Origin: Archangium sp.
GTDB lineage: Bacteria; Myxococcota; Myxococcia; Myxococcales; Myxococcaceae
Length of the DNA stretch: 64,000 nucleotides
Reading direction: 5' to 3'
NCBI GenBank assembly: GCA_030695565.1
Contig: JAUYRZ010000018.1
Coordinates: forward strand, 1-64,000
The notes beneath the pieces were generated by a model that was not told the DNA's origin, searched no databases, and was given only the letters and a program-made list of their open reading frames with translations. Positions 1-64,000 of the stretch are shown in pieces (within the stretch, counting starts at the first letter, position 1; each line of letters opens with the position of its first letter). A program made the position numbers and the translations under genes.

Positions 1-249
1 TTCGGCGCGTTCGTGGACATCGGGGTTCATCAAGACGGGTTGATTCACGTGAGCGAGCTGTCGAACCGCTTCGTGAAGGACCCGTCGGAGGTGGTGAAGG
101 TGGGTGACCGGGTTCGCGTGAAGGTGCTGCAGGTGGATGAAGCGCGACGGAGGATTGGGTTGTCGATCAAGGCGCTGCAGGCGGCGGCGCCTCAGGTGGC
201 TCACCAGCCGCAGCAACAGGCTCCTTTCAATGCGCCTCGAAGACGTTAG
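1..249 (+). CDS. tex: Tex family RNA-binding protein, C-terminal end (5' truncated by window edge)
   Basis: The frame is open from base 1 and stops with TAG at 247-249, so only the last 82 codons are present; the GTG at 13 is internal. The visible part is an S1 RNA-binding fold: [20 protein letters not shown], then [13 protein letters not shown] and [11 protein letters not shown]. This variant of the S1 core is typical of the C-terminal domain of Tex, a conserved cytoplasmic transcription-accessory protein that binds nucleic acid. A short Gln/Pro/Arg-rich tail follows. The N-terminal Tex domains lie outside the window, so the family call rests on the S1 sequence alone. Confidence 0.8.
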
Positions 250-269
250 GCCCTCTCCAGCGAGGGAGC

Positions 270-1637
270 TCAGGCGGCTTGTTGCCTGGGCGGCCATTCG
301 CGGCCGAGTTCCCGGGCCAGCTGCGCGGCGAGCCGGTCGAGTGGGTCGAGCTTGGAGAACACCGCGGTCGCCAGCCCCGGCTCACCGAGCGCGGCCAACT
401 CCTCACGCGAAGTCGCGGAGAAGAGGAACATCTTGAACGCGGTGTCGCCACCCAGCCGCCGCACCCGATCGATCAACCCGCGCCCGTCGAGGTACGGCAT
501 GTGGAGATCGAGGATGACCAGGTCGAGATCGAAGTAGCCGTCGATCAACTTGAGCAACCCTTCGCGCCCATCTTTCGCCAGGATGATGTCGACGTCGAGC
601 GAGTGGAGCACCCGCACCAGCGTCGAGCGCCAGATGGCTTCGTCATCGACCACCAACACGCGCGGCTTGCGCGGCGGCTCGGCCAGCAGGGCCTCGATCG
701 CTTCGAAGGTGTTCGGCTTCAAGTCGAGCAACTGCAAGCCGACGCCGATGCGCGGGCCTGACATCACCCGGTGAACCACCTCGGCGGGCAGGGTGAGCAC
801 GGCGCCGTTGGGCAACGTGAGGTGAAGACGCAGGCGCGCGCGCAGTGCGGGCGGGCCGTCGGTCGCCACGAACAAGCCTCCGTGAGAGAGGTCGCTCTGA
901 AACCGCGCGGCGAGCTCGCTGAGCGTGTCGATGCGCACGTCGAGGTCTGAATCGAAACGCTCGATGGCCTTCGGCATGATGCGAACGTGGCGTGGTTCGC
1001 GGCGCGCCTGGGCGGTGCGGGTGAGCAGGTTCGCCAGCGATGGAGAGGCGCGCAGCTCGAGCCAGAGCCCCACCTTGCCCGGGGGCGGCGTGCGGTGAAC
1101 GCGGGTGCCCCGGCAGTCGGGGTACTCGTCGGTCGGCGTGGCGAAGACGACGCTGAAGACTTCGGAGTCGGTGGGCCGCGCGGTGGGCACCCAGAGCGCG
1201 CCTTCGGCGACGTGGTGCGCCCAGCCAGCCAGGAGCTCCTCTTCGGACTCGAAGGCCACGCGCAATCTGGCGGCCGGGCCGTGGCGTTTGAGCTCGAAGA
1301 AGACGGGGGAGAGCTCACCTTCGGCGTCGGCCAGCAGGGGCACCGATTGCCGTCGTCCTTCGAACTCGGCTTGCGCGTCGCTGTCGAGGCTCTCCAGGTC
1401 GAGCAGTTGCGCCGAGAGCACCGTGCCCAACGCACCGACGCGGGTGTGCTGAAGGATGAAGCTGCGGCGGTCTTCGAAACCGAGCAACACCAGCAGCGTG
1501 TCGTCACCCTCTTTCATGCGCAGTTCGACGCGGCGAAGCGGGGGCTGGCCCAACTGCAGCGCGTGCAGCCCTTCTTCGAGCGGCTGCACGGCGCTGAGCG
1601 GTACCTGCAGTGCGACCTGGAAGAGTTCGGACTTCAC
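270..1637 (-). CDS. PilZ-like domain protein with C-terminal response-regulator receiver
   Basis: 455 residues. The C-terminal ~130 residues are a receiver domain: VLVVDDE (acidic pair D331/D332), VILDLHMP with the phospho-acceptor Asp377, and the conserved Lys in FSKLDP (about 429). Residues ~215-315 resemble the PilZ variant common in myxobacteria (DLSHGGLFVAT, then GAVLTLPAEVVHRV), which may bind cyclic-di-GMP or act as a protein-interaction module. The first ~210 residues may hold a further diverged PilZ-like part. There is no DNA-binding output, so it probably works by protein contact in the cytoplasm. No partner histidine kinase is adjacent. The domain calls are strong; the pathway is unknown. 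Confidence 0.8.
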   Translation of the reverse strand: MKSELFQVALQVPLSAVQPLEEGLHALQLGQPPLRRVELRMKEGDDTLLVLLGFEDRRSFILQHTRVGALGTVLSAQLLDLESLDSDAQAEFEGRRQSVPLLADAEGELSPVFFELKRHGPAARLRVAFESEEELLAGWAHHVAEGALWVPTARPTDSEVFSVVFATPTDEYPDCRGTRVHRTPPPGKVGLWLELRASPSLANLLTRTAQARREPRHVRIMPKAIERFDSDLDVRIDTLSELAARFQSDLSHGGLFVATDGPPALRARLRLHLTLPNGAVLTLPAEVVHRVMSGPRIGVGLQLLDLKPNTFEAIEALLAEPPRKPRVLVVDDEAIWRSTLVRVLHSLDVDIILAKDGREGLLKLIDGYFDLDLVILDLHMPYLDGRGLIDRVRRLGGDTAFKMFLFSATSREELAALGEPGLATAVFSKLDPLDRLAAQLARELGREWPPRQQAA

Positions 1638-1722
1638 GCCTCATCCGTAACGGGGTTCGTGTGCCCGGCGCACCGATTGCTCTGGTAGCGGGTCGGTCAT
1701 GCACCAGCCGAAGGTGAATGAC

Positions 1723-3534
1723 TCACTGCACTTGAAACTGAACCTGCCCCGCGCGCCCTTCGGAGCCTGAATGGCCCGTCGAGCCCGACGAGCCGTCACT
1801 GCCGCGTGAACCCGAAGAGCCACTCGACAACGACTCCGTGCGCCCGTTCACCGAACACGTGGCGCCTGAACCACCGTCGCCCCCCTCACCACCCTGCCCC
1901 CCACGGCCACCCGAACCACCATCACCGCCTGAACCACCGCGGCTCTTGATCACCATGCGCACCCACTGATCATCCGCGTGACACGGCCCGCCACACTGCA
2001 ACACCACCGAGACGAAACCGCCTTCACCGCCGGTGCCTCCCTGCCCGCCATCGCCACCGCGGCCACCATCACCACCATTGCCACCGGGCTGCCCCGGCGT
2101 GGACGGACAACTCGCGCTCGCCCCGCTGGAGCCCGCAGAGCCGTCGTTGCCCGACAGGCCGGTCGCACCCTTGCCGCCCGCGCTGACCACCTCGAACGAC
2201 GACGGCACGCCGCGAGGCAGTACGGCCATTCGACGCTCGCCGTCTTCACTCACCGCGGAGAACAACAACGCCGAAGCCGCCGGCTCCACCACCACGTTGA
2301 CGGCGGGCCCGCGCTCCCCGGTGTTGCCGGTGAAGGAGATCGACCCCGGCGCCTCGAAACGGAGCGGCACCTGCAGCGAAGTCACCAGCCGGCCTGCGAG
2401 GCGAATCGGAAGCACCAGCCCTTCGTCGGCGCGCGCGAGCTCCATCGCTTGCGACATCTCCAGGCGCTCGGGCAACCGCAGCAATCCTTCAGTGTCGAAA
2501 CGCACCATGGGGTTGGCCACCTCGACCTCACCTGCATCGATGCACGGCTCGACCACCAGCGCCGCCGCGGGTCTGCACAACGCGAGCGGCCGGCTCCACC
2601 CCACCGGAAACCGCAGGCTCGGATTCAAGTCGAGCACCGGCACCAGCTGCTCCTCGGTCTCTCCGGGCACCAACAACGTCACCACCTGCCGCTCCACGTG
2701 CTGACGCACCAGCGCGAGAAACGGCAAGGCCAGGGGCAACTCGGGCCGCGCCAACTGCAACCCCGCGGCGGGTTGAGCCCAACGGCCCTGCGCCATCAAC
2801 GCGGCCTCCACCTCGGCCGCGCGCGCCTTCACTTCAGGGAACTCGGAGCGCTCGATGCGCAGCCTGATCAACTGGCGCTTCGCCGCCGCCCGCAGCGATT
2901 CATCCGGCAGCCGCGCCGTCATGCGGGCCAACAACAGCTCATCCTGCGCGTTGGTGATGTCTGCCTCGGTCAGCGCCTTGCCCGAGAGCTGGCCGTGATC
3001 GAGCTCCAGCGTGGCCACCAGCGCGTCGAACACCGGGGGCAACGCAGGCGCCAGCCTCTCGCGCGGCCACTCGAGCAGGCGTTTGAGCAACGCCTCCAGA
3101 GAAGGAGAAGCCCCCTGTGGCCGGGTGGCCAACACCTCGTGCGCCGCGATGAGGCGGGCCGCGGAGTTCTCGGCGTCGAGCGACGAGAGCACGACGCGCG
3201 CGAGGCGGCCGTAGGTGAACTCCTGCTCGGCCGAAGACAGCGCTGGCACCAGCCGCGTCGCGCAGCTCTGCCAACGCTCGGGCGAAAGGGTGTTCTCTTC
3301 GAGCGCGGTGACGAACGGCTCGACCAGCGTCTCGTCGGTGCGTTGCAGCGTGTTCGGGGCGGCCAGGGCGCACACCGAGACGTCGGCGTTCTGTTGCCCC
3401 AGGTAGTGCACCAACCCTTCACCGGGCCAGCGCGACGAGTCGGCCCTCAACTGCGCGGTGGTGTACGGCAGCGGAAAACGGTGACGGCAACCCGACACCA
3501 GCACGGTCAGCAGCACCAGCCCGACGACTCTCAC
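1723..3534 (-). CDS. Lipoprotein with collagen-like Gly-rich C-terminal region
   Basis: 603 residues. The start is GTG at 3534, overlapping the TGA of the upstream gene as GTGA, so the two are translationally coupled. The signal peptide MRVVGLVLLTVLVSGC has a lipobox (LVSGC, Cys16), so export and lipidation are predicted. Residues ~17-450 are a non-repetitive region I do not recognise. From about 455 to the end the protein is GGxGGxGG-type sequence with Ser/Asp/Gln/Glu, interrupted by a short Cys-containing stretch. Such tails are frequent in myxobacterial surface lipoproteins. A role in the envelope is inference; no enzymatic motif is visible. Confidence 0.75.
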   Translation of the reverse strand: MRVVGLVLLTVLVSGCRHRFPLPYTTAQLRADSSRWPGEGLVHYLGQQNADVSVCALAAPNTLQRTDETLVEPFVTALEENTLSPERWQSCATRLVPALSSAEQEFTYGRLARVVLSSLDAENSAARLIAAHEVLATRPQGASPSLEALLKRLLEWPRERLAPALPPVFDALVATLELDHGQLSGKALTEADITNAQDELLLARMTARLPDESLRAAAKRQLIRLRIERSEFPEVKARAAEVEAALMAQGRWAQPAAGLQLARPELPLALPFLALVRQHVERQVVTLLVPGETEEQLVPVLDLNPSLRFPVGWSRPLALCRPAAALVVEPCIDAGEVEVANPMVRFDTEGLLRLPERLEMSQAMELARADEGLVLPIRLAGRLVTSLQVPLRFEAPGSISFTGNTGERGPAVNVVVEPAASALLFSAVSEDGERRMAVLPRGVPSSFEVVSAGGKGATGLSGNDGSAGSSGASASCPSTPGQPGGNGGDGGRGGDGGQGGTGGEGGFVSVVLQCGGPCHADDQWVRMVIKSRGGSGGDGGSGGRGGQGGEGGDGGSGATCSVNGRTESLSSGSSGSRGSDGSSGSTGHSGSEGRAGQVQFQVQ

Positions 3535-3890
3535 GCTTCACCCCTCCATGCGCGCGCCAACCCGCCCGAGAACACGAAGCGGGGAAAGGCGAGCCACTGC
3601 TCCGCGAAGATGCGGGCGGCCACGTCGAGTGGCCCCCGAAACGGGACGGGTGGTTTTTTCTCCCGGGCGTGCCCGCGGCCCTGGGTCACCATCGCTCCGG
3701 CCATCGCACCCAGGCCCGCCAGCGAGAACCACCCTGCGCCCCAGAAGGGTCCGGTGAGCAGGAGCACGGTGCCGAGCTGGAACACGGGCACGGTGAGCAC
3801 ATGGAGCATCAGGTTGCCGCGATGGCCGTGGAACTCGGGGTAGTGCCGGTACTGCCACGCCAGGAGTCCACCTCGACGTTCGTCGTTCAT
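3531..3890 (-). CDS. DUF962/Mpo1-like membrane protein
   Basis: 119 residues from the ATG at 3890 (MNDERRGG). The frame is open further upstream, but that extension looks non-coding. The core YRHYPEFHGHRGNLMLH followed by VTVPVFQLG resembles the N-terminal motif of the DUF962/Mpo1 family (His/Asn-rich motif, then two membrane segments). Yeast Mpo1 is an iron-dependent 2-hydroxy fatty acid dioxygenase. Two hydrophobic segments follow (~34-50 and 55-70). It is coupled to the downstream lipoprotein gene by a GTGA overlap. The assignment rests on motif resemblance only, and enzymatic activity is not demonstrated. Confidence 0.5.
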   Translation of the reverse strand: MNDERRGGLLAWQYRHYPEFHGHRGNLMLHVLTVPVFQLGTVLLLTGPFWGAGWFSLAGLGAMAGAMVTQGRGHAREKKPPVPFRGPLDVAARIFAEQWLAFPRFVFSGGLARAWRGEA

Positions 3891-4037
3891 CGGGGCGGCA
3901 GCATACCGATCGCCTCTTCGGGTGGGCAGGGTTCGCGGGCGGTTCAGAGGTGAGTCGTTTTCAGCGCTGCACTTTGCAGAACTGAAATTGCGCTGTTTCA
4001 AACGCCAGTGAAACCCGTTTTCCCGGGCACCTGCGCG

Positions 4038-4054
4038 TGGGCACGCCACGTGCT
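4038..4054 (+). promoter_or_regulatory. Putative sigma-54 promoter (-24/-12)
   Basis: GGCACG followed by CCACG and TGCT gives GG at 4040-4041 and GC at 4052-4053 with exactly 10 bases between, matching the sigma-54 consensus except for one T of the -12 box and the leading T. It lies about 58 bases before the short gene at 4112 and ~170 bases before the RsbT-like gene, pointing at them. No enhancer-binding site was identified. Confidence 0.4.
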
Positions 4055-4111
4055 TAGGGGTCGCGCGCAGTCGCTGATCAGAATCGCGCTGTCTCCCCAC
4101 GTCGAGGTCAC

Positions 4112-4222
4112 ATGTCCGCCGTCGAGCATTTCATTCCGCTGCTGCGGCGGGGCCGTTGTGTATTCGTCAGCGTCGCTTCGGGGCTGGAGAAGCTCGACCT
4201 GCGCCTGGTGGCGGTGGAGTGA
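4112..4222 (+). CDS. Short ORF (36 aa) ahead of the RsbT-like gene
   Basis: ATG at 4112, TGA at 4220-4222, three bases before the ATG of the RsbT-like gene at 4226. The peptide MSAVEHFIPLLRRGRCVFVS continues for 16 residues. Position and spacing suggest a leader or the stump of a partner protein; in stressosome-type modules an RsbS-like STAS protein usually precedes RsbT, but this ORF is far too short to be one. It may be real only as a translational lead-in. Confidence 0.35.
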   Translation: MSAVEHFIPLLRRGRCVFVSVASGLEKLDLRLVAVE

Positions 4223-4225
4223 AGG

Positions 4226-4876
4226 ATGCTCACGATCCTCGAAGCCATCGAGCCGATGATGACCGACGCGCTGGGTCTGGCGGCCGCGCGCAGCGTCTTC
4301 CGCACGTTGCCCTCGGCGGTGCACCAGCCCACCGGGAGCCTCGACGTGGTCGAGGTGCGCGACGTGATGTTGCACCTGGAGACGAGCGGCCGGCTCTTCG
4401 CCACGCCGTCGCGCCCCTTCCCCGCCGAGCTGCTGCGCGACGTGGTCACCCGCGGCTCCGCGGCGAAACCTTCGGAGAGACGCTTCACGGTCAGCAGTGA
4501 TCACGACGTGCTGGTGGTGCAGCGCGCGACGCAGGCGTTGTGCCGCGGCTTCTTCGACACCACCGGCTGCGCGCGCCTGGCCACCGCCTCCTCCGAGCTC
4601 GCGCGCAACATCTCCATGTACGCGAAGCAGGGCACGCTGACGTTGCGGCTGTCAGACGAGAACACGCATTGGCGTTTCGATGTGAGCGCCGTCGACGAGG
4701 GGCCCGGCATCCACAACCTCGCTGAGATTCTTCGCGGGGAGTACCGCTCTCGCACGGGCCTGGGCCGCGGAATCATCGGCACCCGTGCCCTGCTCGACGA
4801 GCTGAACATCGACACCGCGCCCGGCAAGGGCACCCGCATCACCGGCCATCGCAGGCTTCGAAAGGGCCCGTCATGA
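4226..4876 (+). CDS. RsbT-like anti-sigma/switch kinase (HATPase_c) with N-terminal extension
   Basis: 216 residues. The last ~130 are a GHKL ATPase domain of the RsbT/SpoIIAB type: N-box ELARNI, G1 box DEGPGI, then TGLGRGIIGTRALLDEL and GKGTRI. Such proteins phosphorylate STAS antagonists or hold sigma factors in partner-switching networks. RsbT itself is ~135 residues, so the first ~85 residues here are additional, and I do not recognise them. It starts three bases after a 36-codon ORF and its TGA overlaps the next ATG (ATGA at 4873), so it belongs to a small operon. A sigma-54-like promoter lies upstream. The partner STAS protein and sigma factor are not visible nearby. Confidence 0.75.
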   Translation: MLTILEAIEPMMTDALGLAAARSVFRTLPSAVHQPTGSLDVVEVRDVMLHLETSGRLFATPSRPFPAELLRDVVTRGSAAKPSERRFTVSSDHDVLVVQRATQALCRGFFDTTGCARLATASSELARNISMYAKQGTLTLRLSDENTHWRFDVSAVDEGPGIHNLAEILRGEYRSRTGLGRGIIGTRALLDELNIDTAPGKGTRITGHRRLRKGPS

Positions 4877-5022
4877 GCATCACCAAAGAGCGCCTCGAGC
4901 AGGTTCAGCCTCGGGCCCCGGGAAGCTCCCTGCCGACCTGGCCGGGTAGGTGGCTCCTCTCCCCGCTCGCGCAGGGCGAGGGAGCACATCGCTTCTGCCA
5001 AAACCGCGGGGGCTGCATATAA
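4873..5022 (+). pseudogene. Truncated gene coupled to the RsbT-like kinase (49 codons)
   Basis: The ATG overlaps the kinase stop codon (ATGA), the usual sign of a genuine coupled gene. The peptide begins MSITKERLEQVQPRAP, then runs into codons provided by the CCTCTCCCC hairpin repeat at 4956-4982 and stops at 5020. In related operons an RsbX/SpoIIE-like phosphatase or another ATPase often sits here, so this is probably the stub of such a gene, its body lost at or near the repeat. The identity of the lost gene is inference. Confidence 0.4.
4956..4982. repeat. CCTCTCCC hairpin repeat, copy 1 of 8
   Basis: CCTCTCCC, loop CGCTCGCGCA, GGGCGAGGG. Imperfect copy of the short hairpin family found eight times in this window; here it lies within the tail of the truncated ORF at 4873 and just before the lipoprotein gene at 5034. 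Confidence 0.7.
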
Positions 5023-5033
5023 CTGCGCCACCC

Positions 5034-8000
5034 ATGCGCACCCTCACCCTGGCTTTCGCCGCCCTGCTGCTTGCGGGCTGCGCCACCCTCGCGCCGACCC
5101 TCGCCCGTGCCACCCCGAAGGACGAAGCGAAGCTCGCTGCGGCCGCCGAAGCGTTTTACCGGGCACAGTCGCCTGACCAGCTCCGCGCTGCGCTGGCTGA
5201 CGCGAAGGCCGCCGGTCCCGACACGGCGCTGCATCATGAGCTCGCGGCGCGCCTGGCTCAGCTCGAGGCGCGTGACGCCGATGTGATCGAACACCTGGTG
5301 GCCGTGCTCTCCGACACCGGTGGCAACGCGGCGCTGTACCACCTGCACGTGCTCGCCACGCTCGAGCTCACCTGGGCGGAGCGCCCCATCGTGCGCGAGC
5401 TGTACCGCTCGTTGTCGGCCTCGCACCCGAGCCCCGACGTGCGCGCGCTGGCCTCGTCACATCTCTCGCTGATGCTCAACGCCGAGGGCGAGTTCGCCGA
5501 TCGCGACGCGGCCATCGCCAGCATCCCCGGCCAGGTCGACCTCGCGCTCGCCGGCACGTGGGACAACGACCAGGGCAAAGGCTTCGATCTCGAGTTCGCG
5601 CCCGAGCTGCGCCCCGGCCTCGACGAAACGTACGAAGGCCGCGCGGGCAAGCTCACCTGGCGCCGTGACGCACCGAAAGATCCCCGCGGCCGCTACGACC
5701 TGCTGATGCTGATGACGCCCACGCGATGGTCGGCTGCGTTCGCGCAAGGCACCTTCAACGTCGACGCCGATGGCGTGCAGGCGATCAAGATCACCTCGAC
5801 GGATCCACTCAAGGTGTGGGTCGACGGCAAGCTCGTCTTCGCCGCAGCTCAGCTGGAGCGCAGCGTGCCTGATCACCTGCTGCTCCCGGTGAACCTGAAG
5901 AAGGGCTCGCACACCATTCTGATCAAACAGGCCCACCGCGAAGGCGCGTGGCACCTCGCCGTGCGCGTCACGCCGTTCGACGGCCCCGGCTTCAAGCGTG
6001 AGCTCGACGAGCTGCTGGCGTGGCGGGTGTCGACGCTCAGTGCGATGCCGGCGCGGCAGCTGGCACACCTGGTGGGTTGGGCGCACCTGAGCGCGGGGGG
6101 CGCGACGACGGTTCGTTTCGCCGATGCAGCGGTGGTGAAGCTGCCCCGCTCGTTGGTGCTGCGTTCCTGGGTGGTCGATGCCCTCTGGTACAACCAGGAG
6201 CGCGGCCGCACCGCGGACCTCCTCGCCGCGCTCGACGCAGAGGTCGGCGCCGAGCTGCCCTTCACCCGCCTGCGTCAGGCCCGCTTCCACCAGCAGCAGG
6301 GTCTCAAGCAGAAGGCGCGCGTGCGCCTGCTCCAGCTGCAGAAAGACGCGCCCCAGCTGCGCGAGACGTGGGACTTGCTGGCCGACGTCTGGCGTGGCGA
6401 AGGGTGGACCGAAGATGAAGTGCGCACCCTGAAGCTGCGCGCAGAGAAGTTCGGCAGCACGCCCGAAGAAGATCTCGAGCTGAGCCGCGCGCTGAGCCGC
6501 TACGGCAAACGTGACGAGGCCGTCGCGCTGGTCGACGAGGTGTTGTCGGAGCTGCCCTACCACCCCGAAGCGTTGCGCCGCGAAGCCGACCTCGCCTTCG
6601 AGGCCGCCGAGTACAAGGAAGCAAAGAAACACCAGGAGGCGCGGCTGGAGTCGTGGCCCACCGACTACTCCGCCTGGCTTGCGCTCGCCGAGACGCACCG
6701 CCGACTGGGTGACTTGAAGGCGTCCGAAGCTGCGTTGTTCAAGGCCGAGGCGCTTTCACCCGAGGCCTCCGTGCCGAAGTCGAAGCGTGGTGAGCTCGCC
6801 TACGAGCGGGGCGACACCATCGGCGCGGTGAACCTGTGGAAGCGCTCCATCGAGCTGAACCCGGAGAACGAAGCCCTCGCCAATCGCATCGAGTTCCTCT
6901 CGCCCGAGACCCGCGGCGAGTGGATGAACGACATGCCCGACGAGGCGCGGCTCGAGGCGCTGGTGAAGGCGCGCACGAAGTTGAAGCAGCTGCCCGGCGC
7001 CGACGTGGCGTACCTGCTCGATCACGAAGTCACCCTGCTCAACACCGACGGCAGCACCTCGAACGTGGTGAGCGTGGTGATTCACGCGTGGAACTCGCAA
7101 GGCCGCGATCGCATCATCCGCCAGGGCGTGGGGGGTGGCCGGCTCCGCCTGCTGCACGCGTACGCAGTCGACGAGAAGGGTCAACGCAGCGAGGCGAGCA
7201 GCGAGCGCAACCGGCAGATCTTCTTCCGCGGCATGCAGCCCGGCTCGACCCTGGTGCTGCAGTACCGCCTCGACACGCCGCCCAAGGGTTACCTCGCCCG
7301 CTATTACAACGAGACCTGGAGCTTCCAGGGCGTGGGTGATCAGCGCGAAGAGTCGACCCTCATTCTCTGGGCGCCGCTCACCGCGAAGCTGCACGAGTAC
7401 AAGGTCGGCCAGGCCGAGCACAAACAGGAGAAACGCGGCGAGCTGCTGCGCTTCACCTGGACCACCCGGAACACCACCCCGCTGGTGAGCGAGCCGTCGA
7501 TGCCCACCGTGGGCGAGCTGGCGATCAACATCCACCTCTCCACCGTGCCTGATTGGAAGACGTGGTTGTCGTGGGAGCAGGCGCTCCTCGAGGGCGTCTT
7601 CCGTGACAGCCCCGAGCTCGAAGTCATCGCGCGCGGCCTGGGCAAAGGAAACCCCGAGCCCACCGAGCGGCTCGAGCGCATCCACACCTTCGTGATGGAG
7701 GAGATCCGCTACCAGCAGGACTACGAGAGCTTCATCGCCGGCGTGAAGCCGCACCCGGCTTCGATGACCCTCGAGCGGCGCTACGGCGACTGCAAGGACA
7801 AGGCGGTGCTCTTCATCGAGCTCGCGCGCAAGCTCGGCCTCGAGGCGCACTTCGCGCTGGTGCGCACGCGTGACGCGGGCCCGGTGCGGCAAGACGTGCC
7901 GATGCAGCAGTTCAATCACGCCATCGTCTACGTGCCGGAGCAGCCGGGCGTGGCGGCGCGCTTCTTCGACCCGACCGCCGAGCTGCTCGACGTCGCGTCG

Positions 8001-8750
8001 GTGCGCAGTGATGACGTGGGCACCCAGTCGCTGGTGTTCGACCCCAGGACCAACATGCACACCTGGCGCGAGATCCCCTACCAGGGGCCTGAAGCGAACC
8101 GCGAGACCACCACGGTCGCGCTGGAGATCGACCCCAAGGGCGGCGCGAAGGGCACCTTGACCCTGGAGGCCGTGGGCCGCTCCGGTTCACTGGTGCGCCG
8201 CACCGCGAAGAACCAGGCCATCTTCACCCAGGTCGCTCAGCGCATCGCCTCGGCGTACCTGCCCAACGCGACCACCTCCGATGTCCGGGCGATCGAAGTC
8301 GATTCGTTGCGGGTGCCCGCGGCCATTCGCATGGAGGTCGCGGCCGGTACGTTCGCGCGCACCGAAGGCGACACGCTGCGCCTCAAGCTGCCGTCCGACG
8401 CGAACCCGCGGAACACCTTCGCGCTGGCCACGCGCAATCACCCGTTGCTGCTGGGCACGCCCACGCAGCAGCAGATGCAGCTCGAGCTGACCCTGCCGGA
8501 GGGTTTCGAAGCGAAGAAGCTGCCCGGTGGTGGAACGGTGAGCCTGCCGTGCCTCTCACTCACGCGTGAGGTGTCGCAGGTGGGCCGGGTGGTGAAGAGC
8601 AAGCAGACCTGGCGCACCACCTGCGAGCGGTTGTCGGCCGCCGAATACCCGACCTACCGCGCGAAGCTCGACGACATGGTGCGGCTGCTCGATGACGAGC
8701 TGGTGCTCGGCCCCACCAAGGCCGTCGTCGCCGCACCGAAGAAGAAATGA
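5034..8750 (+). CDS. Large lipoprotein with TPR region, DUF3857 and transglutaminase-like domain
   Basis: 1238 residues from the ATG at 5034 (MRTLTLAFAALLLAGCATL), a lipoprotein signal with lipobox LAGC. The middle region (~380-640) is TPR-like helical repeats. A DUF3857 domain follows (~690-860), then a transglutaminase-like core with RRYGDCKDKAVLF (catalytic-type Cys at about residue 920), a His in QQFNHAIVYVPE and an Asp in FFDPTAE, so the Cys-His-Asp triad is intact. This architecture is common in envelope proteins of Myxococcota and Bacteroidota; the substrate is unknown. It stands alone between the RsbT-like module and a convergent kinase gene. Confidence 0.85.
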   Translation: MRTLTLAFAALLLAGCATLAPTLARATPKDEAKLAAAAEAFYRAQSPDQLRAALADAKAAGPDTALHHELAARLAQLEARDADVIEHLVAVLSDTGGNAALYHLHVLATLELTWAERPIVRELYRSLSASHPSPDVRALASSHLSLMLNAEGEFADRDAAIASIPGQVDLALAGTWDNDQGKGFDLEFAPELRPGLDETYEGRAGKLTWRRDAPKDPRGRYDLLMLMTPTRWSAAFAQGTFNVDADGVQAIKITSTDPLKVWVDGKLVFAAAQLERSVPDHLLLPVNLKKGSHTILIKQAHREGAWHLAVRVTPFDGPGFKRELDELLAWRVSTLSAMPARQLAHLVGWAHLSAGGATTVRFADAAVVKLPRSLVLRSWVVDALWYNQERGRTADLLAALDAEVGAELPFTRLRQARFHQQQGLKQKARVRLLQLQKDAPQLRETWDLLADVWRGEGWTEDEVRTLKLRAEKFGSTPEEDLELSRALSRYGKRDEAVALVDEVLSELPYHPEALRREADLAFEAAEYKEAKKHQEARLESWPTDYSAWLALAETHRRLGDLKASEAALFKAEALSPEASVPKSKRGELAYERGDTIGAVNLWKRSIELNPENEALANRIEFLSPETRGEWMNDMPDEARLEALVKARTKLKQLPGADVAYLLDHEVTLLNTDGSTSNVVSVVIHAWNSQGRDRIIRQGVGGGRLRLLHAYAVDEKGQRSEASSERNRQIFFRGMQPGSTLVLQYRLDTPPKGYLARYYNETWSFQGVGDQREESTLILWAPLTAKLHEYKVGQAEHKQEKRGELLRFTWTTRNTTPLVSEPSMPTVGELAINIHLSTVPDWKTWLSWEQALLEGVFRDSPELEVIARGLGKGNPEPTERLERIHTFVMEEIRYQQDYESFIAGVKPHPASMTLERRYGDCKDKAVLFIELARKLGLEAHFALVRTRDAGPVRQDVPMQQFNHAIVYVPEQPGVAARFFDPTAELLDVASVRSDDVGTQSLVFDPRTNMHTWREIPYQGPEANRETTTVALEIDPKGGAKGTLTLEAVGRSGSLVRRTAKNQAIFTQVAQRIASAYLPNATTSDVRAIEVDSLRVPAAIRMEVAAGTFARTEGDTLRLKLPSDANPRNTFALATRNHPLLLGTPTQQQMQLELTLPEGFEAKKLPGGGTVSLPCLSLTREVSQVGRVVKSKQTWRTTCERLSAAEYPTYRAKLDDMVRLLDDELVLGPTKAVVAAPKKK

Positions 8751-8762
8751 CGAACTCCCTCT

Positions 8763-10175
8763 TCATTTCCCAAGTTCACGAATGCTGCAGATCTGCCCGG
8801 CCTCGCAGTTGATCACCACCGTCTGATCAACGCCCAGCGCGTCGTTGCTCAACCGCAACGTGTGAGGCCCGGCAGGCACGTCCATCGCGAGCGGCGACGA
8901 GCCGAGCTCCTGCTTCCCCTCGAACACCCGCACCACCACCGGCGTCACCACGCTCAAGTGAGCCCGCCTGGCCTGGCGATCCTTGAAGAACACGCCCAGC
9001 CCCGCCACGAGCAGCATCGACACCACCGCCAACCCCACCAGCCACTTCCGGCTGGTCGCAGGCTGCTCCGCGGCATCGAACGAGGGCGGAGGCAGCAGCA
9101 GCACCGGCGGGGGCGCGATCACCTTGGTGGGCTGATCCACGTTGGGCGAGACCATCGAAGGAGACGTGCTCGACACCACCGAGCGCAGCGCCGGACTGCT
9201 GCTCTCTTCGCTCAGGCCCGACGACAAGTTGTGCAGCGCGACCCGCTCTTCATCACCCTCAGGCCACAGCTCGTTCATCAACTCCGCGACCTCTTCGTTC
9301 TCCGCGGCGTGCACCACCGCCACCTCGATGGCCTGGCGCATCGCGCGGGCCGTTTCGAAACGATTGGCGGGATCCTTCTCGAGCGCCATCAACGCCACCG
9401 CCGCGAGCGCGGGGTTGAGGGAAGGCATGACCTCCAGCGGAGGCCGCGGTGGATCGCTCACCACCGCCATGGAGATCGCCGCTTCGGTCTCCCCCTGGAA
9501 CGGCCGCTTTCCGGTGAGCGCGCGGTAGAGCACCACGCCCAGCGCGAACACGTCGGCCCGCCCGTCGAGCGGTTGGCCCAGCAGGTACTCCGGCGCGATG
9601 TAACCGTGTTTGCCCTTCACGGTGCCCGCGGTGGTGGCCGCGGCGATCAACGCCGGCGTGGCCGCCTTGGCGATGCCGAAGTCGACCAGCTTCACCTGCC
9701 CCGAGAAGCCCACCAGCAGGTTGTCGGGCGAGACGTCGCGATGAACGATGCCCAGGTCGCGGCCTTCGCGATCCTTCAAGCGGTGCGAGTAATCGAGGCC
9801 GCTGGCCGCATCCATGATGATGCGCGCCACGATGCGTTCGCTCAACGCGACGCCCTTCGTCTTCGCCCGCTTGAGCACGCGCGCGAGGGAGAAGCCCTCG
9901 AGGTACTCCATCGCGATGTAGAGCCAGTCACCCTCCTGGCCGAGGTCGAAGATCTGCACGCAGTTCGGGTGGCTCAACATCGCCGCCAGCCGCCCTTCGT
10001 TGACGAACATCGCCACGAACTGGGGGCTCTGCGCCAGGGTGGGCAGGATGGTCTTGAGCACCACCAGCTTCTCGAACCCCGCCATGCCCAGGCTGCGCGC
10101 GAGCCACACCTCGGCCATGCCCCCGGTGGCGAGCCGGCCCAGTACCTCGTACCGCGCGAGCTTGGGTGCGTGCAT
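8763..10175 (-). CDS. Membrane-anchored Ser/Thr protein kinase (Pkn2/Hanks type) with PEGA-like tail
   Basis: 470 residues. The kinase domain is complete: Gly loop GRLATGGMAEVWLA (13-26), Lys41, VHRDVSPDN (HRD 145-147), DFG 165-167 and APEYL. A Pro-rich linker leads to one membrane helix (~378-397) and a ~70-residue outer domain (405-470) with VRVFEGKQELG and VPAGPHTLRL, typical of PEGA-like beta domains. The last part has two Cys (INCEAGQICS) that could form a disulphide outside. It is an autonomous transmembrane signalling kinase of the kind abundant in myxobacteria. It is divergent from the pseudouridine synthase gene, with a 47-base shared promoter region. Confidence 0.9.
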   Translation of the reverse strand: MHAPKLARYEVLGRLATGGMAEVWLARSLGMAGFEKLVVLKTILPTLAQSPQFVAMFVNEGRLAAMLSHPNCVQIFDLGQEGDWLYIAMEYLEGFSLARVLKRAKTKGVALSERIVARIIMDAASGLDYSHRLKDREGRDLGIVHRDVSPDNLLVGFSGQVKLVDFGIAKAATPALIAAATTAGTVKGKHGYIAPEYLLGQPLDGRADVFALGVVLYRALTGKRPFQGETEAAISMAVVSDPPRPPLEVMPSLNPALAAVALMALEKDPANRFETARAMRQAIEVAVVHAAENEEVAELMNELWPEGDEERVALHNLSSGLSEESSSPALRSVVSSTSPSMVSPNVDQPTKVIAPPPVLLLPPPSFDAAEQPATSRKWLVGLAVVSMLLVAGLGVFFKDRQARRAHLSVVTPVVVRVFEGKQELGSSPLAMDVPAGPHTLRLSNDALGVDQTVVINCEAGQICSIRELGK

Positions 10176-10222
10176 GGAACGGGCGCGACCATACTTCGTT
10201 CCGCTGAGGTAGGAGTGGAACC

Positions 10223-11017
10223 ATGCCGCCCCCGAAGAGAGCTCCGAAGTGGTTGGAAGCGGCGCGTGTCCGTGCGACGGGGCTCAGCGGCGACTGGCTC
10301 TCCCGTGCGCTCGCGCGGGCGGGCGTGCTGCCGGTGAAAGAAGCCGAAGACGCGATTCGCGCGGGCCGGGTGCGCCTCGATGGGCGCGATGAGACCGAGC
10401 CGATGGCCCCCGTGCACGCGGACTCGCGGGCTTTGCTCGATGGGCAACCGGTGTCGCTCAAGTGGCGCACGCGCGTGCTGCAGTTTCACAAGCCGACAGG
10501 CACCTTGACGCACGGCACGGATCGCCAGGGCCGGCCGACGGTGTTCGATGCGCTGCGCACGGTGCTCCCGGCCGACATGCTGGGGTACGGCTGGCACGCG
10601 GTCGGCCGGTTGGATTTCGACACCACCGGCTTGTTGCTCTTCACCAACGACGAGAAGTTCGTCGGGCATGCCACGGCGCCCGAGACGCACCTGCCCAAGC
10701 GCTATGTGGCGAAGGTGGGCGCGAAGGTGATCGACGCGAAGCTCGAGCCGCTGCGGCGCGGGGTGAAGCTGGATGACGGTGAGACGGTGCGGCCGGCCAA
10801 GGCGAGACCGCGCGGCGAAGATGCGGTCGAGCTGGTGCTCACCGAGGGCAAGTTTCATCAGGTCAAGCGCATGCTCAACGTGGTCGGGTTGCCGACGCTC
10901 GAGCTGCATCGCGAGGCGGTGGGTGACCTCGAGCTCGACGTGCCGGTGGGGGCGTACCGGGAGTTGAGCGATGACGAGGTGAAGACGAAGTTGAACTTCG
11001 AGCCACGAAGTTCATGA
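10223..11017 (+). CDS. rRNA pseudouridine synthase, RsuA/RluB/RluE/RluF family
   Basis: 264 residues; TAGGAG lies a few bases before the ATG. An S4 RNA-binding domain (~23-80) is followed by the catalytic domain with GRLDFDTTGLLLFTND (catalytic Asp131) and KFHQVKRMLNVVG, both signatures of the family that isomerises a uridine in 16S or 23S rRNA. Which uridine is modified cannot be told from sequence alone. The gene ends in EPRSS, with hairpin repeat copy 2 directly behind. Confidence 0.9.
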   Translation: MPPPKRAPKWLEAARVRATGLSGDWLSRALARAGVLPVKEAEDAIRAGRVRLDGRDETEPMAPVHADSRALLDGQPVSLKWRTRVLQFHKPTGTLTHGTDRQGRPTVFDALRTVLPADMLGYGWHAVGRLDFDTTGLLLFTNDEKFVGHATAPETHLPKRYVAKVGAKVIDAKLEPLRRGVKLDDGETVRPAKARPRGEDAVELVLTEGKFHQVKRMLNVVGLPTLELHREAVGDLELDVPVGAYRELSDDEVKTKLNFEPRSS

Positions 11018-11023
11018 CTGTGT

Positions 11024-11063
11024 CTCCCTCTCCCTTCTTCGGGAGAGGGTCGGGGCGAGGGCC
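11024..11063. repeat. CCCTCTCCC hairpin repeat, copy 2 of 8
   Basis: Perfect 9-bp stem: CCCTCTCCC 11026-11034, loop TTCTTC, GGGAGAGGG 11041-11049, then the tail TCGGGGCGAGGGCC. It fills the gap between two genes, and its GCGAGGG lies at ribosome-binding distance from the GTG start at 11066. Confidence 0.85.
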
Positions 11064-11065
11064 AC

Positions 11066-11389
11066 GTGATCCGAACTGCACGCATCGCCCTGTGGATTCT
11101 GGCCGGGCCACTGCTGCTCGCGCTCGCCGCCACCTTCGCCACGCAATCACCCAGCGCCTTCTTGCTGGTGCTGCTCTCGGCCGTGCTCGGGCCCTTCGTG
11201 GGGCTCGCTTCAGAGGCGCCGTACTTCACGCTGCAATTCAAGTTGAGCCTCGCTGGAGGCCTCTTCTTCTCGCTGCTCCTGGTCTTCGCGGGCGCCCGCT
11301 TCTTCGACAAACCGTGGGGCAAGCTGCTCGTGCTATTCGGCGCCATCTGCTGGACGGTGGCAGGCGGCCTGGGTTTCGGACCGCAGTAG
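11066..11389 (+). CDS. Small inner-membrane protein, unrecognised
   Basis: 107 residues from GTG 11066. Three to four hydrophobic segments are visible (IALWILAGPLLLALAATF, AFLLVLLSAVLGPFVGLA, LAGGLFFSLLLVFAGA, LLVLFGAICWTVAGGLGF) with short loops. I do not recognise a family. The ribosome-binding site appears to be supplied by the hairpin repeat immediately upstream. The stop codon abuts the stop of the convergent DoxX-like gene at 11390. Confidence 0.6.
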   Translation: MIRTARIALWILAGPLLLALAATFATQSPSAFLLVLLSAVLGPFVGLASEAPYFTLQFKLSLAGGLFFSLLLVFAGARFFDKPWGKLLVLFGAICWTVAGGLGFGPQ

Positions 11390-11794
11390 CTACAGGTTGT
11401 AGCCCTGCAGCAGCACCGACCCGATGGCGAACACGCCGTACGGCACCATGCCCGACGCGCCCGCGTAGTCCTTCACCAGGCGCTGGCCGAAGAACAGCGA
11501 GACCACGTTCAACCCCGCCAGCGCCGCGCCCGCAAACGCGATGGTCGAGCTGCGGGTGAGCAACACCGTGAGGCACCCCGCCGCGCACACGATGCCGGCG
11601 AGCACCTCGAGCACCGTGATGTTCAGCAGCAGGAACGTGCTGAAGCGCGCGAGCGGCGACTTCGCGAAGTAGCCCCCGATGTATTCCTTGTTCCCCTTCC
11701 AATCGAAGACCTTGTCGAGACCTGACTGGAGAAAGAGGATCGCCAGGAAAGCCGAAGCCAGCGTCTGCGCAACCCACAGCGGAAGGGAGTTCAT
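11390..11794 (-). CDS. DoxX-like family membrane protein
   Basis: 134 residues from the ATG at 11794 (MNSLPLWVAQTL); a second ATG seven codons upstream at 11815 is possible. The segment LQSGLDKVFDWKGNKEYIGG followed by several hydrophobic helices matches the DoxX/DoxD-like membrane family, whose members are often linked to oxidative stress or respiratory quinone functions. Four helices are predicted. It lies 30 bases downstream of another membrane-protein gene on the same strand, likely one transcript. Confidence 0.7.
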   Translation of the reverse strand: MNSLPLWVAQTLASAFLAILFLQSGLDKVFDWKGNKEYIGGYFAKSPLARFSTFLLLNITVLEVLAGIVCAAGCLTVLLTRSSTIAFAGAALAGLNVVSLFFGQRLVKDYAGASGMVPYGVFAIGSVLLQGYNL

Positions 11795-11824
11795 GAGCGC
11801 CGCGAGCGATAGCACGGCCCGCCT

Positions 11825-12481
11825 TCACCGGGTCCTGAAGACCGCCATCGACTGGAGCGCCGCGCTGATGAGCGCACCCAGCCCCACCAACGCGAACAGG
11901 CCACCCAGCACGAGGCCCACCATCCCGCTCTTCTTCGCCTGCGCGCGGTAGTCCGCCACCGTGCCGCCGCGAATGACGCTTGCCTCCAGCGCGGGCCCGG
12001 CCACGACCTTTCCCCGCACGGTGACGGCATCGCCAGACGCGAAGCCGCTCAGGCGCTCCTTGCCCGCGGTGACCGTGCCCGGGTCGGCTTCGATGGTGCG
12101 TGGCACGTCGGACCAACTGGCGCCGAGGGCGAGTTGCACGCGCACCACGCCGTTCGAGGTCTGCAAATCGAATGGCGGCGCTTCGGTGGCCTCGGGTTCG
12201 AACGAGAAGCGGATCTCGTTGCTGCCCGGCGGGTTGCGCCCCCGGGCGACCTCTCGCTGCAGCAGCGCCAGACCCTCGCGCAGCAGCGGGGACGAGGCGG
12301 ACAGGCGGCCTTCCACCAGCACCTCGGTGCCCACTTCGAGGCCCCGGGCATCGACCGCGGGCAGGCTCGAAACGGGATCCTCCGGCTCGCTCCAGGTGCT
12401 CCACGCGGTCCACAAACCCACGAGGAAAAAGATCAGGCCGAAGCTGCCAAGGAAGAGCGGAGTCTGAAGGCGCGGGTCCAT
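11825..12481 (-). CDS. Two-helix membrane protein, possibly GIDE-like
   Basis: 218 residues from the ATG at 12481 (MDPRLQTPLFLG). Although the frame stays open far upstream, that part is antisense to two real genes. There is an N-terminal membrane helix (LFLGSFGLIFFLVGLWTAW), a ~130-residue soluble domain rich in beta strands (VGTEVLVEGRLSA, GDAVTVRGKVVAGP), and a C-terminal helix (MVGLVLGGLFALVGLGALIS). The overall plan recalls the GIDE/MUL1-type membrane domain found without a RING finger in bacteria, but the resemblance is loose. Function unknown. Confidence 0.6.
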   Translation of the reverse strand: MDPRLQTPLFLGSFGLIFFLVGLWTAWSTWSEPEDPVSSLPAVDARGLEVGTEVLVEGRLSASSPLLREGLALLQREVARGRNPPGSNEIRFSFEPEATEAPPFDLQTSNGVVRVQLALGASWSDVPRTIEADPGTVTAGKERLSGFASGDAVTVRGKVVAGPALEASVIRGGTVADYRAQAKKSGMVGLVLGGLFALVGLGALISAALQSMAVFRTR

Positions 12482-12562
12482 CCACCCGGAATCTGACAGG
12501 TTTTCGACCTCGATCCATGGCCCAGCAACTTTGCCCTTCTGATCCACGATACTTGAGAGCCC

Positions 12563-13789
12563 ATGTCCACCACCATTCGCCGGAACCCGGTCAGCACCTT
12601 CCTGAAGACGGTTCAGAACACCGCCGCCACCGTTTCGAAGGCCGTCCAGACGACCGCCAACACGGTCGCCAAGAACGCGAAGAAGACGGCCAACACGGTG
12701 GGCAAGAACGTCCAGAAGACGGCCACCCAGGTCGGCAAGGGCGTGCAGAAGACCGCAGGCCAGGTCGCCTCCAAGACCAAAGCCGTCGCGAACGCCGCGA
12801 GCGACCACGCCAAGCACGTGCGCGCGGAGACCAAGAAGGCCACGGTCGACAGCGGCTGGCAGAACTGGAACTCGAAGTTCGAGGCCAAGGACGGCAAGGT
12901 CGAGCTCGGCGGCTCGAAGGGCTTCGGCAACAAGATGGACGAAGCGCCGACCCTCAAGAGCAAGAGCAGCTCGCGGTGGGTCGATGAGCCCGAAGCGAAG
13001 ACGGTCAAGGAGAAGGCGAAGGCCACGGGCAAGGAGGTCCTCAACTCGGTCGGCGTGAAGGTGTTCGACCCCGAGAAGGCCAAGTTCGAGAAGGACTGGG
13101 ACGCGACCCGCATCAAGACCAAGCGCGTCGACTCGAAGGCGGTGGACAGCAAGGGCTACGACCACGGTTACCGCGTGATGTCCGCCTATGCCGACGGCAA
13201 GGGCAACATCACCATCGGCAAGACCACCAACATCGAAGGAAAAATCGAAGCCGGCGCGGTGCTGGCGCAGGGCACCATCGAGGGCAAGACGAAGCTCGGC
13301 AAGACCGGCCTCGACGCGACGGGCAAGGCAGAAGCGACCATCGGCGTCACGGGTTCGGCGGGCGGCTCGGTGCGCGTCGACCTCTTCAGCAAGAAGCCCA
13401 CCGTGAAGGTGAAGGCGGGCGTCGAGGCCTTCGCAGGCGCCAAGGTCTCGGTCGAAGGCCGCGTCGGCAACGACTACGCGGGCGTCGGCGGCAAGGCTGA
13501 AGGCTGGGCAGGCGTCGGCGTCAAGGCGAAGGCCGACGTCGGCATCGAAGGCGGCAAGTTCAAGGCGAAGGTCGAGCTGGGCGCGGCGCTCGGTATCGGC
13601 GGCAGCTTGAGCTTCAGCGTCGACGTGAACTACCAGAAGGGCATCGACGCCGTGGTGGGCACGGGCAAGAAGGCCGTGGACAACATCAAGGCGGCGGGGT
13701 CCGCGGTCATCAACGCCGGCAGCAACCTCGCCAACAAGGCCAGCAACGCGGTCAGCTCGGGCTGGAGCGCAGTCAAAAGCTGGTTCTGA
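12563..13789 (+). CDS. LEA-like repeat protein with Gly/Ala-rich toxin-like beta region
   Basis: 408 residues with no signal peptide. Residues ~12-75 are tandem 11-residue-type amphipathic repeats (TVSKAVQTTANTVAKNAKKT and variants), as in LEA proteins. Residues ~205-360 are Gly/Ala/Lys/Val-rich with alternating strand character (GVEAFAGAKVSVEGRVG, GKAEGWAGVGVKAKADVGI), similar to Gly-Ala regions of secreted polymorphic-toxin-like proteins of actinobacteria. The end is again an amphipathic helix, with SGWSAVKSWF as its last residues. No enzymatic motif is visible. It is a single gene between an opposite-strand membrane gene and the TPR gene. The toxin resemblance is inference from composition and short motifs. 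Confidence 0.6.
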   Translation: MSTTIRRNPVSTFLKTVQNTAATVSKAVQTTANTVAKNAKKTANTVGKNVQKTATQVGKGVQKTAGQVASKTKAVANAASDHAKHVRAETKKATVDSGWQNWNSKFEAKDGKVELGGSKGFGNKMDEAPTLKSKSSSRWVDEPEAKTVKEKAKATGKEVLNSVGVKVFDPEKAKFEKDWDATRIKTKRVDSKAVDSKGYDHGYRVMSAYADGKGNITIGKTTNIEGKIEAGAVLAQGTIEGKTKLGKTGLDATGKAEATIGVTGSAGGSVRVDLFSKKPTVKVKAGVEAFAGAKVSVEGRVGNDYAGVGGKAEGWAGVGVKAKADVGIEGGKFKAKVELGAALGIGGSLSFSVDVNYQKGIDAVVGTGKKAVDNIKAAGSAVINAGSNLANKASNAVSSGWSAVKSWF

Positions 13790-13813
13790 GACACGCTCGG
13801 CTAAGCTCGCCGC

Positions 13814-14977
13814 ATGTCCTCCATCAACGAACTCCTCGACCTCGGGGAGCGTGACGACGCACGCGCCCTCGCCGAGAAGACGCTCGCGCAGAAACCCACC
13901 GACGGTGAAGCGCTCTCCGCGCTCGCGCGCCTGGCGCTCGAAGACGGAGAGGTCGAGCTCGCCCAGCGCCACCTCGCGCGCGTGCTCCCCCGGGAACGCA
14001 GTCTCTTCGAAGTGCAGCTCGCCGAAGCGATGGTGCTGCAGCTCTCGGGCAAACCAGACGCGGCCCGGCACGCCTTCGCCGAGCTGACGGCGGCGCACCC
14101 GAAACGCTCCGAAGGTTTCTTCGCGCTCGGCATCGCCCTGCTGGAGAAAGAAGACGCGAAGGGCGCGGAGAAGGCGCTGGGCACCGCGGTGTCCTTTCAG
14201 CCCCAACACTTCCTCTATCGCTACCGCCACGGCGAGTCGTTGGCCCAGGCCGGTCGCATGGCCGACGCGGCGGGAGAGCTGATCAAGTGCATCGAGCTGC
14301 GGCCCGACTTCGTGCCCGGCTACCTCGCCTTCTCGCGGCTGCTCGCGGCCACCGGCCAGGCCGACAAGGGCGTGGAGATTCTGAACGCGGGCCTGGGCGC
14401 GATGCCCACCGAGCGCAGGCTGATGGCTGAGCTGGCGCGCTTGAGGCTGGTGGCAGATGACGTCGACGGTGCGTTGGCGCAGGCCGAGAAGGCTGAAGGC
14501 GGCGCCCTGGGTCTGGCCGAGGAGCTGACGCGCGGCAACGCGAACGACGCCGCGGTGGTCTTGTGTGAGGCGCTGGAGAAACGCGGCAAGGGCTCGGCGA
14601 AGGTGTCGTTGACGAAGGGCGTGGCCCACGAAGGTTCAGGCCGCACCGCTGAGGCGCTCGCGGCGTATGCGGCGGCGATGAAGCAGGACCCATCGGACTG
14701 GTCGGCGGCGAACAACCGCGGGCTGCTGTTGCTGGAGACGGGCGACGAAGCGTCGTTGGCCGAAGCGAAGACCCACCTCGAAGAGGCGGTCGCGCGCGCC
14801 GCAGGCAAAGCGCCCGACCCGCTGCTCAACCTGGCGCTCTGGTTCGGCCGGCAGGAGCAGTGGGCAGAAGGCATCGCCACCGCGCAGAAGGTCATCAGCC
14901 ACCCGAAGGCAGGCGCGCTCAAGGCGCAGGCCGAGAAGATGGTGGCGTCGATGCAGCAGGCCTCGAAGAAGGCATGA
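13814..14977 (+). CDS. TPR repeat protein
   Basis: 387 residues, helical throughout, with serial TPR-like units (for example ALARLALEDGEVELAQRHLA, FFALGIALLEKEDAKGAEKA and WSAANNRGLLLLETGDEASL). No signal peptide or membrane segment, so probably a cytoplasmic scaffold. Its TGA overlaps the ATG of the next gene (ATGA at 14974), indicating a two-gene operon with the DUF3592-like membrane protein. Partner proteins are unknown. Confidence 0.8.
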   Translation: MSSINELLDLGERDDARALAEKTLAQKPTDGEALSALARLALEDGEVELAQRHLARVLPRERSLFEVQLAEAMVLQLSGKPDAARHAFAELTAAHPKRSEGFFALGIALLEKEDAKGAEKALGTAVSFQPQHFLYRYRHGESLAQAGRMADAAGELIKCIELRPDFVPGYLAFSRLLAATGQADKGVEILNAGLGAMPTERRLMAELARLRLVADDVDGALAQAEKAEGGALGLAEELTRGNANDAAVVLCEALEKRGKGSAKVSLTKGVAHEGSGRTAEALAAYAAAMKQDPSDWSAANNRGLLLLETGDEASLAEAKTHLEEAVARAAGKAPDPLLNLALWFGRQEQWAEGIATAQKVISHPKAGALKAQAEKMVASMQQASKKA

Positions 14978-15447
14978 GCGCGGTTCGTGCGGTGCTGGCG
15001 CTGTTGGCCGTGCTCTTCGGTGGCGGCTTTCTGGTGTTGGCGTTCACCGCGGCGCGCACCGCCCAGCGACTTCGCGCGTGGCGCTCGTGGAAGCGGGTGC
15101 CCGCCGTGGTGACGAGCCTCGACTGGGAGGCGCGGCCCGAAAGCCAGGGCGTGTTGCTGGTGGTCTTCGAGGCCGAGGGGCGCCTGTCGACGGCGCTCGA
15201 TACGGGCAGCGAGGCGCACCGGGAAGACGAGCGTGAGGGTCTGCTCGAGCGCTTCGCGGTGGGCACGCGGCACGAGGCGTTGGTGGACCCTTCGGGGGCT
15301 GCCCCCTTGCTGGTGACCGGGCTCCTTCAGAAGCCGGTGGTGCCGTTGATCATCGGCGGCATCTTCTTCGTGCTCTCGAGCGTGATGGGCACGCTGGCCT
15401 GGTACCTGGGTCAGCCCGGCAACCTGCTCTCCCGGCTGCTGGGCTGA
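14974..15447 (+). CDS. DUF3592-like membrane protein
   Basis: 157 residues. There is an N-terminal membrane helix (VLALLAVLFGGGFLVLAFTA), a soluble part with WKRVPAVVTSLDWE and the beta-rich stretch LLVVFEAEGRL, and a second helix near the C-terminus (VVPLIIGGIFFVLSSVMGTL). Helix, beta domain and helix is the layout of DUF3592 proteins. It is translationally coupled to the TPR gene by ATGA. Function unknown. Confidence 0.6.
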   Translation: MSAVRAVLALLAVLFGGGFLVLAFTAARTAQRLRAWRSWKRVPAVVTSLDWEARPESQGVLLVVFEAEGRLSTALDTGSEAHREDEREGLLERFAVGTRHEALVDPSGAAPLLVTGLLQKPVVPLIIGGIFFVLSSVMGTLAWYLGQPGNLLSRLLG

Positions 15448-15460
15448 CCTTCAGCCTGGG

Positions 15461-16477
15461 TTACGCCTCCACGCGGTTTCGACCGCCGTGTTTGGCCCGG
15501 TACAGCGCAGCGTCTGCGCGCGAGACCCAGGCAGCCCCCGTCTCTTGAACCTCGAGCGTCGCGACGCCCGCCGACGCGGTGACGTGCAACGAGCGGCCGT
15601 CATGTTTCACCTCGAGCGCCGCGATCGCCTCACGAGCGCGCTCAGCCATCGAGCGGGCCTCGGCCGGGCTGGCGTCACGCACCAGCACCACCAGCTCTTC
15701 ACCGCCGTAGCGCGCCACGAAGTCGCTCTTGCGCTTGAAGGTCCGCACGCACGTCTGGGCCACCGCCTTGAGCACCGCGTCGCCGGCGGGGTGACCGAAC
15801 GTGTCGTTGACCTGCTTGAAGTGGTCGACGTCGAAGATCATCAGCGAAGAGGGGCCGCCCCCCAGGCCCGACAGCGCGACCACGCGCTCGAGCTGCTCGT
15901 CGAAGGCCTTGCGGTTGAAGAGCTGGGTGAGCGCATCGATGGTCGATTCGCGGCGCGCCACCTCGAGCTGCGAGCCCACCGCCTCCAATCGGCTGGCGAT
16001 GGCTGCGTACTCGCGCTGCTGGCGCTCGCGGCGAACGCTCAAGAGGCCGTGCACCTGCCGCACCGTCGCCAGGGCCTCCCGGCGAAGGTCGGCGGGCGAC
16101 GCCGTCTGCAGCGTCGACTCCAGGCCTGCGAGCGTCTCGTTCAGCACCACGTCGTCGACGCGATCTGCCTTCACCTCGCGGTTGAGTGAGGACACGAACA
16201 TCCACACCACGTCGCGCAGGACGTCTTGCCCGAGCTGAAACTCGCTCTGCTCCTGCTTGCGGTGCGAGAGGAAGACCTGCCGCAACCCCGGGTGCCCGGC
16301 CGCCGCTTGAGGTGAGGGGGCGGCGGCGCCGGTGAGCAGGTGCTGGGCCCACTGGTCGAAGACCGAGCGGGTCTTTCTGGCTTCTTGCCGCTCGAGGTCG
16401 AAGGCGTGCTGGCCGAAGTCGCGCAAGAGCCCGGCGAGGGTGTCGAGCAGTTGATCAACGTCGTGCCGCATCACCAA
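15461..16477 (-). CDS. Diguanylate cyclase (GGDEF) with I-site
   Basis: 338 residues. The C-terminal GGDEF domain carries the active-site motif GGEEL (258-262) and the substrate/metal motif FDVDHFKQVND (Asp216, Asp218). RKSD at 249-252, five residues before GGEEL, is the allosteric inhibitory (I) site, so the enzyme should make cyclic-di-GMP and be product-inhibited. A coiled-coil-like helix (~145-178) connects it to ~145 N-terminal residues that are helical and unrecognised. There is no membrane segment, so it is probably cytosolic. Two inverted repeats lie just upstream of the start. Confidence 0.9.
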   Translation of the reverse strand: MVMRHDVDQLLDTLAGLLRDFGQHAFDLERQEARKTRSVFDQWAQHLLTGAAAPSPQAAAGHPGLRQVFLSHRKQEQSEFQLGQDVLRDVVWMFVSSLNREVKADRVDDVVLNETLAGLESTLQTASPADLRREALATVRQVHGLLSVRRERQQREYAAIASRLEAVGSQLEVARRESTIDALTQLFNRKAFDEQLERVVALSGLGGGPSSLMIFDVDHFKQVNDTFGHPAGDAVLKAVAQTCVRTFKRKSDFVARYGGEELVVLVRDASPAEARSMAERAREAIAALEVKHDGRSLHVTASAGVATLEVQETGAAWVSRADAALYRAKHGGRNRVEA

Positions 16478-16508
16478 CGCTAAGGACCGCAGTGCGGGGC
16501 CGCAACGC

Positions 16509-16538
16509 GCTCACGCGCCAACCTTCTGACGCGTGAGC
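16509..16538. promoter_or_regulatory. 9-bp inverted repeat upstream of the diguanylate cyclase gene
   Basis: GCTCACGCG (16509-16517), 12-base spacer, CGCGTGAGC (16530-16538). A perfect palindrome between the kinase gene end and the cyclase start, 32 bases upstream of the cyclase ATG. It could be an operator or a second terminator arm; it shares two bases with the adjoining hairpin. Confidence 0.35.
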
Positions 16539-16556
16539 CGCCCTCCGAAGGGCGGC
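16537..16556 (-). terminator. GC-rich hairpin after the TPR-kinase gene
   Basis: Read on the minus strand: GCCGCCCT, loop TCGG, AGGGCGGC, starting four bases after the kinase stop codon. The 8-bp GC stem with its small loop fits a transcription terminator, but no T-run follows, so termination strength is uncertain. Confidence 0.5.
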
Positions 16557-16559
16557 CAG

Positions 16560-19306
<2,747 letters not shown>

Positions 19307-19319
<13 letters not shown>

Positions 19320-19356
19320 GGGGCACCCCTGGTCTCTGGGTGGAGGGCGGCGCGTG
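19307..19356. repeat. Direct repeat A: relic of a sigma-gene 3' end at the kinase start
   Basis: CGGTGGTGTTCACGGGG (19307-19323) is identical to 19942-19958, and similarity continues through CCCCTG. On the minus strand 19320-19356 reads ARAALHPETRGAP-stop, matching the true sigma C-terminus ARAFLHREIRGSP-stop, while the kinase GTG overlaps that stop as GTGA. It is the right-hand junction copy of the original sigma-kinase overlap. Confidence 0.8.
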
Positions 19357-19426
19357 CTGACGCGCTGAGGTGACGGTCGTTGGAGGGGTCGTTGAGTCCT
19401 CTCGAGCGGCATGCGACTGCGACGCC

Positions 19427-19927
19427 ATGTCCGACCTCGCCCTGTTGGAGAAGCGAATCCGCAGAACCGCCATTCAGGATGCCGGCATCGCCGTCGTGGT
19501 GTTCGCCATGGCGCCCGTGACGCTGTTGGCTGCCTGGTCCACCACCAAGGAGGGCATCACGGGGCGCACCGCGATGATGGGCTTCTTCGGGCTCGTCTTC
19601 TTTTGGGTCGCCTGGGTGATGTTCGACGCGGCCCGCGCTCTTTGGCCGGCGCAGGAGTCGACCGTCTACAAAGAACTCTCGGGGGACGGCAACGGCATCG
19701 CCTGGTCGCACCTCACGACCGGGTCGCTGTCCGCCATCAAGGTCTATTTCGTCGACGGAACCTTGTGCACCCTCTACGCGGGGAAGCGCGACGCCGAGGC
19801 GCTGCTCAACCTCGTGGGTCAACGAGCGCCGCGCGCGATCCTCGGGTTTGGTCCTGAACAAGAGGCCGCCTACTGTGCACTCGTCGACAAGCGCCGAGCC
19901 GATGCGCGGAGTGCTCCCGAAATCTGA
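19427..19927 (+). CDS. Two-helix membrane protein in an inserted cassette, unrecognised
   Basis: 166 residues from the ATG at 19427 (MSDLALLEKRIRR). Two hydrophobic segments (IAVVVFAMAPVTLLAAW and MMGFFGLVFFWVAWVMF) are followed by a ~95-residue soluble domain (TVYKELSGDGNGIAWSHL and ending near FGPEQEAAYCALVDKRRA). I do not recognise the family. It is transcribed against the sigma and kinase genes it separates and is bounded by direct repeats of the sigma-kinase junction, so it is a later insertion. Confidence 0.6.
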   Translation: MSDLALLEKRIRRTAIQDAGIAVVVFAMAPVTLLAAWSTTKEGITGRTAMMGFFGLVFFWVAWVMFDAARALWPAQESTVYKELSGDGNGIAWSHLTTGSLSAIKVYFVDGTLCTLYAGKRDAEALLNLVGQRAPRAILGFGPEQEAAYCALVDKRRADARSAPEI

Positions 19928-19941
19928 CCTGGAAGCGCGCG

Positions 19942-19990
19942 CGGTGGTGTTCACGGGGAGCCCCTGATTTCGCGGTGGAGAAAAGCTCTC
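19942..19990. repeat. Direct repeat B: sigma-gene 3' end
   Basis: Contains the end of the functional sigma gene (minus strand ARAFLHREIRGSP-stop) and the same CGGTGGTGTTCACGGGG as repeat A. Together with A it brackets the ~585-base cassette carrying the gene at 19427. Confidence 0.8.
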
Positions 19991-20526
19991 GCCTTGCGCC
20001 AGTCGCGTCGCACCGTGCGGTCGGTGACGCCCAGCAGCGAGGCGATCTCCTCCTCGGTGAGGCCGGCGAAGTAGCGGTACTGCACCACCTTCGCGAGCCG
20101 GGCGTCGAGCTGCTCGAGGCGCTGCAGGGCTTCCTCGAGCTTGAGCACATCGACGTCTTGCGCGTCGCGGGCCATCACCTCGTCGGTGAGCGTGACCCGC
20201 ACCGCCTGGCCACCGCGCTTCTGACTCATGCGGGCGCGGGCGGCGTCGACCACGATCTGCCGCATCGCCGTGCTGGCCATCGCGAGGTAGTGCTCACGAT
20301 CGTTGATCTTGAAGTCGGCCGCGGAGAGCTTGAGCCAGGCCTCGTGAACGAGCACCGTGGGCGTCAGCGTCGCGTGCTCCGCGCCCTGCCGCCGCAGCTG
20401 CGAGCGCGCCTGGTCGTGGAGCCGCCGGTAGATGAGCCCGTACGCCTGTTCAGCCGCAGACGGGTCGCCGCCCTGCGCCTCGCGCAGCAGTTCCGTGAGC
20501 GACGTTTCCTCTTTCTGAGACCCCAT
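19951..20526 (-). CDS. ECF RNA polymerase sigma factor, TIGR02999 type
   Basis: 191 residues. Region 2 is visible around TPTVLVHEAWLKL and DREHYLAMASTAMRQIVVDA; region 4 around VVQYRYFAGLTEEEIASLLG followed by VTDRTVRRDWRKARAFLH, a helix-turn-helix for the -35 box. This is the sigma subgroup usually encoded next to Ser/Thr kinases, and the kinase at 16560-19319 is its natural partner: the original stop-start GTGA overlap can still be read in both junction copies. Regulation through phosphorylation by that kinase is inference from family context. Confidence 0.9.
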   Translation of the reverse strand: MGSQKEETSLTELLREAQGGDPSAAEQAYGLIYRRLHDQARSQLRRQGAEHATLTPTVLVHEAWLKLSAADFKINDREHYLAMASTAMRQIVVDAARARMSQKRGGQAVRVTLTDEVMARDAQDVDVLKLEEALQRLEQLDARLAKVVQYRYFAGLTEEEIASLLGVTDRTVRRDWRKARAFLHREIRGSP

Positions 20527-20601
20527 GTCCGGTGCTGCCCCCCTTTTCCGATGAGTGCGCTGAGGAACTGAAGACCTTCCACCCTACAAGGAGATGAAAC
20601 C

Positions 20602-21984
20602 GTGAAAACACTGATTCTACTGACGATTCTGAGCGTGACGGCGGCGTGTGGTGCACCGGGCGGATCCGGTACGGGTGGCGGTTCAGGGAGCACCGGCGGC
20701 GGCACGGGGAGCATGGGCGGCGGCACGGGGAGCATGGGCGGCGGCGCGGGGAACATGGGCGGCGGCGCAGGCGCCATGGGGTGGAGAGAGATTGCGCCGC
20801 CCGATCCGTTCAGCAGCAGCTCCAACTACGTCTACGGCGTGTACTGCACGGCGGCAGACAAGTGCGTGGTGGCGGCCGGCACGGGCAGCTCGCGTGGTGG
20901 CGGCGTGTACGCGCTGGGCGCCTCGGCGTGGGGTGAGCTGCTCGTCGACGGTGACTACGAAGACGGTCCGCTCTCGGGGATCAGCGGCTCGTTGGGCGAC
21001 TTCGGCTTCCTGGGTTTCGTGCCCTCACGCACGGGCGTGGTGGCGCGCGTCACCTCGTCGGGCGTCATCGTCTCGGCGACGGGCGACATCACCACCAAGG
21101 CGAACTGGACGGCGGTGAAGACGGGAACCGTGACCGGCGGCAACTTCGGCCTCAACGCGACGCTGACCCTGCAGTCGGCCGCGGACAACGACTGGGTGTT
21201 CGTGAACAACAACGGCTACGTCTACTCCGCGACGCAGGCGCCTTCGGCGAGCACCACCTGGACGCGGCTCTGGGCGCCCACCTCAAATCCCCCGGTGCCG
21301 GCTGACTTCGTCGCGCAGTACACCGCTGACAAGACGTTGTGCGATTGGGACATCTCGACCACGGCGCAGCCCTTCCCCTCGCAGTCGTTCTGGGCCGCGC
21401 AGGATCTCTCGGTGCTGATCCACCCTGCGTACGGGCTGAACCAGAACTCCTGGCGTGAAATCAACAACAAGGAGACCGAGTTCGGTGCAGTGAAGGCCGG
21501 CGTCTGCATCTCCACCGACAAGGGTCTCCACTTCTACTTCAAGGAGCTGCCGGAGAACCTGCAGGTGAGCAGCCCGGGCCCTTTCGGCGTGACCTGCCTC
21601 GACAAGGACACGTGCTTCGCCTTCAACGGCACGCAGTCGCAGGCCAACAGCTACATCTACGCGTCGACGAACGCGTCGATGGGCAAGACCTCGACGTGGA
21701 CCAAGGCGACGTTGCCTTCGGGCTTCGCCACCTCGACGGACATTCAGATCGCCGCGCTGTTCTTCGCGCCTGACAAGACGCACGGCTGGGCGGTGGGCAA
21801 CAACAACCGCAAGCCCTTGCTGCTGCGCACCACCGATGCGGGCCGCACCTGGGTGGACATCAGCGGGCAGGTCGCCGCGCTCGCCGACTCGGACCTGGTG
21901 AACGGCTTCGCGCTCGACAAGGACCGCATCTGGGTGGTGGGCCGCTACGGCTTCGTCGGCACCACCGGCTCCGCGCAGAACTGA
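20602..21984 (+). CDS. Lipoprotein with Gly-rich linker and BNR/propeller-like domain
   Basis: 460 residues from a GTG at 20602 with a strong AAGGAG site eight bases upstream. MKTLILLTILSVTAACG is a lipoprotein signal (lipobox TAAC). A ~40-residue GGGxGSMGGG linker follows, made of near-identical 18-base DNA units. The rest has repeated blade-like motifs such as TWTRLWAPT, GWAVGN and LLLRTTDAGRTWVD, the Asp-box style found in sialidase/photosystem-II-stability-type propellers. A surface-exposed propeller lipoprotein is likely; its ligand is unknown. Divergent from the sigma gene across 75 bases. Confidence 0.7.
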   Translation: MKTLILLTILSVTAACGAPGGSGTGGGSGSTGGGTGSMGGGTGSMGGGAGNMGGGAGAMGWREIAPPDPFSSSSNYVYGVYCTAADKCVVAAGTGSSRGGGVYALGASAWGELLVDGDYEDGPLSGISGSLGDFGFLGFVPSRTGVVARVTSSGVIVSATGDITTKANWTAVKTGTVTGGNFGLNATLTLQSAADNDWVFVNNNGYVYSATQAPSASTTWTRLWAPTSNPPVPADFVAQYTADKTLCDWDISTTAQPFPSQSFWAAQDLSVLIHPAYGLNQNSWREINNKETEFGAVKAGVCISTDKGLHFYFKELPENLQVSSPGPFGVTCLDKDTCFAFNGTQSQANSYIYASTNASMGKTSTWTKATLPSGFATSTDIQIAALFFAPDKTHGWAVGNNNRKPLLLRTTDAGRTWVDISGQVAALADSDLVNGFALDKDRIWVVGRYGFVGTTGSAQN

Positions 21985-22136
21985 CTCGTGGGGGCAGCGG
22001 GCGGTGGCTCCAACGTCACCGCCTGCTCCGTCTTCGGGTCCGCCTCCTTCATCTTGGTGCGGCAGCTCTTCGACGGCCCCGCCTGGTCGACAGCCCTGCT
22101 GCGGTGCGGGCGCGGTGGACGTGGCACACTGCTCTC

Positions 22137-22970
22137 GTGCGCATCGTCATTCTGGGAGCAGGCACCATCGGTCTCCACCTCGCGCGGCGGCTCATCGAGC
22201 GCGGCGACGAGGTCGTGGCGATCCGCCGTTCGCGCCGCCCGCCCCAGGCGCGGCTGACGTGGCTGGCGGCCGACCTCCAGCGCCTCGAGCCCGGAAGCAT
22301 TCAGGGCCCCGTCGACGCCGTCGTGTTGACAGTCGCGCCCGGGACCGGAGACTCGTACGCAGCCACCTACCCGCCGGGTGCCCGCGCGGCCCTCGCGCTC
22401 GCTCGCCACCATGCCGCGGGTCACCTCGTCTACACCTCGAGCACGGGCGTGTACGGCGAGCGGGACGGCGGAGTCGTCACGGAGCAGAGCCCTCGACACG
22501 GCGGTCCCCCCGAGCTTCTCGAGGCGGAAGACCTGCTGCTCGGCGCAGGGCTGCCGGGCACCACGGTGCTGCGCGTCGCGGGGCTGTACGGGCCGGGGCG
22601 AGATCCCCGATCCCGCTATCGCGATCCAGCGCACCTGCCGAACGGTGGCCGTCACTGGGTCAACCTCGTGCATCACGACGACGTCGCAGCCGCCCTCGAA
22701 GGCTCGCTCGACTGGTCGGGTCCGCCGCGGGTGTTGAACGTGTCAGATGGCGCGCCCACCCTCGCCAGCGACGTCTGCCGGCACCTCGCCCAGGCCGAAG
22801 GGCGGTCGCCCGCGGCGCTCGTCTCCCCCCCGACTGCGCCGAGTGTTCGCTCGAATCAGCGGGTCGACGTGAGTGCCCTGCGGGCCACCGGGTGGACGCC
22901 ACGGTATCCGTCGTTCCGCGAAGGCTTCGCGTCGATGGATCGAGATGGACTACCCGCACCTCGACGGTAA
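22137..22970 (+). CDS. NAD(P)-dependent epimerase/dehydratase family protein (extended SDR-like)
   Basis: 277 residues from the GTG at 22137 (VRIVILGAGTIGLHLARRLI); the ATG at 22104 would add an unlikely extension. GAGTIG is the Rossmann dinucleotide-binding motif, VYTSSTGVYGE carries the Ser and Tyr of the active site with the YxxxK lysine apparently replaced, and VLRVAGLYGPGR is typical of the YeeZ/SdhA-like epimerase group. The substrate cannot be predicted. A monocistronic gene followed by the VapBC pair. Confidence 0.75.
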   Translation: MRIVILGAGTIGLHLARRLIERGDEVVAIRRSRRPPQARLTWLAADLQRLEPGSIQGPVDAVVLTVAPGTGDSYAATYPPGARAALALARHHAAGHLVYTSSTGVYGERDGGVVTEQSPRHGGPPELLEAEDLLLGAGLPGTTVLRVAGLYGPGRDPRSRYRDPAHLPNGGRHWVNLVHHDDVAAALEGSLDWSGPPRVLNVSDGAPTLASDVCRHLAQAEGRSPAALVSPPTAPSVRSNQRVDVSALRATGWTPRYPSFREGFASMDRDGLPAPRR

Positions 22971-23005
22971 TCCCCTGGAGGGCGAGTTTCGCGCGTACCC
23001 ATATT

Positions 23006-23020
23006 CCCATACGATATGGG
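23006..23020. promoter_or_regulatory. Palindromic operator of the VapBC genes
   Basis: CCCATA-CGA-TATGGG, a perfect 6-bp inverted repeat ending one base before the antitoxin ATG at 23022. A third half-site CCCATA lies at 22998-23003. The position is as expected for autorepression by the VapB-VapC complex. Confidence 0.6.
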
Positions 23021-23021
23021 C

Positions 23022-23258
23022 ATGAAGACGACCCTCGAACTTCCTGACGCGCTCCTGCGACGAACCAAGGCCGCGGCTGCGATGCGCGGTGTGTCGATGC
23101 GAGACTTCATCGCCCTGGCACTGGAGCAGCAGCTTCAGCAACGCGCTTCAGTCCCCGGCTGGCGAAAGCTCGCAGGCAAGGCCAGGAAGCTCGACACGAA
23201 ATCCGTCGATCGGGCAGTGGCCAGGGAGTTCTCACACGTCGAAGAGGACACCTGGTGA
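23022..23258 (+). CDS. vapB: Antitoxin, ribbon-helix-helix/VapB type
   Basis: 78 residues from the ATG at 23022 (MKTTLELPDALLRRTKAAAA); the ATG six bases earlier lies inside the operator and is less likely. The N-terminal beta strand plus two helices (ELPDALLRRTK, VSMRDFIALALEQQL) is the ribbon-helix-helix DNA-binding fold, and the C-terminal tail SVDRAVAREFSHVEEDTW would neutralise the toxin. It ends as GTGA with the start of the PIN-domain toxin. No good ribosome-binding site is visible, so the mRNA may be leaderless. Confidence 0.8.
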   Translation: MKTTLELPDALLRRTKAAAAMRGVSMRDFIALALEQQLQQRASVPGWRKLAGKARKLDTKSVDRAVAREFSHVEEDTW

Positions 23259-23641
23259 GAGACCTCGCGCTCGACACCAATGCCGTCTCGGCGCTGCTGG
23301 AAGGTGATGAAGCGCTGCTCGGGCTCCTGGAGGGCGTCACCCGCTTCGCGCTGCCGGTGATCGTGGTCGGTGAGTATCGCTTCGGCCTGCAGCGCTCGCG
23401 TCATCGCAAACAACTCGCCGTGATGCTCGACGCCTTGGTCGCGGAGTCGGATCTCCTGATGATCGACGACCACACCACGCTCCACTACGCTCAGATCCGC
23501 GAGGCGCTTCGCACCAGCGGGCGCCCGCTCCCGGAGAACGACGTGTGGATCGCGGCGCTGTGCCGGCAACACGAACGCACCCTGGTCACGCGAGACGGTG
23601 ACTTTCATCACGTCGCATCGATCACCGCTGTTCGCTGGTGA
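23255..23641 (+). CDS. vapC: Toxin, PIN-domain ribonuclease (VapC)
   Basis: 128 residues, GTG start overlapping the antitoxin stop. The four acidic PIN residues are visible: Asp7 (LALDTNAV), Glu40 (VVGEYRFGL), Asp96 (LPENDVWIAAL) and Asp114/Asp116 (VTRDGDF). VapC toxins cleave tRNA or rRNA when free of antitoxin. The set is complete, so the toxin should be active, and the operator upstream implies normal autoregulation. Confidence 0.9.
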   Translation: MRDLALDTNAVSALLEGDEALLGLLEGVTRFALPVIVVGEYRFGLQRSRHRKQLAVMLDALVAESDLLMIDDHTTLHYAQIREALRTSGRPLPENDVWIAALCRQHERTLVTRDGDFHHVASITAVRW

Positions 23642-23777
23642 CGGCCTTCACATGAACGGGCGGGAAGAAAGCGCACGAAGACGCTGGGCCTGTTCAGCGA
23701 CAGTTGACTGATCGGCCCGGGCTCGACGGAAGCGCTGTGTCCGAGCGGGCAGAGAAGCGCTGCGCTACGATGACCAC

Positions 23778-24362
23778 ATGAGCCGCGCCCTGAAAGCGCC
23801 TGCAACCCTGGCCGACTGGCTCGCGCTCCCGGGCGAACCGCGAGTCGAGCTGCTTCGGGGCGCGTTGATCAATCGAGAGCTGACCGGCCCGCGTCACGGA
23901 CGTGTGATGGCGAGGTTGGGGAGCGCGGTCACCCGACGGTTCGATCGGAAGCCCGGCGGCCGATGGCCGGGTGGCTGGTGGATCGTCGTCGACGTCGCGG
24001 TGCAGTTCGAAGAAGAGGTCTACCTGCCGGATCTCGCTGGGTGGAAGCGAGATCGTTGCCCCGTTTTCCCGTCGGAGCGGCCCGTCGCCACCAGGCCCGA
24101 CTGGGTCTGTGAAATTCTCTCACCCTCGAACGCACGAACGGATCGAGTGGAGAAGCTGCGCACGTACCATCGGTGTCAGGTTGCTCATTACTGGCTGATC
24201 GACCCCGAAGAGCAGACGCTCACCGTGCTGCGCTACAGCCCCAGTGGCTACGTGGTGGCACTGACGGCTTCCGCCGATGAAGCGGTGAAAGCCGAACCCT
24301 TCGCCGAGATGGAGTTCCCGCTCCGGAACCTCTTCGCAGATGAGCCGCTCGACGACGAGTGA
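23778..24362 (+). CDS. Uma2 family (DUF820) endonuclease-like protein
   Basis: 194 residues. The Uma2 pattern is clear: an N-terminal VELLRGALINRELTGPRH, the metal-site region VYLPDLAGW, RPDWVCEILSPSNARTDRVE (the conserved E and S/T) and a YWLIDPEEQTLTVLRY strand. Uma2 proteins have a PD-(D/E)XK-like nuclease fold but no established function. A broken relative lies at 54590-54945. The MNIO gene follows 55 bases downstream. Confidence 0.85.
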   Translation: MSRALKAPATLADWLALPGEPRVELLRGALINRELTGPRHGRVMARLGSAVTRRFDRKPGGRWPGGWWIVVDVAVQFEEEVYLPDLAGWKRDRCPVFPSERPVATRPDWVCEILSPSNARTDRVEKLRTYHRCQVAHYWLIDPEEQTLTVLRYSPSGYVVALTASADEAVKAEPFAEMEFPLRNLFADEPLDDE

Positions 24363-24417
24363 CTCGCGCGGTGCGATTCGAAGGGTCGCCGCGCTGGCTT
24401 CAGATTAGGTGCGGGCT

Positions 24418-25839
24418 GTGAACGCGCTTCCGCACCTTGGCCTCGGGCTGTCCTCCAACGCACAGACGGGCGACCAGCCCCGCCCGTACGCGTTGCTCGA
24501 CGCGAACCCGGGGCTGTTCGACTACGTCGAGTACAGCGCTCCACTCGACGTGGCTCAGGCCCGGCTCGAGGCTTCGCTCTTCCCCGAGCTGGAACGCCGC
24601 CGCGCGCAGGTGCCGCTGGTCTACCACCCGGTTCACTTGAACCTCTTCGGGCCTGAGCTCGAGTCAGCCGAACGCCTCGCGCTCGCGGCCGCGCACGTCA
24701 CGGCGGTGGGAAGCCCGTGGGTGTCGAACGATGTCGGCTGGTGGCATCACGCCGGCAATGCGTTGCCCGGCTACCTCTATCTTTCACCGCCGCTGACGGC
24801 GGAAGGCCTCGCGCAGTGCGTGCATCACGTCGAACACGTGCGGGATGCGATGCCGGTGCCGCTGCTCATCGAGAACCCGGTGGTGACGACCGCGCGTGGC
24901 TCGATGCACGTGATGGACTTCATGGCGAAGCTCTCGCGCACCACAGGCTGTCCGTTGTTGCTCGACCTGGGTCACCTGCTCTCGCATCAGCTGACGCGCG
25001 GGCTGGGTCTGCTCGAAGGTCTCGACGATTTTCCCTGGGAGCGTGTGGCGCAAATTCACCTCGCCGGTGGTGTGGTCACCGGTCAGGTCTACGCTGACGA
25101 TCACCCGCAACCGATTCGCGACGAGACGTGGTCTCTCTTCGACGCGCTGCGGCCGCGGTGCACCGCGCTTCGCGCCATCACCTACGAAGGTGACGGTCAC
25201 CCCGAGCCCGTCGCGCGGCGAGTTCTGGAACGTCTCCGAAGTTCAATCAGTGGTCCCCTCTCCCTTTCGGGAGAGGGTCAGGGTGAGGGCCAAACCAAAT
25301 CACCTGCAGTGCCACTCGCGTCAGCATGGTCACTCTTCGACGAAGTGCACACCACGCCAGGACCCGAGCTCGACTACCGCCTCGCCGTGCTCGCCGAACG
25401 CCTCGACGCCGAAGTGCCGTTGGCACGAGCGGCGGTCACACCGACCACTCAATCACTCGCCCCCTTCGCCGCGAGCCGCGCCTTCCGCGAATGGTTCGAA
25501 CGAGGCACGCGCTCGATCGGTGACGCCTTCCTCAACTGGGCGCTGATCGAATCACGCCGCCCCGAGCTGAGCGGATCCGACGCACTCATCTCGCTCGAGC
25601 TCTGGGCCCGCACCACGTACGCGCGCACGAAGAAGCCGATCGACACCGTCTTCCCCGTCGACCTCACCGAAGCGGTGCACGCCGTGCCTGCACTGAAACG
25701 TCACCTGCGAGGCCGCGGTCTCCTCGACGGAGCAGGCTGGGCCGGACTGCTCCAGTGCGCACGAAGGGCGCCGCGCGTTCCCTGGCCGGTGCACCTCAGC
25801 CTCGACGGCGCGCGCGTGGTGATCACGCCGAAGAGCTGA
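24418..25839 (+). CDS. MNIO (DUF692) multinuclear iron oxidase family protein with C-terminal extension
   Basis: 474 residues from GTG 24418 (GTG 24409 also possible). Residues ~1-275 are a DUF692 TIM barrel with the metal ligands visible: YHPVHLNLF (His70, His73), LLIENPVV (Glu152), LLDLGHLLSH (Asp183, His186), QIHLAGG (His214), DDHPQPIRDETW and TYEGDG. Family members such as MbnB and TglH oxidise peptide precursors. Residues ~279-292 are encoded by an inserted hairpin repeat, after which comes a ~180-residue helical domain I do not recognise. It forms an operon with the next gene (2-base gap). No precursor peptide gene is visible. Confidence 0.85.
   Translation: MNALPHLGLGLSSNAQTGDQPRPYALLDANPGLFDYVEYSAPLDVAQARLEASLFPELERRRAQVPLVYHPVHLNLFGPELESAERLALAAAHVTAVGSPWVSNDVGWWHHAGNALPGYLYLSPPLTAEGLAQCVHHVEHVRDAMPVPLLIENPVVTTARGSMHVMDFMAKLSRTTGCPLLLDLGHLLSHQLTRGLGLLEGLDDFPWERVAQIHLAGGVVTGQVYADDHPQPIRDETWSLFDALRPRCTALRAITYEGDGHPEPVARRVLERLRSSISGPLSLSGEGQGEGQTKSPAVPLASAWSLFDEVHTTPGPELDYRLAVLAERLDAEVPLARAAVTPTTQSLAPFAASRAFREWFERGTRSIGDAFLNWALIESRRPELSGSDALISLELWARTTYARTKKPIDTVFPVDLTEAVHAVPALKRHLRGRGLLDGAGWAGLLQCARRAPRVPWPVHLSLDGARVVITPKS
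25255..25291. repeat. CCCTCTCCC hairpin repeat, copy 3 of 8, inside a coding region
   Basis: CCCTCTCCC 25256-25264, loop TTTC, GGGAGAGGG 25269-25277, then TCAGGGTGAGGGCC. It sits in frame in the MNIO gene and encodes roughly GPLSLSGEGQGEGQ between the barrel and the C-terminal domain. Confidence 0.9.
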
Positions 25840-25841
25840 TC

Positions 25842-27395
25842 GTGAAGGGCTCGGGTGTTCTCCTCGAGGTCAGCGCTCCGACGAAGCCGGAGGCGTTCGA
25901 TCGTTTCGTGGCCCGAACCCGGGAGTTCGCGGCGACCTGGGCGACCTGGGCGCTCACGCAACGCTCGATCACCTCGACGCAGAAGCTGATCGACCTCGCG
26001 CTCACCTCGCAGCTGATCATTCGCGCGACGCCGTTCACGGTCGATGCGGTGGGTGCGCCGATCGATCTGCTGCGCCTGCTTTCACTTCAGCCCTCGAGCG
26101 GGAAGCCGATTCGACTGACCTCGAAGGAAGCACTCCAGACCCTGCAGCGGAGACTGGCGCTGCGGCCCGACGACGACCTCGAGTTGATCATCGACGCGCG
26201 CGGCGTGAGCGAAGCGCTGCCCGCACCGCCACCGCCCGTGCTCGAACGCGAGTCGATCCTCCTGCTGCCGGGGCTGCCCGCGCTGCACGTCGGCGCGACG
26301 TTGAACGACGCGAGTGAGGCACCGGTCGATCCGGATCCGCCGGAGGAGCGCGAGGTTCTCATTCCTGAGTCTGCCGAGCCGCTCTTCGAGGCCATCTACG
26401 CCGACCCCGACGACGACACGCTCAGAGAAGTGCTCGCGGATGCGCTCGAAGAAGCAGGCCATCCGCGCGGACGCTTCATCAGGCTGCAGCTCGAGCGCGC
26501 TCACTCGGGAAAGCCGCCTTCGCGCGAGGAGGAGCGGTTGCTCGAACGTCACCAGGCCTCGTGGCTGGGTGACCTGACGCGGTTGTTTCACGCCGTGCGT
26601 TGGGAGCGCGGTTTTCCCATCGAGGCGACCATCGCCGAGCACCTGCCGGGCCTGCTCTCGCGGAAAGAACTGCGCACCGTCGAGCGGCTGCGCTTCGACG
26701 GCAGTGGCCGGGTCGCTTCTCCGGCGCTGCTGGAGCGACTCACCCTGGCGACCCACGTCGGCCGGGCCGCGATGCCCAGCTTCAGCACAGGCCGGTTTCC
26801 GCGCCTCACGGCGCTCCACTGCAAGACGGACGGGCTCATCGAGTTCGGCGTGCCTTCGACCGAACTCGTCGAGCTGAGCGAAGCCAAAGGGCTGAGCGCG
26901 GTGCGCTGGTTCGAGCTCGATGATGGGATCCTCGAAGGAGAAGAAGGCGGCCGCCTCACCGGAGGACCCGGCCGGTTCCTCGACGCGAGCGACTTCGAGT
27001 GGCTGTGGCCCACTGCGCTGGGCCGGCGCATCGAACGTTTCGGCACCAAGGTGAAGCTCGACGTGCTCGGGCGTTGGCTCGAACGCGCGCACGACCTGCC
27101 GGTGCCGGTGGTGATGCTGCGCGTCTGCCAGTACCTCGACTTCGAGTCGCTCTGGCTGCGGCTCGAGCGCGGTTCGACGGTGCTGCGCGCGCTCTGGAGA
27201 GCCGTGCCCGAGGGCTACGACGATCACCGCCCCACCACGGAGCTGCTGCTCCGGGCGATCGAAGAAAGTCCCTACACCCGCATGCGCCTGGAGCATCCGC
27301 GCCCGGGCATCTTCGAACGCGCGCTCAGCGGACCCCGGCTGGAGGTCGTGGCGCCCGGTGACATCGAGTGGTTCAGATCCCTCGGTGCCCGATGA
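25842..27395 (+). CDS. TIGR02996 repeat-companion domain protein
   Basis: 517 residues from GTG 25842, two bases after the MNIO stop. Residues ~180-222 match the TIGR02996 domain: PLFEAIYADPDDDTLREVLA followed by DALEEAGHPRGRFIRLQLE, often found at the head of leucine-rich-repeat-like proteins of Myxococcota and Planctomycetes. The region after it has loosely repeated LRFDGSGR and LTALHCKT segments in keeping with degenerate repeats. The first ~125 residues are unrecognised. The tight spacing implies co-translation with the MNIO protein, so it may be its partner or substrate recogniser; that is inference. Confidence 0.7.
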   Translation: MKGSGVLLEVSAPTKPEAFDRFVARTREFAATWATWALTQRSITSTQKLIDLALTSQLIIRATPFTVDAVGAPIDLLRLLSLQPSSGKPIRLTSKEALQTLQRRLALRPDDDLELIIDARGVSEALPAPPPPVLERESILLLPGLPALHVGATLNDASEAPVDPDPPEEREVLIPESAEPLFEAIYADPDDDTLREVLADALEEAGHPRGRFIRLQLERAHSGKPPSREEERLLERHQASWLGDLTRLFHAVRWERGFPIEATIAEHLPGLLSRKELRTVERLRFDGSGRVASPALLERLTLATHVGRAAMPSFSTGRFPRLTALHCKTDGLIEFGVPSTELVELSEAKGLSAVRWFELDDGILEGEEGGRLTGGPGRFLDASDFEWLWPTALGRRIERFGTKVKLDVLGRWLERAHDLPVPVVMLRVCQYLDFESLWLRLERGSTVLRALWRAVPEGYDDHRPTTELLLRAIEESPYTRMRLEHPRPGIFERALSGPRLEVVAPGDIEWFRSLGAR

Positions 27396-27421
27396 TCAGC
27401 AAACGCTCCGCCCGAGAGCAG

Positions 27422-27523
27422 TCAGTCGGGGATGACGCCCAGGTAGTGCATCATCAACGCCACCAGCACCAGCAGGCCCACCGGCAACACGAGCCCTACC
27501 CAGTTGTGCTTCGACGTGGCCAC
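27422..27523 (-). CDS. 33-residue single-pass membrane peptide
   Basis: GTG start at 27523, giving a short basic N-terminus (VATSKHNW), one hydrophobic helix (VGLVLPVGLLVLVALMM) and HYLGVIPD at the end. It is divergent from gpmA, with 34 bases between the starts. The good helix and charge distribution suggest a real small membrane protein; an ATG at 27559 in the same frame is an alternative start. Function unknown. Confidence 0.45.
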   Translation of the reverse strand: MATSKHNWVGLVLPVGLLVLVALMMHYLGVIPD

Positions 27524-27557
27524 GGACCCATGCTGCCGCAGTTGATATACGGCCGCC

Positions 27558-28307
27558 ATGACCTCGACCCTCGTCATCGTCCGCCACGGCCAGAGCACCT
27601 GGAATGAGAAGAACCTCTTCACCGGTTGGGTCGACGTCGACCTGACTGAGCTCGGCGAGACCGAAGCGCGTGCTGCGGGAAAGCAGATCAAAGACGCTGG
27701 CCTGCGTTTCGACGTCGGTCACACCTCGGTGCTCACCCGCGCGGTGCGCACGGCCAACCTCGCGCTGGAGACCTCGGGCCAGGTGTTCCTCCCGGTGAAC
27801 CGCACCTGGCGGCTCAACGAGCGGCACTACGGTTCGCTGCAGGGCAAGGACAAGGTGGAGATGGTGCAGCAGTTCGGCGCTGATCAGGTGAAGCTGTGGC
27901 GCCGCAGCTATGACGTGCCGCCCCCCCCGGTCACGGTGGACCATGAGCACCACCCCGCGAAAGATGCGCGGTACCGGTTGCTCGCCGCCGATGCGCTGCC
28001 TGCGTCGGAGTGTTTGAAGGACGTGGTGGCCCGCGTGTTGCCCTGGTGGCACGACTCGGTGGTGCCTCAGCTTCGCGCGGGGTTGAGCGTGCTGGTGGTG
28101 GCCCACGGAAATTCGCTGCGCGCGTTGATCAAGCACCTCGAGAAGATTGGTGATGACGAGATCGTCGAGCTGAACGTGCCGACCGGTATGCCCCGGCTTT
28201 ACCGGTTCAAGGATGATCTCTCGTTGGCTGAAGCGCCGCGGTATCTGGATGAGGCTGCGGCCAAAGCGGGCGCTGAGGCGGTGAAGAAGCAGACGGCCAC
28301 GAAGTGA
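27558..28307 (+). CDS. gpmA: 2,3-bisphosphoglycerate-dependent phosphoglycerate mutase
   Basis: 249 residues, full length for the family. IVRHGQSTWNEKNLFTGW carries the phospho-histidine His10 and the family signature; ERHYGSLQGKDK and VVAHGNSLRALIKHLE hold the remaining active-site residues (Glu, second His). It interconverts 3- and 2-phosphoglycerate in glycolysis and gluconeogenesis in the cytosol. Stand-alone gene followed by hairpin repeat copy 4. Confidence 0.97.
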   Translation: MTSTLVIVRHGQSTWNEKNLFTGWVDVDLTELGETEARAAGKQIKDAGLRFDVGHTSVLTRAVRTANLALETSGQVFLPVNRTWRLNERHYGSLQGKDKVEMVQQFGADQVKLWRRSYDVPPPPVTVDHEHHPAKDARYRLLAADALPASECLKDVVARVLPWWHDSVVPQLRAGLSVLVVAHGNSLRALIKHLEKIGDDEIVELNVPTGMPRLYRFKDDLSLAEAPRYLDEAAAKAGAEAVKKQTATK

Positions 28308-28351
28308 GGCCCCTCTCCCCCACCCTCTCCCCGCTTCGCAGGGAGAGGGAG
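28308..28351. repeat. CCCTCTCCC hairpin repeat, copy 4 of 8
   Basis: CCCTCTCCC 28323-28331, loop CGCTTCGCA, GGGAGAGGG 28341-28349, preceded by a second CCCCTCTCCCC arm. It separates gpmA from the next gene, whose TTG start is at 28354; GGGAGAGGGAG is the only ribosome-binding site available to that start. Confidence 0.85.
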
Positions 28352-28353
28352 TC

Positions 28354-29097
28354 TTGAATCGCGTTCTTCCCATTGTGAGCTTGTGTGTTGCGCTGCTGGC
28401 CTTCGCGTTCGCCGTGGTGCCCCGGGATCCGGTGATCATTCCCTCGTCGGAACCCGAAGCGCAGAGGGGCGTGGAGGTGGACGCCGAGCTGCTGCGCCGC
28501 CGCGTGGAGGTGCTCGAAGACGACAACCGCGCCTTGTGGGACCGGGTGGTGGTGCTGGAGCGGCGGAACCCCAGCGTGGTGCTGAGCGATGCCGGCGTGC
28601 TCGCTCCGTCGATGGTGTCGGAAGTGGCGCAGCTGCGGCAAGAAGTGCGTGGGCTCATCACCGGCGAGGTGCTCTCGAATGAGGCGAGCCGCGCCGCGCT
28701 CAAAGACGTCATCCGCGAGGCCGAAGCCGACGCCCTGCGCGAACGCGTCGCGCAAAGTCAGCAGCGGCGGGAGCAGCGCGCCCAGGAACAGAAGGTGAAG
28801 TGGAAGGAGTTCGTCACCACCGCCAAGCTCACCTGGCAGCAGGAGCAAGAACTCACCAAACACCTGGAAGCCGAAGAGAAGGCCCGGCTGGACCTCGCGC
28901 AGCAGCTGCAGCTGGGGAACACAGCGCCCGGCCCCGAGGCCTTCCGAGCCATGCGTGATCAACGCCGTGACACGGATGAGGCGATGAACAAGCTGCTCGA
29001 TGACACCCAGAAGCAGCAGTACCAGGCCCTGCGCCGGGAGGATCGGGGCGGAAACCGGGGCGGTGATCGCGGTGGCGATCGTCAACAACCGAAGTAA
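28354..29097 (+). CDS. Periplasmic coiled-coil protein, Spy/CpxP-like in plan
   Basis: 247 residues from a TTG at 28354. An N-terminal hydrophobic segment (VLPIVSLCVALLAFAFAVV) acts as a signal anchor or signal peptide. The body is charged and helical, with a coiled coil near LLRRRVEVLEDDNRALWDRV and Gln/Glu/Arg-rich helices (ERVAQSQQRREQRAQEQKV). TWQQEQELTKHLEAEE and LLDDTQKQQYQALR recall LTxxQ-like Spy/CpxP chaperones. The end is GGNRGGDRGGDR. Function by resemblance only. Confidence 0.55.
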   Translation: MNRVLPIVSLCVALLAFAFAVVPRDPVIIPSSEPEAQRGVEVDAELLRRRVEVLEDDNRALWDRVVVLERRNPSVVLSDAGVLAPSMVSEVAQLRQEVRGLITGEVLSNEASRAALKDVIREAEADALRERVAQSQQRREQRAQEQKVKWKEFVTTAKLTWQQEQELTKHLEAEEKARLDLAQQLQLGNTAPGPEAFRAMRDQRRDTDEAMNKLLDDTQKQQYQALRREDRGGNRGGDRGGDRQQPK

Positions 29098-29264
29098 GCC
29101 GGTATCCCACCTCGATGTGTTTGGTCGAATCACGGCGTTCAGCTGTCTGCGGTGGTCGCCTTGCGCGCTGGCTCTGTGCCTGCATTGATGTTTCTTCGGT
29201 TTCCAGCCTCCTCCTGATTCCGACCTTTTCCCTCTCGCCGTCCCTCAGAAAACCGGGGTTTCAC

Positions 29265-31319
29265 ATGAAGAACAGAGTCTTGAGTGCCGCACTGGCTGCC
29301 GTGATGTTCATGGCGCCGGGCTGTAGCAACAACTCCACGGCGGGCGGCAACACGGCCAGCGGGTCGCTGGCGGTGAGCAAAGACGACGCGATCCTCTACG
29401 CGGCAGACGGCGACCTCGACACGCTCTTCGTGGTCGACGCGAAGACCCAGACCGTCATCTCGGAGATCGCCGTCGGCCGGCAGCCGGAGAAGGTCCTGGT
29501 CGCGCCCGACGAGACCGTCTTCGTGACCAACCGCCTCGATCGCAGCGTGTCCGTCATCCGCAAGGGTGACACCGCTGAGTCGGCGCGCATCTCGGTCGGT
29601 GTCGAGCCCGTCGCGCTCGCCGCTTCCACCGACGGCAAGACCCTCTACGTGGTCAACGCCACCAGCCTGAGCGACTCCGACTTCGGCACCCTGATGGCCT
29701 TCGACACGGCCACCCTCTCGCTCAAGTGGGAGCTGCCGGTCGGTCACGAGCCGCGCGCGCTCACCCTGATGGGCGACGGCAAGGCCGCCATCTCGCTCTA
29801 CAAGCAAGGCGACCTGGTGATGGTCGACCTGAACACCGCCAAGGTGACCAAATCGGGCACCGGCGTCTTCAACGCGCTCAACGCCTCGGCGCTGGGCATC
29901 GTCACCACCAACAGCGGCGGCGCGGCACCTTCGCCCGAGTTCGCCCCCTTCCCCGATCGCCAGGGCCTCACCACCGCGCGCCCCATGGGCCTCGAGGCGA
30001 TGACGGTCTCCCCTGACGGCATGCAGCTCTACGCGGTCTCGCTCATCGCGACCGACTCGGTGCTGAACACCGCGCCCGGCGGCGGCGTGAAGGAGCCCTT
30101 CCCCGTTGGCGGCAGCTCGGGTTACGGCGGCGGCAGCTGCGGCACCACCGCGGTCGCGGCGCCGGCCCTGCTCACCTTCAGCAACGACGGCACCCCGCAG
30201 GTCGACGACCTCACCACCTGCCAGGGTGAAGGCACCAGCGATCGGCCCCCCATGCTGCTGACCAGCCCCATCCCCGAGATGCCGGTGCAGGGCCCCAAGG
30301 CGATCGCCATGGAGAGCACGGGCCGCTTCCTCCTGGTGGCGAACATGGAGTCGAACAACGTCTCCGTCATCCCCACCACCCGCGCGCGCACCACCAGCAG
30401 CTTCGGCGCGACCGACGTGGGGATCTCCCCGGGCTTCCGACTGCCTTCGGGCTCGGTCGACCAGCTGGTCAGCGTCGGCGCGGGGCCCACGGGCATCGCC
30501 ATCGCGCACGATGGCAAGTCGGCGTGGGTGTTCAACTCGTTCGACCACACCATCAGCCGCCTCGAGCAGACGCAGGACAACGAACGCGTCACCAACGCCG
30601 GCACCATCTCGCTCACCACCCGCGAGGCGCTCAGCCCTGCCGCCGCTGCCGGTCGCAAGCTGTTCTTCAGCGCCACCGACGCGCGCATGAACGACCCGTC
30701 GACCGGCATCAGCTGCGCCACCTGCCATCTGGAAGGCCGTGAAGACGGTCACGTGTGGAACTTCCCCGATGGCCCGCGCCAGACCCCGTCGCTCCAGGGC
30801 CGCATGCTGGCCCAGACGGCCCCCTTCCACTGGAACGGTGAGTTCACCGACCTGCTCGCGTTCATGACGCACACCGTGACCAACCGCATGGGTGGCGCGG
30901 GCGTGACGCCGGCGATGGAGGCCCAGGTCGCCGCGTTCATCGAGTCGATGCCCAAGGCCGACAACCCGCACAAGGACACCGCGGCCGACGTGATGCAGCG
31001 CGGGCGCACGGCGTTCGACAAGGCCGAGTGCGGCACCTGCCACAGCGGCGAGAGCTTCACCGACCAGACCTTCGCGAACGTCGGCACCTACGTGCAGACG
31101 GGCGCGGTGCAGGACAACCTCTCGCTGCTGCCGCACGGTGGGTTGAACACCCCGTCGCTGCTCGGCCTGGCTCGCTCGGCGCCGTACCTGCACGACGGCA
31201 GCGCGCTCACCTTGAAGGCCCGCATCATGACGGGCAAGAACGCCAACCAGCACGGCAAGACGTCCAGCCTCACCGACGCCGAGGTCGATGATCTCGTGTC
31301 GTACCTGAAGGCGCTTTAA
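29265..31319 (+). CDS. Lipoprotein with YncE-like beta-propeller and two cytochrome c motifs
   Basis: 684 residues from the ATG at 29265, with a lipoprotein signal ending MAPGC. Residues ~30-460 are propeller blades (KTQTVISEIAVGRQPEKVLV, DRSVSVIRKGD and others). The C-terminal ~220 residues carry two haem c sites, ISCATCHLEGRE and CGTCHSGES, with LNTPSLLGLARSAPYLHDGS as in the diheme peroxidase/MauG-like family. It is thus a periplasmic or surface redox protein; whether it is a peroxidase, an electron-transfer protein or a methanobactin/copper-type partner cannot be told. Monocistronic, followed by a hairpin repeat that may end transcription. Confidence 0.85.
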   Translation: MKNRVLSAALAAVMFMAPGCSNNSTAGGNTASGSLAVSKDDAILYAADGDLDTLFVVDAKTQTVISEIAVGRQPEKVLVAPDETVFVTNRLDRSVSVIRKGDTAESARISVGVEPVALAASTDGKTLYVVNATSLSDSDFGTLMAFDTATLSLKWELPVGHEPRALTLMGDGKAAISLYKQGDLVMVDLNTAKVTKSGTGVFNALNASALGIVTTNSGGAAPSPEFAPFPDRQGLTTARPMGLEAMTVSPDGMQLYAVSLIATDSVLNTAPGGGVKEPFPVGGSSGYGGGSCGTTAVAAPALLTFSNDGTPQVDDLTTCQGEGTSDRPPMLLTSPIPEMPVQGPKAIAMESTGRFLLVANMESNNVSVIPTTRARTTSSFGATDVGISPGFRLPSGSVDQLVSVGAGPTGIAIAHDGKSAWVFNSFDHTISRLEQTQDNERVTNAGTISLTTREALSPAAAAGRKLFFSATDARMNDPSTGISCATCHLEGREDGHVWNFPDGPRQTPSLQGRMLAQTAPFHWNGEFTDLLAFMTHTVTNRMGGAGVTPAMEAQVAAFIESMPKADNPHKDTAADVMQRGRTAFDKAECGTCHSGESFTDQTFANVGTYVQTGAVQDNLSLLPHGGLNTPSLLGLARSAPYLHDGSALTLKARIMTGKNANQHGKTSSLTDAEVDDLVSYLKAL

Positions 31320-31331
31320 GTCAAACGAGCT

Positions 31332-31367
31332 CCCCTCTCCCGCTGGGAGAGGGTCAGGGTGAGGGCC
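31332..31367. repeat. CCCTCTCCC hairpin repeat, copy 5 of 8
   Basis: CCCTCTCCC 31333-31341, loop GCT, GGGAGAGGG 31345-31353, tail TCAGGGTGAGGGCC. It lies 13 bases after the cytochrome gene, between convergent genes, and could fold as a terminator. Confidence 0.85.
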
Positions 31368-31424
31368 TCACCTCCACAGCCTCCCTCGGAAACGAGGGGG
31401 GCTGTGTCGTTTCGCTGTGCTGTT

Positions 31425-31586
31425 TCAAAACAACGCATAGACGAACGGAGCCACGACGCTCAGCCCCTGAGTGAGCACCAACAGCACCGCCGCGAGCAGC
31501 AACACGACCAGCAGCGGGAGCAACACGAGCCGGTTCTGCCGGGCGAAGTGGGCCACCAAATCTCTCACGGTGCGAGCGCTGATCAA
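31425..31586 (-). CDS. DUF5989 family small membrane protein
   Basis: 53 residues, TTG start sharing the stop codon of the upstream gene (TTGA). The sequence RLVLLPLLVVLLLAAVLLVL and the end TQGLSVVAPFVYALF match the short DUF5989 family (a basic start, one long helix, then QG-x-xxAPF-Y-xF). DUF5989 proteins have no known function. Co-translated with the TlpA-like thiol protein. Confidence 0.75.
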   Translation of the reverse strand: MISARTVRDLVAHFARQNRLVLLPLLVVLLLAAVLLVLTQGLSVVAPFVYALF

Positions 31587-32116
31587 GACGACAGCCCCGC
31601 CCACAACACCCGCCAGATCATTCCGAGCGTCGTGGTGTAGCCCTGCATCGACGAGACGATGCGGCCCTGGCTGTCGAGCACGAACACGGTGGGAAAGGCC
31701 TCCACGTGCATCACGCGCTGAAAGTCGTCCTGCGCGAGCAGCACCGGGTAGTCGACGCCTTGTGCGGTCATGTACTGGCGCACCTCCGACACGTCGTTGA
31801 ACCCGGTGGCCACCGAGACCACGTTGGCGCGCGAACCCAGCCAGGAGTGAACGCGGGAGACGTTGCCCGACTCGGCCTTGCAGACCCCGCACCAAGGTGC
31901 CCAGACGGCGATGAGCGTGGGCTTGCCAGCAAAGGAACTGAGCGCGACGGATTGCTGCTCGAGCGTGGTGAAGGTGTAGGCCGGAGCCGCACCGCGCGGG
32001 TGATTGCGGGTCTGAAAAGCACCGACGGCCAGCACGATGATCAGCACCGCAGAGAGATCGACCGCCCAGCGAAAGGCGCTCTGCGTGCGGTAGCGGTCTC
32101 GGAGTCTCTGGAGCAT
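31583..32116 (-). CDS. TlpA/ResA-like membrane-anchored thiol:disulphide protein
   Basis: 177 residues. There is an N-terminal membrane helix (WAVDLSAVLIIVLAVGAF), then a thioredoxin-fold domain facing the periplasm with the active site WAPWCGVCKAES (CGVC), a cis-Pro region VEAFPTVFVLD, and QGRIVSSMQGYTT. It should reduce or transfer disulphides, for example during cytochrome c maturation. The stop overlaps the start of the DUF5989 gene (TTGA), so the two act together. The redox partner is unknown. Confidence 0.85.
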   Translation of the reverse strand: MLQRLRDRYRTQSAFRWAVDLSAVLIIVLAVGAFQTRNHPRGAAPAYTFTTLEQQSVALSSFAGKPTLIAVWAPWCGVCKAESGNVSRVHSWLGSRANVVSVATGFNDVSEVRQYMTAQGVDYPVLLAQDDFQRVMHVEAFPTVFVLDSQGRIVSSMQGYTTTLGMIWRVLWAGLSS

Positions 32117-32280
32117 CTGAGCTTCGGTCTACACCGCGTATCGCTACCGCTCCATGGTGCCAGACGTCGAACGGCCCGGTGGCTCGTCTTCCGAAACCCG
32201 TTCGGGCGGCGATGAAGCGACCCAGGGCGCCTGACTCGAATTGTGGAGGCTCAATCGAAAGCGAGCCCGGCCCGGCCGCT

Positions 32281-33726
32281 TCAGCGCGCCAGCGGCTCCG
32301 CGAAGATGAGGAGGCCGCGGCCGCTCTCTGCGACGTAGATGAAGCCGTCCCCGGGCACCTTCACGCCGATGGCGCCGTCGTAGAACGAGGTTCCACGGAA
32401 GGGGTCTGTCTCGCGCCAGGTGTTGAAGTAGCCGAGCTGCTTGGGTGCCGCGGGCGCTGAGACGTCGATGATCCGCAGGCCGTCCTGGTACCAGGCGGCG
32501 AAGAGGGTGGTGCCCTTGAGCACGAAGTTGTGAATCGAGACCTCGGGGCGAAGCGAGAACGCGCCGACCCGGGTGGATGCGGCGGCGTCCGTCACGTTGA
32601 AGAGCTCGAGCCCGGCGCCCCAGTCCTCGCCCCCCTCGAAGAGGATGACGTCCTGGCCGACGCGGCCCACCTGGCTGAAGTGGCTCGTGGTCGAGGTGCC
32701 GGGGATGCGCGCGAGCTCTCTGGGTTGCGAGAGCTCGGTGACATCTGCGACCACGGTGCCGCGGGCCCAATGGTTCACATAGAGCCGCCCCTCGAAGAAC
32801 GCGGCGTCATGCGGGTGGTCGTCTGCCCGCGGGTCGGAGTCTGGCGACCGATGGCGTGACAGCTCCACCGGCGCGGCAGGGCTCGTCACATCGAGGAGCA
32901 CTGTTTCTCCCACCGGTGCGGGAGACATCGCGAACAGCGTCTGGCCCTGCCTGAGCAGCGTATGAACGTTGATGTCGCCGACCGGCGAGAGCGGAAGGCG
33001 CATCGGGGCCGCCGGGTCCTTCACGTCGAAGAGCACGACGCCCTTCGTCGCGCTCGCGACGGAGAGCACGTCGCCCACCACCTCGACGTCGTTCCAGTAC
33101 TCGCCGTCAGAGGGAATGTGCGAGACGCGCAGGGGCCTCGCCCGGTCGGTGATGTCGAAGACCGTGACGCCGCCTTCGAGTGCGACGACGTACGCCCGCG
33201 CACCTGCGATCGCCACGTCGACCGCCTGGTTCTCGGCGACCGGCGCTTCGCCCACGAGGGTGAGGTTCTCCGCTTCCTGCTCGTGGGTCCGCCGAACCAC
33301 GCGCCGCGCCTCGAAGGTGGCCTCGCCGGCGGGCTGTCCATCGACACACGACTTGAACTTGCCCTCGAACTGAGTCGGCGAGCTCGCTCGGCACGCCGCG
33401 AGCGCCGTGCGGATGGTGCGCCCGCTGCGCCCCGAGACGTACTGCGTCGACAGGGAGAAGGCCGAGTCTGAGAGGTGCTTCGCCTCGAGCGGCCTGCCGA
33501 AGACGTTCTCGCTCCCGGCGATCAGGCTGAACGACGCAGCGCTGGTGCGGCCATCGGGGAAACGCAGCTGAAGGTTCCACGCCCCTTCGTGCTGGAGCTG
33601 GGCGAGCGACGACGTGTCACAATCGCTGAGCTCGAACTGGGAAAGGTCTGCGCACGCGGGCGCCGGCTAAGGGGCCGACGGCGTCGAGCAGGCGGTCAGC
33701 AGGAGGACGACGGGCCAGGAACGCAT
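32281..33726 (-). pseudogene. LVIVD-repeat propeller lipoprotein gene with in-frame amber codon
   Basis: From the ATG at 33726 the frame encodes MRSWPVVLLLTACSTPSAP (a lipoprotein signal, lipobox LTAC), then TAG at 33667-33669, then continues in the same frame without further stops to 32281: PAPACADLSQFELSDCD, a Cys-containing ~115-residue region, and ~340 residues of LVIVD-type propeller repeats (VDVAIAGARAYVVALEGGVT, VFDVKDPAAP-like units, LRIIDVSAPAAPKQLG). The only in-frame restart is the GTG at 33300, which would give a product without export signal. Unless the amber codon is read through or is a sequencing error, this is a freshly inactivated gene. Confidence 0.75.
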
Positions 33727-33863
33727 GAGACCTCGACGAGCCGCAGGCAAGGCTCCGTGGTCGACAACTCGCGCTCGGAGCTCAGAATTTCACCAACAGT
33801 GCTGGGAAGCCTGCCGGTGTCACCGGGTACCGTTCAGGCGGGAGGAAGGCTAGAGAGTCGCCC

Positions 33864-34304
33864 ATGGCTGGAAATGCTTCAGACGGCGATGACGAGATCG
33901 TCGGGATCAACGTGACGCCGCTGGTGGACATCGTGCTCGTGCTGCTCATCATCTTCATGGTGACGGCGAACATGATCGTTCGTGAGACCGTGGAGGTGGA
34001 TCTCCCGACCGCTGCGAAGAACGACCCGAAGGAGACGCCGAAACCTCCGGTGATGGTCACGATGGACAAGGACGCGAAGATCTTCGTCGATGGCATCGAG
34101 GTCGCTTCGGGCGCCTTCGTGACTAAGATGAAAGAGGCCGTCGCTGCCGACAAAGAGGCCCGCGCGGTGATCAGCGCAGATCCCGCTCTCAACTACGCCA
34201 ACGTGGTCAACCTCATCGACCTCGTGAAGGAAGCGGGCATCTCCAAGTTCGCTTTGAATTTGCAGAAGGAAGCGAAGGCCGCGGGCGTCAGCCCGAGTCC
34301 GTAG
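33864..34304 (+). CDS. ExbD/TolR family biopolymer transport protein
   Basis: 146 residues. INVTPLVDIVLVLLIIFMVT is the ExbD/TolR membrane helix with the conserved Asp that carries protons; DLPTAAKND follows, then a small periplasmic domain (VMVTMDKDAKIFVDGIEV, DLVKEAGISKFALNLQ). With an ExbB/TolQ protein it would power TonB- or Tol-type transport or motility complexes. No ExbB gene is adjacent, so the partner must be encoded elsewhere. The upstream 137 bases carry no other gene. Confidence 0.9.
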   Translation: MAGNASDGDDEIVGINVTPLVDIVLVLLIIFMVTANMIVRETVEVDLPTAAKNDPKETPKPPVMVTMDKDAKIFVDGIEVASGAFVTKMKEAVAADKEARAVISADPALNYANVVNLIDLVKEAGISKFALNLQKEAKAAGVSPSP

Positions 34305-34337
34305 ATAATCAGCGCGTCGGGCAAGACGCGCTCTCGT

Positions 34338-35081
34338 TCAGTCGGAGCAGCGACACCATTCACAGCTTGGAACGTGACCCATCACCGGGCCCAGACCGCA
34401 GCGCAGCTCACACAAGAACTCAGGGAGTCCAGTCTTCTCGCCGTGTTTCAAGAGCACGTCGAGGGCTGCGGTAGCAAGCAACTCAAGCGCTTGTTCGAGC
34501 GTGGAAAGACGAGCCAAGACCCTCTTCGCACTGCGCTTCGCTTGGGGCGCATCGCTTGCGGTCAACTCCTCGGCGTGAACGACGGGATTGAACCCAAGTT
34601 CTTGAAGCAGCTCAGGCAGTACGTGTGCATTGAGGTCCTGCGCTGCGAGTAGCCAGGCTTCCACCTTGGCCATTGCAACACCCGTGGCGACCGGTAGCGG
34701 CGCTCCGACCTCCGTACTTCTAAATGCACGAACGGCCGCCTCGAGTTCGGAGCGCTTGGATTCTGCGTCAGCCTTGTCGGCGTCGCGAAGCAAGATGACC
34801 CCGCTCACGCCTTTGGTGCTGGCCAGGTGCAACGCTCGCCTCGCCGTCTCCGTGTCTGGACCCCAGCCCTCCTTGAACCCTTTGTGCTTCGGAACGTTCT
34901 CCCGGTGCGAGATTCCCGCCCACGTTGAGAAGCGTTCTCCATCATCGATGCCTCGAAACGCGAGCGACTCTGAACTCAACCAGTCCGCCAACTCAGACAA
35001 GGTACGAACGGCCAGCTTGATCGACACTTCGCGATCAACGGCTCCTTCGCAAACCACGATGAACGAGTGGCTGGGGGTCAT
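34338..35081 (-). CDS. DUF4276/TOPRIM-like protein, partner of the AAA ATPase
   Basis: 247 residues from the ATG at 35081, overlapping the stop of the ATPase gene (ATGA). FIVVCEGAVDREV gives the TOPRIM-like Glu12 (and Asp16); VSGVILLRDADKADAE provides the D-x-D pair (Asp100, Asp102); MAKVEAWLLAAQDL matches the E-AWLLA motif of DUF4276/RloB-type proteins. These are putative metal-dependent nucleases found beside OLD-like ATPases. The second half (175-247) is helical, with three Cys near the end. Nuclease activity is inferred from the acidic motif and from the partner, not shown. Confidence 0.65.
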   Translation of the reverse strand: MTPSHSFIVVCEGAVDREVSIKLAVRTLSELADWLSSESLAFRGIDDGERFSTWAGISHRENVPKHKGFKEGWGPDTETARRALHLASTKGVSGVILLRDADKADAESKRSELEAAVRAFRSTEVGAPLPVATGVAMAKVEAWLLAAQDLNAHVLPELLQELGFNPVVHAEELTASDAPQAKRSAKRVLARLSTLEQALELLATAALDVLLKHGEKTGLPEFLCELRCGLGPVMGHVPSCEWCRCSD

Positions 35082-36139
35082 GCGCCCTTGGGAAGGAGGC
35101 GTGATTCCACGAAGGACCAGTACTCGCCGGCATCGAGTTCCTTCACCCAACGCCCAGCTTCCGGCCCGTCCGCAAGACTCATGCAGCGCGAGGCACCATC
35201 AACCTCTTTCACGACCCGAACCTCGTCGAAGGCAAACTCACTCAGAATGTAGGGCGAGTGCGTCGTGCAGATGACCTCGATGTTCCCCAACTCAACGACG
35301 GCACGGAGGAGCTTCACCAACTCCCGTTGGGCCGTAGGGTGCAACGCACGGTCGAGGTCATCGATCAGAAGCAAAGTTGGCCTGGTGGCCAGCTCGGTTG
35401 CTGTAAGCAGGGCGAGCGCGAGAAGTGTGCCCTCACTGACCTGCGAGGCCTTCAACCTGGCGCCGGTGCTCATGTCGAGCACCAGGCTGTACTGGTCGGT
35501 GCTCCCGACTTCCTGTCGTTCGATCGCGAGAGCCTTCACTGCAGGAACGATCGTCTGCAGCTGACTTATGAGTTGCTGGAATGCCGATGGATCGCCGCCC
35601 AGCTTGAGATCGAAGAGGGTCTGAATCACCTGCTCTGCTTGGAAGACCGCGGCGTCGCGAGGGCCGGGCCGCATTGGCCAACGAAGCTTGTTGAGATCGA
35701 CCTCGAAGAGGCGTGGGTACGGCACGGTCTCCTGTACGCCTTTGAGCTCTGAAGGAAGCGGGGCCGCCTTGTGGGGTTCGAGTTCGTCGAAGACACAGAC
35801 GGCTGGCTGCCCCTTCCGCTCGATCCAGCGTTTGACCGAACGTCGGTGCCCGTCGAAGTTGACCATCTCGACGACAGTCGATCCGGAAACGACATGCGAC
35901 GCATCGACTGAGAGTCTGAGATCGAAGCCGTCAGCACCCCGGCGCACGAAGTCGAGCCCAGGGAATGCCGGCAGTGTCGGAAAATGAGAGAGCGCGGCAT
36001 AGAAGGCGGCCTCGAGGACGCTCGACTTTCCGCTGCCGTTCGGTCCAACAAAGACGGTAAATCCACGCGCTCCGAATTTGATCGTCTCGTTGCGGAAGCT
36101 CTTGAAGTTCGTGAGACGAAGTTCTCTCAGCACCGGCAC
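35078..36139 (-). CDS. OLD/RecF-like AAA (AAA_21) ATPase
   Basis: 353 residues. Walker A VGPNGSGKSS (32-40), an ABC-type signature QVSEGTLLALALL (~233-245), Walker B LLLIDDLDRALHP (256-268) and the switch His in CTTHSPYILSEF (His294). The usual DE of Walker B is DD here, which may slow ATP hydrolysis. No coiled-coil arm of Rad50 length is present, so it is of the short RloA/AriA/OLD class. It starts at GTG 36139, or at GTG 36133, which has a better-spaced AAGG; it lies three bases after the regulator gene, and its stop overlaps the next start. It is the core of a three-gene operon. Confidence 0.85.
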   Translation of the reverse strand: MPVLRELRLTNFKSFRNETIKFGARGFTVFVGPNGSGKSSVLEAAFYAALSHFPTLPAFPGLDFVRRGADGFDLRLSVDASHVVSGSTVVEMVNFDGHRRSVKRWIERKGQPAVCVFDELEPHKAAPLPSELKGVQETVPYPRLFEVDLNKLRWPMRPGPRDAAVFQAEQVIQTLFDLKLGGDPSAFQQLISQLQTIVPAVKALAIERQEVGSTDQYSLVLDMSTGARLKASQVSEGTLLALALLTATELATRPTLLLIDDLDRALHPTAQRELVKLLRAVVELGNIEVICTTHSPYILSEFAFDEVRVVKEVDGASRCMSLADGPEAGRWVKELDAGEYWSFVESRLLPKGA

Positions 36140-36142
36140 ACC

Positions 36143-36643
36143 TTAACCGCGGCCAACGGTGCGGACGAGTTTGGTCTCCACCTCGTCGTCGCTTCCATGC
36201 GTCTGCCTCGCATGACGAGCGAAAGCGAAGAACTGAGGGGCGAACTTCGCGGGCAAGTGCACCAGTCGAAGGGTGACTTGTGGATGCGCCGGCGCCCAGA
36301 CCAGAAAGAGCTCTTCGAGGAACTCTTCGCCCAGCTCGACCACTCCGGTGAAGTCGAGCGTCACGTGGCCCGCTTCGACGTCCATCATCAGGAGGCGCGC
36401 GGAGAGGCGGTAGGCGCTTCCCGCGGTGGCCACTTCGAGCCGTTGGTGGAGCTGCGTGACCCGCTGATACCGCGCGGCTCTGGCCTTGCCGGTGACCTTC
36501 AGCGTTCCGGCTTTCAGCAGTTTGAGCAGATGACGGTGGACTGCCTGGCGGGTGATGCCGGCCGCGTTTGCGAGGTCGGTGCTCGAGAACGGTTGGCCCT
36601 CGTTGACGATTCTTTCGATGGCCTGCTTGACGATTTCTCGCAC
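36143..36643 (-). CDS. Winged-HTH regulator with DUF4325 (STAS-like) domain
   Basis: 166 residues, GTG start. Residues ~1-60 are a helix-turn-helix (FSSTDLANAAGITRQAVHRH then LLKLLKAGTLKVTG). Residues ~80-150 match DUF4325: HVTLDFTGVVELGEEFLEEL and a following strand-helix unit. DUF4325 is STAS-like and usually fused to or beside HTH domains. It is first in the operon with the AAA ATPase and DUF4276 genes, so it is probably the autoregulator or sensor of that module. The signal it senses is unknown. Confidence 0.75.
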   Translation of the reverse strand: MREIVKQAIERIVNEGQPFSSTDLANAAGITRQAVHRHLLKLLKAGTLKVTGKARAARYQRVTQLHQRLEVATAGSAYRLSARLLMMDVEAGHVTLDFTGVVELGEEFLEELFLVWAPAHPQVTLRLVHLPAKFAPQFFAFARHARQTHGSDDEVETKLVRTVGRG

Positions 36644-36687
36644 GGGAGAACCGTATCGGCCTGCGAGCGCTCAGCAATTTTTCGGTC

Positions 36688-36723
36688 AGCCCTCTCCCCC
36701 TCGGGGCCCTCGGGGAGAGGGAG
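36688..36723. repeat. CCCTCTCCCC hairpin repeat, copy 6 of 8
   Basis: CCCTCTCCCC 36690-36699, 12-base loop CTCGGGGCCCTC, GGGGAGAGGG 36712-36721. The distal arm GGGAGAGGGAG lies six bases before the TTG at 36730 and is the only clear ribosome-binding site for that gene. Confidence 0.8.
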
Positions 36724-36729
36724 CGCGAC

Positions 36730-37164
36730 TTGGTTGACGATTTGAGTATCGTCCGCGCCGTGAAGGATCTTCAGACGTTGCTGCGCAGCATCGCTCCGAC
36801 GCTCATGGAGGGCGCGTGGGCGTTCGCCACCCTGGCCAGGGGCAAACCGATGCCGCCCGGGCTCAACCCGCTGGCCACCTATCAAGAGGCCGAGGGCCTC
36901 AGCCTGCTGCTCGACGAGAGCGACCTCGCCCGCAGCGCCCTGCCCCACGCCTTCTTCTGCCGCGGCATCTGCCTCAACGTGAACCCCTCGCTCTACGCGG
37001 TGGGCCTGCTCGCCGCCGTCTCCGACGTGCTGGCGAAAGCCGCGATGAGCATCAACATCGTCTCGGCCTACCACCGCGACTACATCTTCGTGCCGTCCGC
37101 CCGGGCTGAAGAGGCGCTGGCCTTGCTCAAGAAGCTGGCCGCTGGCCCTGCTGCCAAAAAATGA
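36730..37164 (+). CDS. ACT domain-containing protein
   Basis: 144 residues from TTG 36730, or 134 from GTG 36760. The TTG is preferred because the hairpin repeat gives it a ribosome-binding site. IVSAYHRDYIFVPSARAEEA and LSLLLDESDLARSALPHAF are typical of stand-alone ACT proteins (ACT_7 group), small ligand-binding regulators. YQEAEGLSLLL marks the first ACT half. It is cytosolic; the amino-acid ligand and target are unknown. Confidence 0.7.
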   Translation: MVDDLSIVRAVKDLQTLLRSIAPTLMEGAWAFATLARGKPMPPGLNPLATYQEAEGLSLLLDESDLARSALPHAFFCRGICLNVNPSLYAVGLLAAVSDVLAKAAMSINIVSAYHRDYIFVPSARAEEALALLKKLAAGPAAKK

Positions 37165-37294
37165 CCCTCCGACTGACGGTCTGTTTGAGAGACATCGACT
37201 GTTGGTATTTCGTTATTTTCTACAGATGAGGTGCGTGTGACTGTGGGCGTCGAGGGCAGCTCGCAGCCCTCTCCACCCGAACCCGGAGATCGCC

Positions 37295-37546
37295 ATGAAG
37301 CAGCCCAATACCCGCACCATTCTCGCGCAGCTGGGCCTCGAGCCTCGCCGTTCCACCTCGACTCGCGTCGCCACCATCTCGTCGATGGTGGGCCTCGGAG
37401 CGGTCCTGGGCGCGGGGGCGGTGCTGCTCTCGAGGCTCGAGCCCGTGCGCCGCCTGTTTCGGACGGGGGCGCCGGTCGTCGGATCCGGGAGCGAAGGCGC
37501 CGCGCGGCAGCCGGTCGTCTCGCCCCTCACCCGCCAGACGGCTTGA
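37295..37546 (+). CDS. Small membrane-anchored protein, unrecognised
   Basis: 83 residues. After a polar start (MKQPNTRTILAQLGLEPRRS) comes one hydrophobic segment (SMVGLGAVLGAGAVLLSRL) and a flexible Arg/Ser/Gly tail. The ATG has GGAG 8 bases upstream (CCCGGAGATCGCC). The family is not recognised. The 130 bases upstream include an unusually AT-rich stretch (37200-37225) that may be a promoter. Confidence 0.5.
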   Translation: MKQPNTRTILAQLGLEPRRSTSTRVATISSMVGLGAVLGAGAVLLSRLEPVRRLFRTGAPVVGSGSEGAARQPVVSPLTRQTA

Positions 37547-37634
37547 GGGGTGAGCCCGCCAGCGCCGGCGCCGTCGGCGTTGGCGCGCGTGGGGTCACCA
37601 GCGTGAACATGATGAGCGCCCCGTACTGACGCGC

Positions 37635-37655
37635 TCAGTCGGATAAAACGACTGA
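37635..37655. promoter_or_regulatory. Inverted repeat at the start of the LysR gene
   Basis: TCAGTCG, spacer GATAAAA, CGACTGA, ending at the base before the ATG at 37656. A perfect 7-bp inverted repeat, likely an autoregulatory operator; its position over the start would also hinder ribosomes if folded in mRNA. Confidence 0.5.
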
Positions 37656-38585
37656 ATGACCGCCTGGCTCAACCACCATCATCTGCAGTACTTCCGCACC
37701 ATCGCCCAGGAGGGCGGCATCACCGCTGCCGGCCGCAAGCTGTCCATCACCCACTCGACGCTCTCCACGCAGCTCAAGCAGCTCGAGGAGGTGCTGGGCA
37801 GGCCGCTCTTCGACCGGGAGGGCCGGCGGCTGGTGTTGACGCTCTTCGGCGAGCAGGTGCTGACGTACGCCGAGGCCATTCACCGCCTCGGCACCCAGTT
37901 GCTCGACTTCTCTGCGGGCACCAGCGCGCCCGAGGCGCGCCGACCCTTTCGCGTGATGGTCACCCCCACCCTGCCCAAGACCATCGTCCATCAATTGCTC
38001 TCGTCGGTGCTGGCAGACCCCCAGTGGGGCCCGGTCGAGGTGAGGGAGCGCCCCACGGGCACCATTCTGGGCGACCTCGCTGCGGGCCGCGCGCACGTCG
38101 CGCTCAGCGATGAACCGGTGGTCAAGGCGGGTGTGCACTCTCACCTCCTGGGGAGCTCGGGGCTCCATTGGTACGGCACGCCTGAGTTCGCGCATCGCTT
38201 TCGCCAGGGGTTTCCCGGCAGCCTGCGCGACGCGCCCTTCGTGCTCCCGGCGCAGCAGCTGCCTCTGCGGAAGGTGCTCGACCGCTGGCTGGTGGAGCGG
38301 GGCGTGGAGGGGCGGGTGGCGGCGACCGCTGACGACACCTCGATGCTGCGAGTCCTGGGCACGCGCGGCGTGGGCGTCTTCCCCGTGCGCGACGCGCTCC
38401 GCGCCGAGGTCGACGACCTGCACCAGGCCCTGCCGATCGGACCCATCGAAGGCGTGGTCGAGAGCTACTACGCGGTGAGCGTCGAACGAAAGGTGAAGGA
38501 CGAAGCGGTGGCGCTGGTGCTGTCGAGCGCGCGAGCGCAGTTCGGGAAGGGGCGGCCGGGCACCAGCGCTCGGCCCCGCCGCTGA
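37656..38585 (+). CDS. LysR family transcriptional regulator, NhaR-like
   Basis: 309 residues. The N-terminal helix-turn-helix LNHHHLQYFRTIAQEGGITA and RKLSITHSTLSTQLKQLEEV, then LGRPLFDREGRRLVLTLFG, are those of the NhaR branch of LysR proteins. The C-terminal ~200 residues form the co-inducer domain. NhaR in enterobacteria activates sodium/proton antiport genes; no antiporter is visible here. The universal stress gene is convergent, nine bases downstream. An inverted repeat covers its start. Confidence 0.85.
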   Translation: MTAWLNHHHLQYFRTIAQEGGITAAGRKLSITHSTLSTQLKQLEEVLGRPLFDREGRRLVLTLFGEQVLTYAEAIHRLGTQLLDFSAGTSAPEARRPFRVMVTPTLPKTIVHQLLSSVLADPQWGPVEVRERPTGTILGDLAAGRAHVALSDEPVVKAGVHSHLLGSSGLHWYGTPEFAHRFRQGFPGSLRDAPFVLPAQQLPLRKVLDRWLVERGVEGRVAATADDTSMLRVLGTRGVGVFPVRDALRAEVDDLHQALPIGPIEGVVESYYAVSVERKVKDEAVALVLSSARAQFGKGRPGTSARPRR

Positions 38586-38593
38586 GCACGAGG

Positions 38594-39472
38594 TCACACC
38601 GGCACGAGCAGCACGCTGCGCGCAGCCGCCCTGCAGACCCGCTCGGCCACGTGCTCGACGAACATGCCGGGCTGCGAGTGGGTTCGCACACCGAGCACGA
38701 TCAGATCGGCGTGGGCTTGTATCGACGCCTCCAAGATGCCCGTGGCTGAATCGAGTCGCCGCGTGACCGTCACCTCGGGCGGCCGGCTCAGGCCCGCGAA
38801 CTCCTGCCTGAGCAGGCGTTCCGTCTCGGCCACCACCTCGCCGTCGTCGGGGGCGACCATCGGCATCGCCGCCATTCCGGCCGCAGCCAGCTGCGCTCCG
38901 AAGCCGGGGGCATTGTGGACGATCGTGAGCGGCAGCTCGAGGCGCGCCGACAACGCCAGCGCCTGGTGAATCACCGGCCGCGTCGGGTCTTCGAGGTTGG
39001 TCGCCACCACGAGGCGCTCGTCGCCATCAGGCGGGCGCGCGAGGAGCACCGGCACCCCGGCGCGCGCCGCCAGGCCCGTCAACCTCGAGGCAAACCAGGC
39101 GAAGGACGCGGGGATCACCACCAGGGCGACTCCGGGTTGTCGACACACCTCGACCAGCGCGTCGACAGACGGGCTGCTGCACAGCACCTCGAGCGGGGGC
39201 AGCCCCTTCCGGTCGCGCGCGGCCTGCCAACGCTCGATGGTGCGGGCTTCGCGCAGCGCCTCTTGCAGCACCCGCAGGCCGTCGGCACGGTGGGCCTGCG
39301 GGAAGAACACGTGGGCTCGCGCCGTGGTCGGTCGAGACAGCTTCACCACGATCAACTCAGCCCCCAGCACCTGCGCCATCGCCTCGGCGCGCCGCCGGGC
39401 GTCGCCCATCGCCTGTCGAGCCGCGTGGATGAGGAGCACCTTCGGACTGGGGAGAGCGGAGTTGGTTTTCAT
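38594..39472 (-). CDS. Universal stress protein, two UspA domains
   Basis: 292 residues in two tandem UspA folds. The second is more canonical: LVVATNLEDPTRPVIHQALA at its start and DLIVLGVRTHSQPGMFVEHV then AERVCRAAARSVLLVPV at its end, the loop that binds ATP in many family members (G-x2-x-G-x9-G-S/T). The first (8-147) is more diverged. A cytosolic stress or energy-state protein; the trigger is not visible. Confidence 0.85.
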   Translation of the reverse strand: MKTNSALPSPKVLLIHAARQAMGDARRRAEAMAQVLGAELIVVKLSRPTTARAHVFFPQAHRADGLRVLQEALREARTIERWQAARDRKGLPPLEVLCSSPSVDALVEVCRQPGVALVVIPASFAWFASRLTGLAARAGVPVLLARPPDGDERLVVATNLEDPTRPVIHQALALSARLELPLTIVHNAPGFGAQLAAAGMAAMPMVAPDDGEVVAETERLLRQEFAGLSRPPEVTVTRRLDSATGILEASIQAHADLIVLGVRTHSQPGMFVEHVAERVCRAAARSVLLVPV

Positions 39473-39535
39473 TCCCGAACAGTGCGCCCCGCGCGCCGTG
39501 GTGAAAATGACGAAAGAACGACGCTCAGTGTCACT

Positions 39536-40687
39536 TCATCGAACAGATGCACCCGTGAGCCACTCGAGCAGCTTCGCGAAGACTTCGGGATGGTCGAGCA
39601 GGTCGAGGTGCGACGCAGGGCTCACCGTCCACCGATGCGCTTCGGGAAAGCCGAGTGACCGTTCGGCGTGCACGCCGAGCGCGCTGTCCACCGGCACCAG
39701 GCCATCACCCCGCCCGCCCCCCAGGCTCGCGGCGATCGCGTAACACCCGACACCCGCGGGCAGGCTGAGCTCACCACGCGGATCTCCTCCGCGGGCGAAG
39801 CGATCGCGTCCCTCCCAGTGCGCGTCGAGCACGTTGCCGTACCGAAGGTCGGTCACGCCCGCGCTGCGCAGCTGCCCCAGCTTCGCCAGCGGCGCGCTGT
39901 ACCGGCTCACCCCCAACAACACGTCGACCCAGTTTCCACCGCGCTCCAGCGGCGCCCCGTGGTGCGGCGTGCCCAGGGTGATCAACGTGGTCAGCTTCTT
40001 CCGCCAACCGTGCCCTGCTTCTTCTGCGGTGTGACAGGCCGCGCGGGAGACGAGCCCTCCCATGCTGTGCGCGAGCAGCACCACTTCATCCACCTCGCTC
40101 GCCCACGCCTCCAGCAACGCCGAGAACCTTCGGCCGTTCTCAGAGACGTGCAGCCCGCTGTTGTAGCGGAGGTACACCGGCACGAAGCCGAGCGCCTTCG
40201 CCAGCGCAGGCCCGTGGTCGTGCCCCTTGCGCAGCCACTGCAGGTCTTCCATCGACGAGCCGTGCACCAACACGAGCAGCCGCGTGCCCGCAGGAAATGG
40301 CGACGTCACCGCCGCAGCTGCCACGCGCAGCTGCATCTGGATGGCGAGCGGGTTGCCCGTCTCTTCGAGGTAATCACCCATCACCCCGTTGAGCGCCGCG
40401 AGCACGAGGCCGCGTTCACTGCCCGCGCGTTCCAGCAGCGGTTCGAGCTGCTGCAGCGCGAGGTCGAGCCCGGCGCCCACCAGCTTCGTCACCCCGCGAA
40501 TGGTGGCGTAGGTCGGCGCACTGAACAGCCTGGTCACCTTCTCCAGCGGCTTGCCCAGCACCTCGGGCCCACCACCGATGGTGTGGTGCATCTTCTCGAC
40601 GATCTCAGTGACGTTGCGCGTGGCGTCGATCGCCAGCTTCGTCGCGCCTCGGAGTTGATCCACCAGGCTGGTCTTCTTCGTGTGCAT
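39536..40687 (-). CDS. Alpha/beta hydrolase, lipase/PGAP1-like
   Basis: 383 residues from the ATG at 40687 (MHTKKTSLVDQL), chosen for its AGGG site; the ATG 18 bases upstream at 40705 is weaker. RLLVLVHGSSMEDLQWLR holds the oxyanion HG, VVLLAHSMGGLVSRAA the nucleophile elbow G/A-H-S-M-G, and LITLGTPHHGAPLERGGNWV is a hallmark of PGAP1/lipase-like esterases. The end SPASHLDLLDHPEV supplies the catalytic His. There is no signal peptide, so it is a cytosolic or membrane-peripheral esterase of unknown substrate. Confidence 0.8.
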   Translation of the reverse strand: MHTKKTSLVDQLRGATKLAIDATRNVTEIVEKMHHTIGGGPEVLGKPLEKVTRLFSAPTYATIRGVTKLVGAGLDLALQQLEPLLERAGSERGLVLAALNGVMGDYLEETGNPLAIQMQLRVAAAAVTSPFPAGTRLLVLVHGSSMEDLQWLRKGHDHGPALAKALGFVPVYLRYNSGLHVSENGRRFSALLEAWASEVDEVVLLAHSMGGLVSRAACHTAEEAGHGWRKKLTTLITLGTPHHGAPLERGGNWVDVLLGVSRYSAPLAKLGQLRSAGVTDLRYGNVLDAHWEGRDRFARGGDPRGELSLPAGVGCYAIAASLGGGRGDGLVPVDSALGVHAERSLGFPEAHRWTVSPASHLDLLDHPEVFAKLLEWLTGASVR

Positions 40688-40726
40688 GGACCCTGTTCCT
40701 TTCATGAAGGCGTTTGCCTTACGCCC

Positions 40727-42196
40727 TCACGGTAGTCGCCAGCTGTAGTTCACGTCAGGAACGCACGTCGGCCCCAGCTTGAGCAAGGCCCAGGGCCCTT
40801 CCGTGGCGATGGTCTGCGCGCCTGGGTTGGGCCGGGTGATGACGTAGTTGAAGAAGCCGTGCTGCTGCGAGAAGCCCGGCATGTAGAGCGGCGCCTTGCT
40901 GTGCAGGTAGGTGATGCCGCCCGTCCACGCGAGGTGCGCGGCATCGATGCGCAGGCCACACACGTCGGGCTGTTTGCTGGCCGCCAACATCAACCGATTC
41001 ACCGCGCCGAAGTCGTCCCACGCGCTCGAGTCTGCGCGCTCGGGGTAGCTGCCCACCTCGCCCATGGTGAGCGCCTTGTGATTGAGGGCGGACACGGCGA
41101 CCACCAGGCCGAGCAGACTCAACCCCAACCGCGCGGGCTTCGCCGGCAACATGGAGAGCGCCAACGCCGGCAACGCGCAGGCGAGCGGCAGCACCGGGAT
41201 GATGAAGCGCAGCTCTTTGTGGGAGACGAAGAGGTGCAGCGCGAGGAACGCAGCGAGCGTGAGCACCACCTGCCAGTGCCGCCTGAAGCACACGATGATG
41301 GCGAGGCCCAGCGCGAGCGCGACGCCCGGCATCGAGCGGTACAGATGGACGAAGTAGTACGGCCACGGAGCGGTGCCCCACCCCGCGCCCCGGTTCTCCA
41401 CGATGTTGAAGCGGTAGTAGACGACCGCGGAGTGGAAGAAGCCGCCGGCCTTCGCGCTGGGCAGTGAGTGCCACGCGGCCGCATCCCACGCGCCGAAGAG
41501 CAGCGCCCAGACCACCAGGGTGACGAACACCTCGAGCACCGGCTTGAGGCCGGCCGTCTTCACGTGAACGAGCAAGGCGGCCACCACCACCATGCACACC
41601 ACGGCCGACTGCAGCCGCGCGAGGGTGGCCAGGCCCAGCAGACTCGCGCCGGTGATGCGCCCTCCCCGCGTGGAGTTCTGGTCCAACACGAACGCCACGC
41701 CCCACACCACCAGCACCGCGGCGAGGTTTTCACTCATCGCCCGCGGAGAGAAATAGAGCGCCAACGCGCAGAGGCTCCAGGTGGCGGCGGCGACGGAAGA
41801 CTCGAGCTCACGGGCGCCCAGACCACGGGCCAATCGATACACCCCCCACGCGGCGATGACGGAGAGCAGCGAGAAGACCAGCTTCACCACCGGGATGTAC
41901 GTGGTGGGCGAGGTGGCGCCGACGAGCTTGCAGAGCTGGAGCCACACCGCGACGAAGCCCGGCACGGCCCAGGTGCGGGCCCCTTCGAGGAACTCCCACG
42001 CGACGAGGCCGTGGCCGAACACCAGGCGGTGCGCGGGCTCGAACGATTGGTAGATTTCATCAGGCCAGTTGATGCCGTCGTCGGTGAAGACGATGCGTGC
42101 CCGCAGCAGCAACCCCAGCACCAACGAACCGAAGAGCACCACGCGCGCCGCAGGCTCGTTCGGCAACCACGCCCTCGGAGGCACTTCAGAAGCCAT
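40727..42196 (-). CDS. GT22-like polyprenol-phosphate mannosyltransferase (PIG-B/ALG9-like)
   Basis: 489 residues, at least nine membrane segments. DDGINWPDEIYQSFEPAHRL is the luminal/periplasmic DE-Q motif of GT22 glycosyltransferases (PIG-B, ALG9, ALG12), with FGHGLVAWEF as in PIG-B. SHKELRFIIPVLPL is their second hallmark. In eukaryotes these add mannose to GPI or N-glycan precursors from dolichol phosphate mannose; here the donor would be polyprenyl-phosphate sugar and the acceptor an envelope glycan. It lies 21 bases downstream of the divergent envelope gene region and is followed by the hydrolase gene. Confidence 0.75.
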   Translation of the reverse strand: MASEVPPRAWLPNEPAARVVLFGSLVLGLLLRARIVFTDDGINWPDEIYQSFEPAHRLVFGHGLVAWEFLEGARTWAVPGFVAVWLQLCKLVGATSPTTYIPVVKLVFSLLSVIAAWGVYRLARGLGARELESSVAAATWSLCALALYFSPRAMSENLAAVLVVWGVAFVLDQNSTRGGRITGASLLGLATLARLQSAVVCMVVVAALLVHVKTAGLKPVLEVFVTLVVWALLFGAWDAAAWHSLPSAKAGGFFHSAVVYYRFNIVENRGAGWGTAPWPYYFVHLYRSMPGVALALGLAIIVCFRRHWQVVLTLAAFLALHLFVSHKELRFIIPVLPLACALPALALSMLPAKPARLGLSLLGLVVAVSALNHKALTMGEVGSYPERADSSAWDDFGAVNRLMLAASKQPDVCGLRIDAAHLAWTGGITYLHSKAPLYMPGFSQQHGFFNYVITRPNPGAQTIATEGPWALLKLGPTCVPDVNYSWRLP

Positions 42197-42266
42197 GGGC
42201 CGGGAATTACCAGTCCTGCGTGGCTGTGCTCAGATGAACCTTCGTTTTTCGAGAAGAGGTTCCTCC

Positions 42267-43112
42267 ATGCGATGGCTCGTTTGCAGTCTGTTGCTCCCTC
42301 TCTCGGCCAGCGCGGCCTCCGTGCTGTTGGTGCCCGTCGATGAGAAGGCACGGGTGCTGGCCGATGAGCTGATCGAGCCGTTCGGCGCGAACAAGCTGAC
42401 CGTGAAGATGGCGGGGCCGGGCTCTCCCGCCCTCAATTGTTTGAAGGACCCCGCGCGTGAGGTGTGCCTGGGAAACATCGGCGAGAAGGCCAAAGTGGTC
42501 GCGGTCTTCGTGGTCAGCGGCGCGCTCAAAGGCAGCAAGGGCACGCTCACCCTCGAGATGTCTTCCAAAGGCACGGTGCTGAAGAAGGACTCGACCAGGG
42601 TCACCCGGGGCAAGGTGAAGACGCAGATGAGGGGGCCTCTCGCCAGCCTGCTCAAGCTGCTCCCGTCGAGTGAGCCGAGCGCACCGGTGGAGCCGCCGAA
42701 GGTGACGGTGACCGAGACGCAGAAGGAGCCAGTTCAGGCCGTCGAGCCCGCGCCGGCGAAGGTGGCCGATGCGCCGAAGAAGACCGAGCCCTTAGCGCTC
42801 ACGCCCACGAAGTCGGCTGATCCGCTCGCGCTCACCACGCCTGCGCCGAAGCAGGTGAAACCGAAGGTCGCGGCCTGGGTGATGACGGGGCTGGCCATCG
42901 CGGCAGCAGGGACCGCGGCGACGTTCGGCGGCCTGGGGCTCTCGAACAAGGCGAAGCTGGAGACGGTCAACGAAGGCATCTCCACGCTCTCGTACAATGA
43001 AGCGGTCGCGCTGCAGCAGACCAGCAATACGCAGCTCACCGTCGCGCTGGGCACGGGCATCGGGGCAGGTGTGACGGGCGTGCTGGCAGGCATTTTGTGG
43101 GGTGTCGAGTGA
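42267..43112 (+). CDS. Exported protein with Pro/Lys/Glu linker and C-terminal membrane helices
   Basis: 281 residues from the ATG at 42267 (MRWLVCSLLLPLSASAA), supported by AGAAGAGG upstream. The signal peptide is followed by a ~110-residue domain (VLLVPVDEKARVLADELIEP), a Pro/Thr/Lys/Ala linker (~130-190), and two hydrophobic stretches (AAWVMTGLAIAAAGTAATF, VALGTGIGAGVTGVLAGILW). Such proteins often accompany envelope lipoproteins in myxobacteria. Its stop overlaps the GTG of the next gene (GTGA), so both belong to one operon. Family not recognised. Confidence 0.6.
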   Translation: MRWLVCSLLLPLSASAASVLLVPVDEKARVLADELIEPFGANKLTVKMAGPGSPALNCLKDPAREVCLGNIGEKAKVVAVFVVSGALKGSKGTLTLEMSSKGTVLKKDSTRVTRGKVKTQMRGPLASLLKLLPSSEPSAPVEPPKVTVTETQKEPVQAVEPAPAKVADAPKKTEPLALTPTKSADPLALTTPAPKQVKPKVAAWVMTGLAIAAAGTAATFGGLGLSNKAKLETVNEGISTLSYNEAVALQQTSNTQLTVALGTGIGAGVTGVLAGILWGVE

Positions 43113-44860
43113 TCCGGTCTTCGTGGTTGGTGGTGGTGTTGGTGCTGGCGGGATGCAACCTGGCGCAGCTGCCTGAGGCGGTCTTCCGCTGCGAGGTCGA
43201 TGGGCGCTGCGCGCAGCCCGGCTACGTGTGTGGTGGCGATCGGGTGTGCAGGCCACCGCGCGATGCAGGCGCGGCCGACGATGCGGGCGTCGACGCAGGT
43301 GAAGAGGATGCGGGCTTCGATGCTGGTGAGATCGACGCGGGCCCGGAAGATGGGGGCTTCGACGCGGGCCCGGAAGATGCGGGCTTCGACGCGGGTCCGG
43401 AAGATGCCGGCGTCGACGCAGGTCCCGAAGATGCGGGCTTCGACGCAGGGTGCATGCCGACGGCGGGCATCGACGAGCCGGATCTCACTGGCCTCGACAC
43501 GGACTGCGATGGCTTCGATGGTGACCTGACGCGCGCGGTGTTCGTCGATCAGTCGAGCGGGCTCGATACGAATGCCGGCACGCAGGCCGCTCCGGTGCAG
43601 ACGCTGTCGTACGCGGCGACGCTGGGCAAAGAGCAGATCATTCTCTCGACGGATCCGCAGACGGGTGACGTGACGTTGGCCGAGGCGGTGGGCGTGTACG
43701 GTGGCTACACCGCGGGCGGTGCGTGGGCGCGCACGAGCACGAAGTCGTTGTTGAACGGGCGGCTGATCGCGAACCCGAGCGACGCCGGCCGCGTGGTGCT
43801 CGAACGGCTCGAGGTGCAGGCGCCTGCAGAGACGGTTCCGGGTACGGCTTCGGTGGCGGTCACTTTGCGCAACGTGGCGAACACCTCGCGCATCACGAGC
43901 TGCCGCTTCGCGGGTGGTGCGGGCGCGAATGGCGCGGACGGCATGGCGGCGGCTTCGGTGAACAACGGCAACACCGGCGGCGCGGGGTTCACTGGTGCGC
44001 TCGGTGGCGACGGCGGCGTGGGTGCTTCGGGTGCGAGCTGCGGTGACGCGGGCACTTCGCCGGCAGGCTTTGCCGGCGGCGGGAGCCTGGGCACCGGTGT
44101 CGGCCTGGCGGGTCTCGATGCCACACAAGGTGGCAGCGGTTCGGCGGCGACCATCGTGGATGGCGGCGCTTTCGACGGCATTGATGGCGGCGCGGCTGTG
44201 GCGGGTCTCGCAGGTGCCTCTTCGAACACGCGTCCGGCGGATCCGCCCGCGGGCTCGTTGGGCAGCATCGTCTCGGCGCAGTGGGAAGGCGTGAGCCTGG
44301 GCACGTGGACGCCTGCTCAGAGCGGCCTGCCGGGGGGTGGTGGTGGTGCGGGTGGTGGATTGATCGATCTCGGAAGTGTGCTGCTCGCACGCGGTGGTGG
44401 TGCGGGTGGTGGCGGCAGCGGCGGCTGTGGTGCACGCAGCGGTACGGCGGGTCAGACGGGTGGTGCGTCGATCGCTTTGGTGCTCGTCGACAGCTCGCCC
44501 ACGCTCAACGATGTGCAGCTGATCAGCACGATGGCAGGCCGTGGCGGCAACGGCGGTACCGCGGGTTCACCGGGTACCGGTGGGCCGGGGGGGGCGGGTT
44601 CAGTGGGCCAGACCATCGCGACCGGCGTGGCGGGTTCGGGCCATCGAGGCGCGGCAGGGGGCGCCGGCGGAGCGGGACGGCAAGGACCTGGCGGTTGGGG
44701 TGGCCCGGTGGTGGGTCTGTTCTGCGGCGGCACGTCAGCACCCGTGACGGATGCGAGCACCACGTGGAGCGCGGGGACTCCGGGGTTGGCCGGCAATGGT
44801 GATCCGAACGGACAGGCGGGCGGTCAACCTTCGAGCGGATACGGCGCCAACTGTCCCTGA
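43109..44860 (+). CDS. Lipoprotein with Asp-Ala-Gly repeats and Gly-rich PE-PGRS-like domain
   Basis: 583 residues from GTG 43109 (overlap GTGA). MIRSSWLVVVLVLAGCN is a lipoprotein signal. It is followed by a Cys-containing module (CEVDGRCAQPGYVCGGDRVC), a D-A-G/E-D-A-G-F-D-A-G repeat region (~47-113), a region with DTDCDGFDGD (calcium-binding style) and LSYAATLGKEQIILSTDP as in right-handed beta-helix surface proteins, and a Gly-rich tail in blocks of GGxGGxG. A large surface protein is likely. The repeats are protein-level and should vary in length among strains. Confidence 0.7.
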   Translation: MIRSSWLVVVLVLAGCNLAQLPEAVFRCEVDGRCAQPGYVCGGDRVCRPPRDAGAADDAGVDAGEEDAGFDAGEIDAGPEDGGFDAGPEDAGFDAGPEDAGVDAGPEDAGFDAGCMPTAGIDEPDLTGLDTDCDGFDGDLTRAVFVDQSSGLDTNAGTQAAPVQTLSYAATLGKEQIILSTDPQTGDVTLAEAVGVYGGYTAGGAWARTSTKSLLNGRLIANPSDAGRVVLERLEVQAPAETVPGTASVAVTLRNVANTSRITSCRFAGGAGANGADGMAAASVNNGNTGGAGFTGALGGDGGVGASGASCGDAGTSPAGFAGGGSLGTGVGLAGLDATQGGSGSAATIVDGGAFDGIDGGAAVAGLAGASSNTRPADPPAGSLGSIVSAQWEGVSLGTWTPAQSGLPGGGGGAGGGLIDLGSVLLARGGGAGGGGSGGCGARSGTAGQTGGASIALVLVDSSPTLNDVQLISTMAGRGGNGGTAGSPGTGGPGGAGSVGQTIATGVAGSGHRGAAGGAGGAGRQGPGGWGGPVVGLFCGGTSAPVTDASTTWSAGTPGLAGNGDPNGQAGGQPSSGYGANCP

Positions 44861-44896
44861 ATCACGAGCACGGTCATTCGCCGGCTCGAGGCTTGA

Positions 44897-45073
44897 TCAA
44901 CTTCTCCGCCGTCTGTTGGGTGGCGCCAACGCACGGCTTCCGGTCGAGGTCTCGAGCCGTGCGTTCACCGTCTGATGAACTTTGTCGCAGGCCTGAACGT
45001 GCGCCAGGTTGAGCGCCGTGGTGCTGCGCGAGAGATCGGCCCCACCCTCGAGTGAGATCAGCGACTGCATCAT
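44897..45073 (-). CDS. Possible small protein or C-terminal gene remnant
   Basis: 58 codons from ATG 45073. MMQSLISLEGGADLSRSTTA then LNLAHVQACDKVHQTVNARL has a natural-looking helical composition unlike the frames around it, and then ends RALAPPNRRRRS. It sits at the edge of the IS91-like remnants and could be a fragment. No family is recognised. Confidence 0.25.
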   Translation of the reverse strand: MMQSLISLEGGADLSRSTTALNLAHVQACDKVHQTVNARLETSTGSRALAPPNRRRRS

Positions 45074-45124
45074 CACCGCTGACCCCGCCCTCGATGTGCC
45101 GGCGAGAGAGAGGGTGCCTGGGAG

Positions 45125-45878
45125 GTGGCGAACGCACCAACCGCGAACAGCGGGCTCGAAGGCCCGGCGCACTGCGGCGGTTTCACAGCGGGGCGAGCAG
45201 CGGGCGAGGTGGTGACGCTGCCTCCGCCCGACGACGCGCAGGTGACGGCGCTGCTCGCCCGCGTGCTGCGGCAGGCCAGAGCCGACTGGGCAGCGGCCGA
45301 CGCGGCGTGGGCAGAGGACGAATACGAGGGCCTTCGGGCCGAGGCGCTGCAGCGGCCGCTGGGCCTGGAGCTGCCGGCCAGCCCGCACCGCCGGCGACGG
45401 GTGGCCGTGCTGGAGGGCTTCTCGCTCCACGCAGACACCGCGGTGCATGGCCATGACAGACAAGGCTTGGGGAGGCTGTGCAGGTACGGCCTTCACCGTC
45501 ACCGCGGCGGCGCTGGTGAAGCGCCTGGTGGCCTCGCTGCCTCCGCCCAACAGACACCTCACCAGCTTCCACGGCGTCTACGGCCCCAACTCCCGCCTCC
45601 GGCCCATCGTCATGATGCGGCCCACGCCGCCCACGGCCCCGACTCCGGCGGTGTCAGCCCCCAGGCACCTGTGCAGGCGCATCGACTGGGCCACCTTGCA
45701 CCGCCGCACCTTCGGCACCGACGTCCTGCAGTGTCCCTGCGGTGGGCGCCGCACCGTCACCGCCCTCCACTCCACCCGCAAGGCCGCCGAGAAGCGCCTC
45801 GTCGAGCTGGGTCTGCCCTGCCGCTCGCGCCTCCTCCCGCCGCAGACAGCTCCGCCTCAGCGCGAGCTCGCGGTGTAG
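45125..45878 (+). pseudogene. IS91-family (Y2) transposase, C-terminal remnant with deletion and frameshift
   Basis: Frame 2 from ~45125 reads DAQVTALLARVLRQARADWA, then VAVLEGFSLHADTAVHGHDR and QGLGRLCRYG, the IS801/IS91 transposase core. At about 45487 the frame changes and continues as FTVTAAALVKRLVASLPPPN, HLTSFHGVYGPNSRLRPIV and IDWATLHRRTFGTDVLQCPC with GG following (zinc ligands), ending at 45878. About 25-30 residues are missing at the join. The catalytic tyrosine region and N-terminus are absent. The element's putative oriIS end follows 14 bases later. Confidence 0.85.
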
Positions 45879-45892
45879 CGCCCCGGAGTCCC

Positions 45893-46060
45893 CGCGCCCG
45901 ACTCGCAGGGCACCCGTGCGTCTGCCCTCGCGCACACAGCCCGTCGGCGAGTTCCACGGCCGGCTCCCCACGACTCATCCCCCGCCCTCACTCCCGCGGA
46001 CTTCGCGACGTCTCTCGCGTGCCCTCTCGGATTTGCCCGGGTTGTTTCACTTGTCCGTTC
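45893..46060 (+). mobile_element. IS91-like element end (putative oriIS), copy 1
   Basis: ~165-base sequence beginning CGCGCCCGACTCGCAGGG and ending GGGTTGTTTCACTTGTCC with GTTC at 46057-46060. It lies directly 3' of the transposase remnant, where IS91 elements carry oriIS. A small inverted repeat (CGCGA...TCGCG) lies ~40 bases before the end. Three further copies lie at 49074, 51763 and 53314. Confidence 0.75.
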
Positions 46061-46216
46061 TTCCTCTCTCTCGTTGCTGCGCGACACTCGAGATTCAGTG
46101 GGCCACGCGGTGGTGGGACCTCGGGCACGAACGGCTTGAGGCAGTTCCTGCCCCCCGGATAAGCGCCGCTCGCTTCGCCGCTGAACTCCTCACACGGGCT
46201 CGTGGTACGCCCGCTG

Positions 46217-47749
46217 ATGGAACGCACTCGCGCGCCAGGTTTCGTCGAGGCGAGCAGTGGCTCGTGCGTGGCCTGTGGCAGCGCGCTCACTGAGCTTCGT
46301 TGTGGACACTGCGGAGTGGCGTCGAAGGCAGGTGCATGGCGAGTCGTCCGCGTCATCGCTCAGTCGCCGCGAGGGCGAACCTGCCTCGCCCAGAGCGCGG
46401 GGGGCGAGCAGGTGGTGCTCAAGGAGCTCGTCTTCGTCTCGGTTCCCTCGACCATCGAGCTCGACGCCTTCGAGCGCGAGGGCCGCCTGCTGCGCGAGCT
46501 CTCGCACGCGCGCATTCCGCGCTTCGTGGACGCCTTCCGTGAAGGGGAGGGTGTCCACACCAGGCTCTACCTCGCGCAGGAGTACGTGCCTGGGAAGAAC
46601 CTGGAGCAGGAGCTCGCCGAGCGGCGTTGGTCCGAGGACGAGGCGCGGTCGCTGCTGCTCGAGCTGCTCGAGCTGCTCGAGCTGCTCGAGGTGCTCGCCT
46701 ATCTCCACGGGCGCTCACCGCAGATCATCCACCGCGACGTCAAGCCGGCGAACATCATCCGCCGCGGCGATGGCACCTTGACGCTCGTCGACTTCGACGC
46801 GGCGCGCGAGGTGTCGAGCGCGGGCACGCACCGGGGCACGCTGGTGGGGACGGCCGGCTACGCCCCTCCAGAGCAGTTCGCCGGTACGGTCGACGCGTCG
46901 AGCGATCTCTACGCGCTGGGCGCGACCGTGCTTCACCTGCTGACGCGTCGTCCTCCCCATGAGTCGTGGGACGAGGCGCTGCAGGTGCGTGTCGGGCCCT
47001 TGGCGAACGTGTCGTCGTCGTTCCGAGCGATCCTCGAGCGCCTCGTTCACGCACGTCGACCGGAGCGCTTCAAGAGCGTCGCGGAGGTGGTCGCGGCGCT
47101 GGAAGCGAAGGAGACCCAGCCGACGAAGGTGGCTTTGCCCGGGCTCTGGTTGATCGGTGTGGCGGCGGTGTTCGCGTTGGCCTGGCTTCTGGTTCCCGCC
47201 CAGCAGCCCACGTCAGGGCCCTCGTCGCCTGTCGCCGTGACGGCTCCGCTCGAGCCGGTTCGAGCGCCGCCAGCCGTGGTGCCGCCTCAGCCCGTCGCCG
47301 TCGTGGCCCCCGTGGTGCCTGAGAAGCCAGCTGTCCCCGCGGGTGCGTTCTTCGATTTCCCCAGCGCAGCCGAGCCCACGCTGCGAGTGACATACGTCGG
47401 GGCGCGCTGGAGTGATGCGCGCTCGCCGCTGCTTCCGGAGCTCGGCATGGGCGGGCAGCTGCCGAGCGGGGAGCGGTGGGCGCTCCTGGATCTCGAAGTT
47501 CACCGCACCGAGGAGGGCTCACCCGTCTTCAGGCCGGAGCGGGCGCTGCAGGTCTTCGATGCCCACGGTGTGGCAGTGCCGCTCGTCTTCGTTCCGATCT
47601 CGGACCCAGACCTGCGCCGCCAGTTCGTCACCATCTTCGGGCTGCGGGTGGGGGAGACGAAGCGCGCCACGGTGGGCGCCAGGCTGCGCCTGGCTGAGGG
47701 GCCCTTCGAGTTGGTCTTCCCCGGCGGGAAGGCGGTGCCCGTTGAATAG
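46217..47749 (+). CDS. Ser/Thr protein kinase with N-terminal zinc ribbon and membrane anchor
   Basis: 510 residues from ATG 46217 (GTG 46202 possible). [17 protein letters not shown] is a four-Cys zinc ribbon. The kinase core has Lys in [31 protein letters not shown] and [10 protein letters not shown], that is DFD instead of DFG, then [32 protein letters not shown] comes from a 9-base tandem repeat that lengthens the helix before the catalytic loop. A membrane helix ([20 protein letters not shown]) and a Pro/Val linker lead to a ~140-residue outer domain ([20 protein letters not shown]). It is the first intact gene after IS91-like end copy 1. Confidence 0.8.
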
Positions 47750-47790
47750 GCACCCGCAGCCGTGACTGCGCTCGGCAACTATCGTGCGTC

Positions 47791-48735
47791 ATGGTGCGAC
47801 AAACTCTCATGAGCACCATCTCGCGAACGAACAGCAGCGACTCGGTCATGCGGCAGCAGAGCTTGAACCGGCAGGCAGAGTCCTCCACGAAGGTGAAGCA
47901 ACAGGCTGGCCACGAGCGCCAGTCGCAGTTCGTTGGCGACGAGGTCCAGGCGCTGCGGAACACGCGCCAGGCGCTCGGCGCGGCTCGGGAAGAAGAGATT
48001 CGTGACCAACTGGAGCAGCAACAGCCGGTCGCGCCCGACGCGGGCGTTCACACGGTGGTGCCCGGCGACACGCTCTGGGCGATCGCCCGCGCCAACGGAG
48101 TGCCGCTTCAGCAGCTCATCGAGGCCAACCCGCAGATTCAGAACCCCGACCTCATCTTTCCCGGGCAGCGCATCAACTTGCCGGGTGGGGCACAGCCTCC
48201 GTCGAGCGGCGCTGAGCCTCCGTCGAGTGGCGCTGAGCCTCCGTCGAGTGGCGATGCGCCTCCCGTTGGGGGCACCACCGAGGTCGATGCGATCGGCGCT
48301 GACGCCGGGCTCAACGAGCGGGCGCAGGCGGCGATGCGCTACTTCGAGAGCCAGGGTTGGTCGAAGGAGCAGGCCGCTGGCATCGTCTCGAATCTCATCT
48401 ACGAGTCGGGTGGGCAGCTCAACCATCGCCAGGCGCAGTTTGGTGGCGGGCCCGGGTTTGGCCTCGCGCAGTGGGAAGGCCCTCGCCAGGCTGACTTCCA
48501 GCGCGTGATGGGCGTCGACATTCGCCAATCGACCTTCGAGCAGCAGCTCGCCTTCATTCAGTGGGAGCTGACCAACACCGAGTCGGCCGCCGGCGACGCG
48601 CTCCGAGGCGCTGGTACCGCGGACGAGGCAGCCAACATCTTCCTGCGTCGCTTCGAGAGGCCGCGTGATCCCGACGCGTCGCAGGCTGAGCGCACGCGGC
48701 TCGCCAACAAGTTGTTCAGCGGCGAGTCGCTGTGA
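47791..48735 (+). CDS. LysM domain and phage-tail-lysozyme-type protein
   Basis: 314 residues from GTG 47791 or ATG 47809. No signal peptide. VHTVVPGDTLWAIARANGVP with FPGQRINLP is a LysM peptidoglycan-binding domain (~86-132). A linker with three PPSSGAE-type repeats (21-base DNA units) follows. Residues ~170-314 match the phage tail lysozyme fold: AAMRYFESQGWSKEQAAGIV, SNLIYESGG (catalytic Glu) and GFGLAQWEGPRQADF. It should cleave cell-wall glycan. Without an export signal it may leave by phage-tail-like or lysis-dependent release; that is inference. Confidence 0.8.
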   Translation: MVRQTLMSTISRTNSSDSVMRQQSLNRQAESSTKVKQQAGHERQSQFVGDEVQALRNTRQALGAAREEEIRDQLEQQQPVAPDAGVHTVVPGDTLWAIARANGVPLQQLIEANPQIQNPDLIFPGQRINLPGGAQPPSSGAEPPSSGAEPPSSGDAPPVGGTTEVDAIGADAGLNERAQAAMRYFESQGWSKEQAAGIVSNLIYESGGQLNHRQAQFGGGPGFGLAQWEGPRQADFQRVMGVDIRQSTFEQQLAFIQWELTNTESAAGDALRGAGTADEAANIFLRRFERPRDPDASQAERTRLANKLFSGESL

Positions 48736-48826
48736 TCATCGGTGTGGTGTCGGTCTGAATGTGAGGAGCTGTTTCGCTACAGGCAGCGAGAACGAGAAGC
48801 ACCAGTGACGCATGCCCTCATATCTT

Positions 48827-48876
48827 CCTCTCCCTGCGAAGCGTGCGAAGCGGGGAGAGGGTCGGGGTGAGGGGCT
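48827..48876. repeat. CCTCTCCC hairpin repeat, copy 7 of 8
   Basis: CCTCTCCC 48827-48834, 18-base loop containing GCGAAGCGTGCGAAGCG, GGGAGAGG 48853-48860, tail GTCGGGGTGAGGGGCTC. The loop itself holds a duplicated GCGAAGCG unit, so this copy is a longer variant. Confidence 0.75.
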
Positions 48877-49073
48877 CACTGCACGCACCTCTTGCGCCAC
48901 GTCTCAGCGCACACCGCTTGCATCCCTCCCAGAGGATGCGCCGAGCGGTCCAGGTCTCGATGAACCGGCATGAGGTTGGTGACCAGCATCAACGCGTTCA
49001 TGAAGATCGCGAGCTCCCAGACCGCGGGCTGCTTCGTGATCAGCGGAATCGGACCCGACAGCGTGAGGCCGCT
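48876..49073 (-). pseudogene. C-terminal gene remnant next to IS91-like end copy 2
   Basis: Open from the repeat boundary to a stop at 48876: SGPIPLITKQPAVWELAIFM, NALMLVTNLMPVHRDLDRSA, HPLGGMQAVCAETWRKRCVQ. One hydrophobic segment is visible, and the NALMLVTNLMPV stretch faintly recalls M50 peptidase membrane motifs, too little for a call. The 5' part of the gene was lost at the insertion. Confidence 0.35.
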
Positions 49074-49240
49074 CGCGCCCGAGTCGCAGGGCACCCGTGC
49101 GTCTGCCCTCGCGCACACAGCCCGTCGGCGAGTTCCACGGCCGGCTCCCAACGTCTTCTCGGCCACCCTCACACCCCGCGGACTTCGCGAGCTCTCTCGC
49201 GTGCCCTCTCGGATTTGCCCGGGTTGTTTCACTTGTCCGT
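49074..49240 (+). mobile_element. IS91-like element end (putative oriIS), copy 2
   Basis: Nearly identical to copy 1 in its first ~85 bases and last ~60 bases. It contains the best version of the terminal hairpin, CGCGAG-CTCT-CTCGCG (49187-49202). It ends TTTCACTTGTCC followed by GTAG rather than GTTC, and runs straight into an inverted transposase fragment, so this junction has been rearranged. Confidence 0.75.
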
Positions 49241-49466
49241 AGCCCCGGCTCTTGCAACAGAACGCCACCACGCGCGACTCAGCGCAGGCCTCGCACGTCA
49301 CTGCGACGAAGCCGTACCGCAGCTCGCCGCACTTGAGGTACCGCTCCACCTCCAGCTTCACCCGCGGCGGCATCGAGCTCGACACCTCTGGCCAGCCCCG
49401 CCGGAAGGCCTCGTGCAGCACCGACTTCCCCGGCGCCGGTCGCCGGTCCTCCACGCCCTCACCCAC
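49241..49466 (-). pseudogene. IS91-family transposase, N-terminal remnant
   Basis: From GTG 49466: GKSVLHEAFRRGWPEVSSSM, LEVERYLKCGELRYGFVAVT, CEACAESRVVAFCCKSRG, the N-terminal zinc-binding domain of IS91/IS801 transposases (C-x2-C...CCKSRG). The coding is cut at 49241 by end copy 2. It is in the opposite orientation to the C-terminal remnant at 45125, so it comes from a second insertion or an inversion. Confidence 0.85.
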
Positions 49467-49471
49467 CCGCT

Positions 49472-49756
49472 TCGTCTCCTGGCACCGTCATCGTCGAGCT
49501 CGACCTCGCCCCGCCCGCTCGCGTCGATGCGCTGCGCATCAGCGACGATGTGAACCGCCCAACGTTCACCCAGTGCGTCACCACAGCGATGCGGGGCGTG
49601 CGCTTCGCTGCGCTCGACGAAGAGATCTCGGTGCACGTGCCGTACGTTCTGAGCCCCGAGCGCAAGTACCCGCAGCCACCTCTGCTCAGCCCGAGCCGCG
49701 GCGAGGGCAGGCCTGATACGGTGCCTCGGATGAACGCACGGGGGAGACTGGTTTAA
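49472..49756 (+). pseudogene. 5'-truncated gene end, AgmX/TonB-like C-terminal domain
   Basis: Open frame ending at 49756: VIVELDLAPPARVDALRISD, PTFTQCVTTAMRGVRFAALD, EEISVHVPYVLSPERKYPQP. The pattern of a single Cys in a TFxxCVxxAMRGVRF helix followed by VPYVLSP is that of the C-terminal domain of AgmX/TonB-like myxobacterial proteins. The N-terminal part is missing at the border with the transposase fragment. Confidence 0.5.
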
Positions 49757-49851
49757 AAGAACGAGCGCTCAAGGAAGCACCAGATCGAGCCGGTGGCGCA
49801 CGTCCGCGACGAGAAGGTCCCAACCGAAGTCCCAGATGGTAGAGCCTCCGC

Positions 49852-50076
49852 ATGATTCTTCGCACAGCCACTCTCGCCATCGCCCTTTCGCTCCTCGGTT
49901 CAGGCTGCAAGTCCAGAGGTACCCGTCTCGACGAGTGCGGCAAGCCGTGCTCGGAGAAGCAGGCGGCCGCCGAGAAGGAGTGCGGCAAGGGTGATGCTGC
50001 CGACAGGGCGTGCTGGGACAATCAAAGGCCTGCGATCGACGCGTGTTTTGCGGCCTGCCTTGAGTCCGTGAAATAG
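49852..50076 (+). CDS. Small Cys-rich lipoprotein
   Basis: 74 residues. MILRTATLAIALSLLGSGC is a lipoprotein signal (lipobox LGSGC). The mature part has six more Cys in a spaced pattern (DECGKPCSEKQ, KECGKGD, RACWDNQRPAIDACFAACLE) that would form disulphides in the periplasm. No family recognised. It appears intact among surrounding remnants. Confidence 0.6.
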   Translation: MILRTATLAIALSLLGSGCKSRGTRLDECGKPCSEKQAAAEKECGKGDAADRACWDNQRPAIDACFAACLESVK

Positions 50077-50239
50077 CTCGAAGGACAAGAAGAACAACCC
50101 GGCCAAACCCGCGGCCGAGGCTGAAGGCGCCCGAGGTCGCGGATGCCGGCACGCTGTGCTGGGCACGAACCACCCTCTCAGCGCGCTCGAAGGCCCGGGT
50201 CAGGCCGGTCAGCTCACGCCCCTCCCCGAGCCGTGATCG

Positions 50240-50703
50240 TCACTTGCTGAAGGTCGCGAGCAGCTCGAGCTTGTCGCTCTCGTCGCGGCTGCGTGCGCGA
50301 ACACGAAGTAGCCGCGGCTTCAGGGGACGGCTTTGGCGCTGATGCCGGCCGTCATCTGCCCGGTGCTCAAGGACACCTCGAGGATCGGCGCTGCTCCCTC
50401 GGCCGCCCCTTCGAACACCTGGTGACCCATGCTGCGGAGTACGTGAACCCACGCGGCGGTGTGGGTGGTCGGCGTTCCGCAGATCACCGTGCAGGTCTGG
50501 CCGACGCAGCCACCGCCGTCCATCCACGCGGTGGTCACCTCGACGAAGTTGTCCTTCGCGTTCCACGCGTCGATCGCTGCAGCGGGGAGCATCCAACACA
50601 CGATTCCAGCGGGCGAGAGCGCGCGGAGCTCCGCGTCGGTCACCGAGAACGCCGCGGTGGAGAGCAGGTCGTCCATTGACGCCTTGCGGAGGTCGACCAC
50701 CAC
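50240..50703 (-). pseudogene. Degraded gene, family unknown
   Basis: One frame reads VVVDLRKASMDDLLSTAAFS, VTDAELRALSPAGIVCWMLP, VGQTCTVICGTPTTHTAAWV, VLRSMGHQVFEGAAEGAAP and stops at KAVP (50320). The same strand one frame over continues with RDESDKLELLATFSK to a stop at 50240, and the intervening codons still spell GYFVFAHAA. A stop and a frameshift thus split a once continuous protein. The 5' limit is uncertain. Confidence 0.45.
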
Positions 50704-51103
50704 CGAACCACCCGGAAGCCTGGACGTCAGCCTGCCGGTGGACACCGCGTGCGCCGCCTCGCCCGTCACCTTCGGACCGCCGCGGGTGAAGGGCTCCAGC
50801 GCCGGTGGGTCAGCCGGTTTGTTGGTCCGAAGAGGCGATCGAGAAATCCCATGCGCCGCTAACCCCTCACGCGGGGACGGTGTGCAGAACGCTGCGAGCG
50901 GAGTCGAGGGGCGCCGAGCGCGCAACTCCACAGAACGCAAAGCGCCATGGCGTTCGCATCTCGACAAGCTCGGTGTGAACGGTCTTGCGACACGTATTTC
51001 TGCCAACCCGCTCGAGATGAACGGGGTAGCGACGAAGGGTTCGCCCTTCGACAAGCTCAGGGTGAACGGACCTACCGACACTTCGGCTCGACCCTCCGGG
51101 GGC
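50704..51103. other. Gene-free stretch with two REP-like repeats
   Basis: No supported gene. Two imperfect inverted repeats lie at 50952-50980 and 51039-51067, of the GTTC(A/G)CCCT-TCGACAAGCTC-AGGGTGAAC type. The second has complementary arms GTTCGCCCT and AGGGTGAAC with one mismatch. These are REP-like units seen in many genomes. Confidence 0.7.
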
Positions 51104-51770
51104 TCAGTCCCAGCGGCTGGTGAAGCTCAGGCGCACGCCGCGGAAATAGCCGGGAGCCCCGATGCCGGTGTCGCGCACTTCGAGCACCCAGTCGCCGTTG
51201 ATGCCTTCGTCTCCGGGCACGCGGAGCGGGACGCGACCACCCAGACCGCGCACCGTGTTCGACGGCGTCTCGTGGGTGGGGTTGAGAATTCTCCACTCGA
51301 CCCGCGAGCTGGCGATGCCGTCGGCGAAGAGCTGCACTCGAAGCTGCTGTTCGAATACGCCGGTTACTTCGCGCACACGCCGGTGGTGAGCGTTCCGTTG
51401 GGCAGCTCGAACGAGCCGTGGCACATCGGCGTTTCCTGAGGGCAGTCGCTGCGCTCGTCGCACGCCCCAGCGGTGATCAGGCCGCAGGCCGAGGTGACGA
51501 AGACGCGAATCGACGAGGGCACCACGTTGCGCTTCGGAATGCGCCCCACCGCGAGCTCGTTCGGGAGCCACGGGGTGCAGCCTGCGCCCGGCTCGGTCAC
51601 CGTCGCCCAGATCGAGAGCGTCTGGCCGGTCGCACTCAGCTGCGCGCGGGTGGGCGTCAGCCGCGAGCTCGCGCTCTTCGCTTCGGGGCGCCAGACGACC
51701 AGCCAGTTGCTCGAGTAGCTCACCGTCGGAGTCGCCGCTCCGAGCAGTGCGCGTGCTGCTGCCAGCCCCT
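51104..51770 (-). pseudogene. Broken gene ending in a proprotein-convertase P-domain-like module
   Basis: From the edge of IS91-like end copy 3 one frame reads SYSSNWLVVWRPEAKSASSR, LTPTRAQLSATGQTLSIWAT, DCPQETPMCHGSFELPNGTL and stops after TGVCAK at 51364. The next frame then carries LRVQLFADGIASSRVEWRIL and GINGDWVLEVRDTGIGAPGY, FRGVRLSFTSRWD to a stop at 51104; NGDW-LEV-D-G-G resembles the P-domain of proprotein convertases. The start is missing and a frameshift lies near 51370. Confidence 0.55.
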
Positions 51771-51886
51771 CCGCGAGTTCCGCGTCCGGCTCCCAACGTC
51801 TTCTCGGCCACCCTCACACCCCGGGACTTCGCGAGCTCTCTGGCGTGCCCTCTCGGATTTGCCCGGGTTGTTTCACTTGTCCGTTC
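51763..51886 (+). mobile_element. IS91-like element end (putative oriIS), copy 3
   Basis: Shorter copy starting CAGCCCCTCCGCGAGTTCC, ending GGGTTGTTTCACTTGTCC with GTTC at 51883-51886. No transposase remains beside it. It truncates the P-domain gene to its left and is followed after ~90 bases by the AbiEii-type pair. Confidence 0.75.
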
Positions 51887-51976
51887 GCGGATGATCCGGG
51901 GACTCCGATCGCACCCCGCTCTCGCCGTGCTGGTCGGAGACGCTGAACCTCGAGCCCTTGGTGTAGCGTTGCATCA

Positions 51977-52294
51977 GTGCTGCCGCCCACGACACCCGAG
52001 CTCCGCAACCCGGAGCACCGCCCCTACTTCCTGTGGTGGCTCGACGCGACTGTCGCCGACCTTCGCCGTGAGCTGGCCTCGCCCGACCTCGACACCCGCG
52101 CGTACTGGATGGGCGCGCTGCTTCGCGAGGCGAACACGCGAGACGTCTGGTTGTTCGTGAGTGAGCAGGACATCGTCGACATGTGGCCGCACCTGACGCG
52201 TTACCTCGGTAAGGCGCGCGCGCGGTGGGCGTGGCTGATGCAACTGCCGATGCTGCCGTGGCCGCCGCCGGAGGCGCATGCGCGCAGCCTTTGA
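51977..52294 (+). CDS. Partner (putative antitoxin) of the AbiEii-type nucleotidyltransferase
   Basis: 105 residues from GTG 51977. HRPYFLWWLDATVADLRREL, TRAYWMGALLREANTRDVWL, FVSEQDIVDMWPHLTRYLGK. Genes of this kind (PYFLWD, then RAYxxARLL, then EDVWxxVS) are regularly found just upstream of AbiEii-like nucleotidyltransferase genes. The 3' end overlaps the next gene by 17 bases. A role as antitoxin is inferred from this arrangement; no DNA-binding domain is visible. Confidence 0.6.
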   Translation: MLPPTTPELRNPEHRPYFLWWLDATVADLRRELASPDLDTRAYWMGALLREANTRDVWLFVSEQDIVDMWPHLTRYLGKARARWAWLMQLPMLPWPPPEAHARSL

Positions 52295-52931
52295 CGCCCG
52301 CATCGCCTCACCCGAGGTGCTGGGCTTCATTCGTGAATGTCAGGCGCGAGCTCGCTGTGCTCTCGCTGGTGGCGTCGCGCTGAGCGGCGCCTACCTCGGG
52401 CACCGTTTGTCCAAGGACATCGACCTCTTCGTGAACGAGCGCTCAGCGCTGCGCCGCCTCGTCGACGCCCTGCCTGAAGCGGCCCACGCCGTGGGTGGCA
52501 CCATCACGCTCGTTCAGGATGCGGGGACCTTCGTTCGCGCAGAGTTGCAGCTCCCCAGCCAGCGCATCGACGTCGACCTGGCAGTCGACGCCACGCCAAC
52601 GCTTGCACCGCCACAGCGCCTTGACGGAGTCGAGGTGATCTCCCTCGAGGACCTCCGCGCGTCGAAGCTGACCTGCCTGCTGTCGCGCTCGGAGCCCCGA
52701 GACCTCGTCGACGTGCTGTTCCTCGAGCGCGCCGGGTTCCCGCCCGACGCTGACCTCGAGCTCGCGCTCATGAAGGATGCCGGCATGGACCCCGGCGTGA
52801 TGGGCTGGTTGCTCGATCAGTTTCCGGTGGCGCCGTTGCCCGTCATGCTCTCGCCGTTGACGTCGCAGGAGCTGAAAACCTATCGAGACGGGCTCAGCGA
52901 GCGCATGCGGCAGCTCGCGCGAAAGCCCTGA
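52278..52931 (+). CDS. AbiEii/AbiGii-type nucleotidyltransferase (putative toxin)
   Basis: 217 residues. CALAGGVALSGAYLGHRLSK then DIDLFV is the nucleotidyltransferase signature of the AbiEii family (GG-x-AL, HR-S-DIDLF), with the third acidic residue in RIDVDLAVDATP. LEDLRASKLTCLLSRSEPRD LVDV follows, also typical of the family. AbiEii toxins transfer nucleotides to tRNA and act in phage exclusion. The motif is intact, so an active enzyme is expected. It lies between IS91-like end copies 3 and 4. Confidence 0.8.
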   Translation: MRAAFDARIASPEVLGFIRECQARARCALAGGVALSGAYLGHRLSKDIDLFVNERSALRRLVDALPEAAHAVGGTITLVQDAGTFVRAELQLPSQRIDVDLAVDATPTLAPPQRLDGVEVISLEDLRASKLTCLLSRSEPRDLVDVLFLERAGFPPDADLELALMKDAGMDPGVMGWLLDQFPVAPLPVMLSPLTSQELKTYRDGLSERMRQLARKP

Positions 52932-53313
52932 GGCTCCGCCTGCCTGGCAGAGCTGTCATCATCGCGCGCATGCACTGGCAGTCGTGGGTGGCCTCGCCGA
53001 CATGTGACCGAGGGCCGCGCGACCCTGCCGACCCTCGAAGGGGACTCGGTCGAGCAGTGGGTCCTGCCAGAGACGGTCATGGCTGGAATGGTCGTGGTGT
53101 TCGCCGCACCATCGGGTGATCGGGCTTGAACTGCATCGCCAACGGCGCGCTGAAGGCGTTGACTGGTTCGGCAGACCCGGCACCTCGAATCGCGCTGTGG
53201 GACCCGCCCTCGACCAGCCTGCAGAGCGGCGACGAGACGCCTGACGCATCACCGGGCTGACGCTGAGCGGAATCAGACTCCTCAACGTCCTGGCACGGCT
53301 TGCCACACCCGAA
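52932..53313. other. Gene-poor stretch between AbiEii-type gene and IS91-like end copy 4
   Basis: No convincing gene. On the minus strand a short fragment (GAGSAEPVNAFSAPLAMQFK) looks protein-like, but it has no start and is only ~60 codons; it may be the debris of a captured gene. Confidence 0.5.
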
Positions 53314-53461
53314 CCCGTGCGTCGGCCCTCGCAGCAAACAGCCACTCCGCGAGTTCCCGTCCGGCTCCCAACGTCTTCTCGGCGACCCTCACACCCCGGG
53401 ACTTCGCGAGCTCCCTGGCGTGCCCTCTCGGATTTACCCGGGTTGTTTCACTTGTCCGTTC
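53314..53461 (+). mobile_element. IS91-like element end (putative oriIS), copy 4
   Basis: Starts CCCGTGCGTCGGCCCTCG, ends GGGTTGTTTCACTTGTCC, GTTC at 53458-53461. The terminal hairpin is degenerate here. The end lies only 16 bases before the likely start codon of the next gene. Confidence 0.75.
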
Positions 53462-53477
53462 GGGCATGGTTGTTGCG

Positions 53478-54557
53478 ATGAGGCGCCCCATGCGGCTCGA
53501 GAGACACGCGAGGCTGGTGCTGTCGATCCTGTGTGGATCGCTGCATGCGGCCGCCCAGCCACTCATGCTCTCGCCGTTGCCTCTGCCGGGGCGCTTCAGC
53601 GACCTGCACCAGAGCTCGAGCGGTGCCCTGCTGGTCGACTACGGCGCGTGGTCGGAGTGGGGGGGCGCTCGACTGTCGATGCTCCGACGGAACGGCCGGT
53701 GGATGCAGGTGCCCGCCGGCGCCGCGTTCGAGTGGAAGGACTGGCTCGTCTTCGAGGGGCTCTTCCCGGTGCCGCACGTCGACGATGAGTCCGCACCGCC
53801 GCGCTCGCCGTGGGACGGAGGAACGCTCGTGGTCACGCTCGGCACGGACGACGTCTTCGTTCGCCGCGTGGTCCTCGTGGACGGGAAGAGCGGGCAGACG
53901 TTCGACGCGCCATGGGACTCGTTCGCGCCTCTGCCGCTGGCGAAGGGCGAGACGTGGCTCGTGTGGCGATGCCCGGTTCGCGCGCTGGCCGACGGAGGCG
54001 TCGAGGAGCCCATCGAGTTGCTCTCGTGGACGCCGCGCACCGGTCGCGTGCACTTCGTCGGGGTGTTGCCGGGCGAGGGGCGCACGAGCTGCAGCAGCGC
54101 GAGTGCCGCAACCTCGCTCTCCGTCGTCGTCTTTCCCGAAGGTGGGTTGCGAACTTCGTACGGACGCACCTCTTTTGCGTACGCACCCGTCGTCATCCCT
54201 TCTCGCGACGGGGCACTCGCGCAGCTCATCGTCGATGGAGGCACGCACTGGGTGCAGCTCGATGCACGGGGTCGAGTGACCCGCACCGACCTCGATGCCG
54301 GAGTCGAGCTCTCAGCGGCGCCAGCCGACGCAGGCAGTCCGCTCGTCCCCCTGCGTCGCGTGAGCGAGGCTTTTCGCGAGGTGCAGGCCCTCGAGACCCT
54401 CGATGGCGGCACGCTGACGGGTCGAAGTCTCGATGGCGGCCCCCCGTTTCCTCTCACGCAGAGCCTGGGGGGCGGCTTTGCGGTCTACGACGGCCTCGTG
54501 TTCGTCGATGAAGGGGTGTTCCTCCTGCCGAAAGGCGCGGACCAACTGATGCGGTGA
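53478..54557 (+). CDS. Secreted protein of unknown family
   Basis: 359 residues from ATG 53478 (ATG 53466 also in frame). RHARLVLSILCGSLHAAAQP is a cleavable signal peptide. The mature protein is beta-rich with propeller-like strands (GALLVDYGAWSEWGGARLSM, GETWLVWRCPV, AVYDGLVFVDEGVFLLP) and two Cys. Its natural promoter appears to have been replaced by IS91-like end copy 4, which ends 16 bases upstream, so expression now depends on sequence within or beyond that end. No family recognised. Confidence 0.6.
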   Translation: MRRPMRLERHARLVLSILCGSLHAAAQPLMLSPLPLPGRFSDLHQSSSGALLVDYGAWSEWGGARLSMLRRNGRWMQVPAGAAFEWKDWLVFEGLFPVPHVDDESAPPRSPWDGGTLVVTLGTDDVFVRRVVLVDGKSGQTFDAPWDSFAPLPLAKGETWLVWRCPVRALADGGVEEPIELLSWTPRTGRVHFVGVLPGEGRTSCSSASAATSLSVVVFPEGGLRTSYGRTSFAYAPVVIPSRDGALAQLIVDGGTHWVQLDARGRVTRTDLDAGVELSAAPADAGSPLVPLRRVSEAFREVQALETLDGGTLTGRSLDGGPPFPLTQSLGGGFAVYDGLVFVDEGVFLLPKGADQLMR

Positions 54558-54589
54558 CTCCGCCCATCTCGCCGAGCTCTCGAAGAAGC

Positions 54590-54945
54590 AGAAAACGCGA
54601 AACGAGGAGCCCGTGACTGGCTCGCCGACGTCGCCGTGGTGTCTGGCGCTCGCGAGGTCTCGAAGACAGACAAGAATACCGTCACCAACCCCAGCGTACT
54701 CGTCGAGGTCACCAGCAAATCAACGGCCGACTACGACCGGGGGGAAAAGCTCAGCCACTACAAGCAGCTCCCCGCTCTGCGCGCGGTGCTGTTCGTCTCG
54801 CACGAGAGAGCTCAGGTCACGGTCGATCAGCGCATCGGTGGTGGCGATCGAAGAGAACTTCTCGCACGAGGAAGGCGGAGTCGTGGTCCGGCTTCACGCT
54901 GTCTCGGGCGGCGTCGCCTTCCTCCGCTATGCGTACCTCTTCTGA
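54590..54945 (+). pseudogene. Uma2 family gene remnant (frameshifted)
   Basis: One frame reads DWLADVAVVSGAREVSKTDK, NTVTNPSVLVEVTSKSTADY and DRGEKLSHYKQLPALRAVLF, the Uma2 nuclease-like core (LVEVxSxST-DYDRGEK). Near 54835 the frame changes and the C-terminus VVAIEENFSHEEGGVVVRLH, FLRYAYLF follows. There is no start codon, and the N-terminal half is lost. Confidence 0.7.
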
Positions 54946-55062
54946 ACCCGACAGCCTCCACCCACGAACACGCGGTTGAACTCCGGCGCCCGGGCAAGGC
55001 CGCGAGCGCGAACGTGCCGTCAGGCATGGCTCGCTCACGAAGCAGTGGGTGAAGTTCTAGCC

Positions 55063-55105
55063 GTGAGGGCCCCGGCCCTCTCCCCGCTTCGCAGGGCGAG
55101 GGAGA
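55063..55105. repeat. CCCTCTCCC hairpin repeat, copy 8 of 8
   Basis: CCCTCTCCC 55076-55084, loop CGCTTCGCA, GGGCGAGGG 55094-55102, preceded by GTGAGGGCCCCGG. Same loop as copy 4. It stands between the Uma2 remnant and the sigma-factor gene, near the right limit of the accessory region. Confidence 0.8.
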
Positions 55106-55176
55106 CCAGTTGTAAGAAGTTCGCGCCCCGGCCCACTAAGAGGTCCGTGCACGCCGCGCTGGCCAGGAAAGTGGGA

Positions 55177-55677
55177 GTGGTGAGAGACCGGGACAGGCTC
55201 TATCGAGAGGCGATCCAGCAGCTTGCGCCCGCGCTGGCCCGGGTCGCCGCCGGCTACGAGGCCGATCGCGAGGTCCGCAGAGATCTCCTCCAGGAGATGC
55301 ACGCTGCCCTCTGGCACAGCCTCTCGCTCTTCGACGGCCGCTGCGCCCTCAAGACCTGGACCTGGCGCGTCGCCCACAACGTCGGCGCCGCCCACCTGGG
55401 CAAACACCGCACCCGCTTCGTGGAGCTGGAAGAGCTCCCGGTGGAGCACGACCTCGAAGGAAACCTCGATCGCTCCCGCGCCCTGGCCCGCCTCACCGAG
55501 CTGGTGCACGCCCTCAAGGCGGCCGATCGGCAGCTCCTCCTGCTCTACCTCGAGGGCCTCGACGCGGTCTCCATCGCCGAGGTGACCGGGCTCTCCAGCT
55601 CCAACGTCGCCACCAGGGTTCACCGGCTCAAGGCCGCCCTGGCGCGCCGCTTTCAAGAAGGAGCCCGTCATGGATGA
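55177..55677 (+). CDS. Sigma-70 family (ECF-type) RNA polymerase sigma factor
   Basis: 166 residues from the GTG at 55177 (GTGs at 55147, 55171 and 55180 also possible; AGGAAAG supports 55177-55180). Region 2: DLLQEMHAALWHSLSLFDGR then CALKTWTWRVAHNVGAAHL. Region 4: ADRQLLLLYLEGLDAVSIAE and VTGLSSSNVATRVHRLKAAL. It overlaps the next gene by eight bases, whose product has an anti-sigma-like layout (short cytosolic N-terminus, membrane helix, outer TPR domain). Confidence 0.85.
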   Translation: MVRDRDRLYREAIQQLAPALARVAAGYEADREVRRDLLQEMHAALWHSLSLFDGRCALKTWTWRVAHNVGAAHLGKHRTRFVELEELPVEHDLEGNLDRSRALARLTELVHALKAADRQLLLLYLEGLDAVSIAEVTGLSSSNVATRVHRLKAALARRFQEGARHG

Positions 55678-57199
55678 GCTCGATCTCCAGGCGCTCTGGC
55701 AGGAGCAGCCGCTCGATGACTTCACCACCACGACCCCGAAGACCGGGCGCCTCACCGTCAACTACGCCCTGCCCACCTCGTTGTTCGTGGCTGAGGCCCC
55801 CCGCCCGCAGACCGGAGCCCGCTTCGCCGTGCTGGCGCTCGCCGCCACCCTGGTGCTGAGCGTAGGCGCCCTGGTGCTCTGGCCTGCTCCGGCGCCCCTG
55901 GTGGCCGTGCCCGCGCAGGCCGATCCGGTCCGCCAGCTGGAGGACCTGCTCGCCGAGTGCCGCACGTACTCGAACAGCGAGGCCGGCCGCACCGACTGGC
56001 CGCGCGCCGAACGGGCCTGCCGGCAGGCCCTCGAGCTCGAGCCCATCAGCACCGAGGCCAACCAACTGCTCGCGCGGATCTCCGTGCTCAGGGTGTGCGA
56101 AGAGAACCTGGAGGGCGCCAGGAACCTCCTCTCCCAGGGCCGGTTGGAGGAGACGCTCGAGCGGCTCGCCGGGGTGGACAAACGCTGCGAGGCGTACCTC
56201 TTCCGCGCCATTTCCCTCGGGCAGATCGCCTCTGCTCAGGTGCTCAAGAGCGCCGGCGCCGACTGCCAGGCGTACGCTGCCAGCGCCGAGCTCGAGCTCG
56301 CCGAAAAGCGCTGCGAGCTCTACGCCCGCCTCGCCTGCCAGCGCATGGAGCCCAGCGAGCTGTACCCGCTTGCGCTGATGAAGCTGAAGCTGCACGGCCC
56401 GCTCGACCCGAAGACCGAGTGGCGGCCTCGCGACGAGCGGTACCTCACCTTCCTCAAGCTCCGGGCCAGGTCGAAGCCGGGCGCGCCGGCCTGGCAGTGT
56501 CCGCAGATCGACTCGTTGCGCGCTCCGCCGGCTCTTCCTGATTCAGCCGTGGTGGCGAAGGCCGAGCTGGAGCGGGAATACCCGCAGCTGGAGATGAGCC
56601 AGGCGCTGCTGTCCTACTTCATGGGCAACTTCCAATCGGCCATCGTTCCCCTGCAGAAAATCCTGGAGAACATGGCCCAGGCGCAGCATCACGCCCAGGC
56701 CCGCGCGCTGCTGCTCGACATGCAGAACGCGATCAACCTCTATGAGCACGGCACCACCGAGCTGTTCAACGACGCTCCCGAGCGGGCCGCCCCGCTCTTC
56801 CTCCAGGCGCTGGCGTTCGACGAGGCGCTGGTGCTGGGGCAGAGCGCGGACACGCTCGACTCGGTAGAGCGGCGCACGGCGCTCTCCAGGCGCCAGTCCT
56901 TCCTGCGCAGGTCCATCGTGGAGGGCATGATCTCGCGCACCTACGAGAAGGGCAGGACCCTGGCTGACCGGGAGGACTTCCGCGCCGCCTGCAGGGTGTG
57001 GCGGCTGGGCAGCGCGTTCTCCCGCTCGAGCATCGACCTGCTCAAGGCGCTCACCAACGTCTGCACCCGCAGGGCGGCGGACACCTTCGAGCGAGCACAG
57101 ACTTGCGAGCAGCTCCGCTCCGGCCTCGACTTCGCCGTAGAAGGGGATGGCTTCAAGGAGAAGATCGAGGACTCCCTGGCGGCGCAGCAGTGCCCCTGA
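55670..57199 (+). CDS. Membrane protein with outer TPR-like domain, putative anti-sigma factor
   Basis: 509 residues, start overlapping the sigma gene. The ~58 N-terminal residues (MDELDLQALWQEQPLDDFTT) are cytosolic, followed by one membrane helix (FAVLALAATLVLSVGALVLW) and ~430 periplasmic residues of TPR-like helices with several Cys (ECRTYSNSEAGRTD, RISVLRVCEENLEGARNLLS). Being co-translated with an ECF sigma factor and having this topology, it probably sequesters or senses for that sigma factor; no classic ZAS or RskA motif is visible, so this is inference. Confidence 0.6.
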   Translation: MDELDLQALWQEQPLDDFTTTTPKTGRLTVNYALPTSLFVAEAPRPQTGARFAVLALAATLVLSVGALVLWPAPAPLVAVPAQADPVRQLEDLLAECRTYSNSEAGRTDWPRAERACRQALELEPISTEANQLLARISVLRVCEENLEGARNLLSQGRLEETLERLAGVDKRCEAYLFRAISLGQIASAQVLKSAGADCQAYAASAELELAEKRCELYARLACQRMEPSELYPLALMKLKLHGPLDPKTEWRPRDERYLTFLKLRARSKPGAPAWQCPQIDSLRAPPALPDSAVVAKAELEREYPQLEMSQALLSYFMGNFQSAIVPLQKILENMAQAQHHAQARALLLDMQNAINLYEHGTTELFNDAPERAAPLFLQALAFDEALVLGQSADTLDSVERRTALSRRQSFLRRSIVEGMISRTYEKGRTLADREDFRAACRVWRLGSAFSRSSIDLLKALTNVCTRRAADTFERAQTCEQLRSGLDFAVEGDGFKEKIEDSLAAQQCP

Positions 57200-57286
57200 T
57201 CTCAGTTCCGCGGATGCTCCGAGAGGTACCGTCGGCAGAACTCCAAACCGGAGCACGGGCGCTGACTCCAGCAGCCCACCTCTCTT

Positions 57287-57775
57287 TCAGCCCCTTGCGT
57301 AGAGGGTGCCCGCGAGCCGACGCTCTGGGTGCCCCTCCGTTTCCTCGATGAAGGCGACGAACTGATCCAGCAACACCTCCGCGTCCTCCGCGCTCTGGAG
57401 TGAACAGAACTCGAAGAACAACGCGCTGGTCAGCACCCCCAGCACCATCATCGGCGCCGACCGCTGCGCTGCTGGCCGCTGCACGAAGTGATTGATCAGC
57501 TCGACCACCAACTCCGCCGTGAGGCCGCCCATCAACCGGCCGACTTCGAGCTGATGCGCACGCTCACGCCGCTCGTCCTGTTCCACGCGCGCGCGGCCCT
57601 GCTCGGTCAGGTCCTGCACCACTTCCCACGTGGTCACCGCGCTGCGAGTGGGCCGAACCGCGGTCACCTCGAACGCATCGCGGTAGTAGTTCTCAGCGCG
57701 GACCGCAGGCCGGCGCTCGCGCGGTTTCCTGCGTGTCTCGATCATGACCCGTGCCCCGCCGCTCTTGATCCGCAT
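57287..57775 (-). CDS. Hypothetical protein, unrecognised
   Basis: 162 residues from the ATG at 57775, which has a well-placed AAGGAG six bases upstream. RERRPAVRAENYYRDAFEVT, TRSAVTTWEVVQDLTEQGRA, LMGGLTAELVVELINHFVQR, VLLDQFVAFIEETEGHP. Helical and soluble, with no signal or membrane segment. The strong ribosome-binding site and composition support a real gene. Confidence 0.55.
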   Translation of the reverse strand: MRIKSGGARVMIETRRKPRERRPAVRAENYYRDAFEVTAVRPTRSAVTTWEVVQDLTEQGRARVEQDERRERAHQLEVGRLMGGLTAELVVELINHFVQRPAAQRSAPMMVLGVLTSALFFEFCSLQSAEDAEVLLDQFVAFIEETEGHPERRLAGTLYARG

Positions 57776-57933
57776 CGCCTGCTCCTTCGTTCCGCGAGCG
57801 GAATGCCCGCGGCAAAGGAAGCGATTGCAAAGCAACGGCCTGCGTCCGTCCGTGCGACGGGTGCTGAGAAGGGTGCTGCAAGCGAACGGCGTAGAAACGC
57901 TCCACTGAACTTCTCGAAATCAGAGACCGCTGA

Positions 57934-60006
57934 TCACTGACAGACGCGGCAGATGCTGCTGCACGTCTCGTCGCCACACACGTCGAGCTCTGGATCGCAG
58001 CAGGCCGCGTTGCTGCCCACGCACGTGCAGCGCTGACCGAACGGCCGCGTGGGGTTGCAGTCGTAGTTCGCGCTGCAGGTCTGCTGGGTGCCGCAGACGC
58101 CCGAGACGCACGTGAGACTTCCGCAACACGCAGCGCTCGTGCAGCTCTGGCCCTGATTGGCGCAGGTGGTGGTGCTCCCGCAGACGCCGCCGTTGCAGGC
58201 GAGGCCTGAACAGCACGGCGTGGTGCTGCTGCAGCTGGTTCCCGAGGGGCGGCAGGTGGGCGCCGCGCTGCACGTGCCGCTCACACACGTCGAGCCGCTG
58301 CAGCACGGGTTGTTCGTGTTGCAGGTGCTCCCCGTCGAGCCGCACGACGGCGCGTTCACGCACGTGCCGCCGTTGCAGCTCAACCCATTGCAGCACGGAG
58401 AACCCGCACTGCACGTCTGCCCCGGAATGCGGCAGCTCACGCCGTAGAGACACGCGCCGTTCAAGCACTGCAGGCCCTCGCTGGTGCAGCACACGCTCCC
58501 CGCGCTGCAGCTCGCGTAGAGCCGGCCGCAGTTCGTCTGAGGGGGATTGCACAAGAAGTTCGTGTCGCAGATGTCGCTGCCGCAACAGTCGGAAGAATCG
58601 AAGCAGCCCTGGCCGCGTGCGACACAGCTGGGCGTTCCTGAGCGGCACAGCCCACCGTTGCAGGTCAGCAAGCCGCAACAACCCGAGTTCGGCCCGCCGC
58701 CGGGGCAGAGGTCTCCGTCACCGCCGCAGGTGCGGGCCCAGCACCGGCCATTGCGGCACAGCGCGTCGCCGCAGCAGTTGAACGAGCTGGTGCACGAACC
58801 GAAGAGGGCCGTGCAGGAACCACCGACCTGGCAGTAGCCGCCGATACACGACGTTCCACCACCGCAGTCCGAGCTGAGAATGCACGGTGAACCTTCCACC
58901 CCGCGCGTCGCGCTGCAGCGGGGCGTGGAGTAGTTCGACGGCCCCGCGCAGTACGGAGCGCTGCTGCAACAATCGCTCGGTGAACCACACGGGGTGTTCG
59001 CGGCGCCGCAGCTCGCCGACCGGCACGCGCCGTTGCTGCAGCTCAAGCCCGTGCAACACGTACCGCTGGTGCAGCTGTCGTTGAGACCGTCACACCCGCT
59101 GGGCGCCGGTTCGCAACGGCCCGCAGTTCCGCAGCGCATGCCCAGGCAGCATGAGCTGCTCGCGCTGCACGTCTCGTTCAGCGCGCCACACATGGCCGGC
59201 GTGCGGCACACGGCGTTCACGCACACCAACGACGAGCAACACGCGCTGGTCGCGCACGAGGCGCTCTCGGGCTGACACATCGGAGTGCCCGCGCTGCAAC
59301 GGCCCGCGTTGCACGACAGTCCGCTGCAACAATCGGCGGTGGCCGAGCAGGGCGCGGTGTCTGCTCCACAAGACGCACGGCACTTGAGCGCAGGGACCGT
59401 GGTGGTGCCGCGGCAGTGTGGATACGCCGTGCAGCAATCACCTCGCGTCGTGCACGCGTCACCCGAAGCGCAGACGTTGGTACCACCGTCCGTCGAAGTG
59501 CCCGCGTCCGTCGTGCCTGCGTCCGTCGTGCCCGCGTCCGTCGTGCCTGCGTCCGTCGTGCCTGCGTCCGTCGTGCCCGCGTCCGTCGTGCCGCCGTCCG
59601 TGGAGAACCCTGCATCGCTGCCGCCATCGAGCGGAACACCTTCACACGCGCCGTTGACGCACGCTTCCCCTCCGCCGCACACGTCGCACGCCCCGCTCGT
59701 TCCACACGCCTCGTTCTCCAACCCGGAGCGGCAGACGCCGTTGAGCGTGCAGCCCGCGCACCCGCCGGCGTCGGGGTTCGTCATCATCATCGTCGACGTC
59801 GCGCACTGACCCAGGTTGCACGCCTCGGTCGAGCTGCAGGAGCGGCAACTCGCGCCTCCGAACCCACACGCCAGGGGTGAAGCGCCCAGCTCGCAGGCGC
59901 CCGCTGCGCTGCAGCAGCCTGTGCAGGTCCGCGCACAATCAGAGGCCGTCTGGGTGGGACCGCAGGCTGCGAACGACACCAGCAGGAGGAGCGAGAACGA
60001 ACGCAT
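57934..60006 (-). CDS. Lipoprotein with an array of ~14-16 knottin/Dickkopf-like Cys modules
   Basis: 690 residues. MRSFSLLLLVSFAACG is a lipoprotein signal. A TTDAG-type tandem (six copies, 15-base DNA units, minus-strand 59500-59595) separates an N-terminal Cys-rich part from a long array of ~35-residue modules C-x6-C-x5-CC-x3-x-C-x3-x-C, for example CSATADCCSGLSCNAGRC and CSAGSPCCNGLSCNGGTC. The CC pair and spacing resemble Dickkopf/colipase and inhibitor-cystine-knot folds, which form disulphide-knotted beads. A stable, surface-displayed, possibly adhesive or toxin-binding fibre is a reasonable guess. No catalytic motif. Confidence 0.75.
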   Translation of the reverse strand: MRSFSLLLLVSFAACGPTQTASDCARTCTGCCSAAGACELGASPLACGFGGASCRSCSSTEACNLGQCATSTMMMTNPDAGGCAGCTLNGVCRSGLENEACGTSGACDVCGGGEACVNGACEGVPLDGGSDAGFSTDGGTTDAGTTDAGTTDAGTTDAGTTDAGTTDAGTSTDGGTNVCASGDACTTRGDCCTAYPHCRGTTTVPALKCRASCGADTAPCSATADCCSGLSCNAGRCSAGTPMCQPESASCATSACCSSLVCVNAVCRTPAMCGALNETCSASSSCCLGMRCGTAGRCEPAPSGCDGLNDSCTSGTCCTGLSCSNGACRSASCGAANTPCGSPSDCCSSAPYCAGPSNYSTPRCSATRGVEGSPCILSSDCGGGTSCIGGYCQVGGSCTALFGSCTSSFNCCGDALCRNGRCWARTCGGDGDLCPGGGPNSGCCGLLTCNGGLCRSGTPSCVARGQGCFDSSDCCGSDICDTNFLCNPPQTNCGRLYASCSAGSVCCTSEGLQCLNGACLYGVSCRIPGQTCSAGSPCCNGLSCNGGTCVNAPSCGSTGSTCNTNNPCCSGSTCVSGTCSAAPTCRPSGTSCSSTTPCCSGLACNGGVCGSTTTCANQGQSCTSAACCGSLTCVSGVCGTQQTCSANYDCNPTRPFGQRCTCVGSNAACCDPELDVCGDETCSSICRVCQ

Positions 60007-60027
60007 GAGCCGCTTTCTATCTCGAAC

Positions 60028-60906
60028 TCACAGACGGCGGATCAGTTCACGCAGTCCCGCGGGCGCGACCCGGGCCAGCTCGCGTTTGGCAACGATGCGC
60101 CCCGCCTCGTCGAGCGTCGATCGATCTCGCCGGTACGCCCGCAGCAACGCGGCCGCCCGAACCGGTGCCGACTCGTTCACCTCGAACTCACCCAGCGCGT
60201 GTTTGCCCGAGAGATCCGCGAGCACCGCCAGCCACGCGAACGGCGCTTCAAGCTCCAGCTCATCACCCAGGTCGAGCAACTCCATCACCGGCTGACAACT
60301 CAGCTGCGCCTGATCAACCTCCCCGACCAGGCTCGCGCGGCAATACGCCTGCAGGGCAGCGAACGCGTCACCCTGCCTCCACGCCGCTTCACCCAGATAG
60401 CCCAACGAACGCGCGTCCTTCCGGTTCGAGAGCAGCTGCCGGGCGAGCGCAAAATCACCGGCCACCAGCGCGAGGTAACCCGCCGGCCGGCCATCAGCGA
60501 GCGTGCCACCCGCGCCCAGCTGAACGGCCGCCTTGAGCAGAGCCGACGCACGAACGCGCTCGAAGAGGGCCGGGCTCATCGACGGAAGAGGCTCCAGGGA
60601 AAGCAGCGTCTCCGGAGCAGCCGCCCCAAGCGGCTCGATCGCCGTGGCCCACGCGGGTGCATGAGAGGCCCACGACTGCTGACCGTACTGAGAGATCAAC
60701 TCCGCATGTGCGGCACGCAACGCCTCCGCATCGAGCGCCACACACGCATCCTCGAGCCGGGACTTCAGCGTGTGTGCTCCGGAGAGCAGCTCCTCCTGCC
60801 GCGGATCGATGGGCGGCGGAGGCGGGAGCTCCACTGGCTTCTCCGGCTCTTTGGGCCCGTCCGGAGTGCGCTCCCAGAGGCCCAGAATGTTGAGCTGCTC
60901 CGCCAT
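60028..60906 (-). CDS. Helical repeat protein of unknown function
   Basis: 292 residues, no signal peptide. The N-terminus is Pro-rich ([15 protein letters not shown]). The rest is alpha-helical with TPR/HEAT-like periodicity ([40 protein letters not shown]). Cytosolic. 45 bases separate its start from the divergent hprK gene, so they share a promoter region. Family not recognised. Confidence 0.55.
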
Positions 60907-60951
60907 GGGGCTTCCAATATCTCAGTCCCCACGCCTCGGGGTGGGATCACC

Positions 60952-61998
60952 ATGGCGCGCGTGACGCGCCGCATGCACAATCACCGCGTGCCTACCGCCT
61001 TGCAGATCCCCGTGTCGCGCCTGCTCGCCGACGAGCAGTACGACCTGAAGCTCGAGCTCGTCGCAGGCCACGAAGGCCTGGAGCACGCCATCAGCTCGAG
61101 CCGCATTCAGAAGCCGGGCCTCGCGCTGACCGGCTTCACCGAACACCTCCACCCCGAGCGCGTGCAGGTCTTCGGCAACACCGAGATCAGCTACCTGCGC
61201 ACGCTGACCGAAGAACAGCAGAGCGCGGTGCTCGCCAAGCTCTTCGAGAGCCGGCTGGCGTGCGTGGTGGTGACCAAGGGCCTCGACCTGCCCCGCCCGC
61301 TGCTGGAAGGCTGCCGTCGTTCGCGCCTCGCGCTGATGCGAACGCCCCTGGTGAGCTCGGCCTTCATCAGCCAGGTGCAGGCCTTCCTCGAAGAGGCGCT
61401 CACCGCCACCGGCAGCCTGCACGGCGTGCTGATCGACGTGTTCGGCGTGGGCGTGTTGATGCTCGGCAAGTCGGGCATCGGCAAGTCGGAGATCGCCCTC
61501 GACCTGGTGATGCGCGGACACCGCCTGGTGGCCGACGACATCGTCAACCTCACCCGACGCGCGGGCGACGTGTACGGCCACGGCAACGATCTCATCCAGC
61601 ACCACATGGAGATCCGCGGCCTGGGCATTCTCAACATCAAGGATCTCTTCGGCGTCGCCTCGGTGCGCGACCGCAAGAAGATCGAGCTGATCATCGAGTT
61701 CGTGGAGTGGACCAACTCCGCCGAATACGACCGCCTCGGCCTCGACGAGAAGTTGATGCCGCTGGTCGGCGTGGAGGCCCCGCTCTCGGTGGTGCCCGTG
61801 CGCCCCGGCCGCAACATGACCACCATCGTCGAGGTCGCCGCGCGCAATCACCTGCTCAAGCTGCGCGGTCACCACTCGGCGCAGGAGTTCGCGGAGAAGG
61901 TGACCCAGGCCATCTCGGGCACCGCCAACCGCATCGGCACCCCGCAGAGCAGCAGCTCGGTGGTCCGCCGGCACCACGACGAAGAAGAGGTGGAGTGA
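60952..61998 (+). CDS. hprK: HPr kinase/phosphorylase
   Basis: 348 residues from ATG 60952; later starts at 60973 (ATG) or 60988 (GTG) would better match the family's usual length. [20 protein letters not shown] is the Walker A plus HPr-kinase signature, VADDIV follows, and [20 protein letters not shown] is the second hallmark. The enzyme phosphorylates and dephosphorylates Ser46-type sites on HPr, linking carbon state to regulation. It is directly followed by rapZ (stop shared with a possible GTG start). In proteobacteria lacking sugar PTS transporters this pair is regulatory. Confidence 0.95.
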
Positions 61999-62000
61999 CC

Positions 62001-62852
62001 GTGAAGAGCATCATCGTCATCACCGGCATGTCGGGCTCGGGCAAGTCGACCGCCATCCGTGCGCTCGAAGACGCGGGCTGGTTCTGCATCGACAACCTGC
62101 CGGCACCGCTTCTGATGAAGGTCACCGAGCTGGGTGAGTCACGCGACCTGCTCGCCTTCGTGGTCGACGTGCGCGAGGGCCAGTTCCTCAAAGACGCGCC
62201 ACGGGCCATCGAAGAAGCACGCCGCGCAGGGCACAAGGTCGAGGTGCTCTTCCTCGACTCCTCCGATGACGCGCTCACCCGGCGCTATTCGGAGACCCGG
62301 CGCCGCCATCCGCTGTCGGGCGCGGGCTCGGTGGCCGAAGGCATCGCCCGCGAACGCGGTGCGCTCCAGGCGCTGCGAGAGCAGGCGGAGCACGTGGTCG
62401 ACACCTCCTCGCTCACCGTGCACGAGCTGCGGCGGCAGGTGATGGCTCGCTTCGGCAACAGCTCGCACGCGCAGCTCTCCATCAGCGTGATGTCGTTCGG
62501 CTTCAAGTACGGCGTGCCCAGCAACGCCGACATGGTGCTCGACGTGCGGTTCCTGCCCAACCCCTTCTTCGTGCCCGAGCTGAAGGCCTTCACCGGGCGC
62601 GAGCCGAACGTGGCGGCCTTCGTGCTCGATCGCCCCGACTCGTGGGTGTTCCTCGACAAGACCTACGAGATGCTGGAGTTCCTGGTGCCGCGCTACCAAC
62701 GCGAGGGAAAGAGTTACCTCACCGTGGCCATCGGCTGCACCGGCGGCAAACACCGCTCGGTGGCCATCGCGCACGCGCTGACCCAACGGCTCAAGCTGGC
62801 GCCTTTCGGAGAACACGCGCAGCTGTGGGATCGCGACATCGAGAAGGAGTGA
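62001..62852 (+). CDS. rapZ: RapZ family nucleotide-binding RNase adapter
   Basis: 283 residues from GTG 62001, or 285 from the GTG at 61995 that overlaps the hprK stop (GTGA). [20 protein letters not shown] contains Walker [12 protein letters not shown] and [10 protein letters not shown] the family core, and the C-terminal domain has [24 protein letters not shown] and [17 protein letters not shown], the RNA-binding end known from E. coli RapZ. It should bind small RNA and steer RNase E. The hprK-rapZ coupling is conserved. Confidence 0.93.
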
Positions 62853-62854
62853 AG

Positions 62855-63490
62855 ATGAGTGAACTGACCCTGTACGTCGACGCGAACTACGCGAGCCCCT
62901 GGGCGTTGTCGGTCTTCGTGGCGCTCGAAGAGAAGCAGCTGCCTTTCCAACTGGCGACCAAGCTGCTCTCGAAGAAGGAGACCTTCGACGCGGGCTTCGG
63001 TGCGCGCACGAAGAAGATCCCCGCGCTGCGCCGGGGCGACTTCTGGCTGGCCGAGTCGATGGCCATCACCGAGTACCTCGCGGAGTCTTTCCCGTTCCCC
63101 GAACACCCGCGCCTGTACCCGGAGAACCTCGAGGAGCGCGCGATGTGCCGCGAGGTGCAGCTGTGGTTGCGCACCGACTTCATGCCCATTCGGCAGGAGC
63201 GCCCCACCTCGACCCTCTACTTCGCGCGAGCGAGCACGCCCCTGAGCGCCGACGCGCTGGAGGCGACGAAGAAGTTGATCGACGCGGTGGAGCCGCTGCT
63301 CGCGCACGGCCGGCCCACGTTGTTCGCGCAGTGGTGCATCGCCGATGTGGATCTCGCGGTGATGCTGCAGCGGCTCAACTTGAACGGGACCCCGTTAGCT
63401 CCGAAGTTGAAGGCCTACGCCGAGGCGAACTGGGCGAGGCCGTCGGTGGCGAAGTGGAACGCCTTGCCGAGAGGCAACACCCAGCTGTAA
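62855..63490 (+). CDS. Glutathione S-transferase family protein (YfcF-like)
   Basis: 211 residues, three bases after rapZ. LYVDANYASPWALSVFVALE begins the thioredoxin-like N-terminal domain with Ser in the active-site position, KKIPALRRGDFWLAESMAIT supplies the conserved cis-Pro and ES pair for glutathione binding, and the C-terminal domain is helical (WCIADVDLAVMLQRLNLNG). Similar to YfcF/YfcG-type GSTs. Its position within the hprK-rapZ operon suggests co-transcription, without clear functional reason. Confidence 0.85.
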   Translation: MSELTLYVDANYASPWALSVFVALEEKQLPFQLATKLLSKKETFDAGFGARTKKIPALRRGDFWLAESMAITEYLAESFPFPEHPRLYPENLEERAMCREVQLWLRTDFMPIRQERPTSTLYFARASTPLSADALEATKKLIDAVEPLLAHGRPTLFAQWCIADVDLAVMLQRLNLNGTPLAPKLKAYAEANWARPSVAKWNALPRGNTQL

Positions 63491-63502
63491 CTGAAGCGCC
63501 CT

Positions 63503-63958
63503 CTAAGGAAGCGACTGAGCCGCTTCTGAAGGCACCGCCTGCACCCGCACGGTCATGCCGCTCTGAGCGAGCCTTGCCAACGCGCTCGAGTCACTCGAGT
63601 CCAGATACACCGACCTCGACACCGACACGCGCCCGGGCCCCGAATGCACGTTGCCCACGTTGAGCATTCCGTCAGGCAGGCCCCACTCACGAGCAGCGAC
63701 CGCCGACTTCACCTCGCGGAAGAGCACCAGCGTGGGAACGCCGTCGTCCGCAAACTCCTGAAAGTCGATGTCCTTCACCGACGCGAGGACGAGCTCGACG
63801 TCATCGGGAATCGCCATCGAGTAAGCGACCTTCGCCAGGGGATCGAGGGCGGCGTCGTCGTCGGCCACCACCACCCGCTTGACGCCCAGATGGGGAAGCC
63901 AGGCCTCGATGACCTGGCCGTGAATGAGGCGGCTGTCGATACGGCTCAAGACGATCAC
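63503..63958 (-). CDS. PTS IIB component, mannose/fructose/sorbose family
   Basis: 151 residues. IVLSRIDSRLIHGQVIEAWL holds His13, the phosphorylation site of the Man-family IIB, and VPTLVLFREVKSAVAAREWG and LNVGNVHSGPGRVSVSRSVYL match the family's second half. Full length. It is convergent with the GST gene (12-base gap) and therefore not in the hprK operon, an unusual orientation. IIA and HPr genes may lie beyond the window. Confidence 0.9.
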   Translation of the reverse strand: MIVLSRIDSRLIHGQVIEAWLPHLGVKRVVVADDDAALDPLAKVAYSMAIPDDVELVLASVKDIDFQEFADDGVPTLVLFREVKSAVAAREWGLPDGMLNVGNVHSGPGRVSVSRSVYLDSSDSSALARLAQSGMTVRVQAVPSEAAQSLP

Positions 63959-64000
63959 GAAGACTCCTACTGCTACGGCCCGGCTTGGAGACCCCTCTAG

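Follow-up and report, generated by a model that had tools for sequence, protein, structure and literature searches.

The break-up of an operon by an unrelated gene that enters between two of its genes is well known in operon evolution. Translational coupling at gene pairs that overlap as ATGA or GTGA has been the subject of a separate study (PMC6728339), and in the ECF43 group of sigma factors the adjacent kinase phosphorylates a threonine in region 2, which thereby provides a negative charge that is otherwise missing (PMC8999054, PMC13147305). In the ECF43 pairs EcfP/PknT of Vibrio parahaemolyticus and EcfK/PknS of Xanthomonas citri, the sigma gene adjoins a Ser/Thr kinase gene. A similar pair is found in the 64,000-nucleotide stretch of Archangium sp. 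DNA analysed here (the window), and an unrelated gene now sits between its two members, as in general operon break-up. In five relatives the pair has the same 4-bp stop/start overlap as the coupled gene pairs, as its ancestral state, whereas in the window the overlap has been resolved by a duplicated junction with DNA between the copies. What sets the locus apart from general operon break-up is that the footprint of the duplicated overlap can still be read and that the same split, with a different insert, occurs in a sister species. A search of the literature on insertion between overlapping genes returned nothing on duplicated overlaps, judged by title and abstract.

The ECF sigma factor gene (19951..20526, minus strand, stop TGA at 19951-19953) is intact, and its product belongs to both TIGR02999 (190.7 bits, cut-off 126.15) and PF07638 (155.9 bits, cut-off 21.1, E 1.4e-45). 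The kinase gene (16560..19319, minus strand) encodes a Hanks-type Ser/Thr kinase (PF00069, E 1.1e-41) with an apparent transmembrane segment and TPR repeats (PF13424, TPR_12). The GTG at 19319 is its likely start because the kinases of relatives begin, at a GTG, with VNADDRTRRALSLFDELV, for which the window has VNTTDRSRRALSLFDELV; a longer open reading frame from the ATG at 19412 is unlikely. By analogy with ECF43, the two genes probably encode a phosphorylation-activated ECF sigma factor and its kinase. The acidic DAED of region 2.2 is apparently replaced by a threonine motif, LTPT[VA]LV[HN]EAW, perhaps comparable to the STTA/QTTA of ECF43 (PMC8999054, PMC13147305), and Thr57 within LTPTVLVHEAW in region 2 is invariant in seven orthologues. 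The locus departs from ECF43 in that the motif reads TPTV or TPTA rather than STTA or QTTA and in that the window's kinase and sigma genes are physically split, and its placement in that group is putative.

The sigma, the kinase and a divergent neighbour occur as orthologues in the same arrangement in six other genomes of the family. The sigma orthologues are 69-88% identical and the kinase orthologues, which adjoin the sigma gene as in ECF43 in all six, are 64-84% identical. Five of the six (G092, G093, G094, G095 and G044), which represent two other genera of the same myxobacterial family and are more distant than the sixth (G010), have an empty site, with nothing between the genes and a 4-bp overlap of sigma stop and kinase start that reads GTGA or ATGA; in the window the two genes are 0.63 kb apart. 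The original prediction had held that sigma and kinase were once overlapping genes and had proposed a comparison with relatives lacking the inserted cassette; the five empty sites bear it out. The compact operon has thus been opened in the window's lineage, and a gene now lies between its two members within a duplicated junction.

The divergent neighbour is a putative lipoprotein gene (20602..21984, plus strand), whose orthologues, at 74-87% identity, lie next to sigma in each of the six related loci. Because it has been kept beside the sigma gene in all seven loci, it is a possible target of the sigma factor. Near the N-terminus of the lipoprotein there is a G-rich 21-nt tandem repeat, and the protein shows weak YCF48/BNR similarity. 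Immediately after the kinase gene, in the same orientation, comes a GGDEF diguanylate cyclase gene (PF00990, 15461-16477) that has no match in the compared stretches of the six related loci. Elsewhere in the window, at 23016-23641, a small gene pair resembles a VapBC-type toxin-antitoxin module by eye from the translation, with a short DNA-binding-like protein followed by a PIN-like protein.

The duplicated junction is marked by an exact 17-bp repeat, CGGTGGTGTTCACGGGG, at 19307-19323 and 19942-19958, with no further copy in the window even when three mismatches are allowed. The sigma-side copy (copy L, 19942..19980, minus strand) provides the true sigma end, completing the open reading frame 20526..19951 as ARAFLHREIRGSP*, and behind the sigma stop it carries a kinase-start remnant, GTGAACACCACCG. 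The kinase-side copy (copy R, 19307..19361, minus strand) contains a decayed sigma end that reads ARAALHPETRGAP*, together with the Shine-Dalgarno-like CAGGGG of the kinase, immediately ahead of the kinase GTG at 19319. Both copies contain GTGA. The original prediction had labelled the sigma-side copy B and the kinase-side copy A; the exact repeat, the two encoded sigma ends (listed in the order B, A and rightly assigned), the sigma stop at copy B, the kinase start at copy A and the opposite-strand membrane-protein gene between them all stand.

The 17-bp repeat is the core of a longer ungapped match. Compared in register and anchored on GTGA (39 nt upstream and 13 nt downstream), the two copies agree at 38 of 52 positions, which is reached by none of 125,098 background positions and none of 1,212 other GTGA sites (best 29/52 in both sets). 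A repeat finder likewise reported 39 nt at 85% identity and a spacing of 635. Free local alignment of the remnants is uninformative because short GC-rich matches are common, and only the anchored in-register test has power. The identity continues for nine exact bases past the sigma stop into kinase-start sequence, which has no evident constraint, so that the match is more than a common motif of sigma-factor ends.

The inserted gene (19427..19927, plus strand, ATG at 19427, stop at 19925-19927) lies antisense to sigma and kinase, and encodes a predicted membrane protein of 166 amino acids, with two long membrane helices predicted at its N-terminus and a small alpha/beta region at its C-terminus (AlphaFold2 model, mean pLDDT 82.6). 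The protein has no match in Pfam or NCBIfam, and a fold search of the model against the PDB returned nothing significant, with weak PH-like matches only. Within the phylum, strong matches are limited to 3 of 195 genomes. The homologues in two other members of the family, G095 (48% identity) and G011 (43%), stand alone among unrelated genes and not near any sigma-kinase junction. The insert is an uncommon gene of the family, with a patchy distribution, that has been captured at the junction.

Among the relatives that have the operon, the nearest, G010, is also an Archangium (sigma 88% identical), and its operon is split as well, by 218 nt and with a duplicated junction; the split is known from these two species. 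The in-register match in G010 is 23/39, where 1,213 control GTGA sites yield 22 at most, and the repeat tool independently returned a junction repeat of 27 nt at 78% identity with a spacing of 218; the sigma-end remnant upstream of the GTG is weak when taken alone (17/39, equalled by 5,872 of 125,124 null positions). After the G010 sigma stop comes GTGAACACCG, which encodes VNTGRT-LF, the true kinase start of this species being VNTERTRRALALF. In front of the G010 kinase stands GGGCTCACCG, which encodes GSP-stop, as at the sigma end of the window. Neither this locus nor the rest of the G010 genome contains a relative of the window's inserted gene. The G010 insert is instead a palindromic REP-like element. 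Direct repeats above the null flanked none of 19 other G010 REP sites, and it is because the sigma-kinase site alone exceeds the null that we reject REP insertion as the cause of the duplication. The REP-like family (core CCGAGCGGAGTCGAGGG), represented at L042:10213-10345 in G010 and at 50894-50910 in the window, has about 630 core matches in G010 and only 37 in the window's genome, and its copy number differs greatly within one genus.

In both species, then, an ancestral overlap has given way to a duplicated junction between intact flanking genes, and the inserts differ. We consider it probable, though well short of certain, that a small duplication of the junction split the overlapping operon and that different inserts followed. 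An ancestral sigma-kinase operon joined by the 4-bp GTGA overlap would have had its junction duplicated in an Archangium-like lineage, in a stretch reaching about 39 nt or more before the GTG and 9-13 nt or more beyond it. One junction copy would then have completed the sigma gene, and the other would have kept the ribosome-binding region and GTG start of the kinase. The space between them may have become neutral and taken in different DNA in each species, namely the stand-alone membrane-protein gene on the opposite strand in the window and the REP-like palindrome in the sister species. Under this scheme the duplication would precede the inserts and would have occurred once, on the stem of the genus, the alternative being that it happened twice.

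The four copies themselves bear on the age of this event. GTGAACACC is common to all four copies of the two species, in place of the GTGAACGCC, GTGACTCCA or ATGAGCACG of relatives, which indicates that the duplication arose after the genus lineage had separated. At the nine sites where the sigma ends of the two species differ, copy R agrees with each of them four times, suggesting that it diverged at around the time the species separated, or earlier. In our ranking a single early duplication comes ahead of a foreign or paralogous donor, with two independent events in third place.

The second reading, which we regard as unlikely, is that recombination with a related sigma-kinase junction, paralogous or orthologous from another strain, brought in the cassette and left donor DNA on one side. 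Copy R is indeed about equally distant from the sigma end of the window (25/38) and from the sigma ends found in other genera (25-26/38). Five of nine amino-acid-identical codons differ between copies R and L, and this richness in synonymous changes would also be in keeping with a donor copy that had a past as a functional sigma gene, although the L side is itself a working gene that would gather them. The paralogous form of this reading, which the original prediction had favoured, is not supported. A search by protein, PF07638, DNA and a 23-nt pattern, in a genome estimated to be 100% complete (134 contigs), found one TIGR02999 sigma factor; the next PF07638 matches resemble ordinary ECF sigmas at no more than 40 bits, against 155 bits for the window's sigma, and no second junction copy exists in the genome within three mismatches over 23 nt. 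A paralogous donor within the own genome is thus rejected. Against a donor of any origin, the kinase-start remnant in copy L carries ACACCACCG, an exact match to the window's own kinase and unlike relatives, the homologues of the inserted gene in G095 and G011 lie away from sigma-kinase junctions, and G010 has the duplication without the cassette.

Somewhat less likely again are two independent duplications-with-insertion at the same junction in the sister species. The premise is that an insertion into a 4-bp overlap would be tolerated only if the overlap is duplicated, and for that reason every surviving insertion would show the duplication. The kinase starts fit two separate duplications and speak against a single event, as the G010 remnant and kinase are one codon shorter (VNTGRT, VNTERT) and the window's pair share VNTT, so that each form is common to a species' own remnant and kinase. 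The inserts of the two species are unrelated, and their kinase-side upstream remnants are dissimilar (13/38). However, this reading requires a rare event to have struck one site twice, once in each sister species, and the kinase-side remnant of G010 keeps GGGCTC.CCG, which resembles the window's sigma end rather than its own and is therefore not recent. The wider claim, that junction duplication and insertion recur at the overlap of this operon, that the sister species were split independently and that overlap duplication is a general route by which genes are admitted into tightly coupled pairs, seems doubtful to us.

We find it very improbable that a mobile element carrying the membrane-protein gene produced the copies as its target-site duplication. 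A direct repeat does flank an insert at a site that is empty in relatives, but 19323-19942 contains no transposase, integrase or terminal inverted repeat, and the duplication is long (about 52 nt) and diverged rather than of a fixed short type, and is present in G010 without the cargo. The cargo gene as a mobile element in its own right is rejected, with no homologue in phage or plasmid collections and with homologues that stand alone in other species. Chance similarity, or a convergent ribosome-binding and start context, can be dismissed as practically negligible for the window copies, since the constrained GTGA and G-rich Shine-Dalgarno-like stretch shared by both copies leave unexplained both a match far above every control GTGA site and the unconstrained bases beyond the sigma stop.

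If a single early duplication opened the operon, the effect would be that translation of the kinase is no longer coupled to that of the sigma factor, with the phosphorylation circuit retained. In the relatives, the 4-bp overlap probably couples translation of the kinase to that of the sigma factor. The window's kinase must start from the Shine-Dalgarno-like CAGGGG in copy R, and this role in kinase initiation may be the reason the stretch has survived there. A scan for a sigma-70-like promoter of the separated kinase, which is of little use in a GC-rich myxobacterium, found none. The two proteins are perhaps less tightly co-expressed now than before the split.

The locus reveals no new molecular system and is an instructive but ordinary case, a clear but modest example of operon evolution. 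Its value lies in a readable footprint of how a pair of genes with a 4-bp overlap was separated without the loss of either gene, with empty sites and a sister species available for comparison. It is also a natural test, on a small scale, of whether coupled translation is necessary for a phosphorylation-activated sigma factor and its kinase.
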